Assembly (NCBI GenBank): GCA_016841725.1
Contig: JAENYP010000002.1
Coordinates: 94,767 to 158,766 of the forward strand
Length of the DNA stretch: 64,000 bases
Source of the DNA: Thermincola carboxydiphila
Lineage (GTDB): Bacteria; Bacillota; Thermincolia; Thermincolales; UBA2595
Direction: 5' to 3'
Both the position numbers and the translations under genes were made by a program. Shown here one piece after another: positions 1 to 64,000 of the stretch (positions within the stretch are counted from its first letter, which is position 1; each line of letters starts with the position of its first letter). The notes below the pieces were generated by a model that was given only the letters and a program-made list of their open reading frames with translations, was not told the origin of the DNA and did no database searches.

Positions 1-72
1 GAGGTCTCATCATCTTCAGAGGTCTCATCATCTTCAGAGGTCTCATCATCTTCAGAGGTCTCATCATCTTCA
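1..72. repeat. 18-bp perfect tandem repeat, four copies visible
   Basis: The unit gaggtctcatcatcttca occurs four times head to tail from the first base of the window and may continue to the left. It is in frame with the minus-strand membrane protein and encodes EDDETS units. Eighteen base pairs is a multiple of three, so copy-number change would lengthen or shorten the acidic tail without a frameshift. Confidence 0.95.
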
Positions 73-566
73 GGAGGCAGAACTTCAGCTTCATTGTATG
101 GAGGTTCATAAATATGAGCAGAAATACCCAGGATGCAAATCAATACAACCATAAACACCCATGGCTGTTTACCTGACGATTCCAGAACTATATTGTTTCT
201 CAGCAAGTCCATGGGACCGGAAAACCATAAACTTAAATCAGTCCCATATGCAAATAAGAGCGCTCCTAAAAGCGCTGCCAGCCAAAATCCCAACAGCTTA
301 TACTTGGGGTAATCAAACCGGTTGCCTTTGCTGGGGAGAGCGCTGAAAATATTTAGTAAAATAAACTTCACAACACCTTTAAAAAACCCCGCAATTATTC
401 CTACCGGTATCAGGAGAGCAATCACCCTGTTCATGTCAGGATTTAACCTGAACAAAACCAGAGTAGCACTGACAGCCACCAGAAATCCTATAAATACATC
501 CCGGGCTATAAAAACCAGGGCTCTCCATAATAGCTTAATTAGCTTAGTTAGCTTAATTATCATCAT
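1..566 (-). CDS. Membrane protein with acidic C-terminal tandem repeats, partial (runs off left edge)
   Basis: No function recognised. The frame opens at ATG 566-564 and overlaps the stop codon of the upstream LysR gene, with a GGAG ribosome site about 8 nt before it. The visible 188 residues hold about four hydrophobic segments (near 27-45, 51-80, 94-112 and 138-155), then an acidic tail. The tail ends in at least four copies of the six-residue unit EDDETS, encoded by a perfect 18-bp tandem repeat at positions 1-72. The C terminus lies outside the window. The overlap suggests translational coupling to the LysR gene. Membrane location is inferred from hydrophobicity only. Confidence 0.7.
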   Translation of the reverse strand, partial: MMIIKLTKLIKLLWRALVFIARDVFIGFLVAVSATLVLFRLNPDMNRVIALLIPVGIIAGFFKGVVKFILLNIFSALPSKGNRFDYPKYKLLGFWLAALLGALLFAYGTDLSLWFSGPMDLLRNNIVLESSGKQPWVFMVVLICILGISAHIYEPPYNEAEVLPPEDDETSEDDETSEDDETSEDDET

Positions 567-1489
567 TTTCGGCTCCAGATTAGTTTGTTAATACGGCCTT
601 TATTTGTTTCAAGATATTCTAACAATGCCCGGGCGGAATAACTAACATATCTGTTGTGATTCCAGGCCAAATACAGGGAACGTTCCAGACTGCCGATACC
701 CCTGACCTTTACTTCCCTGACTTTACCCAATTGGAGGGCATCAAGGGCAGAGAGCCGGGAAACCACACTCAAACCCAAACCACTTTCCACGGCAGTAATT
801 ATAGCCCTGGTGCTTCCCAGTTCCATTACCACCTGCAGCCTTTCTGGATCAACCCCATTGTTCTCAAGTTTTTCGTAAAACATCATCCTGGTTCCCGAAT
901 CCGGTTCCCTGAGAATCAGCTTTGACGCTACCAATTCACCAGGGGTTAACTCTAAGTCCCGGTGTCCCTCTATAGCAGGACCGATTATTATTAGTTCATC
1001 CCTGATAAACTCACTCAAAGAAATAGTTTCATGTTTTACCGGAGCCCCGATTATTCCTAAGTCGATATCCCGGTCAATAAGCTGCTGCACAACCACACCT
1101 GTATCAGCTATCTTAAGACAAAGCTGGATACCGGGATACTTCCTGCCGAATTCCCCCATCAGCATAGGCAGTACATACTCGCCCGGAATGGTGCTGGCTG
1201 AAATTAAGAGCCGACCTCTGCGAATGCCTTTGAGTTCGTCAATAGCCTCCATAAAGCCCTCATATAATTGCAGTATCTTCCCTGCTTCCTCATAAAACAA
1301 CTGTCCGGCCTCAGTGAGGACTACACTCTTGTCATTCCGTTCCATAAGCTGGACTTCCATCCTTTCTTCCAGCGCTTTTATCTGTGCACTTATGGCAGGC
1401 TGCGTCATATAAAGCCTTTTGGCGGCTTTAGTAAAACTCTTATTTTCAACAACCAAAACAAATGCTTTAAGCTGACGTAAACTAAACAT
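563..1489 (-). CDS. LysR-family transcriptional regulator
   Basis: This is a DNA-binding transcription factor of usual LysR length (308 residues from the chosen start). The N-terminal winged helix-turn-helix shows the FTKAAKRLYMTQPAISAQIK core near residues 20-40. The rest is a two-lobed effector-binding domain (about 90-300). I chose ATG 1489 over an in-frame ATG at 1504 because AGGTG lies 7 nt before it and the family normally begins MFSLRQLKAF-like. The overall sequence is nearest the CysL/CysB-like group, but the effector cannot be told from sequence. The stop overlaps the start of the membrane protein downstream, a possible target or partner. Upstream is a broken kinase gene. Confidence 0.88.
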   Translation of the reverse strand: MFSLRQLKAFVLVVENKSFTKAAKRLYMTQPAISAQIKALEERMEVQLMERNDKSVVLTEAGQLFYEEAGKILQLYEGFMEAIDELKGIRRGRLLISASTIPGEYVLPMLMGEFGRKYPGIQLCLKIADTGVVVQQLIDRDIDLGIIGAPVKHETISLSEFIRDELIIIGPAIEGHRDLELTPGELVASKLILREPDSGTRMMFYEKLENNGVDPERLQVVMELGSTRAIITAVESGLGLSVVSRLSALDALQLGKVREVKVRGIGSLERSLYLAWNHNRYVSYSARALLEYLETNKGRINKLIWSRK

Positions 1490-1520
1490 ATGCCGGCACC
1501 TCATTTTATTTGGTTCTTAG

Positions 1521-1986
1521 TTATTTCGCTGACAAATTGGGTTTTCCTGCACCGGGAAATAAAATGCGTATGACACCACCTCTGACAACTGTCATTTTTT
1601 TAGTAATGGTTTTTACCGGTCTTTTATCCTGGTCATAGACCCTGATCACATCCAGACCTTCTGCGGTTGAAGGAGCCTCAAAGGAATTATACAATGCCGT
1701 GATTATGTTTACCGGAACCTGGCGTTCCCGCTGTAAATTTCTTTTAATGGCAACCTTCAGGGGACAGTCCACCCAGTGCAGGATAACTCTGGCAGAAGAT
1801 TCCTGTGCCAGCATTACCAGTTTGCTCCTCCTCCGAACAGTAAGGTTTGTGGCATCTATAATAACATTACTGCCCTTGCCCAGGTTGTACCTGATTATAT
1901 CTGCTGTGAGGCTAAATACAAGTTTATCATGTTTAATAACCGACTCATCACCCCACAGGTATTTCCGCAAACTGTCTGTGGAGACA
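1521..1986 (-). pseudogene. 5'-truncated P-loop kinase (AAA_33 / polynucleotide-kinase-like) remnant
   Basis: The frame encodes the middle and end of a small ATP-binding kinase: VSTDSLRKYLWGDES, then a VIIDATNLTVRRR motif, then RNLQRERQVP and a FEAP segment. All are typical of the AAA_33 family related to polynucleotide kinase. The N-terminal 25-30 residues with the Walker A GxxGxGKS/T loop are missing. Family-like sequence (VSTDSLR) continues upstream of the only usable start, TTG at 1970, and stops at about 1986, exactly where a dispersed palindromic repeat begins. A stop codon lies in the repeat at 2022-2024. I read this as a gene decapitated by the repeat and unable to bind ATP. A short TTG-started product is possible. 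Confidence 0.7.
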
Positions 1987-2106
1987 TATATGGACAGGGG
2001 TAGATGAATTCCTCCGGGGGGCTACATCTCCGCCATCCGGAACACATCTACCCCTGTTTATAATATTTCAAACTCAAAATTACTGGCTTTGTCAGCAGCC
2101 TGCCGA
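1987..2106. repeat. Palindromic repeat element, copy 1 (GGGGTAGATG family, internally deleted)
   Basis: The core has inverted arms ggggtagatg (from 1997) and catctacccc (to about 2054) around a GC-rich centre. The right flank ends in ggctttgtcagcagcctg. Nearly the same sequence occurs in reverse orientation at 26564-26775: the shared part begins tatggacaggggtagatga and includes ggctacatctccgcc. This copy lacks the centre and one terminal flank. It sits between murI and the truncated kinase gene. Confidence 0.8.
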
Positions 2107-2133
2107 AGTGACAGGCAAGACCCGGAATTGGAA

Positions 2134-2940
2134 TTATTTCCCGATCATTCCCAAGGCTTTGTCAAAAAAGCGTTCACAAAGGGGGATGACCCGGTCAGGG
2201 GCACCGGTGGTCAAAAACTCCACTTCTGTCCCGCTGCTGCTTGCGGCGGCCAGAAGACCTTCCGCCTCTAAAGTCCTCAGGACATGCCTGGCGGTTCCTT
2301 CAGTTCCGTCAATGATGACTGCCTGTGGCCCCACAACCTGTGAAATCTCGTCCCTGACAAAACAATAATGAGTACATCCCAGGACCACAGTTGACACCTT
2401 ATTAAACTTTACCCGGCCGGCATCACCAATAATATGGGTGAGGTACTCCCTTATTTCTTCCGGCTGTGCCTCTGACTCTATAAGCTCTGCAAAGCCCGGA
2501 CACGGTACCGGAATAATTTCAGCACAGCAGTTAAATCTCCGGAAAAGGTCGTTAAACTTGTTTTCCTTTAATGTCAGCGGCGTGGCCAGAACGATTATCT
2601 TACCTTTACCGTTTTTTTCCACGGCCGGTTTTATAGCCGGTTCCATGCCAATAACAGGAATTTCAAATTCTTCCCGGATATAGGTTATCGCAGCACTGGT
2701 GGCAGTGTTACAGGCCACAACCAGGGCTTTAATCCCTTTAGCAGACATCAGTCTGGCTGCAGCAAGGGAAACATCCCTGATACAGTTACAGCTCTTGGTC
2801 CCATAAGGGGCATTGGCCGAATCGGAAAGGTAAAGAAAATGTTCGCCAGGCATAGTTCTCACCATTTTTGCAAGAAGACTGATACCTCCGATTCCCGAAT
2901 CAAATACACCAATAGGTAAGTTGTTAAGATTATTGTTCAT
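2134..2940 (-). CDS. murI: Glutamate racemase
   Basis: Converts L-glutamate to D-glutamate for peptidoglycan precursor synthesis in the cytoplasm. The protein is 268 residues, normal for the family. Conserved features are GVFDSGIGG at 11-19 (Asp14, Ser15), the first catalytic cysteine in VACNTA (Cys77), and the second in VLGCTHY (Cys189, with His191). The ATG at 2940 has GGGAGAG just upstream. A candidate promoter lies at 2996-3024, behind the terminator of adk, so murI is probably transcribed on its own. Confidence 0.96.
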   Translation of the reverse strand: MNNNLNNLPIGVFDSGIGGISLLAKMVRTMPGEHFLYLSDSANAPYGTKSCNCIRDVSLAAARLMSAKGIKALVVACNTATSAAITYIREEFEIPVIGMEPAIKPAVEKNGKGKIIVLATPLTLKENKFNDLFRRFNCCAEIIPVPCPGFAELIESEAQPEEIREYLTHIIGDAGRVKFNKVSTVVLGCTHYCFVRDEISQVVGPQAVIIDGTEGTARHVLRTLEAEGLLAAASSSGTEVEFLTTGAPDRVIPLCERFFDKALGMIGK

Positions 2941-2995
2941 TGTTTCTCTCCCAAGTTAGTTCATCCGGTTACTTCATGTAGAGTATCAATTCTAT

Positions 2996-3024
2996 AATAT
3001 ATTATGTGATTCCTCTTAATCAAT
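2996..3024 (-). promoter_or_regulatory. Candidate murI promoter
   Basis: On the minus strand TTGATT (3024-3019) and TATATT (3001-2996) are separated by 17 bp, fitting a housekeeping sigma factor. It lies about 55 bp upstream of the murI start and just past the adk terminator. This is pattern matching only. Confidence 0.4.
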
Positions 3025-3042
3025 TATTGTATTTTTAATAAT

Positions 3043-3072
3043 AAAAAAGAAGATGCCTCCATAGAGACACCT
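3043..3072 (-). terminator. Rho-independent terminator of adk
   Basis: Read on the minus strand, AGGTGTCTC pairs with GGAGGCATCT (nine pairs including two G-U) and is followed by a TTCTTTTTTATT tract. It begins 15 nt after the adk stop. Confidence 0.75.
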
Positions 3073-3087
3073 CCCTTACACTTGCAG

Positions 3088-3747
<660 letters not shown>

Positions 3748-3795
3748 TCAATTGTATGTTCCGATACCATTTACCATGGCATCATATATAAGGAA

Positions 3796-3824
3796 ATTAT
3801 AACATATCTGTCCCATTTTGTCCC
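3796..3824 (-). promoter_or_regulatory. Candidate adk promoter
   Basis: On the minus strand GGGACA (3824-3819), a 17-bp spacer and a perfect TATAAT (3801-3796). The -35 box is weak. The heptamer TGGGACA occurs twice, 11 bp apart, across the -35 region. Confidence 0.45.
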
Positions 3825-3865
3825 ATAAAAAAAACACACTACTGCGAAAATTCTTAACATTTAGC

Positions 3866-3949
3866 CTTTTAAATTTTCTGTTAAAAAGGGGCAGATGTAT
3901 TGCTCCGGCGGCAACACATCTGCCCCTACCTGGATAGAAAATTTAAAAG
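3866..3949. repeat. Palindromic repeat element, copy 3 (GGGGCAGATG family)
   Basis: Nested inverted repeats. The outer arms CTTTTAAATTTTCT (3866-3879) and AGAAAATTTAAAAG (3936-3949) are perfect. The inner arms GGGGCAGATGT and ACATCTGCCCC surround a short CCGG-rich centre. The inner part matches the cores at 1997-2054 and 26610-26728. It follows spoVR by 19 nt and could also act as a transcript end. Confidence 0.8.
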
Positions 3950-3967
3950 ACTCAAAGAAAACTGTTT

Positions 3968-5401
3968 TCACATACTCTGTTTCAATATTTTAGTCCCATT
4001 ATAAGAATACAGCAGTTTTTTATTGTCCACTACAGTCTCCATATGGACTGTCCGGCCCCACAGTCTATATACATGTGGCAAGGTCTTTTCAAGGTAATAC
4101 AGGTCCAGGTCCCTGCCGTCATGGCTGTGACACAGGTATAGTTCACCATCACCCTTGTAATTACCGTCTTCAACCATGATAAACGGGAAACCTCCGTTTG
4201 CCAGCATGGTGACAAAACCTTCCCTTACCTTTTCCCACTCAGTTTCCACCACCTGCCACTTGGTATATACCTTTTGGAACAGAAAAAGGTCCAATTCCTC
4301 AACAAGTTCTTTGGTCAGGTAATTCCTGATAAAGGAGATGTCATTTTCAGTCTCTCTTACCTCAAATATCTTTTCCCTGCCCTGGCCGCCCAAACGGCCA
4401 TATTTCTTCTTCTCCTCTGCAGAAGGTTTATCCCACCTTTTTTCAATATCCTCCCAGATTTTTAAGCCTATGTAATAAGGGTTAAGCCCTGACCTCGATT
4501 TCTGAACAACTCCGGCATGCATTTTGGCAAACTCAATAGTTTCTTCCTCACTAAGGTTTATTTCCCGCATTATTCTTGAATGCCACAGTGTGGCCCATCC
4601 TTCATTCATTATCTTGGTTTCCACCTGAGGCCAAAAATACAGCATCTCATCTCTGACTATAAACAGAATATCCCTTTCCCATTCCTCCAACTCTCTGCCA
4701 TAAACAGCAATAAATCTAAGGAGGTCTTTTTCCGGTTCACTGGGAAGTTTCTTATTCTTTTTATTGGCATTTTCATTTCCTGTGTCTTTTTTGATCCCAA
4801 TATTCCATAAGTCATCATACGGGGTCACTCTCTTGTTGATCTCCTGCCCGCATTTGTCATATTTACACTGTTTCTTCTGCGGGGCCCCCTGTCTGCCGAT
4901 ATTATATCTGGGGTCAATATGCTCCTGTATTGCCAGGGCAGAGTCCAGCAGCGATTCCACACGTTCCCGCCCGAACCTGTATTCATACTCCCTGATACGT
5001 TCCGCATTTCTGGACATGGACTCAACCATGTCTCTTGAGGTATGCCTAAACCATTGGTTGTTCTTGAAAAAATCACAATGGGCATAAACGTGTGCGGCTA
5101 CCAGTTTGTTCTGAATCAGTAAATTGCCATCCAGGAGAAATGCATAGCAAGGGTCAGAATTAATAACCAGTTCATATATTTTACTGAGATTATAGTCATA
5201 CTGTGTCTTCATTCGGTGGAATGCCTTGCCAAAAGACCAGTGAGAATATCTGGTCGGCATTCCATATGCCCCAAATGTATAAATAATATCAGACGGAATA
5301 ATCTCGAAACGCATCTCATAAAAATCCAAGCCAAATTCCCTGGCTTTATTAGATATCTGTTCCAATGATTCCTGAAACAGTTTGATTTCTTCTGAAGTCA
5401 T
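3968..5401 (-). CDS. spoVR: SpoVR family protein
   Basis: Homologue of Bacillus subtilis SpoVR, needed for normal spore cortex; its biochemistry is not settled. The protein is 477 residues, usual for the family. Recognisable segments are the N-terminal [14 protein letters not shown], the [10 protein letters not shown] motif near residue 50, and [10 protein letters not shown] in the middle. It is the last gene of the prkA-yhbH-spoVR set, 40 nt after yhbH, an order conserved widely in spore formers and also in proteobacteria. Confidence 0.95.
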
Positions 5402-5441
5402 CCCATCACACCTAACCCGTTAATTGTAAAAGTTCCGTTTA

Positions 5442-6587
5442 TCAGGTCTCGTTATGGGGCTTGAAAAAGGTCTTCAGCGCTGGATAAACTCCTGTTTTAT
5501 CTTTTATGAGCACACTGGTGAACTTTTCATCGTTTATCTTGCGGTAGACAGACATAAGAGAACTGGAATTATAGTAAAGTCCCTCAATCTCACCATAACC
5601 AAAAATATTACAAAAATCAAGCAGTTTTCGTACCAGTTCCAGACACTTCCCATTATCTGACGGCAGATTATCCCCGTCGGAAAAATGGAAGGGATAAATA
5701 TTGTAGTCTTCAGGACTATACCTAGTTTGGATTATTTCCAGGGCCAGTTCATAAACGGAGGAACACCGCGTACCGCCACTTTCCCCCTTAGTAAAGAATT
5801 CCTCTTCGGTGACTTCCTTGGCAACAGTGTGGTGTGCCAGAAACAGAATGTTAACATTCTGGTATTTGGTCCTGAGAAATCTGACCATCCAGAAAAAAAA
5901 ACTCCTGGCAATATATTTCTCGAAGGGACCCATGGAACCGGATGTATCCATCATGGCAATCACAACAGCATTTGACTGATACCTGACATCTTCATCCCAG
6001 GTCTTAAACCTGAGGTCATCGGGCTTGATAGCAATGTCACCGGTGCCCTCAACTGCATTCCTTCTGATGCTCTCCATGATGGTCCTGCGCTTATCAATAT
6101 TGCTCATAATCCCTTTTTTTCTAACATCCCTGAACTGGAACGAATCACTTATCAGTTCCTGCTGCTTTTTTTCCTTTAAATTGGGCAGACCCAGATCCTC
6201 GAAGATAAGCTCGGCCAGTTCATCAACCGTAATTTCAGCCTCATAATAGTCCACTCCCGGCTCAGAACCTGCCCCCGGCCCTTTTCCCGGGCCCTGTGAA
6301 CTACTGTCCTGGCCAAGTACATCCCCCTTTTTGGTAGCACCATCACCCTGGCCGACATACTTTTGTTTGTTCCTGTTGAACCTGAAATGAAATTCATCAA
6401 GGGACCTTATCGGAACTTTTACTATTTTTCGGCCCTCAGACATGATAATGCTTTCTTCGGCAACAATGTCAGCCAGGTTCTTCTTGATGGCCTCCTTAAC
6501 TTTTTCCATGTGGCGCTGCTGGTCAATATGCCCCTTACGGTGCAGGGACCAGTCGTCCTTGGACACAATGAAGCTGGTGCCTGTCAA
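5442..6587 (-). CDS. yhbH: Sporulation protein YhbH (DUF444, VWA-like)
   Basis: DUF444 protein of the PrkA-YhbH-SpoVR cluster. The C-terminal half looks like a von Willebrand A-type fold with a MDTSGSMG metal-adhesion motif. The N-terminal part carries FIVSKDDWSLHRKG, typical of the family, and there is a glycine-rich linker near residue 100. I place the start at TTG 6587, preceded by GGAGGTG 7 nt upstream. An ATG at 6593 sits only 2 nt from that site, and the longest frame (6665) would overlap prkA by 49 nt. It probably works with the kinase PrkA during stress or sporulation; the mechanism is not known. Confidence 0.93.
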   Translation of the reverse strand: MTGTSFIVSKDDWSLHRKGHIDQQRHMEKVKEAIKKNLADIVAEESIIMSEGRKIVKVPIRSLDEFHFRFNRNKQKYVGQGDGATKKGDVLGQDSSSQGPGKGPGAGSEPGVDYYEAEITVDELAELIFEDLGLPNLKEKKQQELISDSFQFRDVRKKGIMSNIDKRRTIMESIRRNAVEGTGDIAIKPDDLRFKTWDEDVRYQSNAVVIAMMDTSGSMGPFEKYIARSFFFWMVRFLRTKYQNVNILFLAHHTVAKEVTEEEFFTKGESGGTRCSSVYELALEIIQTRYSPEDYNIYPFHFSDGDNLPSDNGKCLELVRKLLDFCNIFGYGEIEGLYYNSSSLMSVYRKINDEKFTSVLIKDKTGVYPALKTFFKPHNET

Positions 6588-6616
6588 CGCCATCACCTCC
6601 CGAAGTATAGCTGTAC

Positions 6617-8512
6617 TTACCTGTTCAAGAGACTTCCTACATATTTTAGCAGTTCGTTGGCACACACTGAGCAGTAACCGTGGTCTTCGATAAGCTTTGC
6701 AGTAACCTCATTAACCCGCTTCAACTGTTCTGCATCAGGTGTCTTACTGGAAGTAGTGATTTTGACAATATCTTTGAGGTCTGCAAATAGTTTCTTTTCG
6801 ATAGCTTCCCGCAGCCGTTCATGAGAACTATAGTCAAACCTTTTATTCTGCCTGGCATAACTCGAAAGCCTGATAAGAATCTCTTCCCGAAAACTCTTCT
6901 TGGAATTCTCCGATATACCTATCTGCTCCTCAATTGATCTCATAAGCTTCTCATCCGGGTCCATTTCCTCCTCGGTAATCGGGTCCTTAACCTTTACCCC
7001 GTTACAATAGGATTCAATATTGTCAAGGTAATTGTTAAACAGTGTCTTGGCTGATTCCTCAAAGGAATAGACAAATGCCTTTTGAACCTCTTTTTTGGAT
7101 ATATTATCATATTCTTTTCTTGCATCTGATATGAAGTTAAGCAGCCGTTCCTTCTCTTCCTTGCTTATTGACGGGTGCTGGTCCAGACCATCCTTTAAGG
7201 CCCGTAGAATGTCAAGGGCATTGATACAGACCGTCCCGCTCCTTATCAATGCAGTCGATATGCGGTTAATTACATAACGCGGGTCTACACCGCTCATGCC
7301 TTCTTCCACGGCCTCTGCCTGAAGTTCATTGATATCTTTTTGCTTAAACCCTTCGACATCTTCACCGTCATAAAGCTTCATTTTCTTTACCAGGTCCATA
7401 CCCTGTTTTTTGGATTCCCTTAATCTTGACAGGACAGAGAAAATGGCAGCCGTTCTTAAGGCATGTGGTGCAATGTGTATATCGGTCATGTCACTCTGAG
7501 ATATGAGCTTCTGATAAATCTTAACTTCTTCTGAAACTTTCAGATTGTAAGGAATGGGCATAACAATGATTCTTGACTGCAAGGCCTCATTCTTCCTGTT
7601 GGCAATAAAGCTCCTGTATTCAGCCTCATTGGTATGGGCAATAATCACCTCATCAGCTGAGATGAGGGCGAACCGTCCAGCCTTGAAGTTTCCTTCCTGG
7701 GAAAGGCTTAAAAGGTTATAAAGGAACTTTTCATCACACTTGAGCATTTCCTGAAACTCCATAATTCCCCTGTTGGAAATATTCAGTTCCCCATCAAATC
7801 TATATGCCCTTGGATCAGACTCACTCCCGAATTCCGTAATTGTGGCAAAGTCAATACTTCCTGTCAGTTCCGCGATATCCTGAGACTTGGGATCTGACGG
7901 GCTGAAAGTACCAATCCCAATCCTGTTTTCTTCAGATAAGATAACTCTTTCCACAATCACCTGGGATACATCGTTATTATATTTTCTTTCCAACATCATC
8001 CTACAGGAAGGGCATAATTCACCCTCAATATAAATCCCGTGCCTCTGCCAAAATTCCTCCCTCATTTCCTTGGGTATCATGTGCAGAGGCTCTTCATGCA
8101 TTGGACACCCCTTAATTCCGTACATCGCTCCCCTATCAGTTTTAGAATACTGTTCCAACCCTCTTTTCATCATCGTCACGATTGTTGATTTCCCGCCACT
8201 TACCGGGCCCATTAAAAGCAGAATTCGCTTTCGCACATCCAGTCTTCTGGCGGCGGGATGAAAGTATTCCTCAACCAACCGTTCAATGGTCTTATCCAGT
8301 CCAAAGATTTCTTTATCAAAGAAATGATACTTTAGTCTCTCATTTTCTTCGCTAATGCCACTGTCTTTGATCATTTGATAGACTTTTGCATGAGATAATT
8401 GGGCTATTTGGGGATCCTTGAGGACCATATCCAGGTACTGAGCAAAGATACCTTCCCACTGCAGAACCTCCTGTTGCTTCTTGTAATCGGCTAACTCCTT
8501 TAGTATTTCCAC
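6617..8512 (-). CDS. prkA: PrkA family serine protein kinase / AAA+ protein
   Basis: PrkA-type protein, about 631 residues, with an N-terminal AAA+ module and a C-terminal kinase-like region. The Walker A motif is GPVSGGKST, and the GCPMHEEPLH and CPSCRMML segments are characteristic. In Bacillus it is made in early sporulation. The likely start is GTG 8512, which matches the family N terminus (VEILKEL...) and lies 9 nt after a run of G; a TTG at 8530 would add six residues. It is the first gene of the operon with yhbH and spoVR. A CATATAAT box at 8568-8575 could be a sporulation-type -10 element. Confidence 0.95.
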   Translation of the reverse strand: MEILKELADYKKQQEVLQWEGIFAQYLDMVLKDPQIAQLSHAKVYQMIKDSGISEENERLKYHFFDKEIFGLDKTIERLVEEYFHPAARRLDVRKRILLLMGPVSGGKSTIVTMMKRGLEQYSKTDRGAMYGIKGCPMHEEPLHMIPKEMREEFWQRHGIYIEGELCPSCRMMLERKYNNDVSQVIVERVILSEENRIGIGTFSPSDPKSQDIAELTGSIDFATITEFGSESDPRAYRFDGELNISNRGIMEFQEMLKCDEKFLYNLLSLSQEGNFKAGRFALISADEVIIAHTNEAEYRSFIANRKNEALQSRIIVMPIPYNLKVSEEVKIYQKLISQSDMTDIHIAPHALRTAAIFSVLSRLRESKKQGMDLVKKMKLYDGEDVEGFKQKDINELQAEAVEEGMSGVDPRYVINRISTALIRSGTVCINALDILRALKDGLDQHPSISKEEKERLLNFISDARKEYDNISKKEVQKAFVYSFEESAKTLFNNYLDNIESYCNGVKVKDPITEEEMDPDEKLMRSIEEQIGISENSKKSFREEILIRLSSYARQNKRFDYSSHERLREAIEKKLFADLKDIVKITTSSKTPDAEQLKRVNEVTAKLIEDHGYCSVCANELLKYVGSLLNR

Positions 8513-8567
8513 GTAATTCTTCCCCCCCAAACGACCTTGGTTTTATGGAATTAATTTCTTCTTAAAC

Positions 8568-8575
8568 ATTATATG
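8568..8575 (-). promoter_or_regulatory. Possible sporulation-type -10 box upstream of prkA
   Basis: CATATAAT on the minus strand resembles the CATACAnT -10 element of sigma-E promoters. No convincing -35 match was found, so this is a weak call. Confidence 0.25.
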
Positions 8576-8731
8576 CTTGAGGTTGTAGGATGAAAACCTA
8601 AATAAGAATTTTTGCAACTTTTGTCGTTTACAAAACCGTTCGATGGGCAAAAACTTCTATTCGCAGAATTATTATGGCAATTGTATGAATTTTAGGATAA
8701 TATCAAAATAAAAACTTCGGAGGTGGGATGA

Positions 8732-8881
8732 ATGCATTTATGTAAAATATGCGGGGAAAAAATATCCATTGAAGAAAAATCAAGAGGGACCTGTTCTGAC
8801 TGTGAAAACGCTATCGCGAAACTGATAATTCAAAAATCGGGCAAAGGTATCTATCCCCGTAAGGTCAGCTTAAAATACTAG
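8732..8881 (+). CDS. Small two-CxxC protein (possible Gin/CsfB-like)
   Basis: A 49-residue protein starting at ATG 8732, 6 nt after a strong GGAGGTG, and ending at a perfect terminator. It has CKIC at 4-7 and CSDCE at 22-26, a spacing that suggests a zinc site. CxxCG, then a glycine, then CxxCE about 15 residues on is reminiscent of the sigma-G inhibitor Gin (CsfB) of spore formers. It lies divergently beside the prkA sporulation operon. The Gin assignment is inference. The gene call itself rests on ribosome site, length and terminator. Confidence 0.65.
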   Translation: MHLCKICGEKISIEEKSRGTCSDCENAIAKLIIQKSGKGIYPRKVSLKY

Positions 8882-8893
8882 GACTAAACTTGG

Positions 8894-8928
8894 ACTCAGG
8901 CACTGAACCTGAGTTTTTTTGTTTTTTC
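8894..8928 (+). terminator. Rho-independent terminator of the small two-CxxC gene
   Basis: ACTCAGG and CCTGAGT form a perfect 7-bp stem with a 7-nt loop, followed by a T run. It starts 12 nt after the stop codon. Confidence 0.85.
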
Positions 8929-8939
8929 TTCCATTGATA

Positions 8940-9016
8940 TATAGTTCCTGGAAATGACCGGTAATGGGATTTGGTGAGCTATTGTACAGTCATTTCCGGA
9001 ACTAATACTTAAAAGA
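8940..9016. repeat. Short copy of the GGAAATGACCGG palindromic repeat
   Basis: The segment ggaaatgaccggtaatg followed by ggtgagctattg matches the left arm of the long palindrome at 46191-46513. The copy closes on itself with gtcatttccggaac. It looks like the same element with its centre deleted, between the convergent ends of the small two-CxxC gene and speE. Confidence 0.65.
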
Positions 9017-9018
9017 GG

Positions 9019-9049
9019 AAAAACAAAAAGTCCAAGGCGCGAAGCCTTG
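9019..9049 (-). terminator. Terminator of speE
   Basis: On the minus strand CAAGGC-TTCGC-GCCTTG is followed by GACTTTTTGTTTTT. Similar hairpins occur at 46523-46560 and 46571-46606, so the sequence belongs to a small repeat family. Confidence 0.7.
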
Positions 9050-9074
9050 AACTTAGAGGATATTTATTGTTCTT

Positions 9075-9908
9075 CTATTCAAATATCTCCCTGATAAAAT
9101 TTGGCAGAGCGAAACATGCCTGATGGATTTCTTTATTGTAGTATTTCAGGTTCATCTCCTGTAACCTGTCCGGGTCAGGTGTGACGGTAAGCGGGTCATA
9201 TTTCTTGCTGCCACAGGTAAAGGTCCAGAAACCACCGATATATGTTGCGATAGCTGTAAGGTACGTCCTTGTTATGGGAAAAATGTCCTTGATGGTCCTA
9301 TGGACACCTGAAAGGAGTTCCCTGTTAAAAACAGGTGACTCGGTCTGAGCTATAAGTATGCCGTCCTCCTTTAAAGCCTTGTACACATCTGTGTAAAATT
9401 CCTTCCCGAAAAGCCCGATTGCAGGACCAATGGGGTCTGATGAGTCTACCAAGATAACATCATAGTAGTTTTCTTTTCCTTTAACAAATTCAAGTCCGTC
9501 CTCAACGAATATCCTTACTTTCCTGTCACTAAGAGCACAGCTTATTTCAGGCAGGTATTTCCGGGATGCCCAGATTACCTTCTCATCAATTTCAACAAGG
9601 TCTGCCTGGGTAACAGACTGATACCTAACCGCTTCCCTGACAGTACCCCCGTCCCCTCCTCCGATAACCAGTACTTTTTGGGGATTAGGGTGAGCCATCA
9701 TGCCCGGATGGGCTATCATTTCATGGTAAATAAATTCATCTTTTTCTGTTGTCTGTATAATACCGTCAAGAACCAGGGCTCTGCCAAACTCCAGAGTATC
9801 AATAACAGCCAGGTCCTGGTAATCAGTCCTTTCAGTATAAACTGTTTCACTAAATTTCCACGTTACTGAGTATCCGTCAGTGTGTTTTTCATTTAACAAG
9901 AATTCCAT
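9075..9908 (-). CDS. speE: Polyamine aminopropyltransferase (spermidine synthase)
   Basis: Transfers an aminopropyl group from decarboxylated S-adenosylmethionine to putrescine, giving spermidine and methylthioadenosine. It is 277 residues with the nucleotide-binding GGGDGG at 83-88, Asp155 and Asp158 in the VDSSDP motif, and a YHEM segment near 61. The ATG at 9908 is preceded by GGAGG. It is monocistronic, with a hairpin terminator after the stop. No speD is present in the window. The methylthioadenosine by-product can be salvaged by mtnP/mtnA or deaminated by mtaD, encoded about 26 kb away. Confidence 0.95.
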   Translation of the reverse strand: MEFLLNEKHTDGYSVTWKFSETVYTERTDYQDLAVIDTLEFGRALVLDGIIQTTEKDEFIYHEMIAHPGMMAHPNPQKVLVIGGGDGGTVREAVRYQSVTQADLVEIDEKVIWASRKYLPEISCALSDRKVRIFVEDGLEFVKGKENYYDVILVDSSDPIGPAIGLFGKEFYTDVYKALKEDGILIAQTESPVFNRELLSGVHRTIKDIFPITRTYLTAIATYIGGFWTFTCGSKKYDPLTVTPDPDRLQEMNLKYYNKEIHQACFALPNFIREIFE

Positions 9909-10010
9909 AATCTCTGCTTCGAAACCTCCTCTGAATAGTGTCTGTAAGTTATTCTAGTCAAAATTAAGGAAATCCTGCATCAAATCCATATTTTAAGTTG
10001 TTTGCCGGTA

Positions 10011-11753
10011 TTACTCTTCAAGGAGGTGATATTTTTCAAGTTTCTGGTATAGGCCAGCCCTGGAAATACCCAGGGTCTTGGCAGCTTTAACCTTATTGCC
10101 TCCTGTCCTTTGCAGGGCCTGAATCAATGCATTGCGTTCCGTATCCTCCAAAATGGTTTTAAGTGATATCCTGTCATTTATCTGAAGCTGTGCCTGTGAC
10201 ATCTTTTTAAGGTATACCGGGAGGTGGTGAGGCTGGATTATCTGGTCTTCGATGACATTAAAAATCCGTTCCATAACACTGTCCATTTCTCTAACATTAC
10301 CTGGCCAGGTGTGTTTAATAAAAATGTTGTATACTTCAGAGGAAATCCCGATAACCTTCTTACCATACTCGTTGTTATATTTTTCAATCATAAAATTTAT
10401 TAATGGTTCAAGGTCTTCACGCCTGTCACGCAGCGGAGGGATGTAAAAAGTAAGGACATTAAGCCTGTAATAAAGATCCTCACGAAACAGGTTCTGCTTA
10501 ACCATCTCATCAAGGTTCTGTTTTGTAGCAGCGATAATCCTTACATCAACAATTTTTGTGCGCTCATCCCCAATTCTTTTAATCTCCCTGGTCTGCATTA
10601 CATTCATAATTTTGGCCTGCAGAGAAGGAGAAACAGCCCCGATATCATCGATAAATATTGTTCCCTGGTCTGCCAATTCAAATTTACCAATCTGCCCATG
10701 TCTCAGTGTTCCACTAACGGTCCTTTCAGCTAAACCGAATAATTCAGCATCAATAAGGTTTTCAGGGACTGCCGAACAGTTCACCCTGACAAAGGGACCA
10801 TGTTTCCTGGAACTTTCCAGGTGGATAGCGTGGGCAAAAAGTTCCCTTCCGGTACCGGATTCACCCCGCAGCAATATTGTTGAATCTCCGTTGGCTACTT
10901 TTTTTATGGTTTCTTTAAGCTGTAAAATCACCTGGCTCTTTCCGACAATGTTTTCTACCTTATATTTGGCGCCAGATACTTTTTCAAGCTGATCTTTATA
11001 GTATTCCAGTTTGCTTTTAAGAGTATTTACCTGGTTAACAAGCAAATCCATTTCATACACAGGTTTGAACCTTAGCTTGCCAACAGCCCCGGACAATTCG
11101 TTTTCATGAAATATGGGAATTATAGAAACAATGACATCACTGCCTTTTATCTGAATAGGCTCTGCCAGTTGATGTTCCCCGCTATCAAGGACTCTTTTGA
11201 TCTGGAGTTCGGGGAGCACTACCGAAATATCTTTACTCATAACTTTTTCTTTATTAAGTCTTAAAAAGCTGCAGAAGGCTTCATTACATATCTCAATATG
11301 GCCATCCTTGTCGGTCACCACTATACCCTCATGGGCATTACTAAGAACAGTCTCCAGTATCCCTCTGGACTCTTTTACCGATACCATTTCATCAATGATT
11401 TCCTGAAAGGCATTCATATCCTCAAGCACTGCAACAGCCCCAACAACCTCTCCGTCCTTTATGATAGGAGTGGAATTAGCAATACATTCCCGGCCATTAA
11501 TGGTAACTTTCTGTCCGGTTGCGGGTATTCCGGCATGCAGGACAACGGGAAGACATGATTCAGGCATTATTTCCTGTATATGCATCCCTCCTACATCCTT
11601 TAACAGCCGGAAAATTTCCCTGGCGGGTTTATTAAATACTACTATATATCCGTCTTTGTCCACAGCTATAATTCCATTATAGGCAGAGTCCAGTATGGAA
11701 CTGAGGCTGTACTCCCAGTTCAGGTTATTGTCAACTCTTCTTGATAATATCAT
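10011..11753 (-). CDS. PAS-domain AAA+ regulator, sigma-54-activator-like with degenerate motifs
   Basis: A 580-residue regulator with two PAS-type sensor domains (about 12-115 and 130-235), a short coiled region, an AAA+ domain (265-500) and a C-terminal Fis-type helix-turn-helix (536-575). The architecture is that of sigma-54 enhancer-binding proteins. Three hallmark motifs are altered. Walker A is GESGTGRE (297-304), with Arg where the catalytic Lys belongs. The GAFTGA loop that contacts sigma-54 is replaced by AERTVSGTLRHG (about 342-353). Walker B reads FIDD instead of FLDE. The sensor-II-side FREDLYYRLN segment is intact. It may bind DNA without acting as a normal sigma-54 activator, as TyrR does. 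Confidence 0.88.
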   Translation of the reverse strand: MILSRRVDNNLNWEYSLSSILDSAYNGIIAVDKDGYIVVFNKPAREIFRLLKDVGGMHIQEIMPESCLPVVLHAGIPATGQKVTINGRECIANSTPIIKDGEVVGAVAVLEDMNAFQEIIDEMVSVKESRGILETVLSNAHEGIVVTDKDGHIEICNEAFCSFLRLNKEKVMSKDISVVLPELQIKRVLDSGEHQLAEPIQIKGSDVIVSIIPIFHENELSGAVGKLRFKPVYEMDLLVNQVNTLKSKLEYYKDQLEKVSGAKYKVENIVGKSQVILQLKETIKKVANGDSTILLRGESGTGRELFAHAIHLESSRKHGPFVRVNCSAVPENLIDAELFGLAERTVSGTLRHGQIGKFELADQGTIFIDDIGAVSPSLQAKIMNVMQTREIKRIGDERTKIVDVRIIAATKQNLDEMVKQNLFREDLYYRLNVLTFYIPPLRDRREDLEPLINFMIEKYNNEYGKKVIGISSEVYNIFIKHTWPGNVREMDSVMERIFNVIEDQIIQPHHLPVYLKKMSQAQLQINDRISLKTILEDTERNALIQALQRTGGNKVKAAKTLGISRAGLYQKLEKYHLLEE

Positions 11754-12029
11754 TTATTCACACCCCATGACAAGTTACAGTCCTCTTCAGTTTTTATTGT
11801 ATCTTATCATTGGGATATTGACTTTAGTTTTTCCTGCAATGGTCGGTTTTGAAAGGTAAACGGGTTCCTGCGGCACTAAATAGTTGTTTTTTTGAGCTAA
11901 ATGGTTCCAGCAATATTTCGTAAGAATATTTCCTTTTGAATAGCGGAACAATTATGGTATCAGAGGCATTAAAACAAAATGAAGGGGGAATAGAAGCTGC
12001 CCGGTAAAATACTCGCTTTTCTACTGCTC

Positions 12030-12254
12030 TTGTTTGGCGTCGGAGTCACACTGTCTGTGCTATATGATACATTACTTGCCATACTGAATCTGTCGGCCCA
12101 GAAAAAGCAGGAACAGCAATTTAATGGAAACCAATTGAACCGGCTGCATAATAATCTGAAGCTGTATAATAAGTCAGAGGGAAATCATAAATCAGGTAAC
12201 GAAATAGATTCCGAAACAGACTGGAATCAGGAAAACCAAGAAAAAAAACGGTGA
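12030..12254 (+). CDS. Small membrane-anchored protein of unknown function
   Basis: No family recognised. From TTG 12030 the product is 74 residues: a hydrophobic N terminus (FGVGVTLSVLYDTLLAIL), then a polar, Asn/Glu/Lys-rich tail. The open frame extends back to 11994 and adds PGKILAFLLLL, which would complete the membrane segment. A GGGGG site (11983-11987) is well spaced for a non-standard CTG at 11997, so the true start may lie there. It is convergent with yifB, whose stop is 12 nt from this one. The product could be a small anchored protein, or the frame may be untranslated. Confidence 0.4.
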   Translation: MFGVGVTLSVLYDTLLAILNLSAQKKQEQQFNGNQLNRLHNNLKLYNKSEGNHKSGNEIDSETDWNQENQEKKR

Positions 12255-12265
12255 CTTAACTGAGA

Positions 12266-13813
12266 TTAACATAACCCGGGTTGATGCCTACGGTCACCAC
12301 TCCTGTACTGAATTGCCTCCGCAATGTGTTTTTCACGGATTTTTTCACTCTTATCCAGGTCAGCTATGGTTCTGGCGACCTTTAATATTTTCTTATAAGC
12401 CCTGGCGCTTAACTGCAGGTTTTCAAAGGCGCTCTTCATAAGCTCCGCAGTTTTATCATCAATTTGACAGTACTTTCTAATTTCCTGGCCACCCATCTGT
12501 GAATTTGACTGGATGCCGGTTCTTGTAAAACGTTTCTGCTGGAGCTGCCTGGCTCTCTCTACCCTAAGGCGGATTTGTGCGGAAGTTTCATTCTTGTTTG
12601 TCTCCTGAAGTTCGCGATAATGAATTCTGGGAACCTCGATATGGATATCCATTCTGTCAATCAAAGGGCCGGAAATCCTGTGCTTGTACCGGCTAACCTG
12701 AATCGGAGTGCAGATACACTGTGTCGAAGTATCTCCGAGATAACCACAGGGGCATGGATTCATTGAGGCCACAACCATCATTTGGGCCGGGTACTCGATA
12801 CTGCCGTGCACCCTGGATATACATACTTTCCCATCCTCCATCGGCTGTCTCAGGGACTCCAGAGTATCCCTGGCAAACTCTGGCAGCTCATCAAGATAAA
12901 GTATCCCAAAATGGGCCAGGCTGATCTCACCCGGTCTGGGACTGTTCCCTCCGCCAATCATCCCTGACCTGGAGACATTGTGATGAGGTGACCTGAAAGG
13001 CCTGCCGGTTAGCAGCGGCTGGTTTCCTTTTAACAATCCGGCCACACTATATACTTTGGTTACTTCGAGGGCCTCCTGCAGAGTCATTTGTGGTACAATC
13101 TGACGCAGCCTTCTGGCCATCATTGTTTTCCCGGACCCCGGAGGTCCGGTCATCAGAATGTTATGTCCCCCTGCAGCGGCAACCTCCAGGGCTCTCTTAA
13201 CCCGGTACTGTCCGTTAACGTCAGCCATATCTTCAGAACAGGCAGCACACCCGCTTTTCATCATTTCTTTTATATTGATTTCATGGGCATTTATTGATAT
13301 TCTCCCATCAAGAAAAGCCGCAGCCTGAGCCAGACCGGTAACAGGCAGTATCCTTGCCCCGGTAACCAGGGCCGCCTCGTCTGCATTATCAACAGGGACG
13401 ATTATCTCCCGAAAACAGGTTTTTTCAACAACACCCATAACTGATGGCAGGATACCGGTTACCCCCCTGGCTGAGCCATCCAGTGAGAGTTCTCCAAGAA
13501 AGACGTGTTTTCCATAGTTATTATTCACCAACTGTCCGGAGGCAGCAAGGATGCCTACAGCAATGGGAAGGTCAAAAACAGCGCCTTCCTTCTTCGTATC
13601 AGCCGGAGCCAGGTTTACGGTAATCCTTCCCAGAGGGTACTCCATTCCTGAATTTCGAATCGCAGCCCTGACCCGTTCCCTTGATTCCTTTACGGCGGTG
13701 TCAGGAAGGCCAACGATCTCCAGGCCGGGCAATCCGGTAGTGATATCCACTTCAACATCGACAGGATATCCGTCAAGTCCTTTCAGGGCAAAACTCTTAA
13801 CGACTGCTAGCAA
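12266..13813 (-). CDS. yifB: YifB/ComM family Mg-chelatase-like AAA ATPase
   Basis: Homologue of ComM/YifB; in transformable bacteria ComM is a helicase that promotes branch migration during DNA uptake. It has 515 residues: an N-terminal Lon-like ChlI domain (about 1-170), then an AAA+ Mg-chelatase domain with Walker A GPPGSGKT at 223-230, Walker B LYLDELPEF, and a C-terminal lid domain. A CxxC pair near 189-192 and CPCGYLGD-type cysteines are also present. It follows yraN at 12 nt on the same strand, an adjacency that is common. Confidence 0.93.
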   Translation of the reverse strand: MLAVVKSFALKGLDGYPVDVEVDITTGLPGLEIVGLPDTAVKESRERVRAAIRNSGMEYPLGRITVNLAPADTKKEGAVFDLPIAVGILAASGQLVNNNYGKHVFLGELSLDGSARGVTGILPSVMGVVEKTCFREIIVPVDNADEAALVTGARILPVTGLAQAAAFLDGRISINAHEINIKEMMKSGCAACSEDMADVNGQYRVKRALEVAAAGGHNILMTGPPGSGKTMMARRLRQIVPQMTLQEALEVTKVYSVAGLLKGNQPLLTGRPFRSPHHNVSRSGMIGGGNSPRPGEISLAHFGILYLDELPEFARDTLESLRQPMEDGKVCISRVHGSIEYPAQMMVVASMNPCPCGYLGDTSTQCICTPIQVSRYKHRISGPLIDRMDIHIEVPRIHYRELQETNKNETSAQIRLRVERARQLQQKRFTRTGIQSNSQMGGQEIRKYCQIDDKTAELMKSAFENLQLSARAYKKILKVARTIADLDKSEKIREKHIAEAIQYRSGDRRHQPGLC

Positions 13814-13825
13814 TATTCCTCCTCC

Positions 13826-14224
13826 TCAAAAACAGTTCTCCAATACCCGGACCGATTCCGGCCTATTAGTTTCATCAAGCCTGATGGCATATACATCAAA
13901 TCTCAAGATTCGCGGCAAATTGTGGTTTTTAGCCAGATAGTACTCTGCCAGCAGCCTTAATCTCCTCTGTTTCCTATAATCAACAGATTCCTCCGGAAAA
14001 CCGCAGCGCCTGTTCCGGCGCGTTTTTACCTCAACAAAAATAACGGTATCCCCCATTCTGGCAATCACATCTATTTCCCCATATCTGCATCGGAAATTCC
14101 TTTCAAGAATTACATAGCCACGGTCCTTCAGGACACCGGCTGCTATGTCTTCTCCGATGACTCCAATTTCTCTTTTGCTGAAGCCTGTCAAATTAAACAC
14201 CTCAGAAATATTATACCATGCCAT
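13826..14224 (-). CDS. yraN: YraN family protein (UPF0102, endonuclease-like fold)
   Basis: A 132-residue member of the UPF0102 family, related by fold to Holliday-junction resolvases and PD-(D/E)xK nucleases. Visible motifs are GEDIAAGVL near residue 24, the YGEIDVIA signature with the Glu-Asp pair (about 49-52) and FVEVKTR (about 63-69). Activity is unproven for most members. It lies upstream of yifB in a two-gene unit after the nuo terminator. Confidence 0.9.
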   Translation of the reverse strand: MAWYNISEVFNLTGFSKREIGVIGEDIAAGVLKDRGYVILERNFRCRYGEIDVIARMGDTVIFVEVKTRRNRRCGFPEESVDYRKQRRLRLLAEYYLAKNHNLPRILRFDVYAIRLDETNRPESVRVLENCF

Positions 14225-14263
14225 TGGTTTCCTTTGTAACCATTTTTTTACTTATATGGTCCT

Positions 14264-14297
14264 AAAAAAAGAAACCTGATTGCTCAGGTTTCTTTTT
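14264..14297 (-). terminator. Terminator at the end of the nuo operon
   Basis: GAAACCTGA and TCAGGTTTC make a perfect 9-bp stem with a 4-nt loop. Seven A on one side and five T on the other let it work in both directions. It lies 55 nt after the nuoN stop. Confidence 0.85.
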
Positions 14298-14351
14298 GAC
14301 TGTTTATCTTTTCAGTTTATCTTTTCAGTTTCTTTTTTCCGTTTCTCTGTT

Positions 14352-15779
14352 TTAGAAGAACAGTGAATTAGCTGCAAGGTTTGCCAGCACTGACAGCGGC
14401 TGTGGATAAACACCAAGGAACACGGTGACTATCATGGTAATCAGCAGAACGGCTTTTGCCCCTGCCGGAACCACAATCGGGCTGTCATCTACAGGATCAG
14501 CCATATACATTACTTTGGCAACTGAAAGATAGTAGTAAACTGACGCCATACTCATCAACAGACCGATAATGACCAACCAGAGGTAGCCTTGGTCTACGAT
14601 GGATGAGAACAGATAAAACTTACCGGCAAAACCTGCCAGAGGAGGAATACCTGCCATTGAGAGCAGACAAACCGTCAGTACTGCGGCCAGCAGTGGTGAC
14701 CGCCGGGCCAGGCCTGCATAGTCCCTGATCTCATCACTGCCGGTGTTTGCGGAAAAGTTCATAACCACGGTAAATGCTCCAATAGTCGCAAACACATACA
14801 ACATGCCATAGAAGGCTACACCCCTTACTCCTGCCGCATTGGCTGCGATTACACCGGTCATGATGTAACCTGCCTGGGCAATACTGGAGTAAGCAAGCAT
14901 TCTCTTAATGTTTGTCTGTGGAATAGCGACCAGGTTACCAATGATTATGGTCAGAGCGGCCAGAGCTGCAAAGAGCATCTTCCACTGAAGACTGTAATCA
15001 GGGAAAGCAATCATGAACACCCTGATAAGAGCCGCAAATGCCGCTGCTTTGGAACCTACGGCAAGAAATGCGGTAACAGGTGTGGGGGCACCCTCATATA
15101 CATCAGGAGACCACATTTGAAACGGCACTGCAGAAATTTTAAAACCGAAACCGGCCACCAGGAAGACCATACCAACTACCATAGCCGGTGACAGGCTTCC
15201 CATTTCCGCAAGTTTCACAGCAACTTCTGAAATAACCGTTGTCCCTGTCATCCCGTATACGAGGCTTAAACCATAAAGCAGAATACCTGAGGACATTGCT
15301 CCGAGAATCAGGTATTTGATACCGGCTTCAGCAGATTTGCTGTCATTTTTCTTAAACCCGGTAAGAATATAGAAGGAGATGGTCATTGTTTCCAAGCCAA
15401 GGTACAGTGTGATAAATTCACCCGCAGATGACAGAACCATCATCCCTAAAGCTGCAAAAACCGTCATCACGAAAAACTCGCCATAATTTGTGCCCATTTT
15501 CTTTACATACAGTGTTGCCGCAAGGGTAACCAGCACAGCGGCAACAAGGATCAGCTGTTTGAAGAATATCGAAAAATCATCGACATAGTACATACCTTCA
15601 AATGCCGTGGCATTTATACCATAGTACCCAAAACTCACGAACAGGATAATTGCCAGGCCTATAGTTACCAGATATCCCAGTCCAAATCGCTGTTCCCTGG
15701 GAATCAGCAGACCGATAACCAGTACCCCAATCGCCAGAAGGACAGTTGCAATTTCAATAGTCAGCAAAGACAGATCCAT
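14352..15779 (-). CDS. nuoN: NADH-quinone oxidoreductase-like subunit N
   Basis: Membrane antiporter-like subunit of complex I, 475 residues with about 14 hydrophobic helices. The proton-antiporter core shows LETMTISFYILTGF and a KYLILGAMSSGILLYG segment with the conserved lysine. The start codon overlaps the nuoM stop by one base (TAATG). It is the last gene of the 11-gene operon and is followed by a terminator. Confidence 0.95.
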   Translation of the reverse strand: MDLSLLTIEIATVLLAIGVLVIGLLIPREQRFGLGYLVTIGLAIILFVSFGYYGINATAFEGMYYVDDFSIFFKQLILVAAVLVTLAATLYVKKMGTNYGEFFVMTVFAALGMMVLSSAGEFITLYLGLETMTISFYILTGFKKNDSKSAEAGIKYLILGAMSSGILLYGLSLVYGMTGTTVISEVAVKLAEMGSLSPAMVVGMVFLVAGFGFKISAVPFQMWSPDVYEGAPTPVTAFLAVGSKAAAFAALIRVFMIAFPDYSLQWKMLFAALAALTIIIGNLVAIPQTNIKRMLAYSSIAQAGYIMTGVIAANAAGVRGVAFYGMLYVFATIGAFTVVMNFSANTGSDEIRDYAGLARRSPLLAAVLTVCLLSMAGIPPLAGFAGKFYLFSSIVDQGYLWLVIIGLLMSMASVYYYLSVAKVMYMADPVDDSPIVVPAGAKAVLLITMIVTVFLGVYPQPLSVLANLAANSLFF

Positions 15780-17332
15780 TAGATACTCCCTCCCATCTGA
15801 GCTGCAGCGGTTGTGGCCTGAACCAGTTTAGCCGCAATAGGCTGCACTCCGGAATCTACCATATCCATGAGCAAGGAGGGGAATACACCAAAGGCGACGA
15901 TGAATACAATTAAGACTACAACCGGAATCCAGTATGAGCCTTTGATATCCTCTACATGATCCCACTCTTCCTTACGGGGTCCAAACAATACATTGGCAAC
16001 CATCCGCAAAACATAGACAGCACCGAGAACCACACCGGTCAGGGCTATTATTGCCGGAATCTGGAGTGATGGTTCCTTAAATGCGCCCACAAAAGTCGTA
16101 AACTCAGGCACAAAGCTTACCAGGCCCGGCAGACCGGCTGATGCCATAGCAGCAACAACAAAACCGACAGCCGCAACCGGCATCTGGTGGGCTAACCCGC
16201 CCAGGTCAGGAATATACCTGCTCTTGGTTGCTGCATAAATGTAACCAACCATAGAGAAGAAGAGTGCTGACATTACACCATGGGCAAACATGTTGGCAAC
16301 AGCGCCGTTAAGACCGATGATGTTCATTGATGCCACCCCGATGAGAACAAAGCCCATGTGGCTTACACTGGAATAACCGACAACATACTTCATGTCTTTC
16401 TGGGCCAGGCAGATTAGCGCGGCATAGACCACGTTAGCAACTGCAAATATCGCTATCAGCGGAGCCCAAAACTTTGCTCCAACCGGCAGGATAAACAGGC
16501 CAATCCGGATCAGACCATAACCACCAATCTTTTTCAGTACACCGGCGTGAATCATGGAAACCGCAGTAGGCGCTCCGGCATATCCGTCAGGTGACCAGGA
16601 GTGGAACGGGAACATTGACAGCAGGCAGGTAAAGCCGAATGCCATCATCCCGAACACTACAATCTGGAATTGAGTTGAAAAATCAATTGTTGCCAGTTTG
16701 GCAATGTCAAATGTCGGAGTGCCGAGAATTCCGGCTGCCTCCTTGTACATCCATATCATGGCTGCGAGGAGGAAGGCACTTCCTATCAGCAGGTAGATGG
16801 TCAGCTTCATACCTGCATATTCCTTGGTAACATCCTTTGTCTTACTTCCACTACCCCAGATAATAACCATGATGTAAATGGGGATTACAACTACTTCGTA
16901 GAAGAGGAAGAAGATAAACAGGTCACGGGCTATAAATGTGCCCATAACCCCGGTGATCAGGATCAGGAGCAGGATGTAAAATTCTTTGGCACGCTTTTCC
17001 ACACTCCAGGAACGTGAAAATACTGATGTAAAACCTATAATGTTTGTCAAGAGCAGCATCGGCAGGCTGAACCCGTCAACACCCAGGGAGTAAATGACTC
17101 CAAGGTCAGCAACCCAGGGAATGTCTTCGGTAAAAGCAAAACCGCCTATTCCAGTCTTCACATATTGGGTATAGTACACGATGTATAGAATAATGGTTAG
17201 AACCAGGGAGATGAAGGTGGTAATACCGGCTACTGCTTTAATGATCTTGGATTCTTCCTTGGGTATAAAGACACTGATTAAGGCCCCAATGATTGGTGAC
17301 AGCAAAATAGCAGTCAGTACGGGAAAACCCAT
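15779..17332 (-). CDS. nuoM: NADH-quinone oxidoreductase-like subunit M
   Basis: Antiporter-like membrane subunit, 517 residues. It carries the family glutamate in the FFLFYEVVVIPIY helix and the FPFHSWSPDGYAGAPT motif in the middle. TAATG overlaps couple it to nuoL upstream and nuoN downstream, suggesting equal synthesis of the three pump subunits. Confidence 0.95.
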   Translation of the reverse strand: MGFPVLTAILLSPIIGALISVFIPKEESKIIKAVAGITTFISLVLTIILYIVYYTQYVKTGIGGFAFTEDIPWVADLGVIYSLGVDGFSLPMLLLTNIIGFTSVFSRSWSVEKRAKEFYILLLILITGVMGTFIARDLFIFFLFYEVVVIPIYIMVIIWGSGSKTKDVTKEYAGMKLTIYLLIGSAFLLAAMIWMYKEAAGILGTPTFDIAKLATIDFSTQFQIVVFGMMAFGFTCLLSMFPFHSWSPDGYAGAPTAVSMIHAGVLKKIGGYGLIRIGLFILPVGAKFWAPLIAIFAVANVVYAALICLAQKDMKYVVGYSSVSHMGFVLIGVASMNIIGLNGAVANMFAHGVMSALFFSMVGYIYAATKSRYIPDLGGLAHQMPVAAVGFVVAAMASAGLPGLVSFVPEFTTFVGAFKEPSLQIPAIIALTGVVLGAVYVLRMVANVLFGPRKEEWDHVEDIKGSYWIPVVVLIVFIVAFGVFPSLLMDMVDSGVQPIAAKLVQATTAAAQMGGSI

Positions 17333-19284
17333 TACCTTACACCTCCTAACAGGCTCAAACTGGCTGAACTGGTATCAGCAAAACTCATGATTAATACCAG
17401 GATTACAACTCCGGCAAACAATACCAGGGCATAGTGCTGGAGTTTACCTGTCTGAACACGTCTTAAGATACTGCCAAGTATTTTGGCAGCGTTTCCGATT
17501 CCATTGATAATCCCGTCAACAACTGTGATGTCAAACCACCACAGGGCGCGGCCAAGTCCGTCGAGAACATTGTGGATCAGCCACAGGTAAATCTCATCAA
17601 TATAGTACTTGTTAAATGATATCTTATACAGTGGAGCGAATTTCTGAGCAAGTGCCTCATGGGAAACAGCTTTTTTGCCGTAAATCCAGTAAGCCAGGAA
17701 AATTGACCCCAGTGCCAGGATAGTTGACACTATGATTATAGCCCAGTCCACACTGGGATGGTGGTATTCTCCGAGCCTTACATAATACCCGAAGCCATGC
17801 TCAACCCAAGGTGCCCCAATGAACCCGCCGAAAATGGAGAATATTGAGAGTACAACCAAGGGGAATGCCATCGAAAACGGTGCCTCGTGCGGGTGGAATG
17901 ACTTGTCACGCGGTTCACCGTGGAAGCAGATAAAGAACATCCGGAACATGTAGAAGGCTGTCAGGGCTGCAGTAATTGTAGCCATCCAGAACAGCAGGGT
18001 ATAAAGTCCGGCAAACTGAGCTCCGTGAGAGGCCTCTTTTACTACCAGCAGAATTTCATCTTTACTGAAGAAGCCTGCAAAGGGGAAGATACCGGCAATG
18101 GCCAGACATCCAATAAGGAATGTCCAGTAGGTAATGGGCATTTTCTTCTTCAGTCCGCCATACTTCCAGATGTCGGCATCATTATTCATGGCATGCAAAA
18201 CACTACCAGCGCCAAGGAACATCAGGGATTTAAAGAAGGCGTGTGTAAACAGGTGGAACATACCGCCTGTGAGGCTGCCGGCACCCAGTGCCAGCATCAT
18301 ATAGCCAAGCTGTGATACTGTCGAATAAGCCAGTATCTTTTTCATTTCTGTCTGGGTTATGGCAATAGTCGCCGCAAACAGGGCAGTAAATCCACCCATA
18401 AAGGCCACAAAAGCCATTGCACCCGGAACGGTTTGGAAGAGAATCAGACTACGCCCTACCAGGTAGACACCGGCAACAACCATAGTTGCGGCATGGATCA
18501 ACGCACTGACCGGTGTAGGGCCTTCCATGGCATCAGGCAGCCACACGTGAAGCGGGAACTGGCCTGATTTTCCGATAGGACCCAAGAACAGGATAGCAGC
18601 AATAGCTGTCAAACCACCTACAGACAGGTTGGTATACTCCTGGAAGTTGGGGATCATTTCACCCAATGTCATCAAGTCAAGAGTCCCAAAGTTAATCTGC
18701 AGGAGTAGGATACCCAGCAGCAGACCAAAGTCACCGGTACGGGTGGTGATAAAGGCCTTTTTAGCAGCTTCCCGTGCCGAGTACTTATGCCACCAAAAAC
18801 CTATCAGCAGGTATGAACACAAACCTACCAGCTCCCAGAAAACGAACATCTGCAAAAGGTTGGGAGCGATAACCAGTCCCAGCATGGACATGGCAAACAG
18901 AGCCAAAAAAGCATAGAAACGAGAGAACGCTTGATCGCCGTGCATGTAGCCAAGTGAATAAATATTAACCATTAAAGCCACCAGGCTTACCATGAACAGC
19001 ATCATGGCTGATGTCGGGTCAATCTGGACACCCATTTCGATCTTGAGACCGCTCATTTCAAACCAGGTTACCACCTGTTTGAGCGGGTGTTCAACAAACT
19101 GGTCCCCGGCCTGAATTACCCCAATACCTACGTGAACTGCCAACACAAACGATAGAAAAATTGCTGTAATTCCTATAAAAGCGCTTACTTTGGGAAGTGG
19201 TCTGAAAACAAGAAATATCAGCAAAAATGCAATTGCCGGTAGGAGAGGTATCAGCCAGGCGTTGTGAAGAGCAAAATCAATCAT
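17332..19284 (-). CDS. nuoL: NADH-quinone oxidoreductase-like subunit L
   Basis: Largest antiporter-like subunit, 650 residues. It has the FWELVGLCSYLLIGFW helix carrying the key glutamate, the FPLHVWLPDAMEGPTPV motif and a long C-terminal extension that should form the lateral helix lying along the membrane arm. A 33-nt spacer separates it from nuoK, and its stop overlaps the nuoM start. Confidence 0.95.
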   Translation of the reverse strand: MIDFALHNAWLIPLLPAIAFLLIFLVFRPLPKVSAFIGITAIFLSFVLAVHVGIGVIQAGDQFVEHPLKQVVTWFEMSGLKIEMGVQIDPTSAMMLFMVSLVALMVNIYSLGYMHGDQAFSRFYAFLALFAMSMLGLVIAPNLLQMFVFWELVGLCSYLLIGFWWHKYSAREAAKKAFITTRTGDFGLLLGILLLQINFGTLDLMTLGEMIPNFQEYTNLSVGGLTAIAAILFLGPIGKSGQFPLHVWLPDAMEGPTPVSALIHAATMVVAGVYLVGRSLILFQTVPGAMAFVAFMGGFTALFAATIAITQTEMKKILAYSTVSQLGYMMLALGAGSLTGGMFHLFTHAFFKSLMFLGAGSVLHAMNNDADIWKYGGLKKKMPITYWTFLIGCLAIAGIFPFAGFFSKDEILLVVKEASHGAQFAGLYTLLFWMATITAALTAFYMFRMFFICFHGEPRDKSFHPHEAPFSMAFPLVVLSIFSIFGGFIGAPWVEHGFGYYVRLGEYHHPSVDWAIIIVSTILALGSIFLAYWIYGKKAVSHEALAQKFAPLYKISFNKYYIDEIYLWLIHNVLDGLGRALWWFDITVVDGIINGIGNAAKILGSILRRVQTGKLQHYALVLFAGVVILVLIMSFADTSSASLSLLGGVR

Positions 19285-19317
19285 CTTGTTCTTTGCACCT
19301 ACCTTCGTTAGTAGAAA

Positions 19318-19626
19318 CTACCATTTTAACCAATCGAAATCATCGACATTAACAGAAATACGGTCACGGTAAATAGCAACTATTAATGCCAGGCCGACAG
19401 CAACCTCTGCGGCAGCTACGGCAATTACAAAGATGGCAAATACGTGGCCAGTCAGGATACCTGTGGTAACATACCTGGCAAAGGCAACGAGGTTAATATT
19501 TACCGCATTCAGCATAAGTTCAAGGCCCATTAAAATTGCGATGGCATTTCTTTTCGCCAGAGCCCCAAACAGACCTATACAAAACAATGTCCCACTTAAA
19601 ATCAGAAAGTGTTCTAATCCGATCAT
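19318..19626 (-). CDS. nuoK: NADH-quinone oxidoreductase-like subunit K
   Basis: Small three-helix membrane subunit, 102 residues. The [11 protein letters not shown] segment carries the conserved proton-channel glutamate, and a second acidic residue lies in AAAEVAVGL. The ATG overlaps the nuoJ stop (ATGA), typical of the nuoJ-nuoK pair. Confidence 0.95.
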
Positions 19627-20117
19627 GAGGTCTTTTTCACCTCTTTCGCAATGATTACCGCTCCGATGAGTGCAACCAGCAAGAGAATTGCAGCGACTTC
19701 AAAAGGAACTACATACTTGGTAAGCATTAATTCAGCAATACTGCCAACAGTTTCCTGGGGCGGCTCAGCTCCAGTCTTCGGCCAGTTGGTTGAAACAACC
19801 ATTACGGCATTAATCACAACTAATGCCAGGGATACAATGCCTGCCAAAGCTGCATGATTTGAAAACAGGTTGGTTTCCTTCATGTTTCCTCTCTGAGTCA
19901 GCATGATACCGAAAACAATAAAGATAGTAATAGCGCCTGCATAAACCAGAACCTGTACGGCAGCCATAAAGTCGGCATATAACATAAGATAAACTGCGGC
20001 TACCCCCAAAAAGGTAACTACCATAAAAAGAGCGCTATGAAAGATGTTTTTATTCATTACCATCATTAATGCTGACCCTAACGTAATTATGGCAATGAGC
20101 CAGAACATAAAATTCAT
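19623..20117 (-). CDS. nuoJ: NADH-quinone oxidoreductase-like subunit J
   Basis: Five-helix membrane subunit, 164 residues. The conserved third-helix region reads [17 protein letters not shown], which in characterised enzymes forms the pi-bulge that gates coupling between quinone and pump sites. It lies between nuoI and nuoK. Confidence 0.94.
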
Positions 20118-20132
20118 TTAACTATTTCACCC

Positions 20133-20600
20133 CTAACTCGCCTTTGCCGATTCATCTTGTTTTTCTTCAGGTTTCACATTTTTCTCAGGTATATCCTTTT
20201 TGTCATCATCCGGTGACGGGGTATATTTTGCATAAAGGTCTAGATTTACCTCATCACGGAAAAACTTTGCCCTTTCGTAATCATGGTTCCACTGCAGGGC
20301 TTTGGTAGGACAAACCTCCACGCAAAAACCGCAGTAAAGGCATTGTTCAGCCAGCATTTTGTAACCTGTCAGCTTCTTCTTATTGTTTTCGTCCTTAACA
20401 GATTCAATCTTGATAACATGATTAGGGCATGCATTGGAACAAAGACCACAAGCAATACACTTGGCCACATTCAGATCAAACGACCCTTTAAAACGGGCAG
20501 GTAAAACAGGTCTTTCCTCTGGATACTGTTGGGTAACTTTCTTCTCAAAAAGGTGTCCAATAGTAATCTTGAGTCCTTTAAAAATTCCTTTTCCAAACAT
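20133..20600 (-). CDS. nuoI: NADH-quinone oxidoreductase-like subunit I (2x[4Fe-4S] ferredoxin)
   Basis: Electron-transfer subunit of 155 residues binding two [4Fe-4S] clusters through CIACGLCSNACPNH and CLYCGFCVEVCPTK. In complete complex I it receives electrons from NuoG. With no NuoG here it is a likely entry point for another donor such as ferredoxin. The charged C-terminal tail (DDDKKDIPEKN...) is an extension after the fold. AAGGTGGTG precedes the ATG. Confidence 0.95.
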   Translation of the reverse strand: MFGKGIFKGLKITIGHLFEKKVTQQYPEERPVLPARFKGSFDLNVAKCIACGLCSNACPNHVIKIESVKDENNKKKLTGYKMLAEQCLYCGFCVEVCPTKALQWNHDYERAKFFRDEVNLDLYAKYTPSPDDDKKDIPEKNVKPEEKQDESAKAS

Positions 20601-20612
20601 TATATCACCACC

Positions 20613-21665
20613 TTAAAGAGTTATCATCCGGTAAACGTAAACTCCTATGCCTGTAACCAAAATGTTAGCCAAAGAAACAGGAATAAGGAATTTCCAACCG
20701 AAGTGCATCAAGTGGTCTATCCGGATCCTTGGCAGCGTCCAACGTATCCACATAAACACGAAAATAACCAGATAAATTTTGAGCATAAGCCATAGGAACG
20801 GTGGGATAAATGTCAGGCCGAAAGGAGCATTCCATCCTCCAAGAAACATAATGGAAATTATGGCTGAACTGGCAACTAGGTTACCATACTCAGCGATCAT
20901 ATAAATAGCCCAGCGGATTCCGGAATACTCTGTCATGTAACCGGCAACCAGTTCCTGCTCACCTTCTGCCAGGTCGAAGGGTCCCCTGTTAAGTTCTGCT
21001 GTAGCTGCAATAAAGAAAACAATAAAGGCGATTAACTGGGGAATCACAAACCACGTATTCTTCTGAGCATTGACAATATCAGTCAGGTTTAATGACCCGG
21101 CTATCATGACCACACCCAACAGTGAAAAAACCATGGGAATTTCGTAACTAATCATCTGGGCAACTGTACGCATGCCCCCAAGCAGTGAATACTTGTTATT
21201 GGATGACCATCCACCCATTAGAAGTGACAGGGTTGCTGTGGAACCAACTGCAATAAAGTAGAATATCCCGATATTGAGGTTCTGCAGCAAAGCCACTCCT
21301 TCACTAAAAGGTATCACGGCAAATGCCGTAAGACTTGTAATAAAAGCACAGGTGCTGGCAATCTTGAAAATAAACCTGTCAGCATTTGCAGGAATAATAT
21401 CTTCTTTACCCAGCACTTTTACGATATCGACCGGAAATTGCAAAAACCCAGCCGGTCCTAGGCGGTTGGGACCTCTACGCAATTGAAAATAAGCGGCAAG
21501 TTTACGTTCCATCCATACAAGAATTATCAGGTTAATCATTACAAACAGAATGGCCACAAGTGTCCAAACAGCCGTAGTGATTATCTCTGTAGCCGTAGCG
21601 GAGAATCCCAAACTGCCCATTAGCCAGTCTCTTAAGCCGTTAGCAATTGTATTAAATATTTCCAT
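20613..21665 (-). CDS. nuoH: NADH-quinone oxidoreductase-like subunit H
   Basis: Membrane subunit linking the peripheral arm to the pumps and forming part of the quinone cavity; 350 residues, about eight helices. Landmarks are WMERKLAAYFQLRRGPNR, the acidic loop LNRGPFDLAEGEQELVAGY and WIRWTLPRIRID near the end. It is the fifth gene of the operon, between nuoD and nuoI. Confidence 0.96.
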   Translation of the reverse strand: MEIFNTIANGLRDWLMGSLGFSATATEIITTAVWTLVAILFVMINLIILVWMERKLAAYFQLRRGPNRLGPAGFLQFPVDIVKVLGKEDIIPANADRFIFKIASTCAFITSLTAFAVIPFSEGVALLQNLNIGIFYFIAVGSTATLSLLMGGWSSNNKYSLLGGMRTVAQMISYEIPMVFSLLGVVMIAGSLNLTDIVNAQKNTWFVIPQLIAFIVFFIAATAELNRGPFDLAEGEQELVAGYMTEYSGIRWAIYMIAEYGNLVASSAIISIMFLGGWNAPFGLTFIPPFLWLMLKIYLVIFVFMWIRWTLPRIRIDHLMHFGWKFLIPVSLANILVTGIGVYVYRMITL

Positions 21666-21712
21666 GCATCTTCTCCCCTATAACCTTTTTTTCCTTCCAT
21701 CTCTTGGTCAAC

Positions 21713-22816
21713 TTAACGGTCAACCTCACCGAGAACTATATCAATAGATGCCAGTGCAACAACCAGGTCCATCAGGTGCAGCCCTTTAGCAGTTGTCGGC
21801 AGGAAGCCCAGGTTGACAAAACAGGGTGAATAGATCCTGGTACGATAAGGCTTGGTGGAACCGTCACTGACAATGTGGAACCCAAGGTGACCCTTGGAGT
21901 TTTCTATGCGATGGAAGGCTTCACCCACCGGTGGCTTGATTACCTTTGGAACTTTAGCCATAATCGGTCCTTCAGGAATATCCTTCATGGCCTGTTTAAT
22001 AATTTTAACACTTTCCCTCATTTCTGCTACCCTAATACAATACCTGTCATAGGTATCACCATCTTTCCTTACCGGCACGTCAAACTTAAACCTGTCGTAA
22101 ATGCCGTAAGGCTCATCTCTGCGGAGGTCATAGTCAAACCCGGATGCCCTGAGGTTAGGACCGGTAAAACCATAGCTGAGCGCCATTTCCGCACTGACAG
22201 GCGCTACGCCAATAGTTCTGGCCCGCATGATTTCATTACCGGTAAGGATTCCGTCATACTCATCAATACAGGCAGGCATATCATTCATCAGAATTTCCAG
22301 TTCCTTAAACCATTCTTCATCCAGGTCTGCAGCCACGCCGCCAATTCTCATATAATTGGGCATCAATCTCTGTCCTGATGCCGCTTCAATAAGGTCAAGC
22401 ATTCTATCCCTATCACGGAACGCATACATAAAGGGCGTAAATCCAGCCATATCAAGGGCAAAGGTGCCAACATAGATAGCATGACTGGCAAGACGCTGTA
22501 ACTCGCCCAAAATAATCCTGAGATACTGAGCCCTTTCCGGAATCTCTTCTGTAATTCCCATTAGTTTCTCAACAGTCTGGACATATGACAGCTCATTGAG
22601 CATGCCTGATACATAATCCAGCCTGCCATTATAGGGAATAAACTGGGAATAGGTACGGGCTTCAGCCAGTTTTTCAAGCCCGCGGTGTAAATATCCGGTA
22701 TGGTTGACACACTCTCTGATATACTCCCCCTCAAGCTTTAAAACACACCGGAAAACGCCGTGAGTACTAGGGTGTTGAGGTCCCATGTTCAGGGTTAACT
22801 CTTGTGTTTTTAACAT
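21713..22816 (-). CDS. nuoD: NADH-quinone oxidoreductase-like subunit D
   Basis: The 49-kDa-type subunit, descended from the large subunit of [NiFe] hydrogenase but without nickel ligands. It begins near LNMGPQHPSTHGV, the quinone-site motif, and continues with NHTGYLHRGLEKL and the C-terminal ASIDIVLGEVDR. The ATG at 22816 is preferred over GTG 22828 because AGAGGTG then sits 9 nt upstream. It is separate from nuoC, not fused as in enterobacteria. Confidence 0.95.
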   Translation of the reverse strand: MLKTQELTLNMGPQHPSTHGVFRCVLKLEGEYIRECVNHTGYLHRGLEKLAEARTYSQFIPYNGRLDYVSGMLNELSYVQTVEKLMGITEEIPERAQYLRIILGELQRLASHAIYVGTFALDMAGFTPFMYAFRDRDRMLDLIEAASGQRLMPNYMRIGGVAADLDEEWFKELEILMNDMPACIDEYDGILTGNEIMRARTIGVAPVSAEMALSYGFTGPNLRASGFDYDLRRDEPYGIYDRFKFDVPVRKDGDTYDRYCIRVAEMRESVKIIKQAMKDIPEGPIMAKVPKVIKPPVGEAFHRIENSKGHLGFHIVSDGSTKPYRTRIYSPCFVNLGFLPTTAKGLHLMDLVVALASIDIVLGEVDR

Positions 22817-22872
22817 TAATTCTAACACCTCTACAATCCCGATTTTGGAGTCAGTAATGACAATTTCTGCGC

Positions 22873-23322
22873 CTAGTTTTTAAAGTCTTTGCGCAACGGA
22901 TGGCCGTCAAAATCATCAGACAGCAAAATTCTCTTTAAATTGGGGTGTCCGGTAAATTCAATCCCCATCAGGTCATATACTTCTCTTTCCTGAACATTTG
23001 CGGCTATCCAAAGTGAAGTGATCGAGGGAACCTGAGGTTTGGCTTTATCCAGTTCAACTTTAACAGTCAGTTTATGATAATAAGTCAGGGAATTTAAGTG
23101 GTATACAACTGTAAAGTTTTCCGGATAATCAACAGAACTCAGATTCATCAGAACCTTGAAATCGTAATCAGGATTTTCCCTGATTTCCTGCATAACCTCT
23201 ACGATTTTTTCCGGTTTAACCTTAATTGACTGATTAGTGTTGTCCTCAAAAATCTCGGCACAGTCTCCAAACTTCTTATTCAGCTCTCCCACCAGAGCTT
23301 CTCTGTTAACAATTTTATCCAT
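22873..23322 (-). CDS. nuoC: NADH-quinone oxidoreductase-like subunit C
   Basis: The 30-kDa-type peripheral subunit, 149 residues. The diagnostic C-terminal signature is ERE(V)[14 protein letters not shown] followed by [15 protein letters not shown]. Its start overlaps the nuoB stop by 8 nt, and it is a separate gene from nuoD. Confidence 0.94.
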
Positions 23323-23827
23323 GTTTCCTTAGCCCCTCAATCTTTTTTGGGTTTGCTATTTTTTGCCGGATCTGCAAGAAACCATACAGCAGCGCTTCTG
23401 GCCTGGGTGGGCATCCAGGAACGTAAACATCTACCGGCAAAAAGGTATCTGCACCCTTGACAACATTGTACGAATCTGTAAATGGGCCACCGCTTATAGC
23501 ACAGCTTCCCATGGCCAGAACATATTTTGGTTCGGCCATCTGCTCATAAAGACGAGCCACCAGTGGCTGCATCTTCTTGGTAATTGTTCCGGCTATAATC
23601 ATTAGGTCACACTGCCGCGGAGACGGTTTATAAACCTCAGACCCAAAACGCGCAATGTCATACCTCGCGTCACCTGCAGCCATCATCTCAATAGCACAGC
23701 AGGCAAGACCGAAGGTCAAGGGCCAGATGGACCGCGAACGGCACCAGTTGAATGCAGCATCAACGGTACTTAGGATAACATTGTTCCGCAGCAACTCGTC
23801 ATATTCGTGTGGTTTAATTACATCCAT
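23315..23827 (-). CDS. nuoB: NADH-quinone oxidoreductase-like subunit B
   Basis: PSST subunit holding the terminal [4Fe-4S] cluster N2 that reduces quinone. Cluster ligands are the tandem cysteines in ACCAIEMM, one in MGSCAISGG and one in [10 protein letters not shown] chose ATG 23827 (170 residues): GGAAGGGG lies 7 nt before it, and the ATG overlaps the nuoA stop region. An earlier start at 23857 would overlap nuoA by 40 nt. Confidence 0.95.
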
Positions 23828-24174
23828 TCTAACGCCCCTTCCTTCCATGCATACCAAAATCCAACTAGTAAAATGGCAATAAATACAAACATTTCAACAA
23901 TGGCAAACAGACCCAGGCTCTGGAATTTAATCGCCCAGGGATAAAGAAAAACAGTTTCAACATCAAAGGCCACAAAAACTAATGCATACATGAAATAACT
24001 GATTTTGAACTGCACCCAGGTATCCCCTTGGGTTTCCAAGCCGCACTCATAAGTCTGCAGCTTGACCGGTGTGGGATTTTTAGGGTGAAACAACTTTGAA
24101 GCTCCCAATATCAGGGCTGGGAATACAATTGCCCAAACAATTATTATCGGTATTCCCGAATACTCAGTCAGCAT
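23818..24174 (-). CDS. nuoA: NADH-quinone oxidoreductase-like subunit A
   Basis: First gene of the operon; a 118-residue membrane subunit with three helices. The loop [12 protein letters not shown] carries the conserved cysteine seen in ND3/NuoA proteins, and [12 protein letters not shown] forms the acidic second helix. AGGAGGG precedes the ATG. The 140-bp upstream spacer ends at the HD-GYP gene; I could not pick out a convincing promoter in it. Confidence 0.94.
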
Positions 24175-24316
24175 AGTTTCCCTCCTTTCACTAGAATTTT
24201 TTTTTATTTAATTAATGCTTTCTCTATCTATATCCACCAGGAACCACAGGTATTTTGAATCGGTGTTTCTCTGAAAATTCTTGCAATTCAGTACCCCAGC
24301 TGTGGCTGCCTACTGG

Positions 24317-25465
24317 TTATAGGTAAGGCATTCTGCGGAAACTTATAATTGTGTTTACAAATACTGTAGGTTTCTCCATCAGGTTAATTTCAGCCCCATT
24401 ATCAATTTCATTCCCCTGAGCATCTTTTATAATTTTAACTGTAGGCCTGGTTGGAAGCGCCCTGTTGACATCGGTAATAATTCCATATTCTCCGGTGTTG
24501 AGTTCAACAGTGCTGCCAACGGGATAAATTTCACAGTGTTCTACAAATAACCTGGTGATTTTGGGATTAAACTGATAACCACCGGAGGCTATGATGATTT
24601 CCATCGCTTCATAGGGTAGTATGGCATTTTTGTATACCCTGTCCGCTGTCAAAGCATCATAAACATCAGCAATGGCAACAATTTTGGAGTATTCATGAAT
24701 ATCTTTATTGTCTATACCACGGGGATAGCCTGAACCATTATAACATTCATGATGCTGCAGGGCAATCAGAGCAGCATTTGGAGTTATCTCCCGGTTATCA
24801 CTGAGAAGTTGGTAACCCAAAACGGTATGCTTTTTAATTTGCTCAAATTCTCTTTCAGTCAGGGGACCGCATTTTTGAAGAATTGCCTCTGGGATTTTCA
24901 TCTTACCGACATCATGAAGCAGGGCTCCAATACCCAACTCCCTGAGTCTTATCTTGGAATACCCCATAAAAATCCCTGTCGAAATTGCAAATATACAGAC
25001 ATTTACCGAATGAGAAAAAGTATAATCATCAAGTATTCTTATGTCTGCCAACTTACCAGCTATATGCCTGTTCTTTATCAACTGGTTTATTATTTTTTCG
25101 ATAATCGCACGGGCCTTTTTAGTTTTAAAGAGGCTGCCTGCTTTGATATCCTGCATTATCTCCCTGACAGCCTGTTCAGCCTCTTCTCTGATTATATGTG
25201 GTACGATGTCGGGAAGGTCTTCCCGGCAGCGCCTGTCAGTCGTCAACTCCCTGCCGGGTGTGAGTACTTCTATTCCCCTGACAGGTTCAGACAGATTTCT
25301 TTCCGGCTCAATATAGACAGTCGGAACCCCATATAAATACAGTTTGTCAATCCATTTTTGAGTCAGTACAGTGCCTTTATTCAAAAGAAGCCGGCCATTG
25401 CGACCGTATATCTCTTTTGCAATAACCATATCCGGCTTAGCGTTATATATAGCTATCCTCTTCAA
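24317..25465 (-). CDS. HD-GYP domain protein (probable cyclic-di-GMP phosphodiesterase)
   Basis: A 382-residue protein. The N-terminal part (1-75) is of the type often found before clostridial HD-GYP domains. The HD-GYP domain (about 140-330) has the metal motif HDVGK at 184-188 and the HHExxxGxGYP signature at 238-248, both complete. The family hydrolyses cyclic di-GMP, usually to GMP. The tail (340-382) resembles a small beta domain. No membrane segment or receiver domain is seen, so the input signal is unknown. It appears monocistronic. Confidence 0.88.
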   Translation of the reverse strand: MKRIAIYNAKPDMVIAKEIYGRNGRLLLNKGTVLTQKWIDKLYLYGVPTVYIEPERNLSEPVRGIEVLTPGRELTTDRRCREDLPDIVPHIIREEAEQAVREIMQDIKAGSLFKTKKARAIIEKIINQLIKNRHIAGKLADIRILDDYTFSHSVNVCIFAISTGIFMGYSKIRLRELGIGALLHDVGKMKIPEAILQKCGPLTEREFEQIKKHTVLGYQLLSDNREITPNAALIALQHHECYNGSGYPRGIDNKDIHEYSKIVAIADVYDALTADRVYKNAILPYEAMEIIIASGGYQFNPKITRLFVEHCEIYPVGSTVELNTGEYGIITDVNRALPTRPTVKIIKDAQGNEIDNGAEINLMEKPTVFVNTIISFRRMPYL

Positions 25466-25643
25466 CAGCTTCGCCTCCGGATGCTAATTGTGCAATAATT
25501 CTTTAATACCTGACTAATGTATATTCTATATTAAAAGTAAAAATCCCTTCTTGTCAGCAGAAAATTGCCAAAAATTCAGTATCTTTTGTATGTTTGTGTA
25601 TTTTTGTGTTATAACCTGATTAACAGAGTTCGGTTTACGGACA

Positions 25644-26444
25644 CTACCACAACCTGCCCTGTACTTCTGAAGCCGTGAAATTCCTGGTAAAGGTTTTCCG
25701 GTGCAGGGTACAGATACCATTTGCCCTTAGTGCCTCCAGGTGTTCCGGCGTGCCATAACCTTTATGTCCGGCAAACCCGTATCCGGGGTAAAGTTTTTCC
25801 AATTCGTCCATCATGCGGTCCCGGGTCACCTTGGCAACTATCGATGCTGCCGCAATTGATACACTCTTCCCGTCGCCTTTGATTATCGGAAGTTGGGGAA
25901 TCTTGATTCCAGGGATTCTTACTGCATCCACCAATATATAATCAGGGCATTTCTGCAAACCGGATACAGCCCTCTGCATGGCTATCAGGCTGGCCTGGAG
26001 GATATTGAGACTGTCAATCTCCTCAACAGAGGCAATCCCCACAGACCAGGAAACCGCTTGTTTCGTAATTTCCCCAAAGAGGGAATCCCTTTTTGCAGGA
26101 GAAAGTTTTTTGGAATCATTTAATCCAGGCAGGAAAATCCCCACAGGTAGTATAACTGCAGCAGCAGCAACAGGTCCCGCCAGTGGACCTCTGCCCACTT
26201 CATCAACGCCTGCGATAAACCGGAAGCCTTTGTCCAAAACATCCCGTTCATAAATAGTCATTTCCCCCAGGCGGACCCTTTCCTGTTCAGCAAGAACCCG
26301 TTCGCGGCAGATACGCTGGTGGAGTTTGCGGACCCCGGCTCTGGGATCACGGCTGAGGGCAGTTATTAACCCCTCATCAAGTTCCGGACCGTTTCCAGCC
26401 AAAAATGACTGTATTTGAGTAACCGTCATATTGCAAAAATCCAT
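25644..26444 (-). CDS. rnhB: Ribonuclease HII
   Basis: Cleaves the RNA strand of RNA-DNA hybrids and single ribonucleotides in DNA. The 266-residue protein has the GVDEVGRGPLAGPV active-site motif with Asp81 and Glu82, and later catalytic acids in ILVDAV and the KVTRDRMM region. The first 60 residues form an N-terminal extension as in Bacillus RNase HII. It sits downstream of rbgA, an order conserved in Firmicutes, here separated by a repeat element and a terminator. Confidence 0.95.
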   Translation of the reverse strand: MDFCNMTVTQIQSFLAGNGPELDEGLITALSRDPRAGVRKLHQRICRERVLAEQERVRLGEMTIYERDVLDKGFRFIAGVDEVGRGPLAGPVAAAAVILPVGIFLPGLNDSKKLSPAKRDSLFGEITKQAVSWSVGIASVEEIDSLNILQASLIAMQRAVSGLQKCPDYILVDAVRIPGIKIPQLPIIKGDGKSVSIAAASIVAKVTRDRMMDELEKLYPGYGFAGHKGYGTPEHLEALRANGICTLHRKTFTRNFTASEVQGRLW

Positions 26445-26534
26445 AGAACCTCCGAATTCATCCTAAAGCATAACATAATATTTTTTCTGCTTCAATGGAA
26501 AAAACCCTTCCTTATTCCAAAATTTAATTGTAAA

Positions 26535-26561
26535 TAAAAAACGATGCTTGTTAGGCATCGT
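26535..26561 (-). terminator. Terminator downstream of rbgA
   Basis: ACGATGC and GCATCGT form a perfect 7-bp stem followed on the minus strand by TTTTTTATT. It is separated from the rbgA stop by the 212-bp palindromic repeat, which seems to have inserted between gene and terminator. Confidence 0.8.
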
Positions 26562-26563
26562 CC

Positions 26564-26775
26564 CAGGCTGTCGACAAAGTCAATAATATTGAACTCTAAA
26601 AATGTTATGAGACAGGGGTAGATGTGTTCCGGAGGGCGGATTCTGTCGTCCGTCCGGCCCGCGACCGCAAAGCGGGAGCGACTGCCGGCGGAGATGTAGC
26701 CCGCCCGAGGAATTCATCTACCCCTGTCCATATTACGTTTAGTATTCAAAAAATATGGAGTTTGTCAACTAAACT
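26564..26775. repeat. Palindromic repeat element, copy 2 (fullest copy, GGGGTAGATG family)
   Basis: The ends are related inverted sequences: gtcgacaaagtc at the left and gagtttgtcaac at the right. Inside are arms caggggtagatg (26613) and catctacccctg around a GC-rich centre that can itself fold (gcgaccgc/gcgggagc area). It is the longest of four copies and covers most of the 333-bp gap between rbgA and rnhB. No open reading frame is seen in it. It fits a small non-autonomous, MITE- or REP-like element. Confidence 0.82.
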
Positions 26776-26777
26776 GA

Positions 26778-27653
26778 TTATACTATTTTAGCATCGCTTT
26801 CAATTGTATCCAGAGTAAACCGTCCCAGTTTTCCGCCCCTGAACTCATTAAGAACAATAACAGCGGCCTTAAATGTATCAACATTACCGCCGGTCACCAG
26901 ACATCCTCTCTTGGCACCAATTACCCTCAGGGTTTCATAAGGGTCTGTACCAACCTCCTCAAGCTTATACCTGTTAATCAGGGTATCAGGTGAATTCGCA
27001 GCCAGATAATTAACCAGTTTCACTGTTATCTGTTCGATGTTTATGATTTCATCCTTAATAGCTCCGGTAACAGCCAGTCTGAAACCGACCTCGGGGTCTT
27101 CAAACTTAGGCCACAGGATACCCGGGGTATCAAGAAGCTCCAGGCCTTTACCAACTCTTATCCATTGTTTCCCGCGGGTTAAGCCCGGCCGGTCCCCTGT
27201 TCTGGTGTAACCCTTGCCGGCCAACTTATTTATTAATGAAGACTTACCCACATTGGGAATGCCAACCATCATCATCCTGACCGCTCTTGGTTTCCTTCCT
27301 TTGGCAGCAAGTTTTTTATTTATCTGAACTGCCAGTTCCTGTCCCAGCCCTATCAGCCTGCCGATGCCCTTGCCCTGCTGGGAGTCCAGGGCAATACACT
27401 GCAGCCCGCTTCCCTCGCGAAACCACCGGTTCCACTGCTCTGTCAGTGAATCGTCAGCCAGGTCCGCCTTATTTAAAACAACAATCCGCGGCTTATTTTC
27501 AAGGATAGAGTCTATATCCGGATTGCGGCTGCTCAATGGAATGCGTGCATCCAGCAATTCAACCACAATATCAACCAGTTTCAGGTTCTCCTGAACCATT
27601 TTCCGGGCTTTGACCATATGCCCCGGAAACCATTGAATTGTATCCAATTCCAT
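26778..27653 (-). CDS. rbgA: Ribosome biogenesis GTPase RbgA (YlqF)
   Basis: Circularly permuted GTPase needed for late assembly of the 50S subunit. The permutation is visible: NKADL (G4) comes before GIPNVGKSSL (G1) and DTPGILWP (G3). The N-terminal WFPGHMVKA is diagnostic. I set the start at ATG 27653, 5 nt after AGGTGA, matching the family N terminus; an ATG at 27674 lacks a ribosome site. It follows lepB closely, as in Bacillus. Confidence 0.94.
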   Translation of the reverse strand: MELDTIQWFPGHMVKARKMVQENLKLVDIVVELLDARIPLSSRNPDIDSILENKPRIVVLNKADLADDSLTEQWNRWFREGSGLQCIALDSQQGKGIGRLIGLGQELAVQINKKLAAKGRKPRAVRMMMVGIPNVGKSSLINKLAGKGYTRTGDRPGLTRGKQWIRVGKGLELLDTPGILWPKFEDPEVGFRLAVTGAIKDEIINIEQITVKLVNYLAANSPDTLINRYKLEEVGTDPYETLRVIGAKRGCLVTGGNVDTFKAAVIVLNEFRGGKLGRFTLDTIESDAKIV

Positions 27654-27687
27654 TATGTTCACCTGCTTCATCACTATAAAGTGTATC

Positions 27688-28287
27688 CTAGTGTAATATT
27701 TGGACCCTGTTAAGGGGCCAGTATATCAAAAGTGTTTTCCCGATAACATTCTCCTGGGGAAGCATTCCCCAGAAACGGCTGTCTTCACTGTTATTCCTGT
27801 TGTCACCCATCATAAAGTACTGTCCCTGAGGAATAGTAACCGGACCGTAGCTGCCGTAACTTAATCCCGGTGGTAAAAATGGCTGCTCCACAAACTTGCC
27901 GTTAATATAAAGCTTGCTCTCCCTGATTTCCAAAGTCTCTCCCGGCAGTCCGATAACTCTCTTAATAAAGTCTTTTTCAGGGTTAACAGGGTATTTAAAG
28001 ACAACAATTTCGCCCCGTTTGGGACTGCCCAGCCGGTAATGTATTTTGCTGACAATTATACGGTCACCCTCAGTAAGGGTCGGTTCCATAGACCCTGAAG
28101 GAATAAAAAAGGGCTGAAACAAAAAAACCCTGATGATAACCGCCAAAACTACTGCAATAGCTACAGACTCAAGAACCTCTCCAAAAAGATACTTCCTGGC
28201 TGAAACATTTTCAGCCGATTCCATTACAGGCTCAATTACGGGCACCTCCGAAATATTTCTGTTTTCACCCGAGTTCTGCCCTTCCAT
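27688..28287 (-). CDS. lepB: Signal peptidase I
   Basis: Removes signal peptides from secreted proteins at the outer face of the membrane. The 199-residue protein has one N-terminal membrane segment (about 40-60), catalytic Ser in PSGSMEPTL, catalytic Lys in KRVIGLPGE and the GDNRNNSEDSR box. This single-anchor form is typical of Gram-positive bacteria. It lies between rplS and rbgA, after an rplS terminator. Confidence 0.96.
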   Translation of the reverse strand: MEGQNSGENRNISEVPVIEPVMESAENVSARKYLFGEVLESVAIAVVLAVIIRVFLFQPFFIPSGSMEPTLTEGDRIIVSKIHYRLGSPKRGEIVVFKYPVNPEKDFIKRVIGLPGETLEIRESKLYINGKFVEQPFLPPGLSYGSYGPVTIPQGQYFMMGDNRNNSEDSRFWGMLPQENVIGKTLLIYWPLNRVQILH

Positions 28288-28305
28288 CCTGTTCCCCCCC
28301 TGATT

Positions 28306-28336
28306 AAAGGCAAAAAGGGACTGTCACCCAGTCCCT
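28306..28336 (-). terminator. Terminator after rplS
   Basis: AGGGACTG and CAGTCCCT form an 8-bp stem with a 5-nt loop; on the minus strand a TTTTTGCCTTT tract follows. It may only partly terminate, since lepB starts just beyond. Confidence 0.7.
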
Positions 28337-28344
28337 CCTTAGTT

Positions 28345-28689
28345 TTATCTATGTTGTTCCTTAATTCTGGCAGCTTTGCCCCTGAGTTTTCTAAGATAGA
28401 ATAGCTTGGCCCGGCGCACCTTGCCTTTCCGGACAACTTCTATTTTATCAATTCGGGGTGAATGAAGCGGAAAAGTTCTTTCAACTCCCACATTATATGA
28501 TATTCTGCGTACAGTAAATGTCTCGCGCATTCCTCCACCGCGTCTTCTGATTACAACACCCTGAAACTGCTGAATCCTTTCCCGTCCGCCCTCCACAACC
28601 TTAACGTGGATGTTAACGGTATCACCAGGTTTAAATTCAGGAAATCCCGTTTTCATTTGTTCTTCTTCTATGAGCTTAACAAAGTCCAT
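28345..28689 (-). CDS. rplS: 50S ribosomal protein L19
   Basis: Large-subunit protein at the 30S-50S interface; 114 residues, normal length. Motifs include [16 protein letters not shown], the [19 protein letters not shown] block and the basic C terminus. AGGAGGG precedes the ATG. A strong promoter and a roughly 100-nt leader lie upstream. Confidence 0.97.
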
Positions 28690-28796
28690 TTATGTAACCC
28701 TCCTTCCTTTGAACGTTCATAACCCTCAAAAACGGGCAGAGGACCGTCCTTCGTGCCGCAGGACCAAGGCATGATCCTACAAGGCTAACAAATGAT
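28690..28796 (-). ncRNA. rplS 5' leader, possible L19 autoregulatory leader
   Basis: About 100 nt of untranslated leader lies between the promoter and rplS. It contains stem-forming sequences, for example GGTCCTGC-GGCACGAAGGAC and GGACGGTCC next to CTGCCCGT. Firmicutes are known to have an L19 leader element before rplS. I cannot confirm a covariance match, so the assignment is tentative. Confidence 0.4.
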
Positions 28797-28825
28797 ATTA
28801 TATCACAGCGATTCCTGAATAGCAA
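28797..28825 (-). promoter_or_regulatory. rplS promoter
   Basis: On the minus strand TTGCTA (28825-28820), exactly 17 bp, then a perfect TATAAT (28802-28797). Confidence 0.7.
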
Positions 28826-28984
28826 GAAAGTTGTTCCTAATGCGTTATGATTATTGACATCACGATTATTGACCGGCAGATGTCAAAAAGAATTTACAAA
28901 AATATTTACTAGCTATTTGGTAACTACCTAAGGTATGATATAAGTTGTGAAGTAAATTTAACTAAACATAAGGAGGCTGATGTA

Positions 28985-29827
28985 TTGGATCAAGACAAAA
29001 TCACGAACATGATTCCCAAATCCAACGGAAAAGCTACCAAGGTGCTAATTCCCCTTGTAGTAGTAGGACTTATTCTGCTCATGATTGCTTTCAACTCTGT
29101 CGTCGTTGTTCAACCAGGTACACGAGGGATAGTACTTCAATTAGGCGCAGTGAAACCCCTTGTCCTGAATGAAGGATTTCATTTTAAAATCCCGTTCATT
29201 CAAAAAATTGTCCCCATTGATGTGCGAGTTGGCAAAGCCCAGTCAGATCAGACTGCTGCTTCCAAGGACTTACAAGTTGTTACCACAACCGTTGCGGTAA
29301 ACTTTCACCTCGTTCCGGACGAAGTCAACAAGCTTTATCAAAATGTCGGTTTAGCCTATGAAGACCGAATCGTATCCCCTGCCATTGGAGAAGCTGTTAA
29401 GGCAGTTACTGCACAATACACTGCTGAAGAACTGATTTCCAAACGTTCAGAAGTTAGCGCTAAGGTCAAGGAAACCCTTGCCGCTAAACTTTCAACTTAT
29501 TTTATGGCTCTCGATGAAATTAACATCACCGAGTTCAAGTTCAGTCCAGAATACAATAACGCCATTGAGCAAAAACAAATCGCTGAACAAAACGCCTTAA
29601 AAGCGAAGCTTGACCTGCAGCGTATCGAAGTTGAGGCACAGCAAAAAATCGAGCAGGCTAAAGCTGAAGCCGAATCCCTGCGTCTTCAAAAACAAGAGGT
29701 TACTCAAGAGTTAATTGATTTAAGAGAAATTGAAGCTCAAATCAAAGCCATTGAGAAATGGGACGGTAAACTCCCAACTGTAACCGGTGGCGCGACTCCG
29801 TTCATTGATGTCAATACAGTGAAATAG
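28985..29827 (+). CDS. Prohibitin / SPFH (band 7) family protein
   Basis: A 280-residue membrane-anchored scaffold protein of the prohibitin type. It has a short cytoplasmic start, one hydrophobic helix (about 19-36), then an SPFH domain beginning VVQPGTRGIVLQLGAV. A long charged coiled coil (about 185-250, rich in EQKQIAEQNALKAK-like heptads) is typical of oligomer-forming members. Translation starts at TTG 28985, 8 nt after AGGAGG. No adjacent protease (ftsH, htpX or NfeD type) is present. It is the only plus-strand gene between the small ORF at 12 kb and cobT. Confidence 0.9.
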   Translation: MDQDKITNMIPKSNGKATKVLIPLVVVGLILLMIAFNSVVVVQPGTRGIVLQLGAVKPLVLNEGFHFKIPFIQKIVPIDVRVGKAQSDQTAASKDLQVVTTTVAVNFHLVPDEVNKLYQNVGLAYEDRIVSPAIGEAVKAVTAQYTAEELISKRSEVSAKVKETLAAKLSTYFMALDEINITEFKFSPEYNNAIEQKQIAEQNALKAKLDLQRIEVEAQQKIEQAKAEAESLRLQKQEVTQELIDLREIEAQIKAIEKWDGKLPTVTGGATPFIDVNTVK

Positions 29828-29856
29828 ACCTTCATAAATTAAGCTGTATTTAAATG

Positions 29857-29886
29857 TACTCCCCAGGAGCGTGCTCCTGGGGAGTA
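29857..29886. terminator. Strong hairpin between convergent genes
   Basis: TACTCCCCAGGAGC and GCTCCTGGGGAGTA form a perfect 14-bp stem with a 2-nt loop, between the SPFH gene and the RNA methyltransferase gene. No long T run follows on either side, but its place suggests it ends both transcripts. Confidence 0.7.
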
Positions 29887-29926
29887 TTCAATGTAGCTCC
29901 AAAGTACATATTCCGGCCCCAGATTA

Positions 29927-30508
29927 TCAGGACCACCATGTCTCACCCAGCAGCCGGTCCAAAATAATAGCCACAGCGCTGCGCACACTAAGATGGTTAT
30001 AATCTCCGGCACCGTAAACAGGCTCCAGGATATAATCACACTCCAGCATAGTATCTTTTTCAATGCCCCAGCCTGTGCCAAACAAAATAAGGTAAGGGCT
30101 GCCGTCACCCAATCGCCGGCGAAGATCGCGGTAGGTTACGGTATTGGGGTAAATCCTGGCATCGGTTGTTACGACTGTGGGAATGGAGCCGGTCTCCTTA
30201 CGGATTTCCTCTTTTGTCTCCTCCAGTCCCGGAATCAACGCCACTCTGTCAAGAGCAGCCTTTCGGTCAGCGTTGTAGGTGGCTCCATAACCATTCTGCC
30301 AGTAGTCCAGGACATCCCCGATAAGCTTGCGCTGGGTATCCAGGGGGTGAATTACATAATAACGTTTCACATCATAAGTACATGAAATCCGGGCTATATC
30401 GTGAATATCAAGGTTGGTGACCGATGTTGAAATAACATTCATTCTCTTATTATAGACAGGATAATGAAGCAATCCTATGTAGACACTGGGCTTACTTAAA
30501 GGCTCCAA
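29927..30508 (-). CDS. Predicted SAM-dependent RNA methyltransferase (SPOUT-like)
   Basis: A 193-residue protein of the small family often found beside trmD in Firmicutes, Thermotoga and Deltaproteobacteria. It has a SPOUT-like C-terminal knot region with LILFGTGWGIEKDTM and the cofactor-site sequence YNHLSVRSAVAIILDRLLG. The substrate RNA is unknown. It starts at TTG 30508, 6 nt after GGAGG that overlaps the trmD stop region, so it is likely translated with trmD. Confidence 0.85.
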   Translation of the reverse strand: MEPLSKPSVYIGLLHYPVYNKRMNVISTSVTNLDIHDIARISCTYDVKRYYVIHPLDTQRKLIGDVLDYWQNGYGATYNADRKAALDRVALIPGLEETKEEIRKETGSIPTVVTTDARIYPNTVTYRDLRRRLGDGSPYLILFGTGWGIEKDTMLECDYILEPVYGAGDYNHLSVRSAVAIILDRLLGETWWS

Positions 30509-30511
30509 CTC

Positions 30512-31246
30512 TTAATCCTCCTCAGTCTGTTCCAGAAGTTTGCGGTCTTCAGGGGAAAGGCGCTCCCTTTTCAGCAGGTCAGGCCTGCGTTCCATAGTCC
30601 GCTGTAAAGACATCTTTCTGCGCCACAGGCGGATTTTTTCATGATTGCCGCTCAGGAGAACTTCAGGCACCGGCATCCCTTCAAATTCCCTGGGACGGGT
30701 ATATTGGGGATGTTCCAGTATGCCGTTATAAAAGGAGTCATGAATAAAGGACTCCTCATCTCCCAAAACACCGGGAATGAGCCTGGAAATGGCATCAACC
30801 ACCACCATTGCCGGAATTTCACCACCGGTGAGCACAAAATCACCTATAGAGAGTTCTTCATCCACTATACGTTCCCTGACACGTTCATCAATACCCTCAT
30901 AATGTCCACAGATAAATATAAGGTGTTCTTCCCGGGCAAGCCTCTTGGCGGTTTCCTGATTAAACACATTACCCTGGGGACACAGCAGAATAACTCTGGC
31001 AGCGCTCCCTTTATCCCCTGCCGTAACATGTTCCACAGCTTCAAAAACCGGCTCAGGCTTCATCACCATCCCTGAACCGCCGCCAAATGGATAATCATCA
31101 ACAATCCTGTGTTTATCATGGGCAAAATCCCTGATATTGGTCAGGTGTATTTCAAGCATGCCTTTTTCCCTGGCCCTTTTGATAATACTGTTGTCAAAAG
31201 GACCGGCAAACATTTCGGGGAAAAGGGTCAGGATATCAATTTTCAT
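30512..31246 (-). CDS. trmD: tRNA (guanine37-N1)-methyltransferase
   Basis: Makes m1G37 in tRNAs reading codons that start with C, preventing frameshifts. The 244-residue protein begins [13 protein letters not shown] and has the trefoil-knot cofactor site seen in [13 protein letters not shown] and [14 protein letters not shown]. It lies in the usual rimM-trmD order, followed 3 nt later by the RNA methyltransferase gene. Confidence 0.97.
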
Positions 31247-31270
31247 AAAATTACACCTTTCTGCTGGGCT

Positions 31271-31801
31271 TTAGAGGTCCAAAAGCCCTTCAATAGGCTC
31301 GACAGTTATCAGCCTTTTTTCCCTGTCAATATCTTTTACAATCTCCCTGATGGCAGGTATCATGTATTCCTTTTCCTGGCCATCGATAACATAAACATCG
31401 TTACTGCCGGTGCGGATAACATCTTTTACGCTGCCCAGGGTAAGCCCGTCTGATGTGATTACTTCCATGCCCAGTATTTCAAAAATATAATATGTGTCCC
31501 TGGGAAGTTCCTGCAGGCTGTCCGGGGATACCTTAAGCAGGCCCTCCTTTACAGCCTCTGCAGAATTCATATCAGTTATCTCCTTGAATTTAACTACCAG
31601 AAACTTCTTATGTTTCCAAGAGTGTTCAACTGTCAGGGGTTTAATTTCCCCATTGATATCAAGTAAGACAGTACTGTCGTTTTTAAACCGTTCGGGAAAA
31701 TCAGTCAACGGCCAGATCCTGACTTCACCTTTGATACCCTGGCTCTTGACTATTTTTCCAACAGTAATCATTTGATCATACTCATCCATCGGAGTTTTCA
31801 T
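31271..31801 (-). CDS. rimM: 16S rRNA processing protein RimM
   Basis: Assists 30S head assembly by binding S19. The 176-residue protein has the N-terminal barrel with GKIVKSQGIKGEVRIWPLTDFPERF and a C-terminal PRC-barrel with VIDGQEKEYMIPAI. The start overlaps ylqD by 20 nt; ATG 31801 follows AGAAGGAGAA closely, and ATG 31789 is an alternative. Confidence 0.93.
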   Translation of the reverse strand: MKTPMDEYDQMITVGKIVKSQGIKGEVRIWPLTDFPERFKNDSTVLLDINGEIKPLTVEHSWKHKKFLVVKFKEITDMNSAEAVKEGLLKVSPDSLQELPRDTYYIFEILGMEVITSDGLTLGSVKDVIRTGSNDVYVIDGQEKEYMIPAIREIVKDIDREKRLITVEPIEGLLDL

Positions 31802-32213
31802 TTCTCCTTCTGATATCTATAATTTTATTATCACAGACTAAAACTTCAACACCCATTATTTCTTCCCAGTCATCGCCTATGTTGATTTCGGTGTAAGATT
31901 CCAGGGACCCCTGAACAACTTCGGCACCAATGGCAATTCTGCCAATATTCTTCAACTGTTCTGTCAGCTTGTTTTTAGCATTTATTCTTTTCTGCCTTTC
32001 ATTTTCCACATGCTGTTTGGCAGCCGGGATACCCTGGGGATTTTTCTTTTCCAGTTCCGCTGCCATTCTTTTTACCTGGAATTCAAGCTGTTGCATTTCA
32101 GCATCAAGTCTTTTGATGTTTTCCTGAATTTCCGCAGCCATTCGTGCCTTAAACCCTTCGGTTACCTTTACTTTGACGATTACAGGCCTTTTTATTGTCA
32201 AGCTGTCAGACAT
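31782..32213 (-). CDS. ylqD: YlqD family protein
   Basis: Conserved Firmicute protein of unknown function found between khpA and rimM. The middle (about 20-85) is a predicted coiled coil rich in Glu, Lys and Gln, and the C-terminal part looks like a small beta domain. ATG 32213 is chosen because AGAGG lies 7 nt upstream; two earlier ATGs have no proper spacing. A hairpin directly precedes the ribosome site. Confidence 0.8.
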   Translation of the reverse strand: MSDSLTIKRPVIVKVKVTEGFKARMAAEIQENIKRLDAEMQQLEFQVKRMAAELEKKNPQGIPAAKQHVENERQKRINAKNKLTEQLKNIGRIAIGAEVVQGSLESYTEINIGDDWEEIMGVEVLVCDNKIIDIRRRNENSDG

Positions 32214-32230
32214 AAGCATACCTCTTTTCA

Positions 32231-32258
32231 GATTAAAAGAGGGGCTTAGCAAGCCCCT
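32231..32258 (-). terminator. Hairpin between khpA and ylqD, possible attenuator
   Basis: AGGGGCTT and AAGCCCCT form an 8-bp stem with a 3-nt loop followed on the minus strand by CTTTTAATC. It ends right at the ylqD ribosome site, so it may reduce transcription of ylqD-rimM-trmD relative to rpsP. Confidence 0.55.
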
Positions 32259-32292
32259 TTAGTAAACTATAATTTCTGCCACCGTCTGCCGG

Positions 32293-32520
32293 CTATACAA
32301 TTTCCACGGTGATTTTTTTGCCTTTCTTGCTGGCAGCAGCCTTGACAATAGTCCTGATAGCTTTTGCTATTCTTCCCTGTTTTCCGATGACTTTTCCCAT
32401 ATCATCAGATGTCACCTTCAGTTTCAAAACCTGTGCTTTGTCTCCCTCAATCACATCCACAACAACTTCTTCAGGGTTATCAACAAGGGATTTGGCAAGA
32501 AATTCAACTAATTCTTTCAT
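32293..32520 (-). CDS. khpA: KH-domain RNA-binding protein KhpA (YlqC)
   Basis: A 75-residue single KH-domain protein. The RNA-binding signature is GKVIGKQGRIAKAIR, containing the GxxG loop. In Gram-positive bacteria it pairs with KhpB/Jag and affects cell division and sRNA-type regulation. It lies in its usual place directly after rpsP. Confidence 0.92.
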   Translation of the reverse strand: MKELVEFLAKSLVDNPEEVVVDVIEGDKAQVLKLKVTSDDMGKVIGKQGRIAKAIRTIVKAAASKKGKKITVEIV

Positions 32521-32541
32521 AAAGATGGAACCCCCTCAGTA

Positions 32542-32802
32542 CTACTTCTCGGCGGCTTTTTCAATCAACCCGGCTTTATTTAAAAGCGCTCTTACGGTCT
32601 CTGACGGCTGTGCCCCGTTTTGTAACCACTTAACTGCCTGTTCCTCATTTATCTTAACTTCTGCAGGATCTTTGCACGGGTCATAGTAACCAATTTCTTC
32701 AATAAACCGACCATCCCTGGGGGATCTGGAATCGGCCACCACTATGCGGTAAAAGGGTTTTTTCTTAGCACCCTGCCTCTTCAGACGAATCCTTGTTGCC
32801 AT
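32542..32802 (-). CDS. rpsP: 30S ribosomal protein S16
   Basis: Small-subunit assembly protein, 86 residues. [26 protein letters not shown] is the normal N terminus of the family (shown in part as [10 protein letters not shown] and [10 protein letters not shown]), followed by [17 protein letters not shown] lies 5 nt before the ATG. It is downstream of ffh. Confidence 0.97.
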
Positions 32803-32858
32803 GTTATCACCTCCTTGATAGTGTCTTCCATAATTTTCTTTTTTATTCGTGTTTTGCT

Positions 32859-34211
32859 CTATTTAAAGAACGGAAGCTTTAATCCCCCGCCTTTTTTCAT
32901 GCTTTTTTCCATTCCGGTAAGCTGTTTCATCATTTTCTTGGTCTCTTCAAACTGCTTCAGGAGACGGTTAACATCACTCACCCTGGTTCCACTGCCCCTG
33001 GCAATCCGCTTCTTGCGGCTGTCCTTAATCACTTTGGGATCCTTGCGCTCCCTGGGGGTCATTGACTGAATGATTGCCCTCATGTGGACGAAATCTTTTT
33101 CGTCAACAGCTCCCTTGAGATTCTTAAGCTGTTTCATCTGCCCCATTCCCGGAATCATACCGATTATCTCATCGAGAGGCCCCATGCTTTTTACCTGGTC
33201 CATCTGTTCCATAAAATCCTGCAGTGTATATTCCTGTGCTTTAATTTTCCTTTGGATTTCCATGGCTTTCTCAGCATCCATGCCGGTCTGGGCCTTTTCG
33301 ATCAGGGTCAATACATCACCCATGCCAAGTATCCTGGCAGCCATCCGGTCCGGGTGAAAAGGCTCCAGGGCATCTAATTTCTCACCCATGCCGCAAAACT
33401 TAATGGGTTTTCCGGTAACGGCTTTGACCGATAAGGCCGCTCCGCCCCGGGTATCGCCGTCAAGTTTTGTTATGATAACCCCATCAATGCCCAACTGTTC
33501 ATCAAAGGTTTTGGCAACCGTTACCGCGTCCTGCCCGGTTGTCGCATCCATAACAAAGAGAATTTCATGGGGATGAACTGTACTCCTGATGTTTTTCAAC
33601 TCATCCATAAGCTCTTCATTTATGTGCAGCCGCCCTGCGGTATCTATAATAACCAGGTCATTCCCATAAGAGTGGGCGTATTCCACGGCACCTTTGGCTA
33701 TATCAACAGGATTTGTCTTATCCCCAAGGGTATAAACAGGTATATCCAGCTGTTCACCCAGTACCTGCAGCTGCTTGATAGCTGCAGGGCGATAGATGTC
33801 ACCGGCAGCCAGAAGGGGCCTTCTCCCCTGTTTTCTCAGTAAATTGGCCAGTTTTCCTGCCGTAGTCGTCTTCCCGGCTCCCTGCAGGCCAACCAGCATG
33901 ATAACAGTGGGAGGTTTTGGGGAAATACTGATTTTACTCTGGGTGCCGCCCATTAGTTCGGTTAACTCGTCATTTACTATTTTAATTACATGTTGTCCCG
34001 GTGTCAGGCTCTCCATGATTTCCTGACCAATGGCACGCTCTTTGAGCTTTTTTATAAAATCCTTGACAACCTTGAAATTAACATCGGCTTCCAGGAGGGC
34101 GACCCGCACCTCCCGCATTGCCTCTTCAACATCTTTTTCATTAAGTTTTCCCTTGCCCTTAAGCTTCTTAAATGTGTTCTGAAGTTTCTCGGCAAGCCCT
34201 TCAAAAATCAT
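32859..34211 (-). CDS. ffh: Signal recognition particle protein Ffh
   Basis: Binds signal sequences and the SRP RNA, delivering ribosomes to FtsY at the membrane. The 450-residue protein has an N domain (1-90), a GTPase G domain with [15 protein letters not shown] near 107-121, [13 protein letters not shown] and [14 protein letters not shown], then a methionine-rich M domain with the SRP-RNA-binding [15 protein letters not shown]. It follows ylxM by 33 nt. Confidence 0.97.
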
Positions 34212-34244
34212 CAGAAGACCTCCTTGAATTTGATTGGGTTCTGA

Positions 34245-34592
34245 TTATTCCTGCTGTATTTCAACTATTTCACTGATTACCTGTCTTATTTTCTCTTTAA
34301 GAGGATCATTTTCATTAAGGCTATCAATAAGTGCTAATACCTGGTTAAGCTTATCATGCTCGATGGTAAACTTTTTCACCAGCATTAATTTTTCCTCATA
34401 GCCTTCCAGAATTTTTTCGCCACGCTTCAGGATGTCGTGAACCGCCTGCCTGCTGACACCAAACTCCTCTGCTATCTCACCCAGTGACAGGTCATGTTCA
34501 TAATAATAAGAAAGAATTTCCTGCTGTTTGAGGGTCAGGAGTTTCCCATAAAAATCATACAACATGGCTACCCGTTGTATTTTTTTCACCAT
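34245..34592 (-). CDS. ylxM: YlxM family DNA-binding protein
   Basis: A 115-residue helix-turn-helix protein with sigma-70 region-4-like fold. The helix-turn-helix reads SLGEIAEEFGVSRQAVHDILK, with an N-terminal LTLKQQEILSYYY segment. It is routinely the first gene of the ffh operon and is thought to regulate or assist SRP gene expression. GGAGGTG precedes the ATG, and a near-consensus promoter lies just upstream. Confidence 0.92.
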   Translation of the reverse strand: MVKKIQRVAMLYDFYGKLLTLKQQEILSYYYEHDLSLGEIAEEFGVSRQAVHDILKRGEKILEGYEEKLMLVKKFTIEHDKLNQVLALIDSLNENDPLKEKIRQVISEIVEIQQE

Positions 34593-34633
34593 GCTCCCGC
34601 ACCTCCTGTAAAGGTTTTTTCCTTTACATTAAA

Positions 34634-34662
34634 ATTCTATTAGAACAGGCCGGCTTTGTCAA
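34634..34662 (-). promoter_or_regulatory. ylxM-ffh operon promoter
   Basis: On the minus strand a perfect TTGACA (34662-34657), 17 bp, then TAGAAT (34639-34634). It drives ylxM-ffh-rpsP-khpA and perhaps the genes beyond. Confidence 0.75.
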
Positions 34663-34674
34663 GTAATTAACGGC

Positions 34675-34701
34675 AAAAAAAAATCAGGGCTTTCCCCCTG
34701 A
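34675..34701 (-). terminator. Terminator of the 68-residue protein gene
   Basis: TCAGGG and CCCTGA form a 6-bp stem with a 6-nt loop, followed on the minus strand by nine T. It begins 17 nt after the stop. Confidence 0.8.
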
Positions 34702-34717
34702 CCGCGAAATTTTTTAG

Positions 34718-34924
34718 TTAAGCTTTCTTATTAAGTACATTATTCTTTCCAGATGCTTTATTTGCTATGTTCTTTTTCTCAGCTTTGGCAGCCTTTTCTA
34801 TAACGTCTTCAAGGTCCATAATCCGCACGAGGATTTTTGCCCTTTCGCCGCTGTTGCGGCTCATCAGCCTGTCAATCAGGTGGCTTCTTTCCGTCTGAAG
34901 AGCCATAAGTCTCCGTCCCGCCAT
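34718..34924 (-). CDS. Small charged, probably helical protein
   Basis: No family recognised. The product is 68 residues from ATG 34924, which has GGAGGTG 7 nt upstream; the longer frame from 34948 has no such site. It is rich in Lys, Glu, Ala and Leu, with MALQTERSHLIDRLMSR and IMDLEDVIEKAAKA helices suggesting a coiled coil, and a basic Asn/Lys-rich end. It has its own promoter and terminator, which supports a real gene. Confidence 0.6.
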   Translation of the reverse strand: MAGRRLMALQTERSHLIDRLMSRNSGERAKILVRIMDLEDVIEKAAKAEKKNIANKASGKNNVLNKKA

Positions 34925-34998
34925 TGTCTTCACCTCCATAAGCATCACTTGCTATTAACAAGAGCTGCTATTTGTGTTTGTGATTACTTTCACTATTT

Positions 34999-35027
34999 AT
35001 TGTACAATACTTTTCTTCATAATACAA
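34999..35027 (-). promoter_or_regulatory. Promoter of the small helical protein gene
   Basis: On the minus strand TTGTAT (35027-35022), 17 bp, TACAAT (35004-34999), about 75 bp upstream of the start codon. Confidence 0.55.
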
Positions 35028-35138
35028 CAAATTCCTTCTCAATTTCATTTAAATTTTAATCCGATGACTAACCGCCACAGGATAGGTCAACTAGTACACT
35101 TCATGTACAAAATAAAATCCACCTAAAGCAATTCTTCT

Positions 35139-36446
35139 TTATAAAATTGTCTTCTCCCCGACCATCCTCCTGGCACATTTCTGAACATTTTCCAGTATTT
35201 CCCCTTCATCAATAGTAAGGAGTTTCCTGTTCCGCATCACAACAGCGCCATCAACTATAACGGTATCCACATCTGATGACTGGGCGGCATATACAGTATG
35301 GGCTATCAGGTCATGCTTGGGATAGAGGTGGGGCTTTTCAAAATCAATCAGGATAATATCGGCCTTATATCCCTGGCGTAACATTCCAATATCCAGCCCG
35401 AGAACCCTGCCTCCGTTTGCAGTGGCCATTTCCAGCGCCTGGTAGGAGGGAATTACCGTCGGGTCTCCGGTACTGACTTTTTGCAGGAGAGCGGCTGAGC
35501 GCATCTCCTCAAGCATGTCTAGGTTGTTGTTGCTGGCAGCTCCATCGGTACCAATGCCGACAATAACCCCCTGGGCCAGCATCTGAGCTACCGGGGCAAT
35601 TCCACTGGCCAGTTTCATATTGCTTTCAGGGTTGTGGACCACTCCTACGTTCTTTTCTTTAAGTATTTTGATGTCATTTTCGGTAACGTGAACACAGTGG
35701 GCTGCCAAAACACTGAAGTCCAGCACTCCACAATCATTTAAATACTCTGTGGGGGTCTTCTGGTACTGTTTTTTGATATCATCAAATTCTACCCGGGTTT
35801 CAGCCAGATGAATATGTACACCGGTACTGTATTTCCCGGCAATGGCCAGCACCTTTTTCAGGTAATCGGGAGGACAGGTGTATGGTGCATGAGGCCCTAC
35901 CAAGGTCTTGATCCTGCCATTTGCCGCTCCATTCCATTCTTCGATAAACTGTTCTGTCTCCACAAGGGCAGTTTGAGCGTTTGGATTCACTCCGACCATA
36001 CCCCGGGAAAGGCTGGCCCTGATACCACATTTGGCAACGGCACGGGCAACATCGTTCATAAAGAAGTACATATCGGCAAAACAGGTAGTCCCTGACTTGA
36101 GCAGTTCGAGAATGCACAGCATGGTCCCCCAGTATACGTCTTCCCCTGTCAGCCTGTCCTCCAGGGGCCAGATCCGCTGTTCCAGCCACTGCATCAGGGG
36201 AAGGTCATCTGCATAACTCCTAAGCAGTGTCATCGCCGCATGGGTATGGCAGTTTACAAAACCAGGCATGGCCACCATGCCACCGGCATCAATGGTTTCC
36301 TCAGCTCGCCAGTCCGGAGGTGCCTCCCCGGAAGCGCCGGCAAAGACGATTCTACTGTCTTCTATATGAATTTCTCCACCGTTAATAATCAGGTTTTCCT
36401 CAGTCATTGGGATAATAACGGCATTTGTTATCTTAAGTCTGCTCAT
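35139..36446 (-). CDS. mtaD: 5-methylthioadenosine / S-adenosylhomocysteine deaminase
   Basis: Amidohydrolase that deaminates methylthioadenosine and S-adenosylhomocysteine to the inosine analogues. The 435-residue protein has the metal site PGFVNCHTHAAM near 65-75, further ligands in HIHLAET and AAHCVHV, and the aspartate in GIGTDGAASNNNLDM. ATG 36446 has GGAGGGGG just before it; an earlier TTG at 36485 would overlap ahcY. It is the last gene of the mtnP-mtnA-ahcY-mtaD set. Neighbours agree with the substrate assignment. Confidence 0.92.
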   Translation of the reverse strand: MSRLKITNAVIIPMTEENLIINGGEIHIEDSRIVFAGASGEAPPDWRAEETIDAGGMVAMPGFVNCHTHAAMTLLRSYADDLPLMQWLEQRIWPLEDRLTGEDVYWGTMLCILELLKSGTTCFADMYFFMNDVARAVAKCGIRASLSRGMVGVNPNAQTALVETEQFIEEWNGAANGRIKTLVGPHAPYTCPPDYLKKVLAIAGKYSTGVHIHLAETRVEFDDIKKQYQKTPTEYLNDCGVLDFSVLAAHCVHVTENDIKILKEKNVGVVHNPESNMKLASGIAPVAQMLAQGVIVGIGTDGAASNNNLDMLEEMRSAALLQKVSTGDPTVIPSYQALEMATANGGRVLGLDIGMLRQGYKADIILIDFEKPHLYPKHDLIAHTVYAAQSSDVDTVIVDGAVVMRNRKLLTIDEGEILENVQKCARRMVGEKTIL

Positions 36447-36466
36447 AATCCCCCTCCTAATAATGC

Positions 36467-37720
36467 TTATTCCCCATGCTCCCATCCATACAGATACTTC
36501 TCCTGTTCAGGTGTCAGCCTGTCTATGGTGGTCCCCAGGGATTTAAGCTTGATTGCAGCAACACGCTTATCGATCTCCCCGGCAACCTTGTATACCCTGT
36601 TACCCAATTCCTTGCCATTTTCCAGCATATACTTGGCTGACAGGGCCTGGAGGGCAAAAGACATATCCATGATTTCAGCCGGGTGACCGTCACCTGCGGC
36701 AAGATTGACCAATCTTCCTTCTGCCAGCAAATATAGTTTTCTGCCATCTGGCAGCATGAATTCTTCTATGTTGTGCCTCACTGTGCGGGAGCCTGTGGCA
36801 GCAGCCTGCAGCTCCGGCTTATTGATTTCAACATCAAAATGTCCCGCATTGGCCAGCAAAGCGCCAGGCCTCATTTTTTCGTAGTGTTTCCCCCGGATAA
36901 CATCCTTACAGCCGGTAACGGTAATGAAAACATCACCCAAAGCAGCGGCGTCATCCATGCTCATAGTCGTAAAGCCATCCATATGTGCCTCAATGGCTTT
37001 TATGGGGTCAATCTCAGTAATTATAACCTTGGCGCCAAGTCCCTTGGCCTTCATGGCAATACCCTTGCCGCACCAGCCATACCCGGCCACAACTACCGTC
37101 TTCCCGGCCACAATCAGGTTAGTTGTCCGCATGATTCCGGTCCAGACAGACTCACCGGTCCCATACCGGTTATCGAACAGGTATTTGCACAGGGCATCAT
37201 TAACCGCCATCATAGGGAACTTAAGAATACCGGCCTTTTCCATGGCCTCCAGGCGCAGCACACCGGTTGTGGTTTCCTCACATCCCCCGATAACCTGTCC
37301 GGCCAGACTGCTGCATTCATTATGCAGCAGGTTTACCAGGTCGCCGCCGTCGTCAATGACTATATCAGGTTTGTTTTCCAACACCTTGATCAGGTGTCCT
37401 TTATATTCATCGGCAGTGGCATTGTACCATGAATATACCTTAATCTCATCTGCAGCAAGGGCAGCAGCCACATCATCCTGGGTAGACAGGGGATTGCTCC
37501 CTGATATGGAAACATCCGCACCTCCGGCCTTCAATACTGTGGCCAGATAGGCAGTTTTTGCCTCAAGGTGTATGCTTACAGCTACTTTTACCCCTTTAAA
37601 CACCTGGGTCTTTTCAAATTCTTCACGGATTTCATTAAGTACAGGCATATGCTCCCGTACCCAGTCAATCTTAAGTTTACCTGAAGGAGCAAGGTTGATA
37701 TCTCTGACGATGTAATCCAT
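36467..37720 (-). CDS. ahcY: Adenosylhomocysteinase
   Basis: Splits S-adenosylhomocysteine to adenosine and homocysteine using tightly bound NAD. The 417-residue protein has the NAD fold with VAGYGWCGKGIAMKAKGLGA, the substrate segment DDGGDLVNLLH and the C-terminal YLLAEGRLVNLAAGDGHP. It lacks the roughly 40-residue insert seen in some long bacterial forms. It is 13 nt after mtnA. It is the archaeal/eukaryotic-type route, used instead of the Pfs/LuxS route of many Firmicutes. Confidence 0.95.
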   Translation of the reverse strand: MDYIVRDINLAPSGKLKIDWVREHMPVLNEIREEFEKTQVFKGVKVAVSIHLEAKTAYLATVLKAGGADVSISGSNPLSTQDDVAAALAADEIKVYSWYNATADEYKGHLIKVLENKPDIVIDDGGDLVNLLHNECSSLAGQVIGGCEETTTGVLRLEAMEKAGILKFPMMAVNDALCKYLFDNRYGTGESVWTGIMRTTNLIVAGKTVVVAGYGWCGKGIAMKAKGLGAKVIITEIDPIKAIEAHMDGFTTMSMDDAAALGDVFITVTGCKDVIRGKHYEKMRPGALLANAGHFDVEINKPELQAAATGSRTVRHNIEEFMLPDGRKLYLLAEGRLVNLAAGDGHPAEIMDMSFALQALSAKYMLENGKELGNRVYKVAGEIDKRVAAIKLKSLGTTIDRLTPEQEKYLYGWEHGE

Positions 37721-37733
37721 TATGTAATCCTCC

Positions 37734-38765
37734 TTAAGTGAATAATTTTCGCAAACTTTTCTGATATGGCGGCCTTAGGATGCCCCGGTCTGTAATTATT
37801 GCCGTAACCAGATGATTTGGGGTGACATCAAAAGCCGGGTTAAAAACCTTTATACCTTGGGGAGCTATTTGCTGTCCAAAAACAGTGGTCACCTCAAATG
37901 CTTCCCTCTCCTCTATGATTATGTCATCACCCTTTTCCAGGTTCATATCAATTGTTGAAAAAGGGGCGGCAACGTAAAATGGAATCCCATGTTCCCGGCA
38001 CAGGACCGCAACTGTATAGGTGCCGATTTTATTGGCTACGTCGCCATTGGCTGTAATTCTGTCCGCACCTACCACAGCCAGGTCAATCATGCCTTTTTGC
38101 ATCAGATACCCGGCCATATTGTCAGTAATCAGGGTTACCGGGATACTGTCCTGCTGCAATTCCCAGGCCGTCAGCCTGGCTCCCTGGAGCAGTGGCCTGG
38201 TCTCATCGGCAAAAACCTGTACTTCCTTGCCGGATTCATGGGCAGCCCTGATAACACCAAGAGCGGTACCATAACCACCGGTGGCCAGAGCCCCGGCATT
38301 ACAGTGGGTTAAAATCCTGGCTCTGTGAGGTACAAGCCGGCTGCCAAACTTACCCATCTTTCGGTTCATTTCGATATCTTCCCGCAGAATCAGGTGGGCC
38401 TCGTTCAGAAGCAGTTTTTTCAGTTCAGGGACTCCTGAATCACCGGCAGTAAGGACCACCTTCATCATCCGGTCCAGGGCCCAGAAAAGATTAACCGCAG
38501 TTGGCCGCGTTGCCCCAAGCATCCGGGCGGCAGCTTCAATTTCATTTATAAAGGCTTTCCGGCCACTGCTTTCCGAGTGAAGCGCGGCCAGCGCCAAACC
38601 GTAAGCTGCAGCCGCACCAATAGCAGGCGCACCCCTTACCTTCATTTTTTTAACAGCCTCTGCCACTTCCTCCGCAGTACTGCAGGTAATATAGCTAACC
38701 TCAAGAGGAAGCCGGGTCTGGTCAAGCAGTGTCAGTCCCGTATCACACCATTCCATTGTTTTCAT
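37734..38765 (-). CDS. mtnA: S-methyl-5-thioribose-1-phosphate isomerase
   Basis: Converts methylthioribose-1-phosphate to methylthioribulose-1-phosphate in methionine salvage. It has 343 residues from ATG 38765 (AGGTG 8 nt upstream; the ATG at 38786 has none). The fold is that of eIF2B-like isomerases, with RGAPAIGAAAAYG near residue 48, THCNAGALATGGYGTALG with the catalytic cysteine, and VGADRITANGDVANKIGT with the catalytic aspartate. No mtnB/mtnK or later salvage genes are seen in the window. Confidence 0.95.
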   Translation of the reverse strand: MKTMEWCDTGLTLLDQTRLPLEVSYITCSTAEEVAEAVKKMKVRGAPAIGAAAAYGLALAALHSESSGRKAFINEIEAAARMLGATRPTAVNLFWALDRMMKVVLTAGDSGVPELKKLLLNEAHLILREDIEMNRKMGKFGSRLVPHRARILTHCNAGALATGGYGTALGVIRAAHESGKEVQVFADETRPLLQGARLTAWELQQDSIPVTLITDNMAGYLMQKGMIDLAVVGADRITANGDVANKIGTYTVAVLCREHGIPFYVAAPFSTIDMNLEKGDDIIIEEREAFEVTTVFGQQIAPQGIKVFNPAFDVTPNHLVTAIITDRGILRPPYQKSLRKLFT

Positions 38766-38819
38766 CGGCAAACACCTGTTTTTCATTTGATTATATTCGT
38801 CTAATTTTATTCATTTAGT

Positions 38820-39641
38820 TTAATTCATCTTAATATTTGTTTGCTTCCCCTTACCCAGAGAACCCCGTTCGCCGAGGGCATGCCCGCAGCGGCAGTTTCT
38901 TTCGCCAGGCATAATTTCAATTGTTTTCATAATAAGTTTTTTCAGGTTGGCATTATTTTTCTCCATTGCTTCCAGCACTTCAGCATGTGTCAGGAGATTA
39001 GGTGAAATACCGGCCGCAAAATTGGTAACCATGGCAAGTGTGCAGTAACATAGTTCAGCTTCCCTGGCGAGTACCACTTCCGGGATACTGGTCATCCCCA
39101 CCAGGGCGCCCCCCAGTTTACTGTACATTTTTATCTCAGCCGGAGTCTCAAACCGCGGCCCCTCGGTACAAACATATGTCCCTGTCACCTTAACCGGAAC
39201 GGCAGCCGCCTCGGCAGCAGCAGCCACCACTTTTCTTAAATCACTGCAGTAGGGTTCAGTCATGTCAATATGTACAACCCCGCTCCCCGGAGTGTCATAA
39301 AAGGTTTGAATTCTGTTTTTGGTAAAGTCAATAAACTGGTCCACCAGGACAATTTCACCCGGTATCATCTCCAGGTTGAGGGAACCAACCGCTCCGGTTG
39401 CCACCACACGCTCTACGCCAAGTTTCTTTAGAGCCATGATGTTCCCTCTGTAGTTCACCATGTGCGGTGGAACGGCATGGTCTGCACCGTGCCTGGGAAG
39501 AAAGGCAGCGCTTACCCCTTTGTACTCCCCTACCATTACCTTTATGATACCAAAATCAGTATTAACATGCTCCTCCGATATACCCTCAAGCATTTCGGCG
39601 TCATAAACACCGGTCCCGCCAATAATCCCGATTTTCACCAT
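38820..39641 (-). CDS. mtnP: S-methyl-5'-thioadenosine phosphorylase
   Basis: Phosphorolyses methylthioadenosine to adenine and methylthioribose-1-phosphate, the substrate of MtnA. The 273-residue protein shows the phosphate-binding GIIGGTGVY, FLPRHGADHAVPPHMVNYRGN, and the base-binding YVCTEGPRFETPAEI and VGMTSIPEV motifs. It lies 33 nt before mtnA and 46 nt after ftsY. Some homologues use 5'-deoxyinosine or related nucleosides, which would fit a partner deaminase such as MtaD. Confidence 0.93.
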   Translation of the reverse strand: MVKIGIIGGTGVYDAEMLEGISEEHVNTDFGIIKVMVGEYKGVSAAFLPRHGADHAVPPHMVNYRGNIMALKKLGVERVVATGAVGSLNLEMIPGEIVLVDQFIDFTKNRIQTFYDTPGSGVVHIDMTEPYCSDLRKVVAAAAEAAAVPVKVTGTYVCTEGPRFETPAEIKMYSKLGGALVGMTSIPEVVLAREAELCYCTLAMVTNFAAGISPNLLTHAEVLEAMEKNNANLKKLIMKTIEIMPGERNCRCGHALGERGSLGKGKQTNIKMN

Positions 39642-39687
39642 CTTAAATACCCCCGTTAATAATCAGATAACAAGCCTTCCCGGCTTT

Positions 39688-40599
39688 CTAAGCACCAAAT
39701 AATGCCTCCACAAATTCCGTGGGGTCAAATTCTCTGAGATCATCAATTTTTTCTCCCACCCCAACATACTTTACGGGGATGTTTAGCTCGGTTTTAATCC
39801 CTATAACTACGCCGCCTTTGGCTGTTCCATCCAGTTTGGTAAGGACAATTCCAGTCACTCCGGACGCTTCACCAAAAATCTTGGCCTGACTGATAGCGTT
39901 CTGCCCTGTGGCAGCATCCAGGACAAGCAGGACCTCATCAGGAGAATCAGGCAGTTCACGGGAAACCACCCGGAACAGTTTTTTCAGTTCTTCCATTAGG
40001 TTAGCTTTAGTGTGCAGCCGTCCTGCCGTATCAACTATGAGAATGTCAATATCCCTGGCTTTGGCGGCCTGTATGGCGTCATATACCACAGCGGCCGTGT
40101 CGGCGCCCTCACTGTGTTTGATAATATCGCACCCGACCCTGCCGGCCCATATCTGTAATTGGTCTATAGCAGCAGCCCGGAACGTGTCCCCTGCTGCCAG
40201 GAGCACCTTGCGGCCCTCTTCTCTGAAATTGTGGGCCAGTTTTCCGATGGTGGTCGTTTTCCCCACTCCGTTAACTCCCACGACCACAATTACCGCAGGT
40301 TTACTCCTAAGGTTTAAGCCCACCTGCTCTTCACCCATTATATCAGCAATCAGTTCTTTTAATATGTTTCTTAATTCAGCGGCATCATCAATTTTACGTT
40401 CCTTAACAATTTTCCTTAGATCCTCCACCAGTTCAATAGCTGTATTGACTCCCACATCAGCCTGAATCAGCAGTTCTTCAATTTCTTCATATAACTCTTC
40501 ATCAATCTTTTTGCCGCCACTGACAAGGGTTTCAATTTTGGCGACAAACCCCTGCCTGGTTTTGGTAAGACCCTCTTTAAGCTTTGAAAACAGTCCCAT
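39688..40599 (-). CDS. ftsY: Signal recognition particle receptor FtsY
   Basis: SRP receptor GTPase; with Ffh it docks ribosomes at the membrane. The 303-residue protein is a short NG form without the acidic A domain of enterobacteria. It has [18 protein letters not shown] near 108-125, [17 protein letters not shown] and [15 protein letters not shown]. It lies downstream of smc, as in most Firmicutes, but one gene removed. Confidence 0.97.
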
Positions 40600-40697
40600 T
40601 TGCGTTTCCCCCTGCCAATATACTGCAATTCCAATGATGGTTCTTTATAATCAAAAATCGGGTCAGGTTTTCACCTAACCCAAATATTGTAACATAA

Positions 40698-41837
40698 TCA
40701 CAGTCTTATCTCAATCGGTTTACACAAATTAGTATACTCCTGGGCCACGCCGAATTTACGGTTCCTGATTTCTGCTTCTTCCTGCGGGGTTTCAGCTTCA
40801 AAGAATTTCTGACCCAGTTCTTCATCTTCATCGGCAAACCGGTAAACATCATTGACAGCCTCTATTACCGTGGCGCCGCGCACCTTGCCGGCAGAATCAT
40901 GCCCAATGGCGACAATAGGGCGTCCCCAGGAACCGGGGCCGGCGGTAGCGTCTCCCATATGCATAACCCCGGTCCCTCCAGGGTGGGTATGCACAATCAC
41001 CGCATCCGGGGATACCTCATTGGCATATATATCCCGAAGAGATTTCCCCGAAATGTCCACACTGCTGGAAGCCAGCATACGCGACGGGACATATCCTATT
41101 CCCCCGACTACTATTTCCCCTTCCTGTACGATGTGGCCATTCTCATCTATTTTCCCCATGGCGGCAACTTCCCTGCCCTGACCTACTTCTGTAGACCTAC
41201 TAACAAGCTTTTCCGCAAATTCCCTGGAAATCGAATTCACTTTATGCTGCGGCAGTTTCCACTCTTTGGGGTTTTCCCGGGTATATGGAGGAAGTTCGGG
41301 TATTTCCGTCATCTCAAGCCTTACAGAAATCTCCAGGTATTTCAGGCTTAGTTCGGTGTTTTCACGCAATACCTCTTTTTCTTCCTCGGCTGTCCTGGCA
41401 GCAAGAATCCTCAATTCAACTTTCTCTGATTCAGTAGCCATATCAAAGTACTTTGCCCGGGGAAATACAATGCCCACCCCGGCCAGTTCACCGTGCTTTA
41501 CCCCGATGGCTATTACAGGCATATTGAAGAAGTCTGCAGCGGTGACATCTGTGATCAGGCCCGTTTTCCCCGGTCTGGTAGAAATGAAAACCGAATTATC
41601 CGGGATAGCTTCAAGACCTTCAATCACACTTTTCCCTTTCATCTCCGTGATATGTCCCAATAATTTTCTGAGGGGTATCCCGCTGAGCCCGCCCTCTGCC
41701 ACCGGTGTTATCCGGTCCACTATGCCCTGGTCATTTACGAAACCAAAACAGCCGGCATTACGCCCCTGGCTGATTTCTCTGGTAGTATCAACCAGCTTGT
41801 TAACAATGTAGTCGGCAATGCCTCTAACCTCTGTCAT
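40698..41837 (-). CDS. Tandem JAMM/Mov34-like protein of unknown function; first domain degenerate
   Basis: I do not know a named function. The 379-residue protein is an internal duplication. Residues about 7-125 and 204-330 align through EISQGRNAGCFGFV / EVGQGREVAAMGKI and the regions NSVFISTRPGKTGL / DAVIVHTHPGGTGV, ending PVIAIGVKHG / PIVAIGHDSA. The second copy has HTHP (His283, His285) and Asp296, the JAMM metalloprotease spacing HxHP-x6-x-x2-D, with His where Ser is usual. In the first copy these positions are Ser86, Arg88 and Thr97, so it cannot bind metal. ATG 41837 matches the start of the repeat; a TTG at 41924 would add a basic stretch. It sits between smc and ftsY. Confidence 0.7.
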   Translation of the reverse strand: MTEVRGIADYIVNKLVDTTREISQGRNAGCFGFVNDQGIVDRITPVAEGGLSGIPLRKLLGHITEMKGKSVIEGLEAIPDNSVFISTRPGKTGLITDVTAADFFNMPVIAIGVKHGELAGVGIVFPRAKYFDMATESEKVELRILAARTAEEEKEVLRENTELSLKYLEISVRLEMTEIPELPPYTRENPKEWKLPQHKVNSISREFAEKLVSRSTEVGQGREVAAMGKIDENGHIVQEGEIVVGGIGYVPSRMLASSSVDISGKSLRDIYANEVSPDAVIVHTHPGGTGVMHMGDATAGPGSWGRPIVAIGHDSAGKVRGATVIEAVNDVYRFADEDEELGQKFFEAETPQEEAEIRNRKFGVAQEYTNLCKPIEIRL

Positions 41838-41946
41838 ATTATATTTATTCCCCCGTGATTTTTGTGGGTCCAGCGGCAAACCCGCCTTAGACCCCCTTTT
41901 CTGCTTAGCTTTTCCGGGGGACAAAATTCATATGCGGTTAATTATT

Positions 41947-44900
41947 TCAGCTGACCTTGCCAATTTCATCACCAAGCTTCATGGAAACCAGTTTGGAAAC
42001 CCTGGCATCATCCATGGTTACCCCATAGATAACATCCGCAGCTTCCATGGTACCCTTACGGTGTGTAATCACAATAAACTGGGTGTTTACCGCAAACTCC
42101 TTCAGGAAAGCGGCAAACCTATCCACATTTGCCTCATCCAGGGAAGCCTCAATTTCGTCAAGCACACAGAACGGGCTTGGCTTTGTTTTTAGGATAGCAA
42201 ACAAGAGTGATATTGCTGTCAGCGCCCGCTCTCCCCCTGATAGCAGTGACAGGTGCTGGGGCTTTTTCCCGGGCGGCTGGGCTATAATGTCTATCCCCGT
42301 TTCCAGGACATTCTCACTGTCTGTTAATACCAACTCAGCCCTTCCTCCACCGAAGAGCCTGGAAAATACCAGGCCAAAATTCCGGTTGATTTCCTGAAAT
42401 GCTGTACTGAATTTGCTGGTCATTATCTGGTCCATCTCATCGATAACTTTGTAAAGGGATTCCTTTGCCTGCTCCATATCAGCATACTGTTTGGTCAGGA
42501 ATTCAAAGCGTTCCCTGACCCTTTCAAATTCCTCGATAGCGCCAATATTTACAGTTCCCAGGGCGGAGATTAATTCCCTGAGGTTCTTTATCCTTGAAGT
42601 GACCTCTCTCTTGTTCTGAATAACTGATTTCTTGAACAGGGCCTCTTCATAAGTGATCTCAAATTCTTCTCCCAGTTTGGTCAGGGAGTTTTCGATTTCA
42701 AATTCCAGTCTGGCCCTTTTCACATCTGAAGAATGAAGCTGTTCCCTGATAAGTCCCGTCTCCCTGGCCAGCTTTTTAATCACGCCTTCTTTTTCCATAA
42801 TGTGGGCCATGGCTGACTGCTTCTCGTTTTTACGTTCATTCAGCAGTTCTTCACCTTCACCCCTCTGCCTGCTTAAGTGCTCAACTGCCTCCAGATGGCC
42901 GGTGATTTCCTGCCGGAGCTGTTCCTTCAGGGAGTCAAATTCCATAACCTGGCCCTGTTTGCGCTGTACCTGGACCTCAATATCCTTGATGGCATCCCTG
43001 ACCCTGTCCATAATTTGGGCATAGTTGACTTCCTCCTGCTGCAGACCGGCCAGTTCCACCTTAATTCCGGTAACCTGCCGGGAAAGTTGGCTGCGTTCTT
43101 CTTCCCTGCTCTTAAGCCGCTTTTGCTGTGCCTCAATTTCTTTTCTGGTTTCGCCTTCTTTTGACTGCAGTTCCTGAAGACGCAGATGCATCTCTTTGAG
43201 GTTGGTTTGAACACTGCTCAATTCATTAACCAGATTGGTTTTTTCGTCCTCCACAAGATTTTCTGTGCTTTCAGCCCTGGCTTTATCATTTCTTAAAGTC
43301 TCCAGGTCCTTGTCAAGGGATGTCTTTTCAATCCAAAGCTCCTGAAGCCGGGATTCATTTTCCGCAATGTGCTGCCCACACTCATCGTATTCTTCCCTTA
43401 GAATGGCAGCCTGTTGCTCCAATTCGGCAACCTTGATTCTCAGGGTATCCCGCTGGCCCCTGGTTTCTGTGATCTCCCTGTTCCGCCCGAGAAGGTTGGA
43501 GCTTCCTTTTTTGTAGAACCCGCCCGTCATGGACCCCCCGGGGTTAACAACATCCCCGTCAAGGGTGACTATCTTCATGCTGTATCCGGTATCCCTGGCA
43601 GCCTGAGCGGCTGCCCTTATATCATCAACAATGATAACCCGGCCTAAGAGGTACTCAACTATATGTGAATACCTGGCTTCAGACTCCACCAGAGCGGAAG
43701 CCCTGCCGTATATACCATTGCCGGTAGAAACGGTTCCGTTTTTCTTCTCCTGATGAGGTTTGATAGTGTTCATAGGCAGAAAGGTTGCCCTGCCGAACCT
43801 GTTTTGTTTTAAATATTCGATAGCCTTCCTGGCATCACCGTCTGTTTGAGTCACAATGTGCTGGACTGCGCCTCCAAGGGCAACCTCGACAGCAGTCTCA
43901 TACTTTTTGGGAACATTGATAAGTTCGGCAACCACCCCGCAAATACCGGGACATTCCCGGCCTTTTTTGCCTGCCACCAACACTTCCCTGACACCCCTGA
44001 AATACCCCTCATAATCATTCTGCAGGTCTTCCAAAGCCTTGAGACGGGACGATTTATGGCCCAGCAGCTCACGATCCCGTTGCAGTTCCCCGGCCAGTTT
44101 TTTCAGCTGACCTGACAGTCCTGTTTTCCTCTCCTCAAAGCCGGTATTTTGGTTTTCCAGGCCTGCTATTGATTCTCTGACAGCCCCCAGTCCCGAATCA
44201 AGCTCTTTTTCCCTCTCTTTAATCCGGCTGTATTCTTGTTTCAGGGTATCACCCTGCTGCTCCAGATCATTTATCCTGCGGCCCAGGTTCTTAACTTCAA
44301 TTTCACCGGAATTAATTGCATTCCTGACTCCGGCAGTCTCATTTAATAAATCTATAATATCTGCTTTCTTTTCTTCGATTTTTTGCTGTTCTGCCACAAG
44401 CTCCTTTTCCAGCAGCAATAATTTATCCTCAGCCTGCTGCAGCTTTTTTCCGGTATCAGCCAGCTTGCTTCTGAGTTCCCCGAGGGACTGGGCATCACCG
44501 GCATGTCTGCTGCGCTCAGCCTCTTCTTTGCATTTCAGTTCCTCTATTTCACTGATGAGACCCTCTTTCCGGTTCCCGATATCCTGTAGTCTCTGGCGGG
44601 CCACCGTAATTTCGGCTTCCTTTTTTTCTATCAGGCTGCCGGTATCGTATATCCCTTTTTGCAGAGCGGCAATTTCTTCATCAAGTTTACTGTTAAGAAG
44701 TTTGTGTTCTTCTATCTCAGATTCGCGGTTTCTTAACCCGGTCTCCAAACCAATTATCTTTTGTTTCAGTTCATCATCCTGATCGTTAATTCCATCAAGT
44801 TTCAGTTTCTGGTCCTCAATTTGGTTAATTAATAGGTTTATCTCCAGTTCAACAAGCTCATTCCTGTATTCAAGGTATTCCCCGGCTTTTTTTGACTGCT

Positions 44901-45519
44901 CTTCAAGGGGACCTACCTGAGTACCCAGTTCAGATATGATGTCACTGATACGGACCAGGTTCTGTTCTGTGTCAGTAAGCTTTCTGACTGCCTGCTGTTT
45001 GCGGCTCTTATACTTTACTATTCCGGCAGCCTCCTCAATAATATTTCTGCGGTCTTCGGACCTGGTGCTGAGGACTTCGTCAATCTTGCCCTGTCCAATA
45101 ATAGAATACCCTTCCCGGCCGATTCCGGTATCCATGAAGAGTTCATGGATATCCCTCAGCCTGCAGGGAGACTTGTTAATCAGGAATTCGCTTTCACCGG
45201 AACGGTAAACCCTCCGGGTAACCGTTATTTCAGAGTAATCCAGCGCAAATATGGCGGTACTGTTATCAAGGGTCAGAGAAACCTCAGCCATCCCTACAGA
45301 CTTTCTCCTGTCACTGCCGGAGAAAATCACGTCTTCCATCCTGGCGCCCCGGAGGGTCTTGGCGCTCTGCTCACCCAGCACCCACCTGACAGCATCGGCA
45401 ATATTACTCTTACCGCTCCCATTGGGTCCTACAACAGCGGTAATGCCCGGGTTAAACTGGAGTTCTATTTTATCAGCCAGGGACTTGAAGCCCTGGACCT
45501 CAATTCTCTTCAGGTACAA
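41947..45519 (-). CDS. smc: Chromosome segregation protein SMC
   Basis: Condensin-type ATPase organising the chromosome. The 1190-residue protein has an N-terminal head with Walker A GPNGSGKSNIADAVRW at about 32-47, a long coiled coil, a hinge (about 500-680, with GRASALVESEARY and DGDVVNPGGSMTGG), a second coiled coil and a C-terminal head with the LSGGERALTAISLLFA signature and Walker B FCVLDEIEASLD. It starts at TTG 45519 after AAGGAGG. scpA and scpB are not in the window. Confidence 0.97.
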   Translation of the reverse strand: MYLKRIEVQGFKSLADKIELQFNPGITAVVGPNGSGKSNIADAVRWVLGEQSAKTLRGARMEDVIFSGSDRRKSVGMAEVSLTLDNSTAIFALDYSEITVTRRVYRSGESEFLINKSPCRLRDIHELFMDTGIGREGYSIIGQGKIDEVLSTRSEDRRNIIEEAAGIVKYKSRKQQAVRKLTDTEQNLVRISDIISELGTQVGPLEEQSKKAGEYLEYRNELVELEINLLINQIEDQKLKLDGINDQDDELKQKIIGLETGLRNRESEIEEHKLLNSKLDEEIAALQKGIYDTGSLIEKKEAEITVARQRLQDIGNRKEGLISEIEELKCKEEAERSRHAGDAQSLGELRSKLADTGKKLQQAEDKLLLLEKELVAEQQKIEEKKADIIDLLNETAGVRNAINSGEIEVKNLGRRINDLEQQGDTLKQEYSRIKEREKELDSGLGAVRESIAGLENQNTGFEERKTGLSGQLKKLAGELQRDRELLGHKSSRLKALEDLQNDYEGYFRGVREVLVAGKKGRECPGICGVVAELINVPKKYETAVEVALGGAVQHIVTQTDGDARKAIEYLKQNRFGRATFLPMNTIKPHQEKKNGTVSTGNGIYGRASALVESEARYSHIVEYLLGRVIIVDDIRAAAQAARDTGYSMKIVTLDGDVVNPGGSMTGGFYKKGSSNLLGRNREITETRGQRDTLRIKVAELEQQAAILREEYDECGQHIAENESRLQELWIEKTSLDKDLETLRNDKARAESTENLVEDEKTNLVNELSSVQTNLKEMHLRLQELQSKEGETRKEIEAQQKRLKSREEERSQLSRQVTGIKVELAGLQQEEVNYAQIMDRVRDAIKDIEVQVQRKQGQVMEFDSLKEQLRQEITGHLEAVEHLSRQRGEGEELLNERKNEKQSAMAHIMEKEGVIKKLARETGLIREQLHSSDVKRARLEFEIENSLTKLGEEFEITYEEALFKKSVIQNKREVTSRIKNLRELISALGTVNIGAIEEFERVRERFEFLTKQYADMEQAKESLYKVIDEMDQIMTSKFSTAFQEINRNFGLVFSRLFGGGRAELVLTDSENVLETGIDIIAQPPGKKPQHLSLLSGGERALTAISLLFAILKTKPSPFCVLDEIEASLDEANVDRFAAFLKEFAVNTQFIVITHRKGTMEAADVIYGVTMDDARVSKLVSMKLGDEIGKVS

Positions 45520-45624
45520 AAGGTTTCCTCCTTACATTTTGAAAAGACCATGCCTTAAATGGCACGGTATTAATTAAGGCTTTTCTGTTTTAATCAATTC
45601 AACAAAAAAAGGGCACTTTCCTTC

Positions 45625-45768
45625 TCATACCCTTTCTTCATAAAACATTTCTTTGGTTTCACAGACCATCTGCCCATTTTTGTTTTTGATAGATACCTTT
45701 TTGGCGATACACCACTTCCCGGAGCGGTTCCAGCGGCACCATTGTTCATTACAGTAAACAGTGGTCAC
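45625..45768 (-). CDS. Small Cys/Trp-rich protein, DUF1540-like
   Basis: A 47-residue frame from GTG 45768 to the stop at 45625, with GGGTG 6 nt before the start. It has four cysteines in YCNEQWCRW, KWCIAKK and MVCETKEMF, a spacing that resembles the small DUF1540 metal-binding proteins of spore-forming Firmicutes. It is 105 nt upstream of smc on the same strand. The family match is tentative; the frame and ribosome site are clear. Confidence 0.5.
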   Translation of the reverse strand: MTTVYCNEQWCRWNRSGKWCIAKKVSIKNKNGQMVCETKEMFYEERV

Positions 45769-45878
45769 AAAAATACACCCTTTTTAATCAGGGTATGCCG
45801 GGCTGCAATTTTTGTGATATTTTGCTTCTTCGTGTTCGGTCAAATTTATTTTGGCAAAATTTATTTGGAAATTACTTA

Positions 45879-45907
45879 TTGATAATTACCTTGAACTCTT
45901 TTATAAT
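45879..45907 (+). promoter_or_regulatory. Promoter for the cobalamin riboswitch-cobT transcript
   Basis: TTGATA (45879-45884), 17 bp, then a perfect TATAAT (45902-45907), about 40 bp before the first conserved riboswitch element. Confidence 0.75.
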
Positions 45908-45942
45908 AAATAATATACTTTTAAAAAAATATCCCAAAAGGT

Positions 45943-46130
45943 TATTGGTGCCTCTGATGAGGAGAATAGGGAATTGGGTGAAAGTCCCAAGCGGTCCCGC
46001 CACTGTAAGTGTTAGCATGCCTTCAACAGGCCACTCGGATTTTTCGGGGAAGGTGAAACGCATGTAATGATCACGAGCCAGGAGACCTGCCATAGCCGTC
46101 AAATCGCTGCATTTCGTGGAATGATGCAGG
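45943..46130 (+). ncRNA. Cobalamin (B12) riboswitch aptamer
   Basis: The conserved series is present in order: a GGTGCC start, AGGGAATTGGGTGAAAGTCC, CGGTCCCGCCACTGTAAGTG, GCCACTCGG, GGGGAAGGTG, and the B12 box AGCCAGGAGACCTGCC at 46076-46091. It binds adenosylcobalamin in this class. A perfect terminator hairpin follows at 46148, so cobalamin binding should favour termination before cobT, whose product makes alpha-ribazole phosphate for cobalamin. Confidence 0.93.
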
Positions 46131-46147
46131 TATTTGTGAATGATGGC

Positions 46148-46186
46148 AAAGTTCACAGCTTATAAGCTGTGAACTTTTTGTTTTTT
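46148..46186 (+). terminator. Riboswitch expression-platform terminator
   Basis: AAAGTTCACAGCTTA and its exact complement TAAGCTGTGAACTTT form a 15-bp perfect palindrome followed by TTGTTTTTTC. It lies directly behind the aptamer, where ligand-dependent termination is expected. Confidence 0.88.
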
Positions 46187-46190
46187 CTCC

Positions 46191-46513
46191 GGCAGGTAGG
46201 CTCTTGGAAATGACCGGGAATGGTGAGCTATTGCATCTATTTTCCGCACTGCCGCCTATGAGTCTAAGCTGCCACTCCCCCGGCAACAAGGCAGTGTCCC
46301 CGAACTCGATGGCTCATGGGGTCAGTCTCTTAAGTTGGCCGCCTCTCGTTTTGGCGGGCCAAAACTTCCCGGCGGCCTTCGCCATCTTCGGACATGCGGG
46401 GACTCCCTGCCTTGCTGCCGGTGACTTGCAGCCAGACTCATAACGGCGGCAGTGCCAGGAAAATCTTGTGCAACATCTCACCATATTCCCAGATCATTTC
46501 CAGAGCCTGCTGG
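46191..46513. repeat. Long imperfect palindrome (about 320 bp) between riboswitch and cobT
   Basis: Two arms of about 130 bp match in inverted orientation. Left: GGCTCTTGGAAATGACC, GGTGAGCTATTGCA, ATTTTCCGCACTGCCGCC, ATGAGTCT, GGCAACAAGGCAGTGTCCCC. The right arm, reversed, gives the same series with few changes. The centre has a further GC-rich fold (ttggccgcc/ggcgggccaa). No open reading frame is evident. Its outer sequences recur at 47698-47765 and 8940-9016. It could be a mobile palindrome or a structured RNA. Confidence 0.78.
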
Positions 46514-46522
46514 CAAAATAAC

Positions 46523-46606
46523 AAAACAAAAAGTCCAAGGTGCAAAGCTTTGAGCTAAAGAGGGAAATAAATAAAGAATCCAAGGTATAAAGCCTTGAAT
46601 ATACAA
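46523..46606. repeat. Two tandem terminator-like hairpin repeats before cobT
   Basis: The copy aacaaaaagtccaaggtgca...aagctttga (46523-46560) and the copy gaatccaaggtataaagccttgaa (46571-46606) resemble each other and the speE terminator at 9019-9049. As terminators they would point to the minus strand, where no gene ends, so they look like repeat-borne copies. Confidence 0.55.
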
Positions 46607-46652
46607 AGAAAATTAAACAAAAAAATTATTAAAATCTAAGGAGGAAACAAAA

Positions 46653-47693
46653 ATGAGTTTACTTGAAAAGACCCTGCAGCAAATTGGGGACTTAGACCGT
46701 GCCAGCATGGAACAGACCCAGGAGAGGCTGAACAATCTGATCAAGCCCCCCGGGAGCCTAGGCGTACTCGAGGAAATGGTCCTTCAGCTTAGCGGCATCT
46801 ATTGTGACCCTATGCCTAAAACCGGGAAAAAAGTAATCATTGTCATGGGTGCTGACCATGGTGTGGTCCAGGAAGGGGTCAGCGCATTCCCCCCAATGGT
46901 CACTATAGCCATGATGCCTACCTTTGCCGATGGAATTGCCAGTGTCTGCGTTCTTGGCAGGCATGCCGGGGCAGAGATTGTCCCTGTAGATATCGGTGTG
47001 GCCGGACCGGTAGACCACCCGGGGGTTATCAACCGGAAGATAAAATTAGGGACTGATAATATGCTCAAGGGTCCGGCAATGTCCCGGGAAGAAGCCGTCA
47101 AAGCAATTGAAACCGGAATTGAGATAGCCAATAATGAGATCAGCAAAGGGGCCCGGGTCCTGGGTACCGGGGACATGGGAATCGGCAATACCACCCCCAG
47201 CAGCGCCATCCTTTCGGTTTTGGGCGGATTCACCCCTGAAGAGGTTACCGGTCGGGGAACGGGTGTTGACGATAAATCCCTTTCCAATAAAGCAGTAGTA
47301 ATTCAGAAAGCCATTGAGTTAAACAATCCTGAAAAAAATGACCCTGTAGATGTCCTGGCAAAAGTAGGCGGTCTGGAAATTGGCGGCATAGCCGGAACCA
47401 TACTGGCGGCAGCAGCAAACAGGATCCCGGTTGTTGTTGACGGTTTCATCTCCAGTGCCGGTGCTCTGATTGCCGCCAGATTGGCTCCCCAATCAGTCAG
47501 TTTTATGATTCCATCACACTGTTCCGCAGAACAGGCTCACCGGACCATGCTTGAATGCGTAGGATTAAGGCCGATACTGGATATGAAAATGAGACTCGGG
47601 GAAGGCACCGGAGCCGCCCTGGCCATGTCGGTGCTGGATGCATCAATAAAAATGCTTCATGAAGTGGGGACCTTTAAGGATATCGGTATGTAA
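46653..47693 (+). CDS. cobT: Nicotinate-nucleotide--dimethylbenzimidazole phosphoribosyltransferase
   Basis: Forms alpha-ribazole-5'-phosphate from nicotinate mononucleotide and a benzimidazole base for the lower ligand of cobalamin. The 346-residue protein has IKPPGSLGVLEEMV near residue 31, the GDMGIGNTTPSSAI motif in the middle and the catalytic glutamate in LGEGTGAALAM near the end. AAGGAGG lies 7 nt before the ATG. It stands alone on the plus strand, about 470 bp behind a cobalamin riboswitch. No other cob/cbi gene is in the window. Confidence 0.96.
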   Translation: MSLLEKTLQQIGDLDRASMEQTQERLNNLIKPPGSLGVLEEMVLQLSGIYCDPMPKTGKKVIIVMGADHGVVQEGVSAFPPMVTIAMMPTFADGIASVCVLGRHAGAEIVPVDIGVAGPVDHPGVINRKIKLGTDNMLKGPAMSREEAVKAIETGIEIANNEISKGARVLGTGDMGIGNTTPSSAILSVLGGFTPEEVTGRGTGVDDKSLSNKAVVIQKAIELNNPEKNDPVDVLAKVGGLEIGGIAGTILAAAANRIPVVVDGFISSAGALIAARLAPQSVSFMIPSHCSAEQAHRTMLECVGLRPILDMKMRLGEGTGAALAMSVLDASIKMLHEVGTFKDIGM

Positions 47694-47697
47694 AATA

Positions 47698-47765
47698 ATG
47701 AGGTGTTGTACCCGATTTTCCTCGCTGCCACGGGGGAAATCTTGTACAACACCTCACCATATGCC
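47698..47765. repeat. Palindrome after cobT, same family as 46191-46513
   Basis: The 13-nt arms TGAGGTGTTGTAC and GTACAACACCTCA are perfect, with GATTTTCC/GGGAAATC inside. Reversed, it matches the outer arm of the upstream palindrome (ATGGTGAGATGTTGCACAAG). It begins 4 nt past the cobT stop and may also end the cobT transcript. Confidence 0.72.
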
Positions 47766-47809
47766 TTAGTCCTGGAGCCCAACCAATAATAGCCTGAGTA
47801 ACTTTTCAT

Positions 47810-48715
47810 TTAACTGACCCGATATCTAGCAGGACCTTTAAATACTTCACGAACATGCCAATTTACATAACTTTGTTTTGGTTGATAATCGGGATGTATC
47901 GGTGAACGGATAAATTGTCCATGATATCTCATCAACCATTCTTGGAAACCACTGCTGCCATTTGCTTCTTCTGCGACTGCTAACTCCCTGGAATCTGTAA
48001 TAGTAAATACACCCCGGTCAAACATTTTATGATGCATGGCACATAAAGCAATACCATTTTCTTCACTATCAGGACCGCCAGCCTGATGCCACTTAATATG
48101 AGCTGCTTCGACTGCAACTAAGTTATTGCCCAATCTCACGTTAAATCCACATACAGCGCAACTATATTCGTAAGCCCGTAACACCTTTTCTCTGAATTTA
48201 GGGTCTCTAAATTTTGTACCCCCAGAATCATGTCCTTCGAAACCAGTAACCCCAGAATTAAAATCAAGTCCCACTGCCGCTATTATGTCTTCATGGATAG
48301 TTTCAGGAAAATGACTGTATAATACCATCTTTCCAAGTTCATATACTAAAGACGGATTATTATGTAATAGTTCAAACACTTCGTCATTAAATCCTCCTGA
48401 AATCTTATGCTTTAATAACCAGGAATTATTAATGTGCACAGATTTAATATCCGAATTTAAATTCCAAATGCCATCTCTTGTCAATCTAACAAATGGCTCT
48501 TCTGGATGATAAGACTGCCTCTGAGGACCAAACTCTTTTAGTAAATTGGTTATAGGTTCCCGTAGTTCTTCATAGCAAAAAAACCTAGCACCTTCGTTCT
48601 GCAACTGTCCAAGTGCATATAAAATTAAGAGAGGCTTATGAGGGGCTCTTTGATCACCTTTCTTCCATATACTGAGATTATTAATTTTTTCTTTTAACTG
48701 TTTAGAATCCATCAT
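47810..48715 (-). CDS. HNH restriction endonuclease, probably specific for phosphorothioate DNA (type IV)
   Basis: A 301-residue protein of the ScoMcrA/SprMcrA-like group. The N-terminal domain (about 1-150) has WKKGDQRAPHKPLLILYALG and FGPQRQSYHPEEPFVRL, matching the sulfur-binding domain that recognises phosphorothioate-modified DNA. The C-terminal HNH nuclease has CAVCG (186-190), EAAHIKWH (203-210), Asn220 and CAMHH (225-229), with no catalytic residue missing. Such enzymes cut DNA modified by Dnd systems. No dnd or other restriction genes are nearby. It looks more AT-rich than its neighbours and lies in a repeat-rich interval, both pointing to transfer. Confidence 0.8.
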   Translation of the reverse strand: MMDSKQLKEKINNLSIWKKGDQRAPHKPLLILYALGQLQNEGARFFCYEELREPITNLLKEFGPQRQSYHPEEPFVRLTRDGIWNLNSDIKSVHINNSWLLKHKISGGFNDEVFELLHNNPSLVYELGKMVLYSHFPETIHEDIIAAVGLDFNSGVTGFEGHDSGGTKFRDPKFREKVLRAYEYSCAVCGFNVRLGNNLVAVEAAHIKWHQAGGPDSEENGIALCAMHHKMFDRGVFTITDSRELAVAEEANGSSGFQEWLMRYHGQFIRSPIHPDYQPKQSYVNWHVREVFKGPARYRVS

Positions 48716-48818
48716 AAATACCTCATAGAGCTAAATATTTCATCCGTACCCAAACACATATTTTGTATATTATTGGTAACACTAACGGCAAATACCTTTG
48801 GTCAAGGAGTAGGTTAAT

Positions 48819-49265
48819 TTGCCAGATTTAATGCAGACAATCAAATCCTACGGGCTTACTGAGTTTTACTTTTCCCTTTCTGTTGCAGACAAAGGGGACC
48901 TGGCGCGGTATTCCAGGTATCTCGTCTGTCCTCCGGACAAAACTGTATGCAGTCCTGGGTGTGACAGCTGTTTTCTTGTCCAAAACGGGGCCCAGCTGCT
49001 CTGGGCATCGGCAGCAAATGCAATTCCAGAAAACAAGCTTGACTTTGCCCGGCGGCTGCTTATTCATGCCCTGTCGATTTCCGGCAATGACGAAGACACC
49101 GCCTGGATACATGCCAACCTGGCCCAGGTCTATTACGAAAACCACAAGCTTGACCGGGAATCACTAAAAAAGAGTATTTACCACTGCCATGAACTGATAA
49201 AAATGGGGTTTATGAAATCATGGGCCAATAATATGATCGAGGAAATGAGTGTTTTCCAAGTCTGA
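48819..49265 (+). CDS. Uncharacterised protein with a Cys cluster and helical C terminus
   Basis: No family recognised. The 148-residue protein starts at TTG 48819, 9 nt after AAGGAG; an ATG at 48831 is possible. It has a cysteine group CPPDKTVCSPGCDSC (about 37-51) that could bind metal, then helical segments (DFARRLLIHALSISG, WIHANLAQVYYENHK, LKKSIYHCHELIKMG) resembling tetratricopeptide-like helices. No signal peptide or membrane segment is seen. It lies back to back with the HNH endonuclease gene and is convergent with ctpA. Confidence 0.6.
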   Translation: MPDLMQTIKSYGLTEFYFSLSVADKGDLARYSRYLVCPPDKTVCSPGCDSCFLVQNGAQLLWASAANAIPENKLDFARRLLIHALSISGNDEDTAWIHANLAQVYYENHKLDRESLKKSIYHCHELIKMGFMKSWANNMIEEMSVFQV

Positions 49266-49299
49266 TCAATAGAGTTCTCAGGTCAGAAGGGATTTAGGT

Positions 49300-50805
49300 C
49301 TAACTGTCCAACAGCTCTACCGCCTTGGCATACTGTTTGTCTGTCTCCTTAATGAGCCGTTTTAATTCTCTGTTCAAGGCATTTTGGGTGGTGAAATCCA
49401 TGACCCCATAGGGATACAAGCCCATATCCTTTTGGAATGTGTTGACTGCCCTCAGGGTTTTCTCATCAAATTTCATATCAGGTTCGGCAATTTCATAATC
49501 CAGCATCTGTAGTATTTTTTCGGCATTAAAGACATCTATGCCCTCAGTATGTACAGCAGGTTTTGCCGTCAAGGAAAGCGGGGAAACATTGTAAACACTG
49601 ATTCCGTTAAGCAGTACAGGGTCCTCTACAACAACATCCGGTGTCAGTCCGACCCCGTCGATAGTCCTGCCTGCCGGCGTAAAGTACTCTCCCGTAGTCA
49701 GTTTCACCCACCCAACTATTTCATCATCGGCAGGAGTAACCTTATACCGGGAAATCAGCTGAAAACCGTCAACAATCTTTACCCCAAGCCTTTTCTGATA
49801 CTTTTCCGATGCCTCGGGTGTCAAGAGTGGAATTACATTCTGAACCCGCGATTTGCCAAAGGTCCTGGTTCCCACCAAAACCCCTGCTCCGGTATCCTGA
49901 ACCGCACCGGCCAAAATTTCACTGGCGCTCGCGCTCATACCGTTTACCAGTACCACAAGTTGATACCTGACCTCTTCCTGGTCAGAATAATATTCCCTGT
50001 CTTCCGCCTCTTCAGACTTGAAGTCAAGTCTGGTAATCAAACCTTTGGGAACAAAAAACCTGCCTGCTGCAACTACCTCATCCACTTCCCCACCGGGATT
50101 ACCCCTCAAGTCCAGGATAATTTTCCTGATTTTCTTATCTTCCATATCTTCCATGACCGGGGCAAGAAATTCCCCGGTATTTGCATTAAAGACATCGATT
50201 TTTATATATCCTATCTCATTATTAATTTCATAAGAAACCGGGTTGACCCTGATAGGCCCCCTGACTGCCTCAACCTTTATCACGCCTTGCTGTCCGCCTC
50301 TGATAATATCCAGGGTAACCGTAGTCCCGGCCTCCCCCTTGATCAATGCTGAAGCATTATCGATAGCGGTACCAATTATATTTTCCCCATCTACAGCAAC
50401 AATCCGGTCTCCAGAGACAATTCCTGCAGTTTCAGCCGGGGATTCGGGGAACACCTGGGTGACCACCACATATTCCCCAGCCTTTGAAATCATAACTCCG
50501 ATACCGAAATACTCACCCTGCATATCTGAAAGAAAATCACTGGCCTCGTCCGGAGTAAAAAAGACGGAATAGTCATCAAGCCCGGCAAACATTCCTTTAA
50601 GTGTACCTTCCAGAAGCTGCCTGTCAGAAACATCATCCCGGTAATTTTCCTGAACGAAGTCCATAACACTGTCCAGATACTCAAAGGAACCGGCGCTGCT
50701 GTTTTCCTGTGCTGAAACGAAATTGGGTCCAATAAAGCATAGCAGTGTGATAACTGAAATAACTGAGATAACTGTGCTAAGCGGCCTGCAAAAATTCCTG
50801 TACAT
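49300..50805 (-). CDS. ctpA: Carboxy-terminal processing protease (S41 family)
   Basis: Extracytoplasmic serine protease anchored by an N-terminal hydrophobic segment (about 9-25). The 501-residue protein has a PDZ domain (about 95-180), the catalytic Ser-Lys pair in NGMSASASEIL (about 289-297) and RTFGKS (Lys318), and a C-terminal peptidoglycan-binding-like region (about 420-490). ATG 50805 follows AGGAGGATTTCC; the longer frame from 50850 has no ribosome site. In spore formers relatives such as CtpB act in sporulation signalling; the substrate here is unknown. Confidence 0.92.
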   Translation of the reverse strand: MYRNFCRPLSTVISVISVITLLCFIGPNFVSAQENSSAGSFEYLDSVMDFVQENYRDDVSDRQLLEGTLKGMFAGLDDYSVFFTPDEASDFLSDMQGEYFGIGVMISKAGEYVVVTQVFPESPAETAGIVSGDRIVAVDGENIIGTAIDNASALIKGEAGTTVTLDIIRGGQQGVIKVEAVRGPIRVNPVSYEINNEIGYIKIDVFNANTGEFLAPVMEDMEDKKIRKIILDLRGNPGGEVDEVVAAGRFFVPKGLITRLDFKSEEAEDREYYSDQEEVRYQLVVLVNGMSASASEILAGAVQDTGAGVLVGTRTFGKSRVQNVIPLLTPEASEKYQKRLGVKIVDGFQLISRYKVTPADDEIVGWVKLTTGEYFTPAGRTIDGVGLTPDVVVEDPVLLNGISVYNVSPLSLTAKPAVHTEGIDVFNAEKILQMLDYEIAEPDMKFDEKTLRAVNTFQKDMGLYPYGVMDFTTQNALNRELKRLIKETDKQYAKAVELLDS

Positions 50806-50884
50806 GGAAATCCTCCTCTGGTGTGGTAATGTAAAGTCCAATATCTTCATGGTTCGACATTAATTTGGAAAACCCTCTCCAGAG

Positions 50885-50957
50885 CATTAGAAGCAGATGT
50901 ATTTCCCGGCAGGCAGTATTACCGCCTTCCGAAACACATCTGCCTCTTTATTAATAA
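50885..50957. repeat. Palindromic repeat element, copy 4 (GCAGATGT family)
   Basis: Arms gcagatgtatttccc and ccgaaacacatctgc surround aggcagtattaccgc. The arms match the cores at 1997-2054 and 3891-3926, though the run of G at the edge is lost. It lies in the 240-bp space between ctpA and the radical SAM gene, where I see no other feature. Confidence 0.65.
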
Positions 50958-51045
50958 CTGTTGAGCTGCCGACTGCTGACTAGCCTAATAACTGGTCACC
51001 AGTCGATAGCCCCCGAACTCAGTCCGGGCCTGATAAATCAGATAA

Positions 51046-52119
51046 CTAAAGTTCTGTCCTGTGCATCTGGTAGCAGACCTTTTGTCCGTCAATACCAACA
51101 ACCTTAATACTGCCCCTGGCCAAAACGCTGTTTGGTTTGGTAATCAGGCGCTCAAGGCCAATTTTTTGGGCCAAATACTTTACATTGCCTGCTGAATGTC
51201 CCCTAACCACAGAAATATCTTGTTGCGGAACTTCAACTACTATTTCCCGGGCATGGGAAATCCCGGCCACAACCATCAGGAGATGTTCAAGCATATCCCT
51301 TGCCGCCGCACTCTCAACAAGCTCCCTAAAAGCAGGATGGTACGGCCCGGCGATCACATCTCCACTGAGGTTGATCTGTTCACTTGGCTGCAGCCCTATT
51401 CTGATTACATTAATTCCTTCCTTTTCAAACATAACCAGGAGTTTTTTGCAGCGCTGCACAGCCTCCCCCAGTTCCAGAGGAAGGTATTCACCTTTAAAGT
51501 ACATTTCCTCAAGATGAGTTCCCTTTAAAACCAGGCATGGATAAATCCTCACCATATCCGGTGCCAGCGCTGTCAGTTCAGACGCGGTATACAGGTCCGC
51601 TTCCTCAGCAGCCCCGGGAAGCCCGATCATCATCTGCAGTCCCATGCAGAAACCCCATGACCTGAGTAAAGCTGCTGCCCTCAGTACATCTCTGCTGGTA
51701 TGCCCCCTGCCTGACTTCCAGAGAACTTCATCATCCATAGACTGGACTCCCAGTTCCACAGTGGAAACACCATATCCTGACAGCAGGACCAAAATGTCTT
51801 CAGATATAGCATCAGGCCTGGTAGAAACCCTAATGCTGTTAATATCGCCTTTGACCATGAATTCGTAGGCGGGCTTCAGAAGTTCCTTCTGCAGATCCTT
51901 ATCCACTGCTGTGAAGCTTCCTCCGTAAAAAGCAACTTCCCTAACAATCCCATCACCCTTAGGCATCGTTTCCAGGTAAGATTCAATTTTTCTGTTCACT
52001 TCCCTGTTGTCGGGAACTTGCTCCAGTCCGGTAATCTTCTTCTGATTGCAAAAGACACACCGGTGCGGGCAGCCAAGGTCGGGAACAAAGACAGGAATAA
52101 TATAATGTGATTTATTCAT
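51046..52119 (-). CDS. Radical SAM protein (Elp3-like N-terminal domain)
   Basis: A 357-residue radical SAM enzyme. The cluster motif is CPHRCVFC near the N terminus (CxxxCxxC), followed by VAFYGGSFTAVD and VELGVQSMDD, as in Elp3-type and related proteins. There is no acetyltransferase domain, so it is not a full Elp3. Its reaction is unknown. The ATG at 52119 overlaps the rnc stop. Homologues sit between rnc and smc in many Peptococcaceae-type genomes. Confidence 0.85.
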   Translation of the reverse strand: MNKSHYIIPVFVPDLGCPHRCVFCNQKKITGLEQVPDNREVNRKIESYLETMPKGDGIVREVAFYGGSFTAVDKDLQKELLKPAYEFMVKGDINSIRVSTRPDAISEDILVLLSGYGVSTVELGVQSMDDEVLWKSGRGHTSRDVLRAAALLRSWGFCMGLQMMIGLPGAAEEADLYTASELTALAPDMVRIYPCLVLKGTHLEEMYFKGEYLPLELGEAVQRCKKLLVMFEKEGINVIRIGLQPSEQINLSGDVIAGPYHPAFRELVESAAARDMLEHLLMVVAGISHAREIVVEVPQQDISVVRGHSAGNVKYLAQKIGLERLITKPNSVLARGSIKVVGIDGQKVCYQMHRTEL

Positions 52120-52843
52120 TATTCCAGAAGCCTGCCAAGTCAAGATCACCATTATTGATTTTCTCTAAGGCATCTTTTGCCGCCAGCTGTTCGGCCTCTT
52201 TCTTAGTCCGTCCGGTTCCTTCGCCCCACAGCCTGCCCAAGATACTCACCCCGGCAACAAAGGTCTTGCAGTGGTCGGGACCATGCTCCTTCATGATCTC
52301 ATAAGAAAGAGGGCTGTCACAGTATTTCTGGATTAGTTCCTGAAGGTGGGTCTTGTAGTCTGTGATAATACCCCCATCCTTAACCACCCTATCAATAACC
52401 GGGCCAAGCTTATCCAGGATAAACTTATAGGTTGTCTCCATTCCACGATCAAGGTAGATTGCTCCGATAAGGGATTCCATGGCATCTGCAAGGATTGAGG
52501 GACGTTCCCTGCCCCCGCTCCTTTCCTCTCCCTTTCCCATATACAAATAATCCCCCAGGCAGAGCGAACCGGCCACTTCTGCCAATGAAGGCTCACATAC
52601 GATACCTGCCCTGATCTTTGTCAGGGTCCCCTCCGGATACTGGGGATACTGCCTGTAAATATAATCACTGATAACCAGTTCCAGTACCGCATCTCCCAGA
52701 AATTCCAGCCGTTGGTTATGCTCCATCTCAGCGCTCTTGTTTTCATGGGCATAAGAACTATGAGTAAGAGCCAGGGTAAGGTGACCGCTGTTATCCCATG
52801 CAATACCCAAATTTGCTTTCAGTTTATTTAGGAATTCACTCAT
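52112..52843 (-). CDS. rnc: Ribonuclease III
   Basis: Cleaves double-stranded RNA in rRNA and mRNA processing. The 243-residue protein has the NQRLEFLGDAVLELV signature near 43-57, the second acidic site in DAMESLIGAIYLD and a C-terminal double-stranded-RNA-binding domain (about 160-230). It overlaps the fabF stop by 8 nt and the radical SAM gene start. Confidence 0.97.
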   Translation of the reverse strand: MSEFLNKLKANLGIAWDNSGHLTLALTHSSYAHENKSAEMEHNQRLEFLGDAVLELVISDYIYRQYPQYPEGTLTKIRAGIVCEPSLAEVAGSLCLGDYLYMGKGEERSGGRERPSILADAMESLIGAIYLDRGMETTYKFILDKLGPVIDRVVKDGGIITDYKTHLQELIQKYCDSPLSYEIMKEHGPDHCKTFVAGVSILGRLWGEGTGRTKKEAEQLAAKDALEKINNGDLDLAGFWNNE

Positions 52844-54074
52844 ATTTTTTCACTACCACAGTGGCATTATGACCACCAAATCCGAAGGAATTGGACATCG
52901 CCACATTGACATTACGGCTTACAGCCTTGTTGGGCACATAGTATAGATCACACTCAGGGTCCGGGTGTTCATAGTTAATCGTCGGGGGTATGATACTATT
53001 TAGAATCGCCTGAGTACAAATAATGGTTTCAATGCCCCCGGCAGCGCCAAGCAGGTGACCTGTCATCGACTTGGTGGAACTTATGGCAATATCCCGGGCA
53101 TGTTCCCGGAAAACTTTTTTAATGGCCTTGGTTTCGCTAATATCACCAACCGGAGTTGATGTGCCATGAGCGTTAATATAATCCACTGCTCCGGGGTCAA
53201 TACCGGCATCCCTGAGAGCAAGTTCCATAGCCCTGGCTGCACCCTCCCCTTCGGGATCTGAAGCAGTGATGTGATAAGCATCACAAGTTACTCCATATCC
53301 GGCCAATTCAGCATAAATCCGGGCATTCCTGGCCTGGGCATGGTCAAGTGATTCCAGAATCAGAACACCCGCACCTTCACCCATAATAAAACCGTCACGT
53401 TCCTTGTCAAAGGGACGGCTTGCCTTCTCAGGGTCATCATTCCTCGTGGACATAGCCTTCATGGAACAGAACCCCGCCATGGCCAGAGGTATAATCGGGG
53501 CCTCGGTGCCTCCTGTTACCATTACATCAACTTCACCCCTCTGGATAAGCCGGAAGGCTTCTCCGATAGAGTTTGTACTGGACGCACACGCACTGACACT
53601 GGTCAGGTTGGGTCCCTTAAAACCATAGTTAATAGCTACCTGGGCGCCTGCGATATTGGCAATCATCATCGGGACAAAGAAAGGGCTTATCCTGCCGGGG
53701 CCCTTTTCAATAAGAACCCTGGCCTGATTTTCCACGGTCTCAATGCCCCCAACACCTGAACCCAGCAGAATGCCGACACGCTCCTTTTCCAGTTGATCCG
53801 GTTGGATTCCGGCATCCTCCAGAGCTATATTTGTGGCCGCAATGGCAAAATGGGTATATCTATCCATCCTGCGGGCCTCTTTTTTATCAAGATAGTCTAA
53901 TGGATCAAAGTCTCTGATTTCACCGGCTATCCTGGTAGGCAGCTGGTGTGCATCAAACCGTGTGATTGGCACAATGCCGCTCCTGCCGTTGACAATTGAA
54001 TCCCAGAACTTATCCCGGCCCGTGCCGACTGGTGTGACCATCCCTACTCCGGTTACTACAACTCTTTTATCCAA
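52836..54074 (-). CDS. fabF: Beta-ketoacyl-ACP synthase II
   Basis: Elongates acyl-ACP with malonyl-ACP. It has 412 residues from TTG 54074 (GGGGTG 8 nt upstream), matching the family start DKRVVVTGVGMVTPVG; the frame from 54110 adds an unlikely basic stretch. The catalytic triad is visible as Cys in VSACASSTNSIG, His in NAHGTSTPVGD and His in KSMTGHLLGAAGG. It follows the FabK-like gene by 4 nt. Confidence 0.96.
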   Translation of the reverse strand: MDKRVVVTGVGMVTPVGTGRDKFWDSIVNGRSGIVPITRFDAHQLPTRIAGEIRDFDPLDYLDKKEARRMDRYTHFAIAATNIALEDAGIQPDQLEKERVGILLGSGVGGIETVENQARVLIEKGPGRISPFFVPMMIANIAGAQVAINYGFKGPNLTSVSACASSTNSIGEAFRLIQRGEVDVMVTGGTEAPIIPLAMAGFCSMKAMSTRNDDPEKASRPFDKERDGFIMGEGAGVLILESLDHAQARNARIYAELAGYGVTCDAYHITASDPEGEGAARAMELALRDAGIDPGAVDYINAHGTSTPVGDISETKAIKKVFREHARDIAISSTKSMTGHLLGAAGGIETIICTQAILNSIIPPTINYEHPDPECDLYYVPNKAVSRNVNVAMSNSFGFGGHNATVVVKKYE

Positions 54075-54078
54075 ATTG

Positions 54079-55035
54079 CTACACCCCACTCTCGGCCTTA
54101 TCCATCTCAAGAAGAAGTCTTTTAAAAATTTCTTTTACCGGTAATATATCTTTTATTTCACCGACTCTTTCCCCGGAAAAAACAAGTCCGTTCTCTATAT
54201 CACCCTCCTGTGACCTGATGAGAGCCTTTAGAATGCAGAAGGACCGGGAACATTTTTTGAGACAGTTGTCACAGGTTTCGGGTTTCAGGTTATCTCCATC
54301 AAACAGCCGCCTGATGAAACTGTTCATAATGCTCCTTCCCGGAAGTCCCACCGGACTCTGGATAAGAACAACATCTTCAGGCTCGGCCTTAAGGTACATT
54401 CTCTTAAATTCCTCTGAGGCATTACATTCCTCGCTGGCTACAAACCTGGTGCCCATCTGGACAGCATTGGCTCCCAGCCTGAAAGCCTCTTTAATGGCGC
54501 TCCCGTCAATAATTCCGCCTGCTGCAATAACGGGAATTTTAACAGCGGCTTTTACTTTGGGAAGAAGGTCCTTCATTGATTCCGAAGTACCCAAATGCCC
54601 TCCGGCTTCCTTGCCTTCAACAACTACCGCGGCGGCTCCCAGTTTTTCTGAAAGCTGGGCTAGTTTTGGTGTTGATACAATAGGCACAACCGGCACCCCG
54701 GAGGCTTTTCCCCAGGTAAACATATCCCTCGAAAACCCTGCCCCGGAAACAATCAGGTCAATACCTTCATCTATTGCAGCCTTAACAAGGTTGGCAAATT
54801 CCCTGGCAGCGAACATTATATTTATACCTACTATCCCCTTGGTTAAATCCCTGGCTTTGGCAATCTCTCTTTTTAATTCGTCAACACTCATCCCTGTTGC
54901 CGCGATCAAGCCTACTCCACCCTCTTCAGCAACAGCTGCGGCAAGGTCGGCTGTTGAAATCCTTACAGCCATGCCACCCTGTATTATAGGCATGTCAGGT
55001 ATTAAGTCCCCGATCTTAAAGTCCGGAAATTTCAT
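54079..55035 (-). CDS. FabK/nitronate monooxygenase-like flavoprotein with C-terminal Cys cluster
   Basis: FMN-dependent TIM-barrel protein related to enoyl-ACP reductase II and nitronate monooxygenase. It has 318 residues from ATG 55035 (GGAGGAG just upstream). Shared motifs are MPIIQGGMAVRIST, KEAGGHLG with the histidine, and VPVIAAGGI-type phosphate binding. Unlike the neighbouring FabK it has CDNCLKKCSRSFC near residue 263, a CxxCxxxCxxxxC cluster that might bind iron-sulfur or zinc. It lies between acpP and fabF, so a lipid role is likely, but it may not be the main reductase. Confidence 0.82.
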   Translation of the reverse strand: MKFPDFKIGDLIPDMPIIQGGMAVRISTADLAAAVAEEGGVGLIAATGMSVDELKREIAKARDLTKGIVGINIMFAAREFANLVKAAIDEGIDLIVSGAGFSRDMFTWGKASGVPVVPIVSTPKLAQLSEKLGAAAVVVEGKEAGGHLGTSESMKDLLPKVKAAVKIPVIAAGGIIDGSAIKEAFRLGANAVQMGTRFVASEECNASEEFKRMYLKAEPEDVVLIQSPVGLPGRSIMNSFIRRLFDGDNLKPETCDNCLKKCSRSFCILKALIRSQEGDIENGLVFSGERVGEIKDILPVKEIFKRLLLEMDKAESGV

Positions 55036-55126
55036 TTCTCTCCTCCATTTCTTCACTGCAGAAAGGACACAAGGCTGACAAACTCTGCAGTAAAAACCCT
55101 CAAAGACCAGTCAGAATAATTCGTAA

Positions 55127-55154
55127 GGAGTCCCGCAGGTATCCACGGGACTCC
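55127..55154 (-). terminator. Hairpin after acpP
   Basis: GGAGTCCCG and CGGGACTCC form a perfect 9-bp stem 12 nt after the acpP stop. No T run follows, so it may be a partial terminator or an mRNA-stabilising end. Confidence 0.5.
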
Positions 55155-55166
55155 GGTAAACCATGC

Positions 55167-55406
55167 TTACTGGTTTTCCTTTTCTTCGATGTATTTGACA
55201 GCATTTCCCACAGTTTTAATTTTTTCAGCATCCTCATCAGGAATTTCCATATCAAATTCCTCCTCAAAAGCCATAACCAGTTCAACTATATCTAATGAGT
55301 CTGCACCCAGGTCATCTACAAACGTGGATTCCAAGGTTACCTCGTCATCTTCGACACTCAACTGGTCCACGATTATACTTTTCACCTTGTCAAAAACAGC
55401 TGACAT
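55167..55406 (-). CDS. acpP: Acyl carrier protein
   Basis: Carries growing acyl chains on a phosphopantetheine arm. It has 79 residues from ATG 55406, 8 nt after GGAGGTG. The attachment serine is Ser37 in [14 protein letters not shown]. It is acidic, as expected. It follows fabG by 41 nt. Confidence 0.97.
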
Positions 55407-55447
55407 TTCCAGCACCTCCTTCCAGTAAACATCTAAGTATTTTCAAA

Positions 55448-56191
55448 TTACTGCATTACCATCCCGCCATCAACAGCGATGGTCTGCCCAGTAATATAAC
55501 TGGCCGCATCAGATGCCAGGAACAAAACCGCATCTGCCACATCCTGAGGATTTCCAATCCTGCCAAGAGGAATCTGGTTTATAAGCTCTTTTTTCATATC
55601 CTCAGGGAGAGCATCTGTCATCTGTGTTTCAATAAACCCGGGGGCTACGGCATTACATGTAATCCCCCGCGAACCCAGCTCCCTGGCTACCGATTTTGAA
55701 AAACCGATAATTCCTGCCTTGGAAGCCCCATAATTGGCCTGTCCGGCATTCCCCATCAGACCAATCACAGACGATATGCTGACGATCCTCCCATACCTCT
55801 GTTTCATCATTATCCTGGAAACAGCCTTGGTACAAAGGAACGTGCCTTTTAAGTTTACATTGAGAACTGCATCCCAGTCCTCCTCTTTCATCCGTAATAA
55901 CAGTGTATCTCGGGTGATACCGGCATTATTCACCAAAATATCTATTCTGCCAAATTCATCTGCGGCTTTTTTTACAAAATCATTGACTTCATCGGCAACA
56001 GTAACATTTCCTGATAGTTCCAGGGCCCGCTGACCCATATTCCGGATTTCGGCAGCAACTTCGGCAACTGATTCCCGGTTAAGGTCAACTACTGCCACAT
56101 CAGCTCCACATTCTGCAAGCCTGAGAGCTATCGTCCTTCCTATACCGCGTCCGGCACCGGTAACAAGCGCAGTTTTACCTCTAAGAACCAT
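55448..56191 (-). CDS. fabG: 3-oxoacyl-ACP reductase
   Basis: NADPH-dependent short-chain dehydrogenase for the first reduction of fatty acid elongation. The 247-residue protein has TGAGRGIGRTIA near 11-22, NNAG at about 88-91 and the catalytic Ser-Tyr-Lys in ISSVIGLMGNAGQANYGASK. It starts 1 nt after fabD. Confidence 0.96.
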   Translation of the reverse strand: MVLRGKTALVTGAGRGIGRTIALRLAECGADVAVVDLNRESVAEVAAEIRNMGQRALELSGNVTVADEVNDFVKKAADEFGRIDILVNNAGITRDTLLLRMKEEDWDAVLNVNLKGTFLCTKAVSRIMMKQRYGRIVSISSVIGLMGNAGQANYGASKAGIIGFSKSVARELGSRGITCNAVAPGFIETQMTDALPEDMKKELINQIPLGRIGNPQDVADAVLFLASDAASYITGQTIAVDGGMVMQ

Positions 56192-56192
56192 T

Positions 56193-57125
56193 CTATATAA
56201 CCTCCTTCAAATTATCAAGGGTCTTTTCCAATGACGTTACATCCTCGACATTTAAAAATATTTTTTCCCTGACAATTTTTTTGCCTAATCCCGACAATAC
56301 CTTACCCGGGCCTATTTCAATAAATACTTCTGTACCTATTTCCACCAACTGCCTGGCACACTCTTCCCACCTTACAGGACTGCTGACCTGCCTTGTCAGC
56401 AGCCGCCTGACCTCGGCAGCGGAACCGGCCGTTTCGGCGGTAACATTTGAAATCAGCGGACAGACAGGGTCATTAAATGTAACCTTTTCCAGCTCTACAG
56501 CAAGTCTCTCAGCTGCTTCCTGCATCAAACTTGAATGAAAAGGTCCGCTCACCTGTAATGGAACGACTCTCTTAGCCCCATATTCAAGGCATAACTCCAT
56601 GGCCTTATTGAGGGCCTGTGTCTCACCTGCGATTACAATCTGGCCGGGACAATTATAGTTGGCAACTTCCACTACACCTTCCAGCGAGGCTTGTTGACAG
56701 GCTTTGCGCACATTATCGGTATCCAGCCCCAGAACCGCTGCCATCCCGGCATCAGAGGAGCAAGCCTGCATAAAAAGTCCCCGTTTCCTGACCAACTGAA
56801 CTGCATCCGGAAATGCCAAGGCCTCTGCGGCCACCAGGGCAGAGTATTCCCCAAGGCTGTGCCCGGCAGCAGCATCAGGAGTTATGCCATGTTCCCGCAG
56901 TACCTCCCGGCAGGCCGCACTTACGGTAAGAATTGCCGGCTGGGTATTGGAGGTCAATTTCAACTCCTCCTCAGGGCCTTCAAAACACAGCTTCTTCAAG
57001 TCAAATCCAAGGACCTCATCAGCCTGCTCAAAAACCTGCCTGGCAGCCGAAAAATTATTATATAATTCCTTTCCCATACCTACATATTGCGACCCCTGTC
57101 CGGGGAAAATGAATGCAGTTTTCAA
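56193..57125 (-). CDS. fabD: Malonyl-CoA:ACP transacylase
   Basis: Loads malonate from CoA onto ACP. The 310-residue protein has FPGQGSQYVGMGKEL at 6-20, the nucleophile in GHSLGEYSALV, and GPFHSSLM with the catalytic histidine. It is 2 nt after fabK. Confidence 0.96.
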   Translation of the reverse strand: MKTAFIFPGQGSQYVGMGKELYNNFSAARQVFEQADEVLGFDLKKLCFEGPEEELKLTSNTQPAILTVSAACREVLREHGITPDAAAGHSLGEYSALVAAEALAFPDAVQLVRKRGLFMQACSSDAGMAAVLGLDTDNVRKACQQASLEGVVEVANYNCPGQIVIAGETQALNKAMELCLEYGAKRVVPLQVSGPFHSSLMQEAAERLAVELEKVTFNDPVCPLISNVTAETAGSAAEVRRLLTRQVSSPVRWEECARQLVEIGTEVFIEIGPGKVLSGLGKKIVREKIFLNVEDVTSLEKTLDNLKEVI

Positions 57126-57127
57126 GG

Positions 57128-58063
57128 CTACACCTCCAGGTTGACCACTACTGACCGGGCTCCTGTGATTATTTCATTTATAATCTCCTCAGCTGTTTTA
57201 ATCTCTTTTATCAGGCCCGCTATCTGTCCACAGGCAACAGTGCCTGTTTCTGTGTCACCATCAATCATTGCCGATTTCAGCTTCCCGGCGCCGAGTTCCT
57301 CCATTTCCGCAACAGGTGCACAGTTTCTTTCCATTTCTTCATAAAGTTTGGTCAGCTTGTTTTTCAGTGACCTTACCGGATGCCCGGTAGCGCGGCCGCT
57401 GACTGCAGTATCCCTGTCCTTTGCCTTTAAAATCATCTGTTTGATATTGCCGTGAATTTCACACTCCAGGGCACACATAAACCTCGTTCCAATCTGCACT
57501 CCTGCTGCTCCAAGGGCAAGAGCCGCAACCACTCCCCTGCCGTCTGCTATTCCCCCGGCAGCTATGACTGGTATTTTCACAGCATCAACAACCTGAGGAA
57601 CCAGCGCCATTGTAGTTAATTCACCAATATGCCCTCCTGATTCCGTACCTTCGGCCACTACAGCATCAACTCCTGCCTTTTCCAGCCGCTGAGCCAGGGC
57701 CACAGACGGAATAACAGGGATAACTTTGGTCCCTATTTCCTTAAGCTGAGGAATGTATTTTGCGGGGTTTCCGGCTCCGGTTGTAATCACCGGCACCTTT
57801 TCTTCCAGAATTACCTGCATTACCTCTTCAACAAAGGGTGACATCATCATAACATTGACCCCAAAAGGCTTAGCCGTTATTTCCCTGGCCTTTCTTACCT
57901 GTTCCCGGACCCATTTTCCGTCATTATGGCCTGACCCGATGATACCCAGGCCCCCGGCTTCAGATACGGCCGCTGCCAGCGAAGCTGTAGAAACCCATGC
58001 CATCCCGCCTTGAATAATGGGATACTCTATACCCAGTAAATCACAGATCACAGTTTTTTTCAT
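57128..58063 (-). CDS. fabK: Enoyl-ACP reductase II
   Basis: FMN-dependent enoyl-ACP reductase, replacing FabI. The 311-residue protein has YPIIQGGMAWVSTASLAAAV near 14-33, GTESGGHIG with the catalytic histidine and IPVIAAGGIADGRGV with the phosphate site. No Cys cluster is present, unlike the paralogue downstream. Its place between fabH and fabD is the standard one. Confidence 0.94.
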   Translation of the reverse strand: MKKTVICDLLGIEYPIIQGGMAWVSTASLAAAVSEAGGLGIIGSGHNDGKWVREQVRKAREITAKPFGVNVMMMSPFVEEVMQVILEEKVPVITTGAGNPAKYIPQLKEIGTKVIPVIPSVALAQRLEKAGVDAVVAEGTESGGHIGELTTMALVPQVVDAVKIPVIAAGGIADGRGVVAALALGAAGVQIGTRFMCALECEIHGNIKQMILKAKDRDTAVSGRATGHPVRSLKNKLTKLYEEMERNCAPVAEMEELGAGKLKSAMIDGDTETGTVACGQIAGLIKEIKTAEEIINEIITGARSVVVNLEV

Positions 58064-58103
58064 CTAATTCCTCCTACAGTGATTATTCCAAAACTTCTCC
58101 CGG

Positions 58104-59132
58104 CTATACTGCCCATCTGATTACCCCGGCCCCCCAGGTAAGGCCGGCTCCGAAGCCCACCAGGGCAATATTGTCACCTTTTTTGATTCTCCCTTCAAGC
58201 AATGCTTCATGCAGGGCAACCGGTATTGATGCCGAAGACGTATTTCCGTATTTAGCTACATTTACATATACTTTTTCATCCGGCAGTCTCAGCCTCTTTG
58301 CTGCAGCCTTGATAATCCTGATATTGGCCTGGTGAGGTATAAAGAGATTTATGTCCCCGTTTGTCATCCCGGCCTTTAAAACAGCATTGGCAGCACATTC
58401 ACCCATAATGCGGACGGCAAATTTAAATACTTCGGAACCAGCCATTTGTAAATATTCTGCGTATCCGGCCCTGCTGTCTTTTCCTGCAGCTCCCGGTATC
58501 CCGCAGCACGTGGACCCGGCAGCGCTGAGCTTTAACAACTCGCCGCCGGAACCGTCGGAGCCCAGTTCGAGGGAAAGAATACCAAACCCCTGGGCCACTG
58601 GTCCTAACACTACCGCACCGGCACCGTCTCCAAATAAAACACAGGTATTCCTGTCACCCCAGTCAATTACCCTGGATAGAGCCTCTGCTCCAATAACCAA
58701 AACTGTCTGATACATACCGGTCTTAACAAACTGACCGGCTACAGCCAATGCATAGACAAAACCGGTACATCCTGCGGAAACGTCAAATGCTGCAGCTTTT
58801 GTGGCGCCTATCTTTTCCTGGACCAGACAGGCCGTTGACGGAAAGTACATATCAGGCGTTACAGTGGCCACAACAATTAAATCAACTGCATCAGGTGTTA
58901 ATCCGGCATTTTCCAGCGCCATTTCTCCTGCCTTTACGGCGAGGTCAGAAGTTGTCATGGTTTGGTCAATTATCCTGCGCTCTCCGATACCTGTCCTTGT
59001 TTTCACCCATTCATCAGAGGTATCAACCATTTTTTCCAGTTCCTGGTTTGTTAATACCCTCTCCGGAAGACAAATACCGGTACCGGTTATCCCCACCGGT
59101 ATGTTACCCACTGGCACTGTCATCATCTCCAT
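58104..59132 (-). CDS. fabH: Beta-ketoacyl-ACP synthase III
   Basis: Starts fatty acid synthesis by joining an acyl-CoA primer to malonyl-ACP. The 342-residue protein has the active Cys122 in VSAGCTGFVYA, His in HQANIRII and Asn in YGNTSSASIP. The longest start (59132) overlaps plsX by 29 nt. A GTG at 59117 is 9 nt after GGAG and may be the true start. Confidence 0.95.
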   Translation of the reverse strand: MEMMTVPVGNIPVGITGTGICLPERVLTNQELEKMVDTSDEWVKTRTGIGERRIIDQTMTTSDLAVKAGEMALENAGLTPDAVDLIVVATVTPDMYFPSTACLVQEKIGATKAAAFDVSAGCTGFVYALAVAGQFVKTGMYQTVLVIGAEALSRVIDWGDRNTCVLFGDGAGAVVLGPVAQGFGILSLELGSDGSGGELLKLSAAGSTCCGIPGAAGKDSRAGYAEYLQMAGSEVFKFAVRIMGECAANAVLKAGMTNGDINLFIPHQANIRIIKAAAKRLRLPDEKVYVNVAKYGNTSSASIPVALHEALLEGRIKKGDNIALVGFGAGLTWGAGVIRWAV

Positions 59133-60123
59133 TCGGTTTCTCCATAATACTGTCTTTTATGCAATTAACTACATGAATCTCAACACATTCCTTGGCCACC
59201 CGGATGGCGTTTTTGATTGCCCGGGCTTGTGAACTGCCGTGGCTGATAACCGCTACTCCATTAACTCCCAGGAGGGGAGCTCCGCCGCTTTCAGCATAAT
59301 CAATTTTTTTCCTGAGGCCCTTGGCCTGTGAAAATACCAGGGCAGCGCCGATTTTGACAAAGATGTTTTTCATGAACTCTTCTCTGAGCATAGACATAAG
59401 GTCCTTGGCCAGGCCTTCACCAAATTTCAGGACAATATTGCCCACAAAGCCGTCACATACAATAACATCGGCAATGCCGCCCGTAATGTCGCGGCCTTCG
59501 ACATTGCCCACAAAATTCAGCCCACTTTCCTTAATAAGCTTATACGCTTCCACGTACAGGGGATTCCCCTTGGTTTCTTCTTCACCGATATTAAGCAGGC
59601 CAATCCTGGGGTTTGCTGCACCAAGAATCTTATTAGAATAAATACTTCCCATAACCGCAAACTGAAGGAGGTTTTGGGGGTCACATACCGCATTTGCGCC
59701 AACATCCAGAAAAAGGCTTCTGCCTTTTACTGTGGGAAGCACACTGGCAATAGCCGGGCGGTGAATGCCTTTTATCCGGCCCAGTCCCAGCAGGGCCGCA
59801 CCCATAGCCGCTCCCGTATTGCCTGCCGAAACAACCGCATCAGCAGCGCCTTCTTTTACCAGCCTGGTACTGACAACGACAGATGAATTCTTCTTCCTTC
59901 TAAGAGCTGCTCCAGGCGCTTCTCCCATTTCAATTACTTCCGGAGCATGAATCACGGAAACAGCGGCATTTCCGATTTCATATTGGGCCAATTCCTTTTT
60001 GATCCTGACCTCATCCCCGACCAGGATTATTTCCAAGCCAAGCTCCTGTGAAGCTTCAACTGCGCCTTTGACTGTTTCAACAGGGGCGTAATCGCCTCCC
60101 ATGGCATCAATCGCGATTTTCAA
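59104..60123 (-). CDS. plsX: Phosphate acyltransferase PlsX
   Basis: Converts acyl-ACP to acyl-phosphate for phospholipid synthesis by the PlsX/PlsY route. It has 339 residues from TTG 60123, preceded by GAGGAGGGAG and matching the family start LKIAIDAMGGDYAP. The frame from 60189 would run far into fapR. The GNVEGRDI and DGFVGNIVLKFGEG motifs are present. The start overlaps the fapR end by 17 nt. Confidence 0.95.
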   Translation of the reverse strand: MKIAIDAMGGDYAPVETVKGAVEASQELGLEIILVGDEVRIKKELAQYEIGNAAVSVIHAPEVIEMGEAPGAALRRKKNSSVVVSTRLVKEGAADAVVSAGNTGAAMGAALLGLGRIKGIHRPAIASVLPTVKGRSLFLDVGANAVCDPQNLLQFAVMGSIYSNKILGAANPRIGLLNIGEEETKGNPLYVEAYKLIKESGLNFVGNVEGRDITGGIADVIVCDGFVGNIVLKFGEGLAKDLMSMLREEFMKNIFVKIGAALVFSQAKGLRKKIDYAESGGAPLLGVNGVAVISHGSSQARAIKNAIRVAKECVEIHVVNCIKDSIMEKPNGDDDSASG

Positions 60124-60703
60124 TTCTTGCTCCCTCCTCGAGGTCAACGGCAAATACTCTGAATTTGCCTTTAAAAACCACCTCGGCACCGGATTTGGAT
60201 GTTACCGAAATATTATATTTATTACCACTTTTGCTGTTTATAACCGCTTTTGCCACAATTCTCTCCCCCAGGGAAATGGGCCTTTCAAACGACACCCTGG
60301 CCACACCCGTAAGAGCCACCTCGGCATCAACAATGGCTACAGCCAATGAATTTGCCTGGGCAAACAGGATATGCCCCCTGGCAATCCGGTTCTTCTCAAA
60401 CACCATGTCTCCGGTTATCTCCAGGAGAGACAGGCCGGACTTTTCAAGTTCAAGGTCGATCAGATCACCAATTATTTCCCTGCCTGCCAGGGACTTGACC
60501 TTGACATAGGAATTCTCAGCATACTGCTTTGTCCTTTCACGGAGTTCAGGAATACCCAGTTCAAGCCTGTCGAGCCTGATAGTCTGTACACTGACATTAA
60601 ACATGCGGGCCAGTTCCTCATCTGTAACAAACGGGTTCCCTGCAATATATGAATTTAGTCTTTTGTGTCTAATGGGTTTCGGCAGATTCACACTCCCCAT
60701 CAT
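60107..60703 (-). CDS. fapR: Fatty acid biosynthesis repressor FapR
   Basis: Transcriptional repressor released by malonyl-CoA. The 198-residue protein has an N-terminal helix-turn-helix (FVTDEELARMFNVSVQTIRL region, about 25-45), a linker helix and a C-terminal hot-dog domain (about 80-190) for malonyl-CoA. It is the first gene of the fapR-plsX-fabH-fabK-fabD-fabG-acpP operon. A palindrome at 60731-60747 just upstream is a good candidate for its own operator. Confidence 0.95.
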   Translation of the reverse strand: MMGSVNLPKPIRHKRLNSYIAGNPFVTDEELARMFNVSVQTIRLDRLELGIPELRERTKQYAENSYVKVKSLAGREIIGDLIDLELEKSGLSLLEITGDMVFEKNRIARGHILFAQANSLAVAIVDAEVALTGVARVSFERPISLGERIVAKAVINSKSGNKYNISVTSKSGAEVVFKGKFRVFAVDLEEGARIENRD

Positions 60704-60730
60704 GGCCCACCACCTGAAATTGATTTAAAT

Positions 60731-60747
60731 TTAGTACCTGGTCCTAA
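60731..60747. promoter_or_regulatory. FapR operator
   Basis: TTAGTACCTGGTCCTAA is a near-perfect palindrome (TTAG-AC-C / G-GT-CTAA) close to the known FapR box of Bacillus. It lies just downstream of the fapR promoter, where a bound repressor would block transcription. Confidence 0.8.
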
Positions 60748-60751
60748 CATT

Positions 60752-60780
60752 AGTATATAATACCACCTTATATATTGCAA
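60752..60780 (-). promoter_or_regulatory. fapR operon promoter
   Basis: On the minus strand TTGCAA (60780-60775), 17 bp, TATACT (60757-60752). The expected start of transcription falls at the edge of the FapR operator. Confidence 0.7.
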
Positions 60781-60829
60781 TACATCACAGAAAATTATTC
60801 CTCCATACTCACACAACTGTTCAAACCGT

Positions 60830-60859
60830 AAAAAAGCAGGCTGTCCTCTGACAGCCTGC
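60830..60859 (-). terminator. Terminator of rpmF
   Basis: GCAGGCTGTC and GACAGCCTGC make a perfect 10-bp stem with a 4-nt loop, followed on the minus strand by TTTTTTA. It separates yceD-rpmF from the fapR operon. Confidence 0.88.
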
Positions 60860-60901
60860 CATAATATTTGATCAGTTAAAAACCTGATACGACCGGTGTA
60901 A

Positions 60902-61084
60902 TTATTCATTTACGGTTGCAATAACCTCTTTATCCTTATAATAGCCGCATTCCGGGCAAACCCGGTGAGGCATTTTGGGTTCATGGCATTGCGGGCATGA
61001 AATGAACCCCGGGGCTTCTATCTTCTGCTGTGCTCTGCGCATGTTTTTCCTTGTTTTGGAATGTCTTCTCTTCGGTACTCCCAT
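60902..61084 (-). CDS. rpmF: 50S ribosomal protein L32
   Basis: Large-subunit protein of 60 residues. It begins MGVPKRRHSKTRKNMRRA and has a zinc ribbon CPQCHEPKMPHRVCPECG (C+ form with four cysteines). It is 21 nt after yceD, its usual partner. Confidence 0.96.
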   Translation of the reverse strand: MGVPKRRHSKTRKNMRRAQQKIEAPGFISCPQCHEPKMPHRVCPECGYYKDKEVIATVNE

Positions 61085-61105
61085 TTCCTACACCTCCTTT
61101 AGGTC

Positions 61106-61627
61106 TTAGCGGTTAAAATACCTTTTCAGGACTTCCATCCTGGGGTCTATCTCTTCTTTGGTGCATTTACAGGTTTCATTATTCAGATTGACACCGCAAA
61201 GAACACACAACCCCTTACAGTTTTCATCACACACGGACTTCATGGGAATATGCAGGTAAAGGTTCTCCCTTAAAACACTGCCAAAATCCACCTTGTTCCC
61301 CTGAAAAATGTGAACATCTTCCGGATCCCTGACCTCTTCAGACAACCCCGGGGCATCAAACTCATGGCAGAATTCTTCCTTAAAGTCAAAGCCTGCATGG
61401 TACGGATACCGCTCAACACACCGGCTGCACACCAGCTCAGTGTCACCGTCAAATCTCCCGGTGAAAGCAATTACCTTCCCGGTGTTTTTGACATCAAGGG
61501 AAACCTGGGCCGGACTGAGGAATTCAACCCTGTCATTCCCTAATATCAAGGGCTTGACATCCTCCAGGAGGTCAAAATGAAATGTTTTCCCTGGAATTTT
61601 CCTGATTTTAGTTAGATCGATGAACAT
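61106..61627 (-). CDS. yceD: YceD family protein (DUF177)
   Basis: DUF177 protein, linked in bacteria and plastids to 23S rRNA accumulation. It has 173 residues from ATG 61627, 6 nt after AGGTG; the GTG at 61636 would place the ribosome site inside the gene. Four cysteine motifs occur: VCSRCVERY in the middle and DENCKGLCVLCGVNLN near the end. It is paired with rpmF. Confidence 0.9.
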   Translation of the reverse strand: MFIDLTKIRKIPGKTFHFDLLEDVKPLILGNDRVEFLSPAQVSLDVKNTGKVIAFTGRFDGDTELVCSRCVERYPYHAGFDFKEEFCHEFDAPGLSEEVRDPEDVHIFQGNKVDFGSVLRENLYLHIPMKSVCDENCKGLCVLCGVNLNNETCKCTKEEIDPRMEVLKRYFNR

Positions 61628-61674
61628 ATGATTCACCTCATAGTATCACAACAAGTATTATACTCATTATGGAT

Positions 61675-62697
61675 TTACTTTGTCAAGGAAAAAGTGACTT
61701 CCCCTGCCTTAATTTCCATATTATGAGCCTGAACCGCAGTTATAGCCGTTACATTCACTATGTCTTCCACACTACATCCTCTTGACAGGTCATTTACCGG
61801 CTGGGCTATCCCCTGCAGAATTGGGCCAATCGCTTCCGCACCGGCAAGCCTCTGCCCCAATTTATAGCCTATATTTCCTGACTGAAGGTCTGGAAATATC
61901 AATACATTTACCCGTCCAGCCACAGTGCTCTCAGGAGCTTTACTCGCTCCTACATCAGGAATAAGGGCCGCATCTGCCTGCAGCTCCCCGTCAACACTGA
62001 GGAATGGATATCGTTCTCTCGCTATGGCCGTTGCCTGGCGCACTTTAACAACCATCTTGTGTTCAGCGCTGCCTTTGGTGGAAAAAGAGAGCATCCCAAC
62101 CCGCGGTTCTTCAATTCCGGCCAGGGTTTTGGCAGTCATCGCAGAAGAGTAAGCAATTTCAGCCAGCTGTTCCGCTGTTGGGTCAGGATTAACCGCACAA
62201 TCGGCAAAAATCATCACACCCTGCTGACCAAAGTTCCGGTTGCCCATTATCATTATGAATGCTCCGGAGACAACTGATATGCCGGGCGCTGTCTTGATAA
62301 TCTGCAGGGCCGGTCTGAGAACATCTGCCGTGGGGCTCAATGACCCCGCAACCAGCCCATCGACATATCCCGCCTTGACCATCATGGTTCCATAATACAG
62401 AGGGTTTTCCAAAAGGCGGTCCGCCTCCTGTTTAGTCAGCCCTTTGCCTTTTCTTAACTCATAGAGCAGTCTACTGAGTTCTTCCTTATGGTCCTGTGGA
62501 AAATCTACATATTTTATTCCCGGCTTTACCGGCCAGCGTATATTATGCCTATTGCCTTTTAACAGCATGACCTCCGCAACACCGGTGTCAGCTACTACCT
62601 CCGCAGCCTCCCGTACCCTGGGGTCGGTAGATTCGGGAAGTACTATCCTGGCCAAATGCTTTGTTGCCTTTTCCCTTATCTCTTTAAGCAGCTTCAT
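61675..62697 (-). CDS. pta: Phosphate acetyltransferase
   Basis: Interconverts acetyl-CoA and acetyl phosphate. The 340-residue protein is the single-domain form without the N-terminal DRTGG part. Signatures are [15 protein letters not shown] near 18-32, [12 protein letters not shown], the [10 protein letters not shown] motif and the C-terminal [15 protein letters not shown]. It is upstream of yceD-rpmF and divergent from tmcAL. The acetate kinase gene often found next to pta is not here. Confidence 0.94.
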
Positions 62698-62899
62698 GGT
62701 CCTCCCCCTTCATCCGGGAACAACTATTATAGTTATTACACAAAGAGGGAGTTTTCATCATAATTTTTTAGCTAAAATAAAACCAAAGATTAACCTGTGG
62801 CAGGTTTTATTGGCTTAAGATGGAAATAATATAGTAACTAACCTCTTTGTCAGGCTGGGAACACACCGGAAACAGACAGAGGAAATTTAGGAGGCACCA

Positions 62900-64000
62900 A
62901 TGAATATAGTCGGAATTATTACTGAACACAATCCATTTCATAATGGGCACCTGTATCATGTCCGGAAAGCCAGGGAAGAATGTGCAGCCGACCTGGTGGT
63001 TTCCGTTATGAGCGGGCATTTTTTGCAGCGGGGGGAGCCCGCCCTGTTCAACAAATGGGCCCGGGCTGAAATGGCAGTGCGCGGCGGTGTTGATCTGGTG
63101 GTGGAACTCCCGACCGCATTTTCAGTACGCAGCGCCAGCGCCTTTGCCCTCGGTTCCATTTCCCTGCTGGATAGAATGGGTGTGGTCACCCATGTCTGTT
63201 TTGGCAGCGAGGCAGGTAATACGGATATACTGTGGCCTGCAGCGCGGGTGCTTGCCTGTGAGCCGGTAAAATTTAAAGAAATCCTGAGTACACTGCTCAA
63301 TACCGGTCTGCCCTACCCTGCAGCCCGGGCCGAAGCCTTAACCCGTTACCTTGCCCAACAGGGAGTTAATCTTCCGGAAGAAACCTTTAAAAGCCCCAAC
63401 AACATCCTTGGCATTGAATATCTGAAGGCGCTGATAAATACCGGCAGCAGCATCGTGCCTTCGGCCATAAAGAGATTTGCCGCCGGCTACCACGACAGGG
63501 AGATTGACCCAGTCAGTACCGGTGTGGACAGCGCCAATAATGGCAGCGCCAATAATGGCCCGGCCAATATAGCCAGCGCCACCAGTATCCGGGAACGCCT
63601 GATAAGTGACAATAACCGCACAGATGGTATTGCAGCGGTTGTCCCGACTGCGTCTCTGGAAGTGATTAAACGCGAGATTGCCGGAGGTCAGGGACCTGTT
63701 TTTATTGACAACTATGACAGGGTTCTGTTTTACCTGCTGAGAACCCTCTCTCATGAATACCTGTCCCTTTTAAATGATGTTGGCGAGGGTCTAGAAAACC
63801 GTATTCTGGAGGTATCTCTGGCAGCTGATTCAGTCAGGAAACTGCTGCAGGGAGTCAAGACAAAACGCTATACCTGGACACGGATACAAAGGATTCTCTC
63901 TTACATCCTCCTCGGTTATACCAGGGACATGGCACATGCCTTTGAAAAAAACGGCCCACTATATATAAGGGTTCTCGGGCTCTCGGCCAAAGGCCGGGCA
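62900..64000 (+). CDS. tmcAL: tRNA(Met) cytidine acetate ligase, partial (runs off right edge)
   Basis: Makes N4-acetylcytidine at the wobble position of elongator tRNA(Met) from acetate and ATP (YlbM family). The 367 residues seen carry the nucleotidyltransferase motif GIITEHNPFHNGHLYHV near 5-21, SGHFLQRGEPALFNKW and the SPNNILGIEYLKAL segment. AGGAGG lies 7 nt before the ATG. Between the catalytic part and the tail is a low-complexity linker (about 210-228) made by a perfect 15-bp tandem duplication. It is divergent from pta. Confidence 0.93.
   Translation, partial: MNIVGIITEHNPFHNGHLYHVRKAREECAADLVVSVMSGHFLQRGEPALFNKWARAEMAVRGGVDLVVELPTAFSVRSASAFALGSISLLDRMGVVTHVCFGSEAGNTDILWPAARVLACEPVKFKEILSTLLNTGLPYPAARAEALTRYLAQQGVNLPEETFKSPNNILGIEYLKALINTGSSIVPSAIKRFAAGYHDREIDPVSTGVDSANNGSANNGPANIASATSIRERLISDNNRTDGIAAVVPTASLEVIKREIAGGQGPVFIDNYDRVLFYLLRTLSHEYLSLLNDVGEGLENRILEVSLAADSVRKLLQGVKTKRYTWTRIQRILSYILLGYTRDMAHAFEKNGPLYIRVLGLSAKGRA
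63530..63559. repeat. 15-bp perfect tandem duplication inside tmcAL
   Basis: The unit agcgccaataatggc occurs twice, encoding SANNG twice, followed by a decayed third copy (cggccaatatagcc). It is in frame and lies in a linker, so it probably does not harm the enzyme. Confidence 0.9.

Follow-up and report, generated by a model that had tools for sequence, protein, structure and literature searches.

A predicted tandem JAMM-fold protein with one degenerate and one conserved putative metal site, encoded between smc and ftsY in Bacillota

Pairs of JAMM-fold proteins with one dead and one live member play a central part in the proteasome lid, the COP9 signalosome, and BRISC, where the two are separate proteins within large eukaryotic complexes. 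BRCC36-KIAA0157/Abraxas, Rpn11-Rpn8, and CSN5-CSN6 each combine one live with one dead unit, and the same combination is predicted for a protein, here called X, of Thermincola carboxydiphila. The DNA analyzed, hereafter the window, is a stretch of 64,000 nucleotides from contig JAENYP010000002.1. X differs from the BRCC36-KIAA0157 type in being one chain that contains a duplicated pair, in being bacterial, in carrying histidine in place of the motif serine, and in having no sequence-level match. The archaeal JAMM proteases PfJAMM1 and AfJAMM have E, HxH, and D residues spaced equally to those of the C-terminal half of X, but they are single-domain proteins with a catalytic serine, at about 12% identity. 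Bacterial JAMM-fold proteins of the Prok-JAB (Mec/QbsD-type) and RadC families have an HxHP in register with that of X but keep the serine (HSHPxTPxRPSxxD and HNHPSGDPxPSxxD, respectively). The C-terminal half has structural matches to bacterial Ubl systems that include a JAMM deconjugase (BubCD, and the 8tyx Ubl-deubiquitinase), but the constant neighbors of X are smc and ftsY. No account of a single-chain live/dead JAMM layout next to smc turned up in a search of the open literature, and, judged from its sequence and model, X appears to be new in layout: a live/dead pair of the kind familiar from eukaryotic de-ubiquitinating complexes, within a single bacterial chain and with an altered active site.

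The 379 amino acid X is encoded on the minus strand at window positions 40698 to 41837, with its ATG at 41837 and its stop codon at 40700-40698. The ORF was judged to be real, and it has full-length homologues, 50-92% identical, in other Bacillota. An alternative, longer form would start from a TTG at 41924, but the homologues instead start near the ATG at 41837. Its upstream neighbor is smc (41947 to 45519, minus strand) and its downstream neighbor is ftsY (39688 to 40599, minus strand), both of which are conserved in nearly all loci of the family. An earlier note on this DNA, which placed a tandem JAMM-like protein between smc and ftsY, is confirmed with corrections. X has no match among the models of Pfam, NCBIfam, PHROGs, or PADLOC, and searches of the PDB with X, both by sequence and by profile, gave only chance matches. 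The family is unnamed in the databases searched.

X is internally duplicated. With residues 1-195 as one half and 196-379 as the other, blastp aligned residues 3-176 with the C-terminal half in 180 columns at 27% identity (E 3e-19), and a profile comparison of the halves by hhalign gave 99.8% over 174 columns. The earlier note was right that the halves align, but its figure of about 115 residues for each was too low, the homology extending over about 174. The N-terminal half, residues 1-176 (41310 to 41837, minus strand), is assigned as a pseudo-JAMM (MPN- like) unit from its homology to the C-terminal half and its variable metal positions, and the C-terminal half, residues 199-379 (40701 to 41243, minus strand), is JAMM-like by its own model and Foldseek, with the predicted metal ligands intact. 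Mean pairwise identity across the family is 65% for the C-terminal half versus 54% for the N-terminal half. In all members X is a single ORF without internal stops, and none has it split into separate polypeptides.

An AlphaFold2 model of the whole of X, built with 17 sequences, had a pLDDT of 93.3 and a pTM of 0.89, and the C-terminal half modeled alone had a pLDDT of 86.6. The best 50 PDB matches found by Foldseek were all JAMM/MPN proteins for either model; the top match of the whole protein had an E-value of 3.3e-3, and that of the C-terminal half was PfJAMM1 (E 7.5e-4, probability 1.00), followed by Rpn8-Rpn11, BubCD, CSN5, and BRCC36. The fold match is remote, with marginal E-values, TM-scores of 0.31-0.43 for the C-terminal half, and an rmsd of at least 5 Å. 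Matches in a viral library included proteins named as ubiquitin-like, as a proteasome regulatory subunit, and as RadC/JAB. In the model, the HxH closes the strand 279-286 and D296 begins the helix 294-304, a predicted placement that resembles that of the H-strand and D-helix in BRCC36 (PMC4579573). No curated JAMM profile of Pfam or NCBIfam matched X, no JAMM model matched its relatives, and hhalign comparisons of the C-terminal half with the Prok-JAB and RadC profiles were non-significant (probability 1-11%), with the HxHP in register. This lack of a sequence-profile match to any JAMM family could be taken to mean that X is not a JAMM protein at all and that its spacing and fold matches are coincidental, and the same reading might draw on KH_2 matches in four members. 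These last (E about 1e-3, in relatives L026, L027, L029, and L030, residues 55-103, on the PGKTGIIVGTGG stretch) are below the curated Pfam cut-off, fall in the N-terminal half, itself homologous to the C-terminal half, and conflict with the fold; the resemblance was judged to be chance and a KH_2 identity was rejected. Coincidence is made very improbable by the best 50 matches of two models being all JAMM/MPN and by invariant motif positions at the right spacing. The earlier note had proposed that its reading be dropped if the fold proved unlike JAMM or if a profile placed the family in another fold; both tests were run and neither went against that reading. By the tests run, a predicted JAMM fold for X is supported, as is the interpretation given in the note.

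The JAMM motif is EXnHS/THX7SXXD (PMC300881). The C-terminal half of X has the glutamate, the histidine pair, and the aspartate correctly spaced, as HTHX7[S>H]XXD. Conservation at the site was scored over 43 sequences: the window protein and 42 rows taken from loci, one of these rows being that of the window itself. Over this set, E223, H283, T284, H285, P286, H293, and D296 were invariant (43/43), as were G287, G290, M292, A299, P301, W304, G305, and R306 around the site. E223, the predicted general base, lies in the E-loop within QGRE (41169 to 41171, minus strand); the predicted zinc ligands of H283-T284-H285 (40983 to 40991, minus strand) are at the end of the strand, and the predicted third ligand, D296 (40950 to 40952, minus strand), is at the start of the helix. 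H293 (40959 to 40961, minus strand) occupies the position of the motif serine, which is replaced by histidine in every sequence. The HxHP and aspartate (283, 285, and 296) and the histidine in place of serine that the earlier note had reported are therefore general to the 43 sequences, and E223, which it did not mention, is present and invariant as well. Since it lacks the motif serine and has no match to a JAMM profile, X is not classed here as a canonical MPN+ member.

The corresponding positions of the N-terminal half (27, 86, 88, and 97) vary across the same 43 sequences. At N27 (41757 to 41759, minus strand), the counterpart of E223, the family has N, S, G, P, A, or T, with E only once, and at S86-T87-R88 (41574 to 41582, minus strand), the counterpart of H283-T284-H285 in the alignment of the halves, the ligands are lost. 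The counterpart of D296 is D97 (41547 to 41549, minus strand) in the gapped BLAST alignment of the halves, which contains a two-residue gap. Of the serine, arginine, and threonine that the earlier note had placed at these sites, Ser86 and Arg88 stand but the threonine does not, the gapped alignment giving Asp97, the usual residue there; its broader claim of one dead and one apparently live site holds, in that the asymmetry is kept over the 43 sequences. Arg or Lys at position 88 is always accompanied by Asp or Glu at position 97 (26/26), versus 6/17 otherwise (Fisher p 2e-6, with phylogeny ignored); the association is partly phylogenetic. In the pseudo-DUB KIAA0157, Cys101 and Arg103 replace the zinc-binding histidine pair while the aspartate is retained, and a compensating Arg103-Asp115 interaction was suggested by the authors (PMC4579573). 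Arg88 and Asp97 of X resemble this pair in being an arginine and an aspartate at lost metal positions. A further likeness is that BRCC36 and KIAA0157 each have two C-terminal helices, forming a bundle, and that the AlphaFold2 model predicts two long C-terminal helices for each half of X (128-146 and 150-170; 329-345 and 351-370). The resemblance to eukaryotic JAMM dimers pointed out in the earlier note is thereby extended to the helices and to the Arg-Asp pair. Model confidence over residues 287-306, the S-loop/D-helix region, dropped from 88-96 in whole X to 56-61 without the N-terminal half, in line with a scaffold role, though this may be a modeling artefact. X would appear to function as MPN+/MPN- pairs do, and the N-terminal half is most simply read as a built-in MPN- partner.

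The duplication, the predicted JAMM fold, the invariant live site, the degenerate dead site, and the smc-X-ftsY position are supported by computation, and the fold and architecture are well supported. We infer, from sequence and model, an enzymatic activity, with zinc binding, catalysis, a role for H293, and scaffolding. The reading that we favor, and hold to be reasonably probable, is that X is a single-chain MPN+/MPN- metallo-(iso)peptidase in which the dead half serves as scaffold and His293 is equivalent to His231 of thermolysin. H283, H285, and D296 of the C-terminal half would hold Zn, E223 would activate water, and H293, in replacing the JAMM serine, would stabilize the tetrahedral intermediate as thermolysin His231 does. 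Histidine at the serine position is chemically sensible because the hydroxyl of the AfJAMM serine (S77) sits where the thermolysin His231 imidazole sits, beside the oxyanion hole (PMC300881). The N-terminal half would have arisen by duplication and lost its metal site, often with the Arg88-Asp97 pair instead, and would serve as an internal scaffold, keeping the live half's S-loop and D-helix ordered in the way that BRCC36 is supported by KIAA0157/Abraxas. The substrate would be a cytosolic protein or peptide conjugate.

The general-base glutamate of JAMM proteins is not a metal ligand, and its retention in X argues for catalysis over zinc storage. The invariance of this residue in the C-terminal half (43/43) and its loss from the N-terminal half leave it distinctly unlikely that X is a metal-binding but non-catalytic JAMM-fold protein, with structural zinc and a tandem that serves as a binding scaffold, even though X is missing the serine that Csn5 needs (S128A abolishes activity; PMC300881) and zinc also has a scaffolding role in BRCC36 (PMC4579573). 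A doubtful, though less improbable, alternative is that X is a JAMM-fold hydrolase of a non-protein substrate, in which the live half would act with the same metal site on a peptide of the cell wall or on a small molecule, by chemistry of the amidase or deaminase type and with H293 tuned to that substrate. The absolute change of serine to histidine is in keeping with this, as are the invariant residues around the site, which suggest a specific pocket, the likeness of the JAMM fold to cytidine deaminase (PMC300881), and the separate, canonical JAMM-E1-Ubl cluster already present in the same genome; however, the structural matches listed are all protease-type or MPN- members, and the constant neighbors are smc and ftsY, with no biosynthetic neighbor conserved in the family. 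The single-chain metallo-(iso)peptidase reading can also be carried further, to a zinc-less duplicated half that activates the live half, evolved apart from the eukaryotic pairs and with a thermolysin-like histidine, in an enzyme that deconjugates or processes proteins as part of a bacterial modification system still to be discovered; we regard this extension as unlikely. If the favored reading is true, a small single-chain bacterial pair would offer a simple system for how a pseudo-enzyme half turns on a JAMM site, would also suit the question of whether histidine can replace the catalytic serine, and would give part of the Bacillota a further protease-like family, as yet without a name, with a fixed place next to smc and ftsY.

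Of 61 related genomes, 20 carry a full-length homologue of X, as do 35 of the 398 genomes sampled from the phylum, at one copy per genome; carriers include Thermincola, Carboxydocella, and members of the Halanaerobiales (among them Orenia, Natroniella, and Halonatronum). Beyond the Bacillota, the search was a low-sensitivity peptide scan with one query, together with phages, plasmids, and viral contigs, and no relatives were found in these last three. Across loci L001-L063, ftsY follows X in all, and smc precedes it except in the loci of Carboxydocella, in which a query with smc from the window had no match within the stretch examined. The sequence divergences of X and FtsY are correlated (Spearman 0.72; 861 pairs, not independent of one another), which is consistent with mainly vertical descent. 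In most of the X-negative genomes in which smc was seen, smc adjoins ftsY, mostly with a gap of about 16-144 bp, so that X has either entered or left a gene order that was already in place. Its position beside smc and ftsY therefore says little on function, and the neighborhood is weak evidence in that respect. A link of X to sporulation was considered and rejected as uninformative, Spo0A being present in 35/35 X genomes but also in 312/363 of the others sampled. Elsewhere in the same genome, Prok-JAB, ThiF, and ThiS genes are adjacent (G000:C31:102365-103742), a Mec-like JAMM-E1-Ubl cluster apart from X. Because that cluster has a separate Prok-JAB, X is probably not the protease of the ThiF/ThiS system; no E1 or ThiS-type Ubl match was found beside X in its own genome.

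By consensus match, a promoter-like element whose -10 is of the extended type (TTGAGA-17-TACAAT) lies in the gap between X and ftsY, and after it come a hairpin and a run of T (the whole at 40656 to 40714, minus strand). The site reads TGTTACAAT in the window and is TATGNTAAAATA-like in relatives (e.g., L010:2657, L008:2654, and L018:2648), and the hairpin directly after it keeps its arms, GGTTAAG(G)...(C)CTTAACC, with a variable loop. The strict site-plus-hairpin form was found in the X-ftsY gap only, at 24 loci, some from the same genome; it was absent from the X-negative ftsY loci and the Halanaerobiales examined, and the element has no Rfam match. It is probably either a promoter of ftsY whose leader forms a hairpin or an smc-X terminator, and, given the promoter-like site with its hairpin and T run, transcription of ftsY may be independent of that of smc-X. 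Two other features of the window were recorded. An HNH-nuclease-like protein is encoded at 47810-48715 (minus strand), matching PADLOC HNH and type II restriction models (E 1.3e-18), and an ordinary cobalamin riboswitch (RF00174, 108.8 bits) lies at 45928-46108 (plus strand), upstream of a cobT-like gene at 46653.
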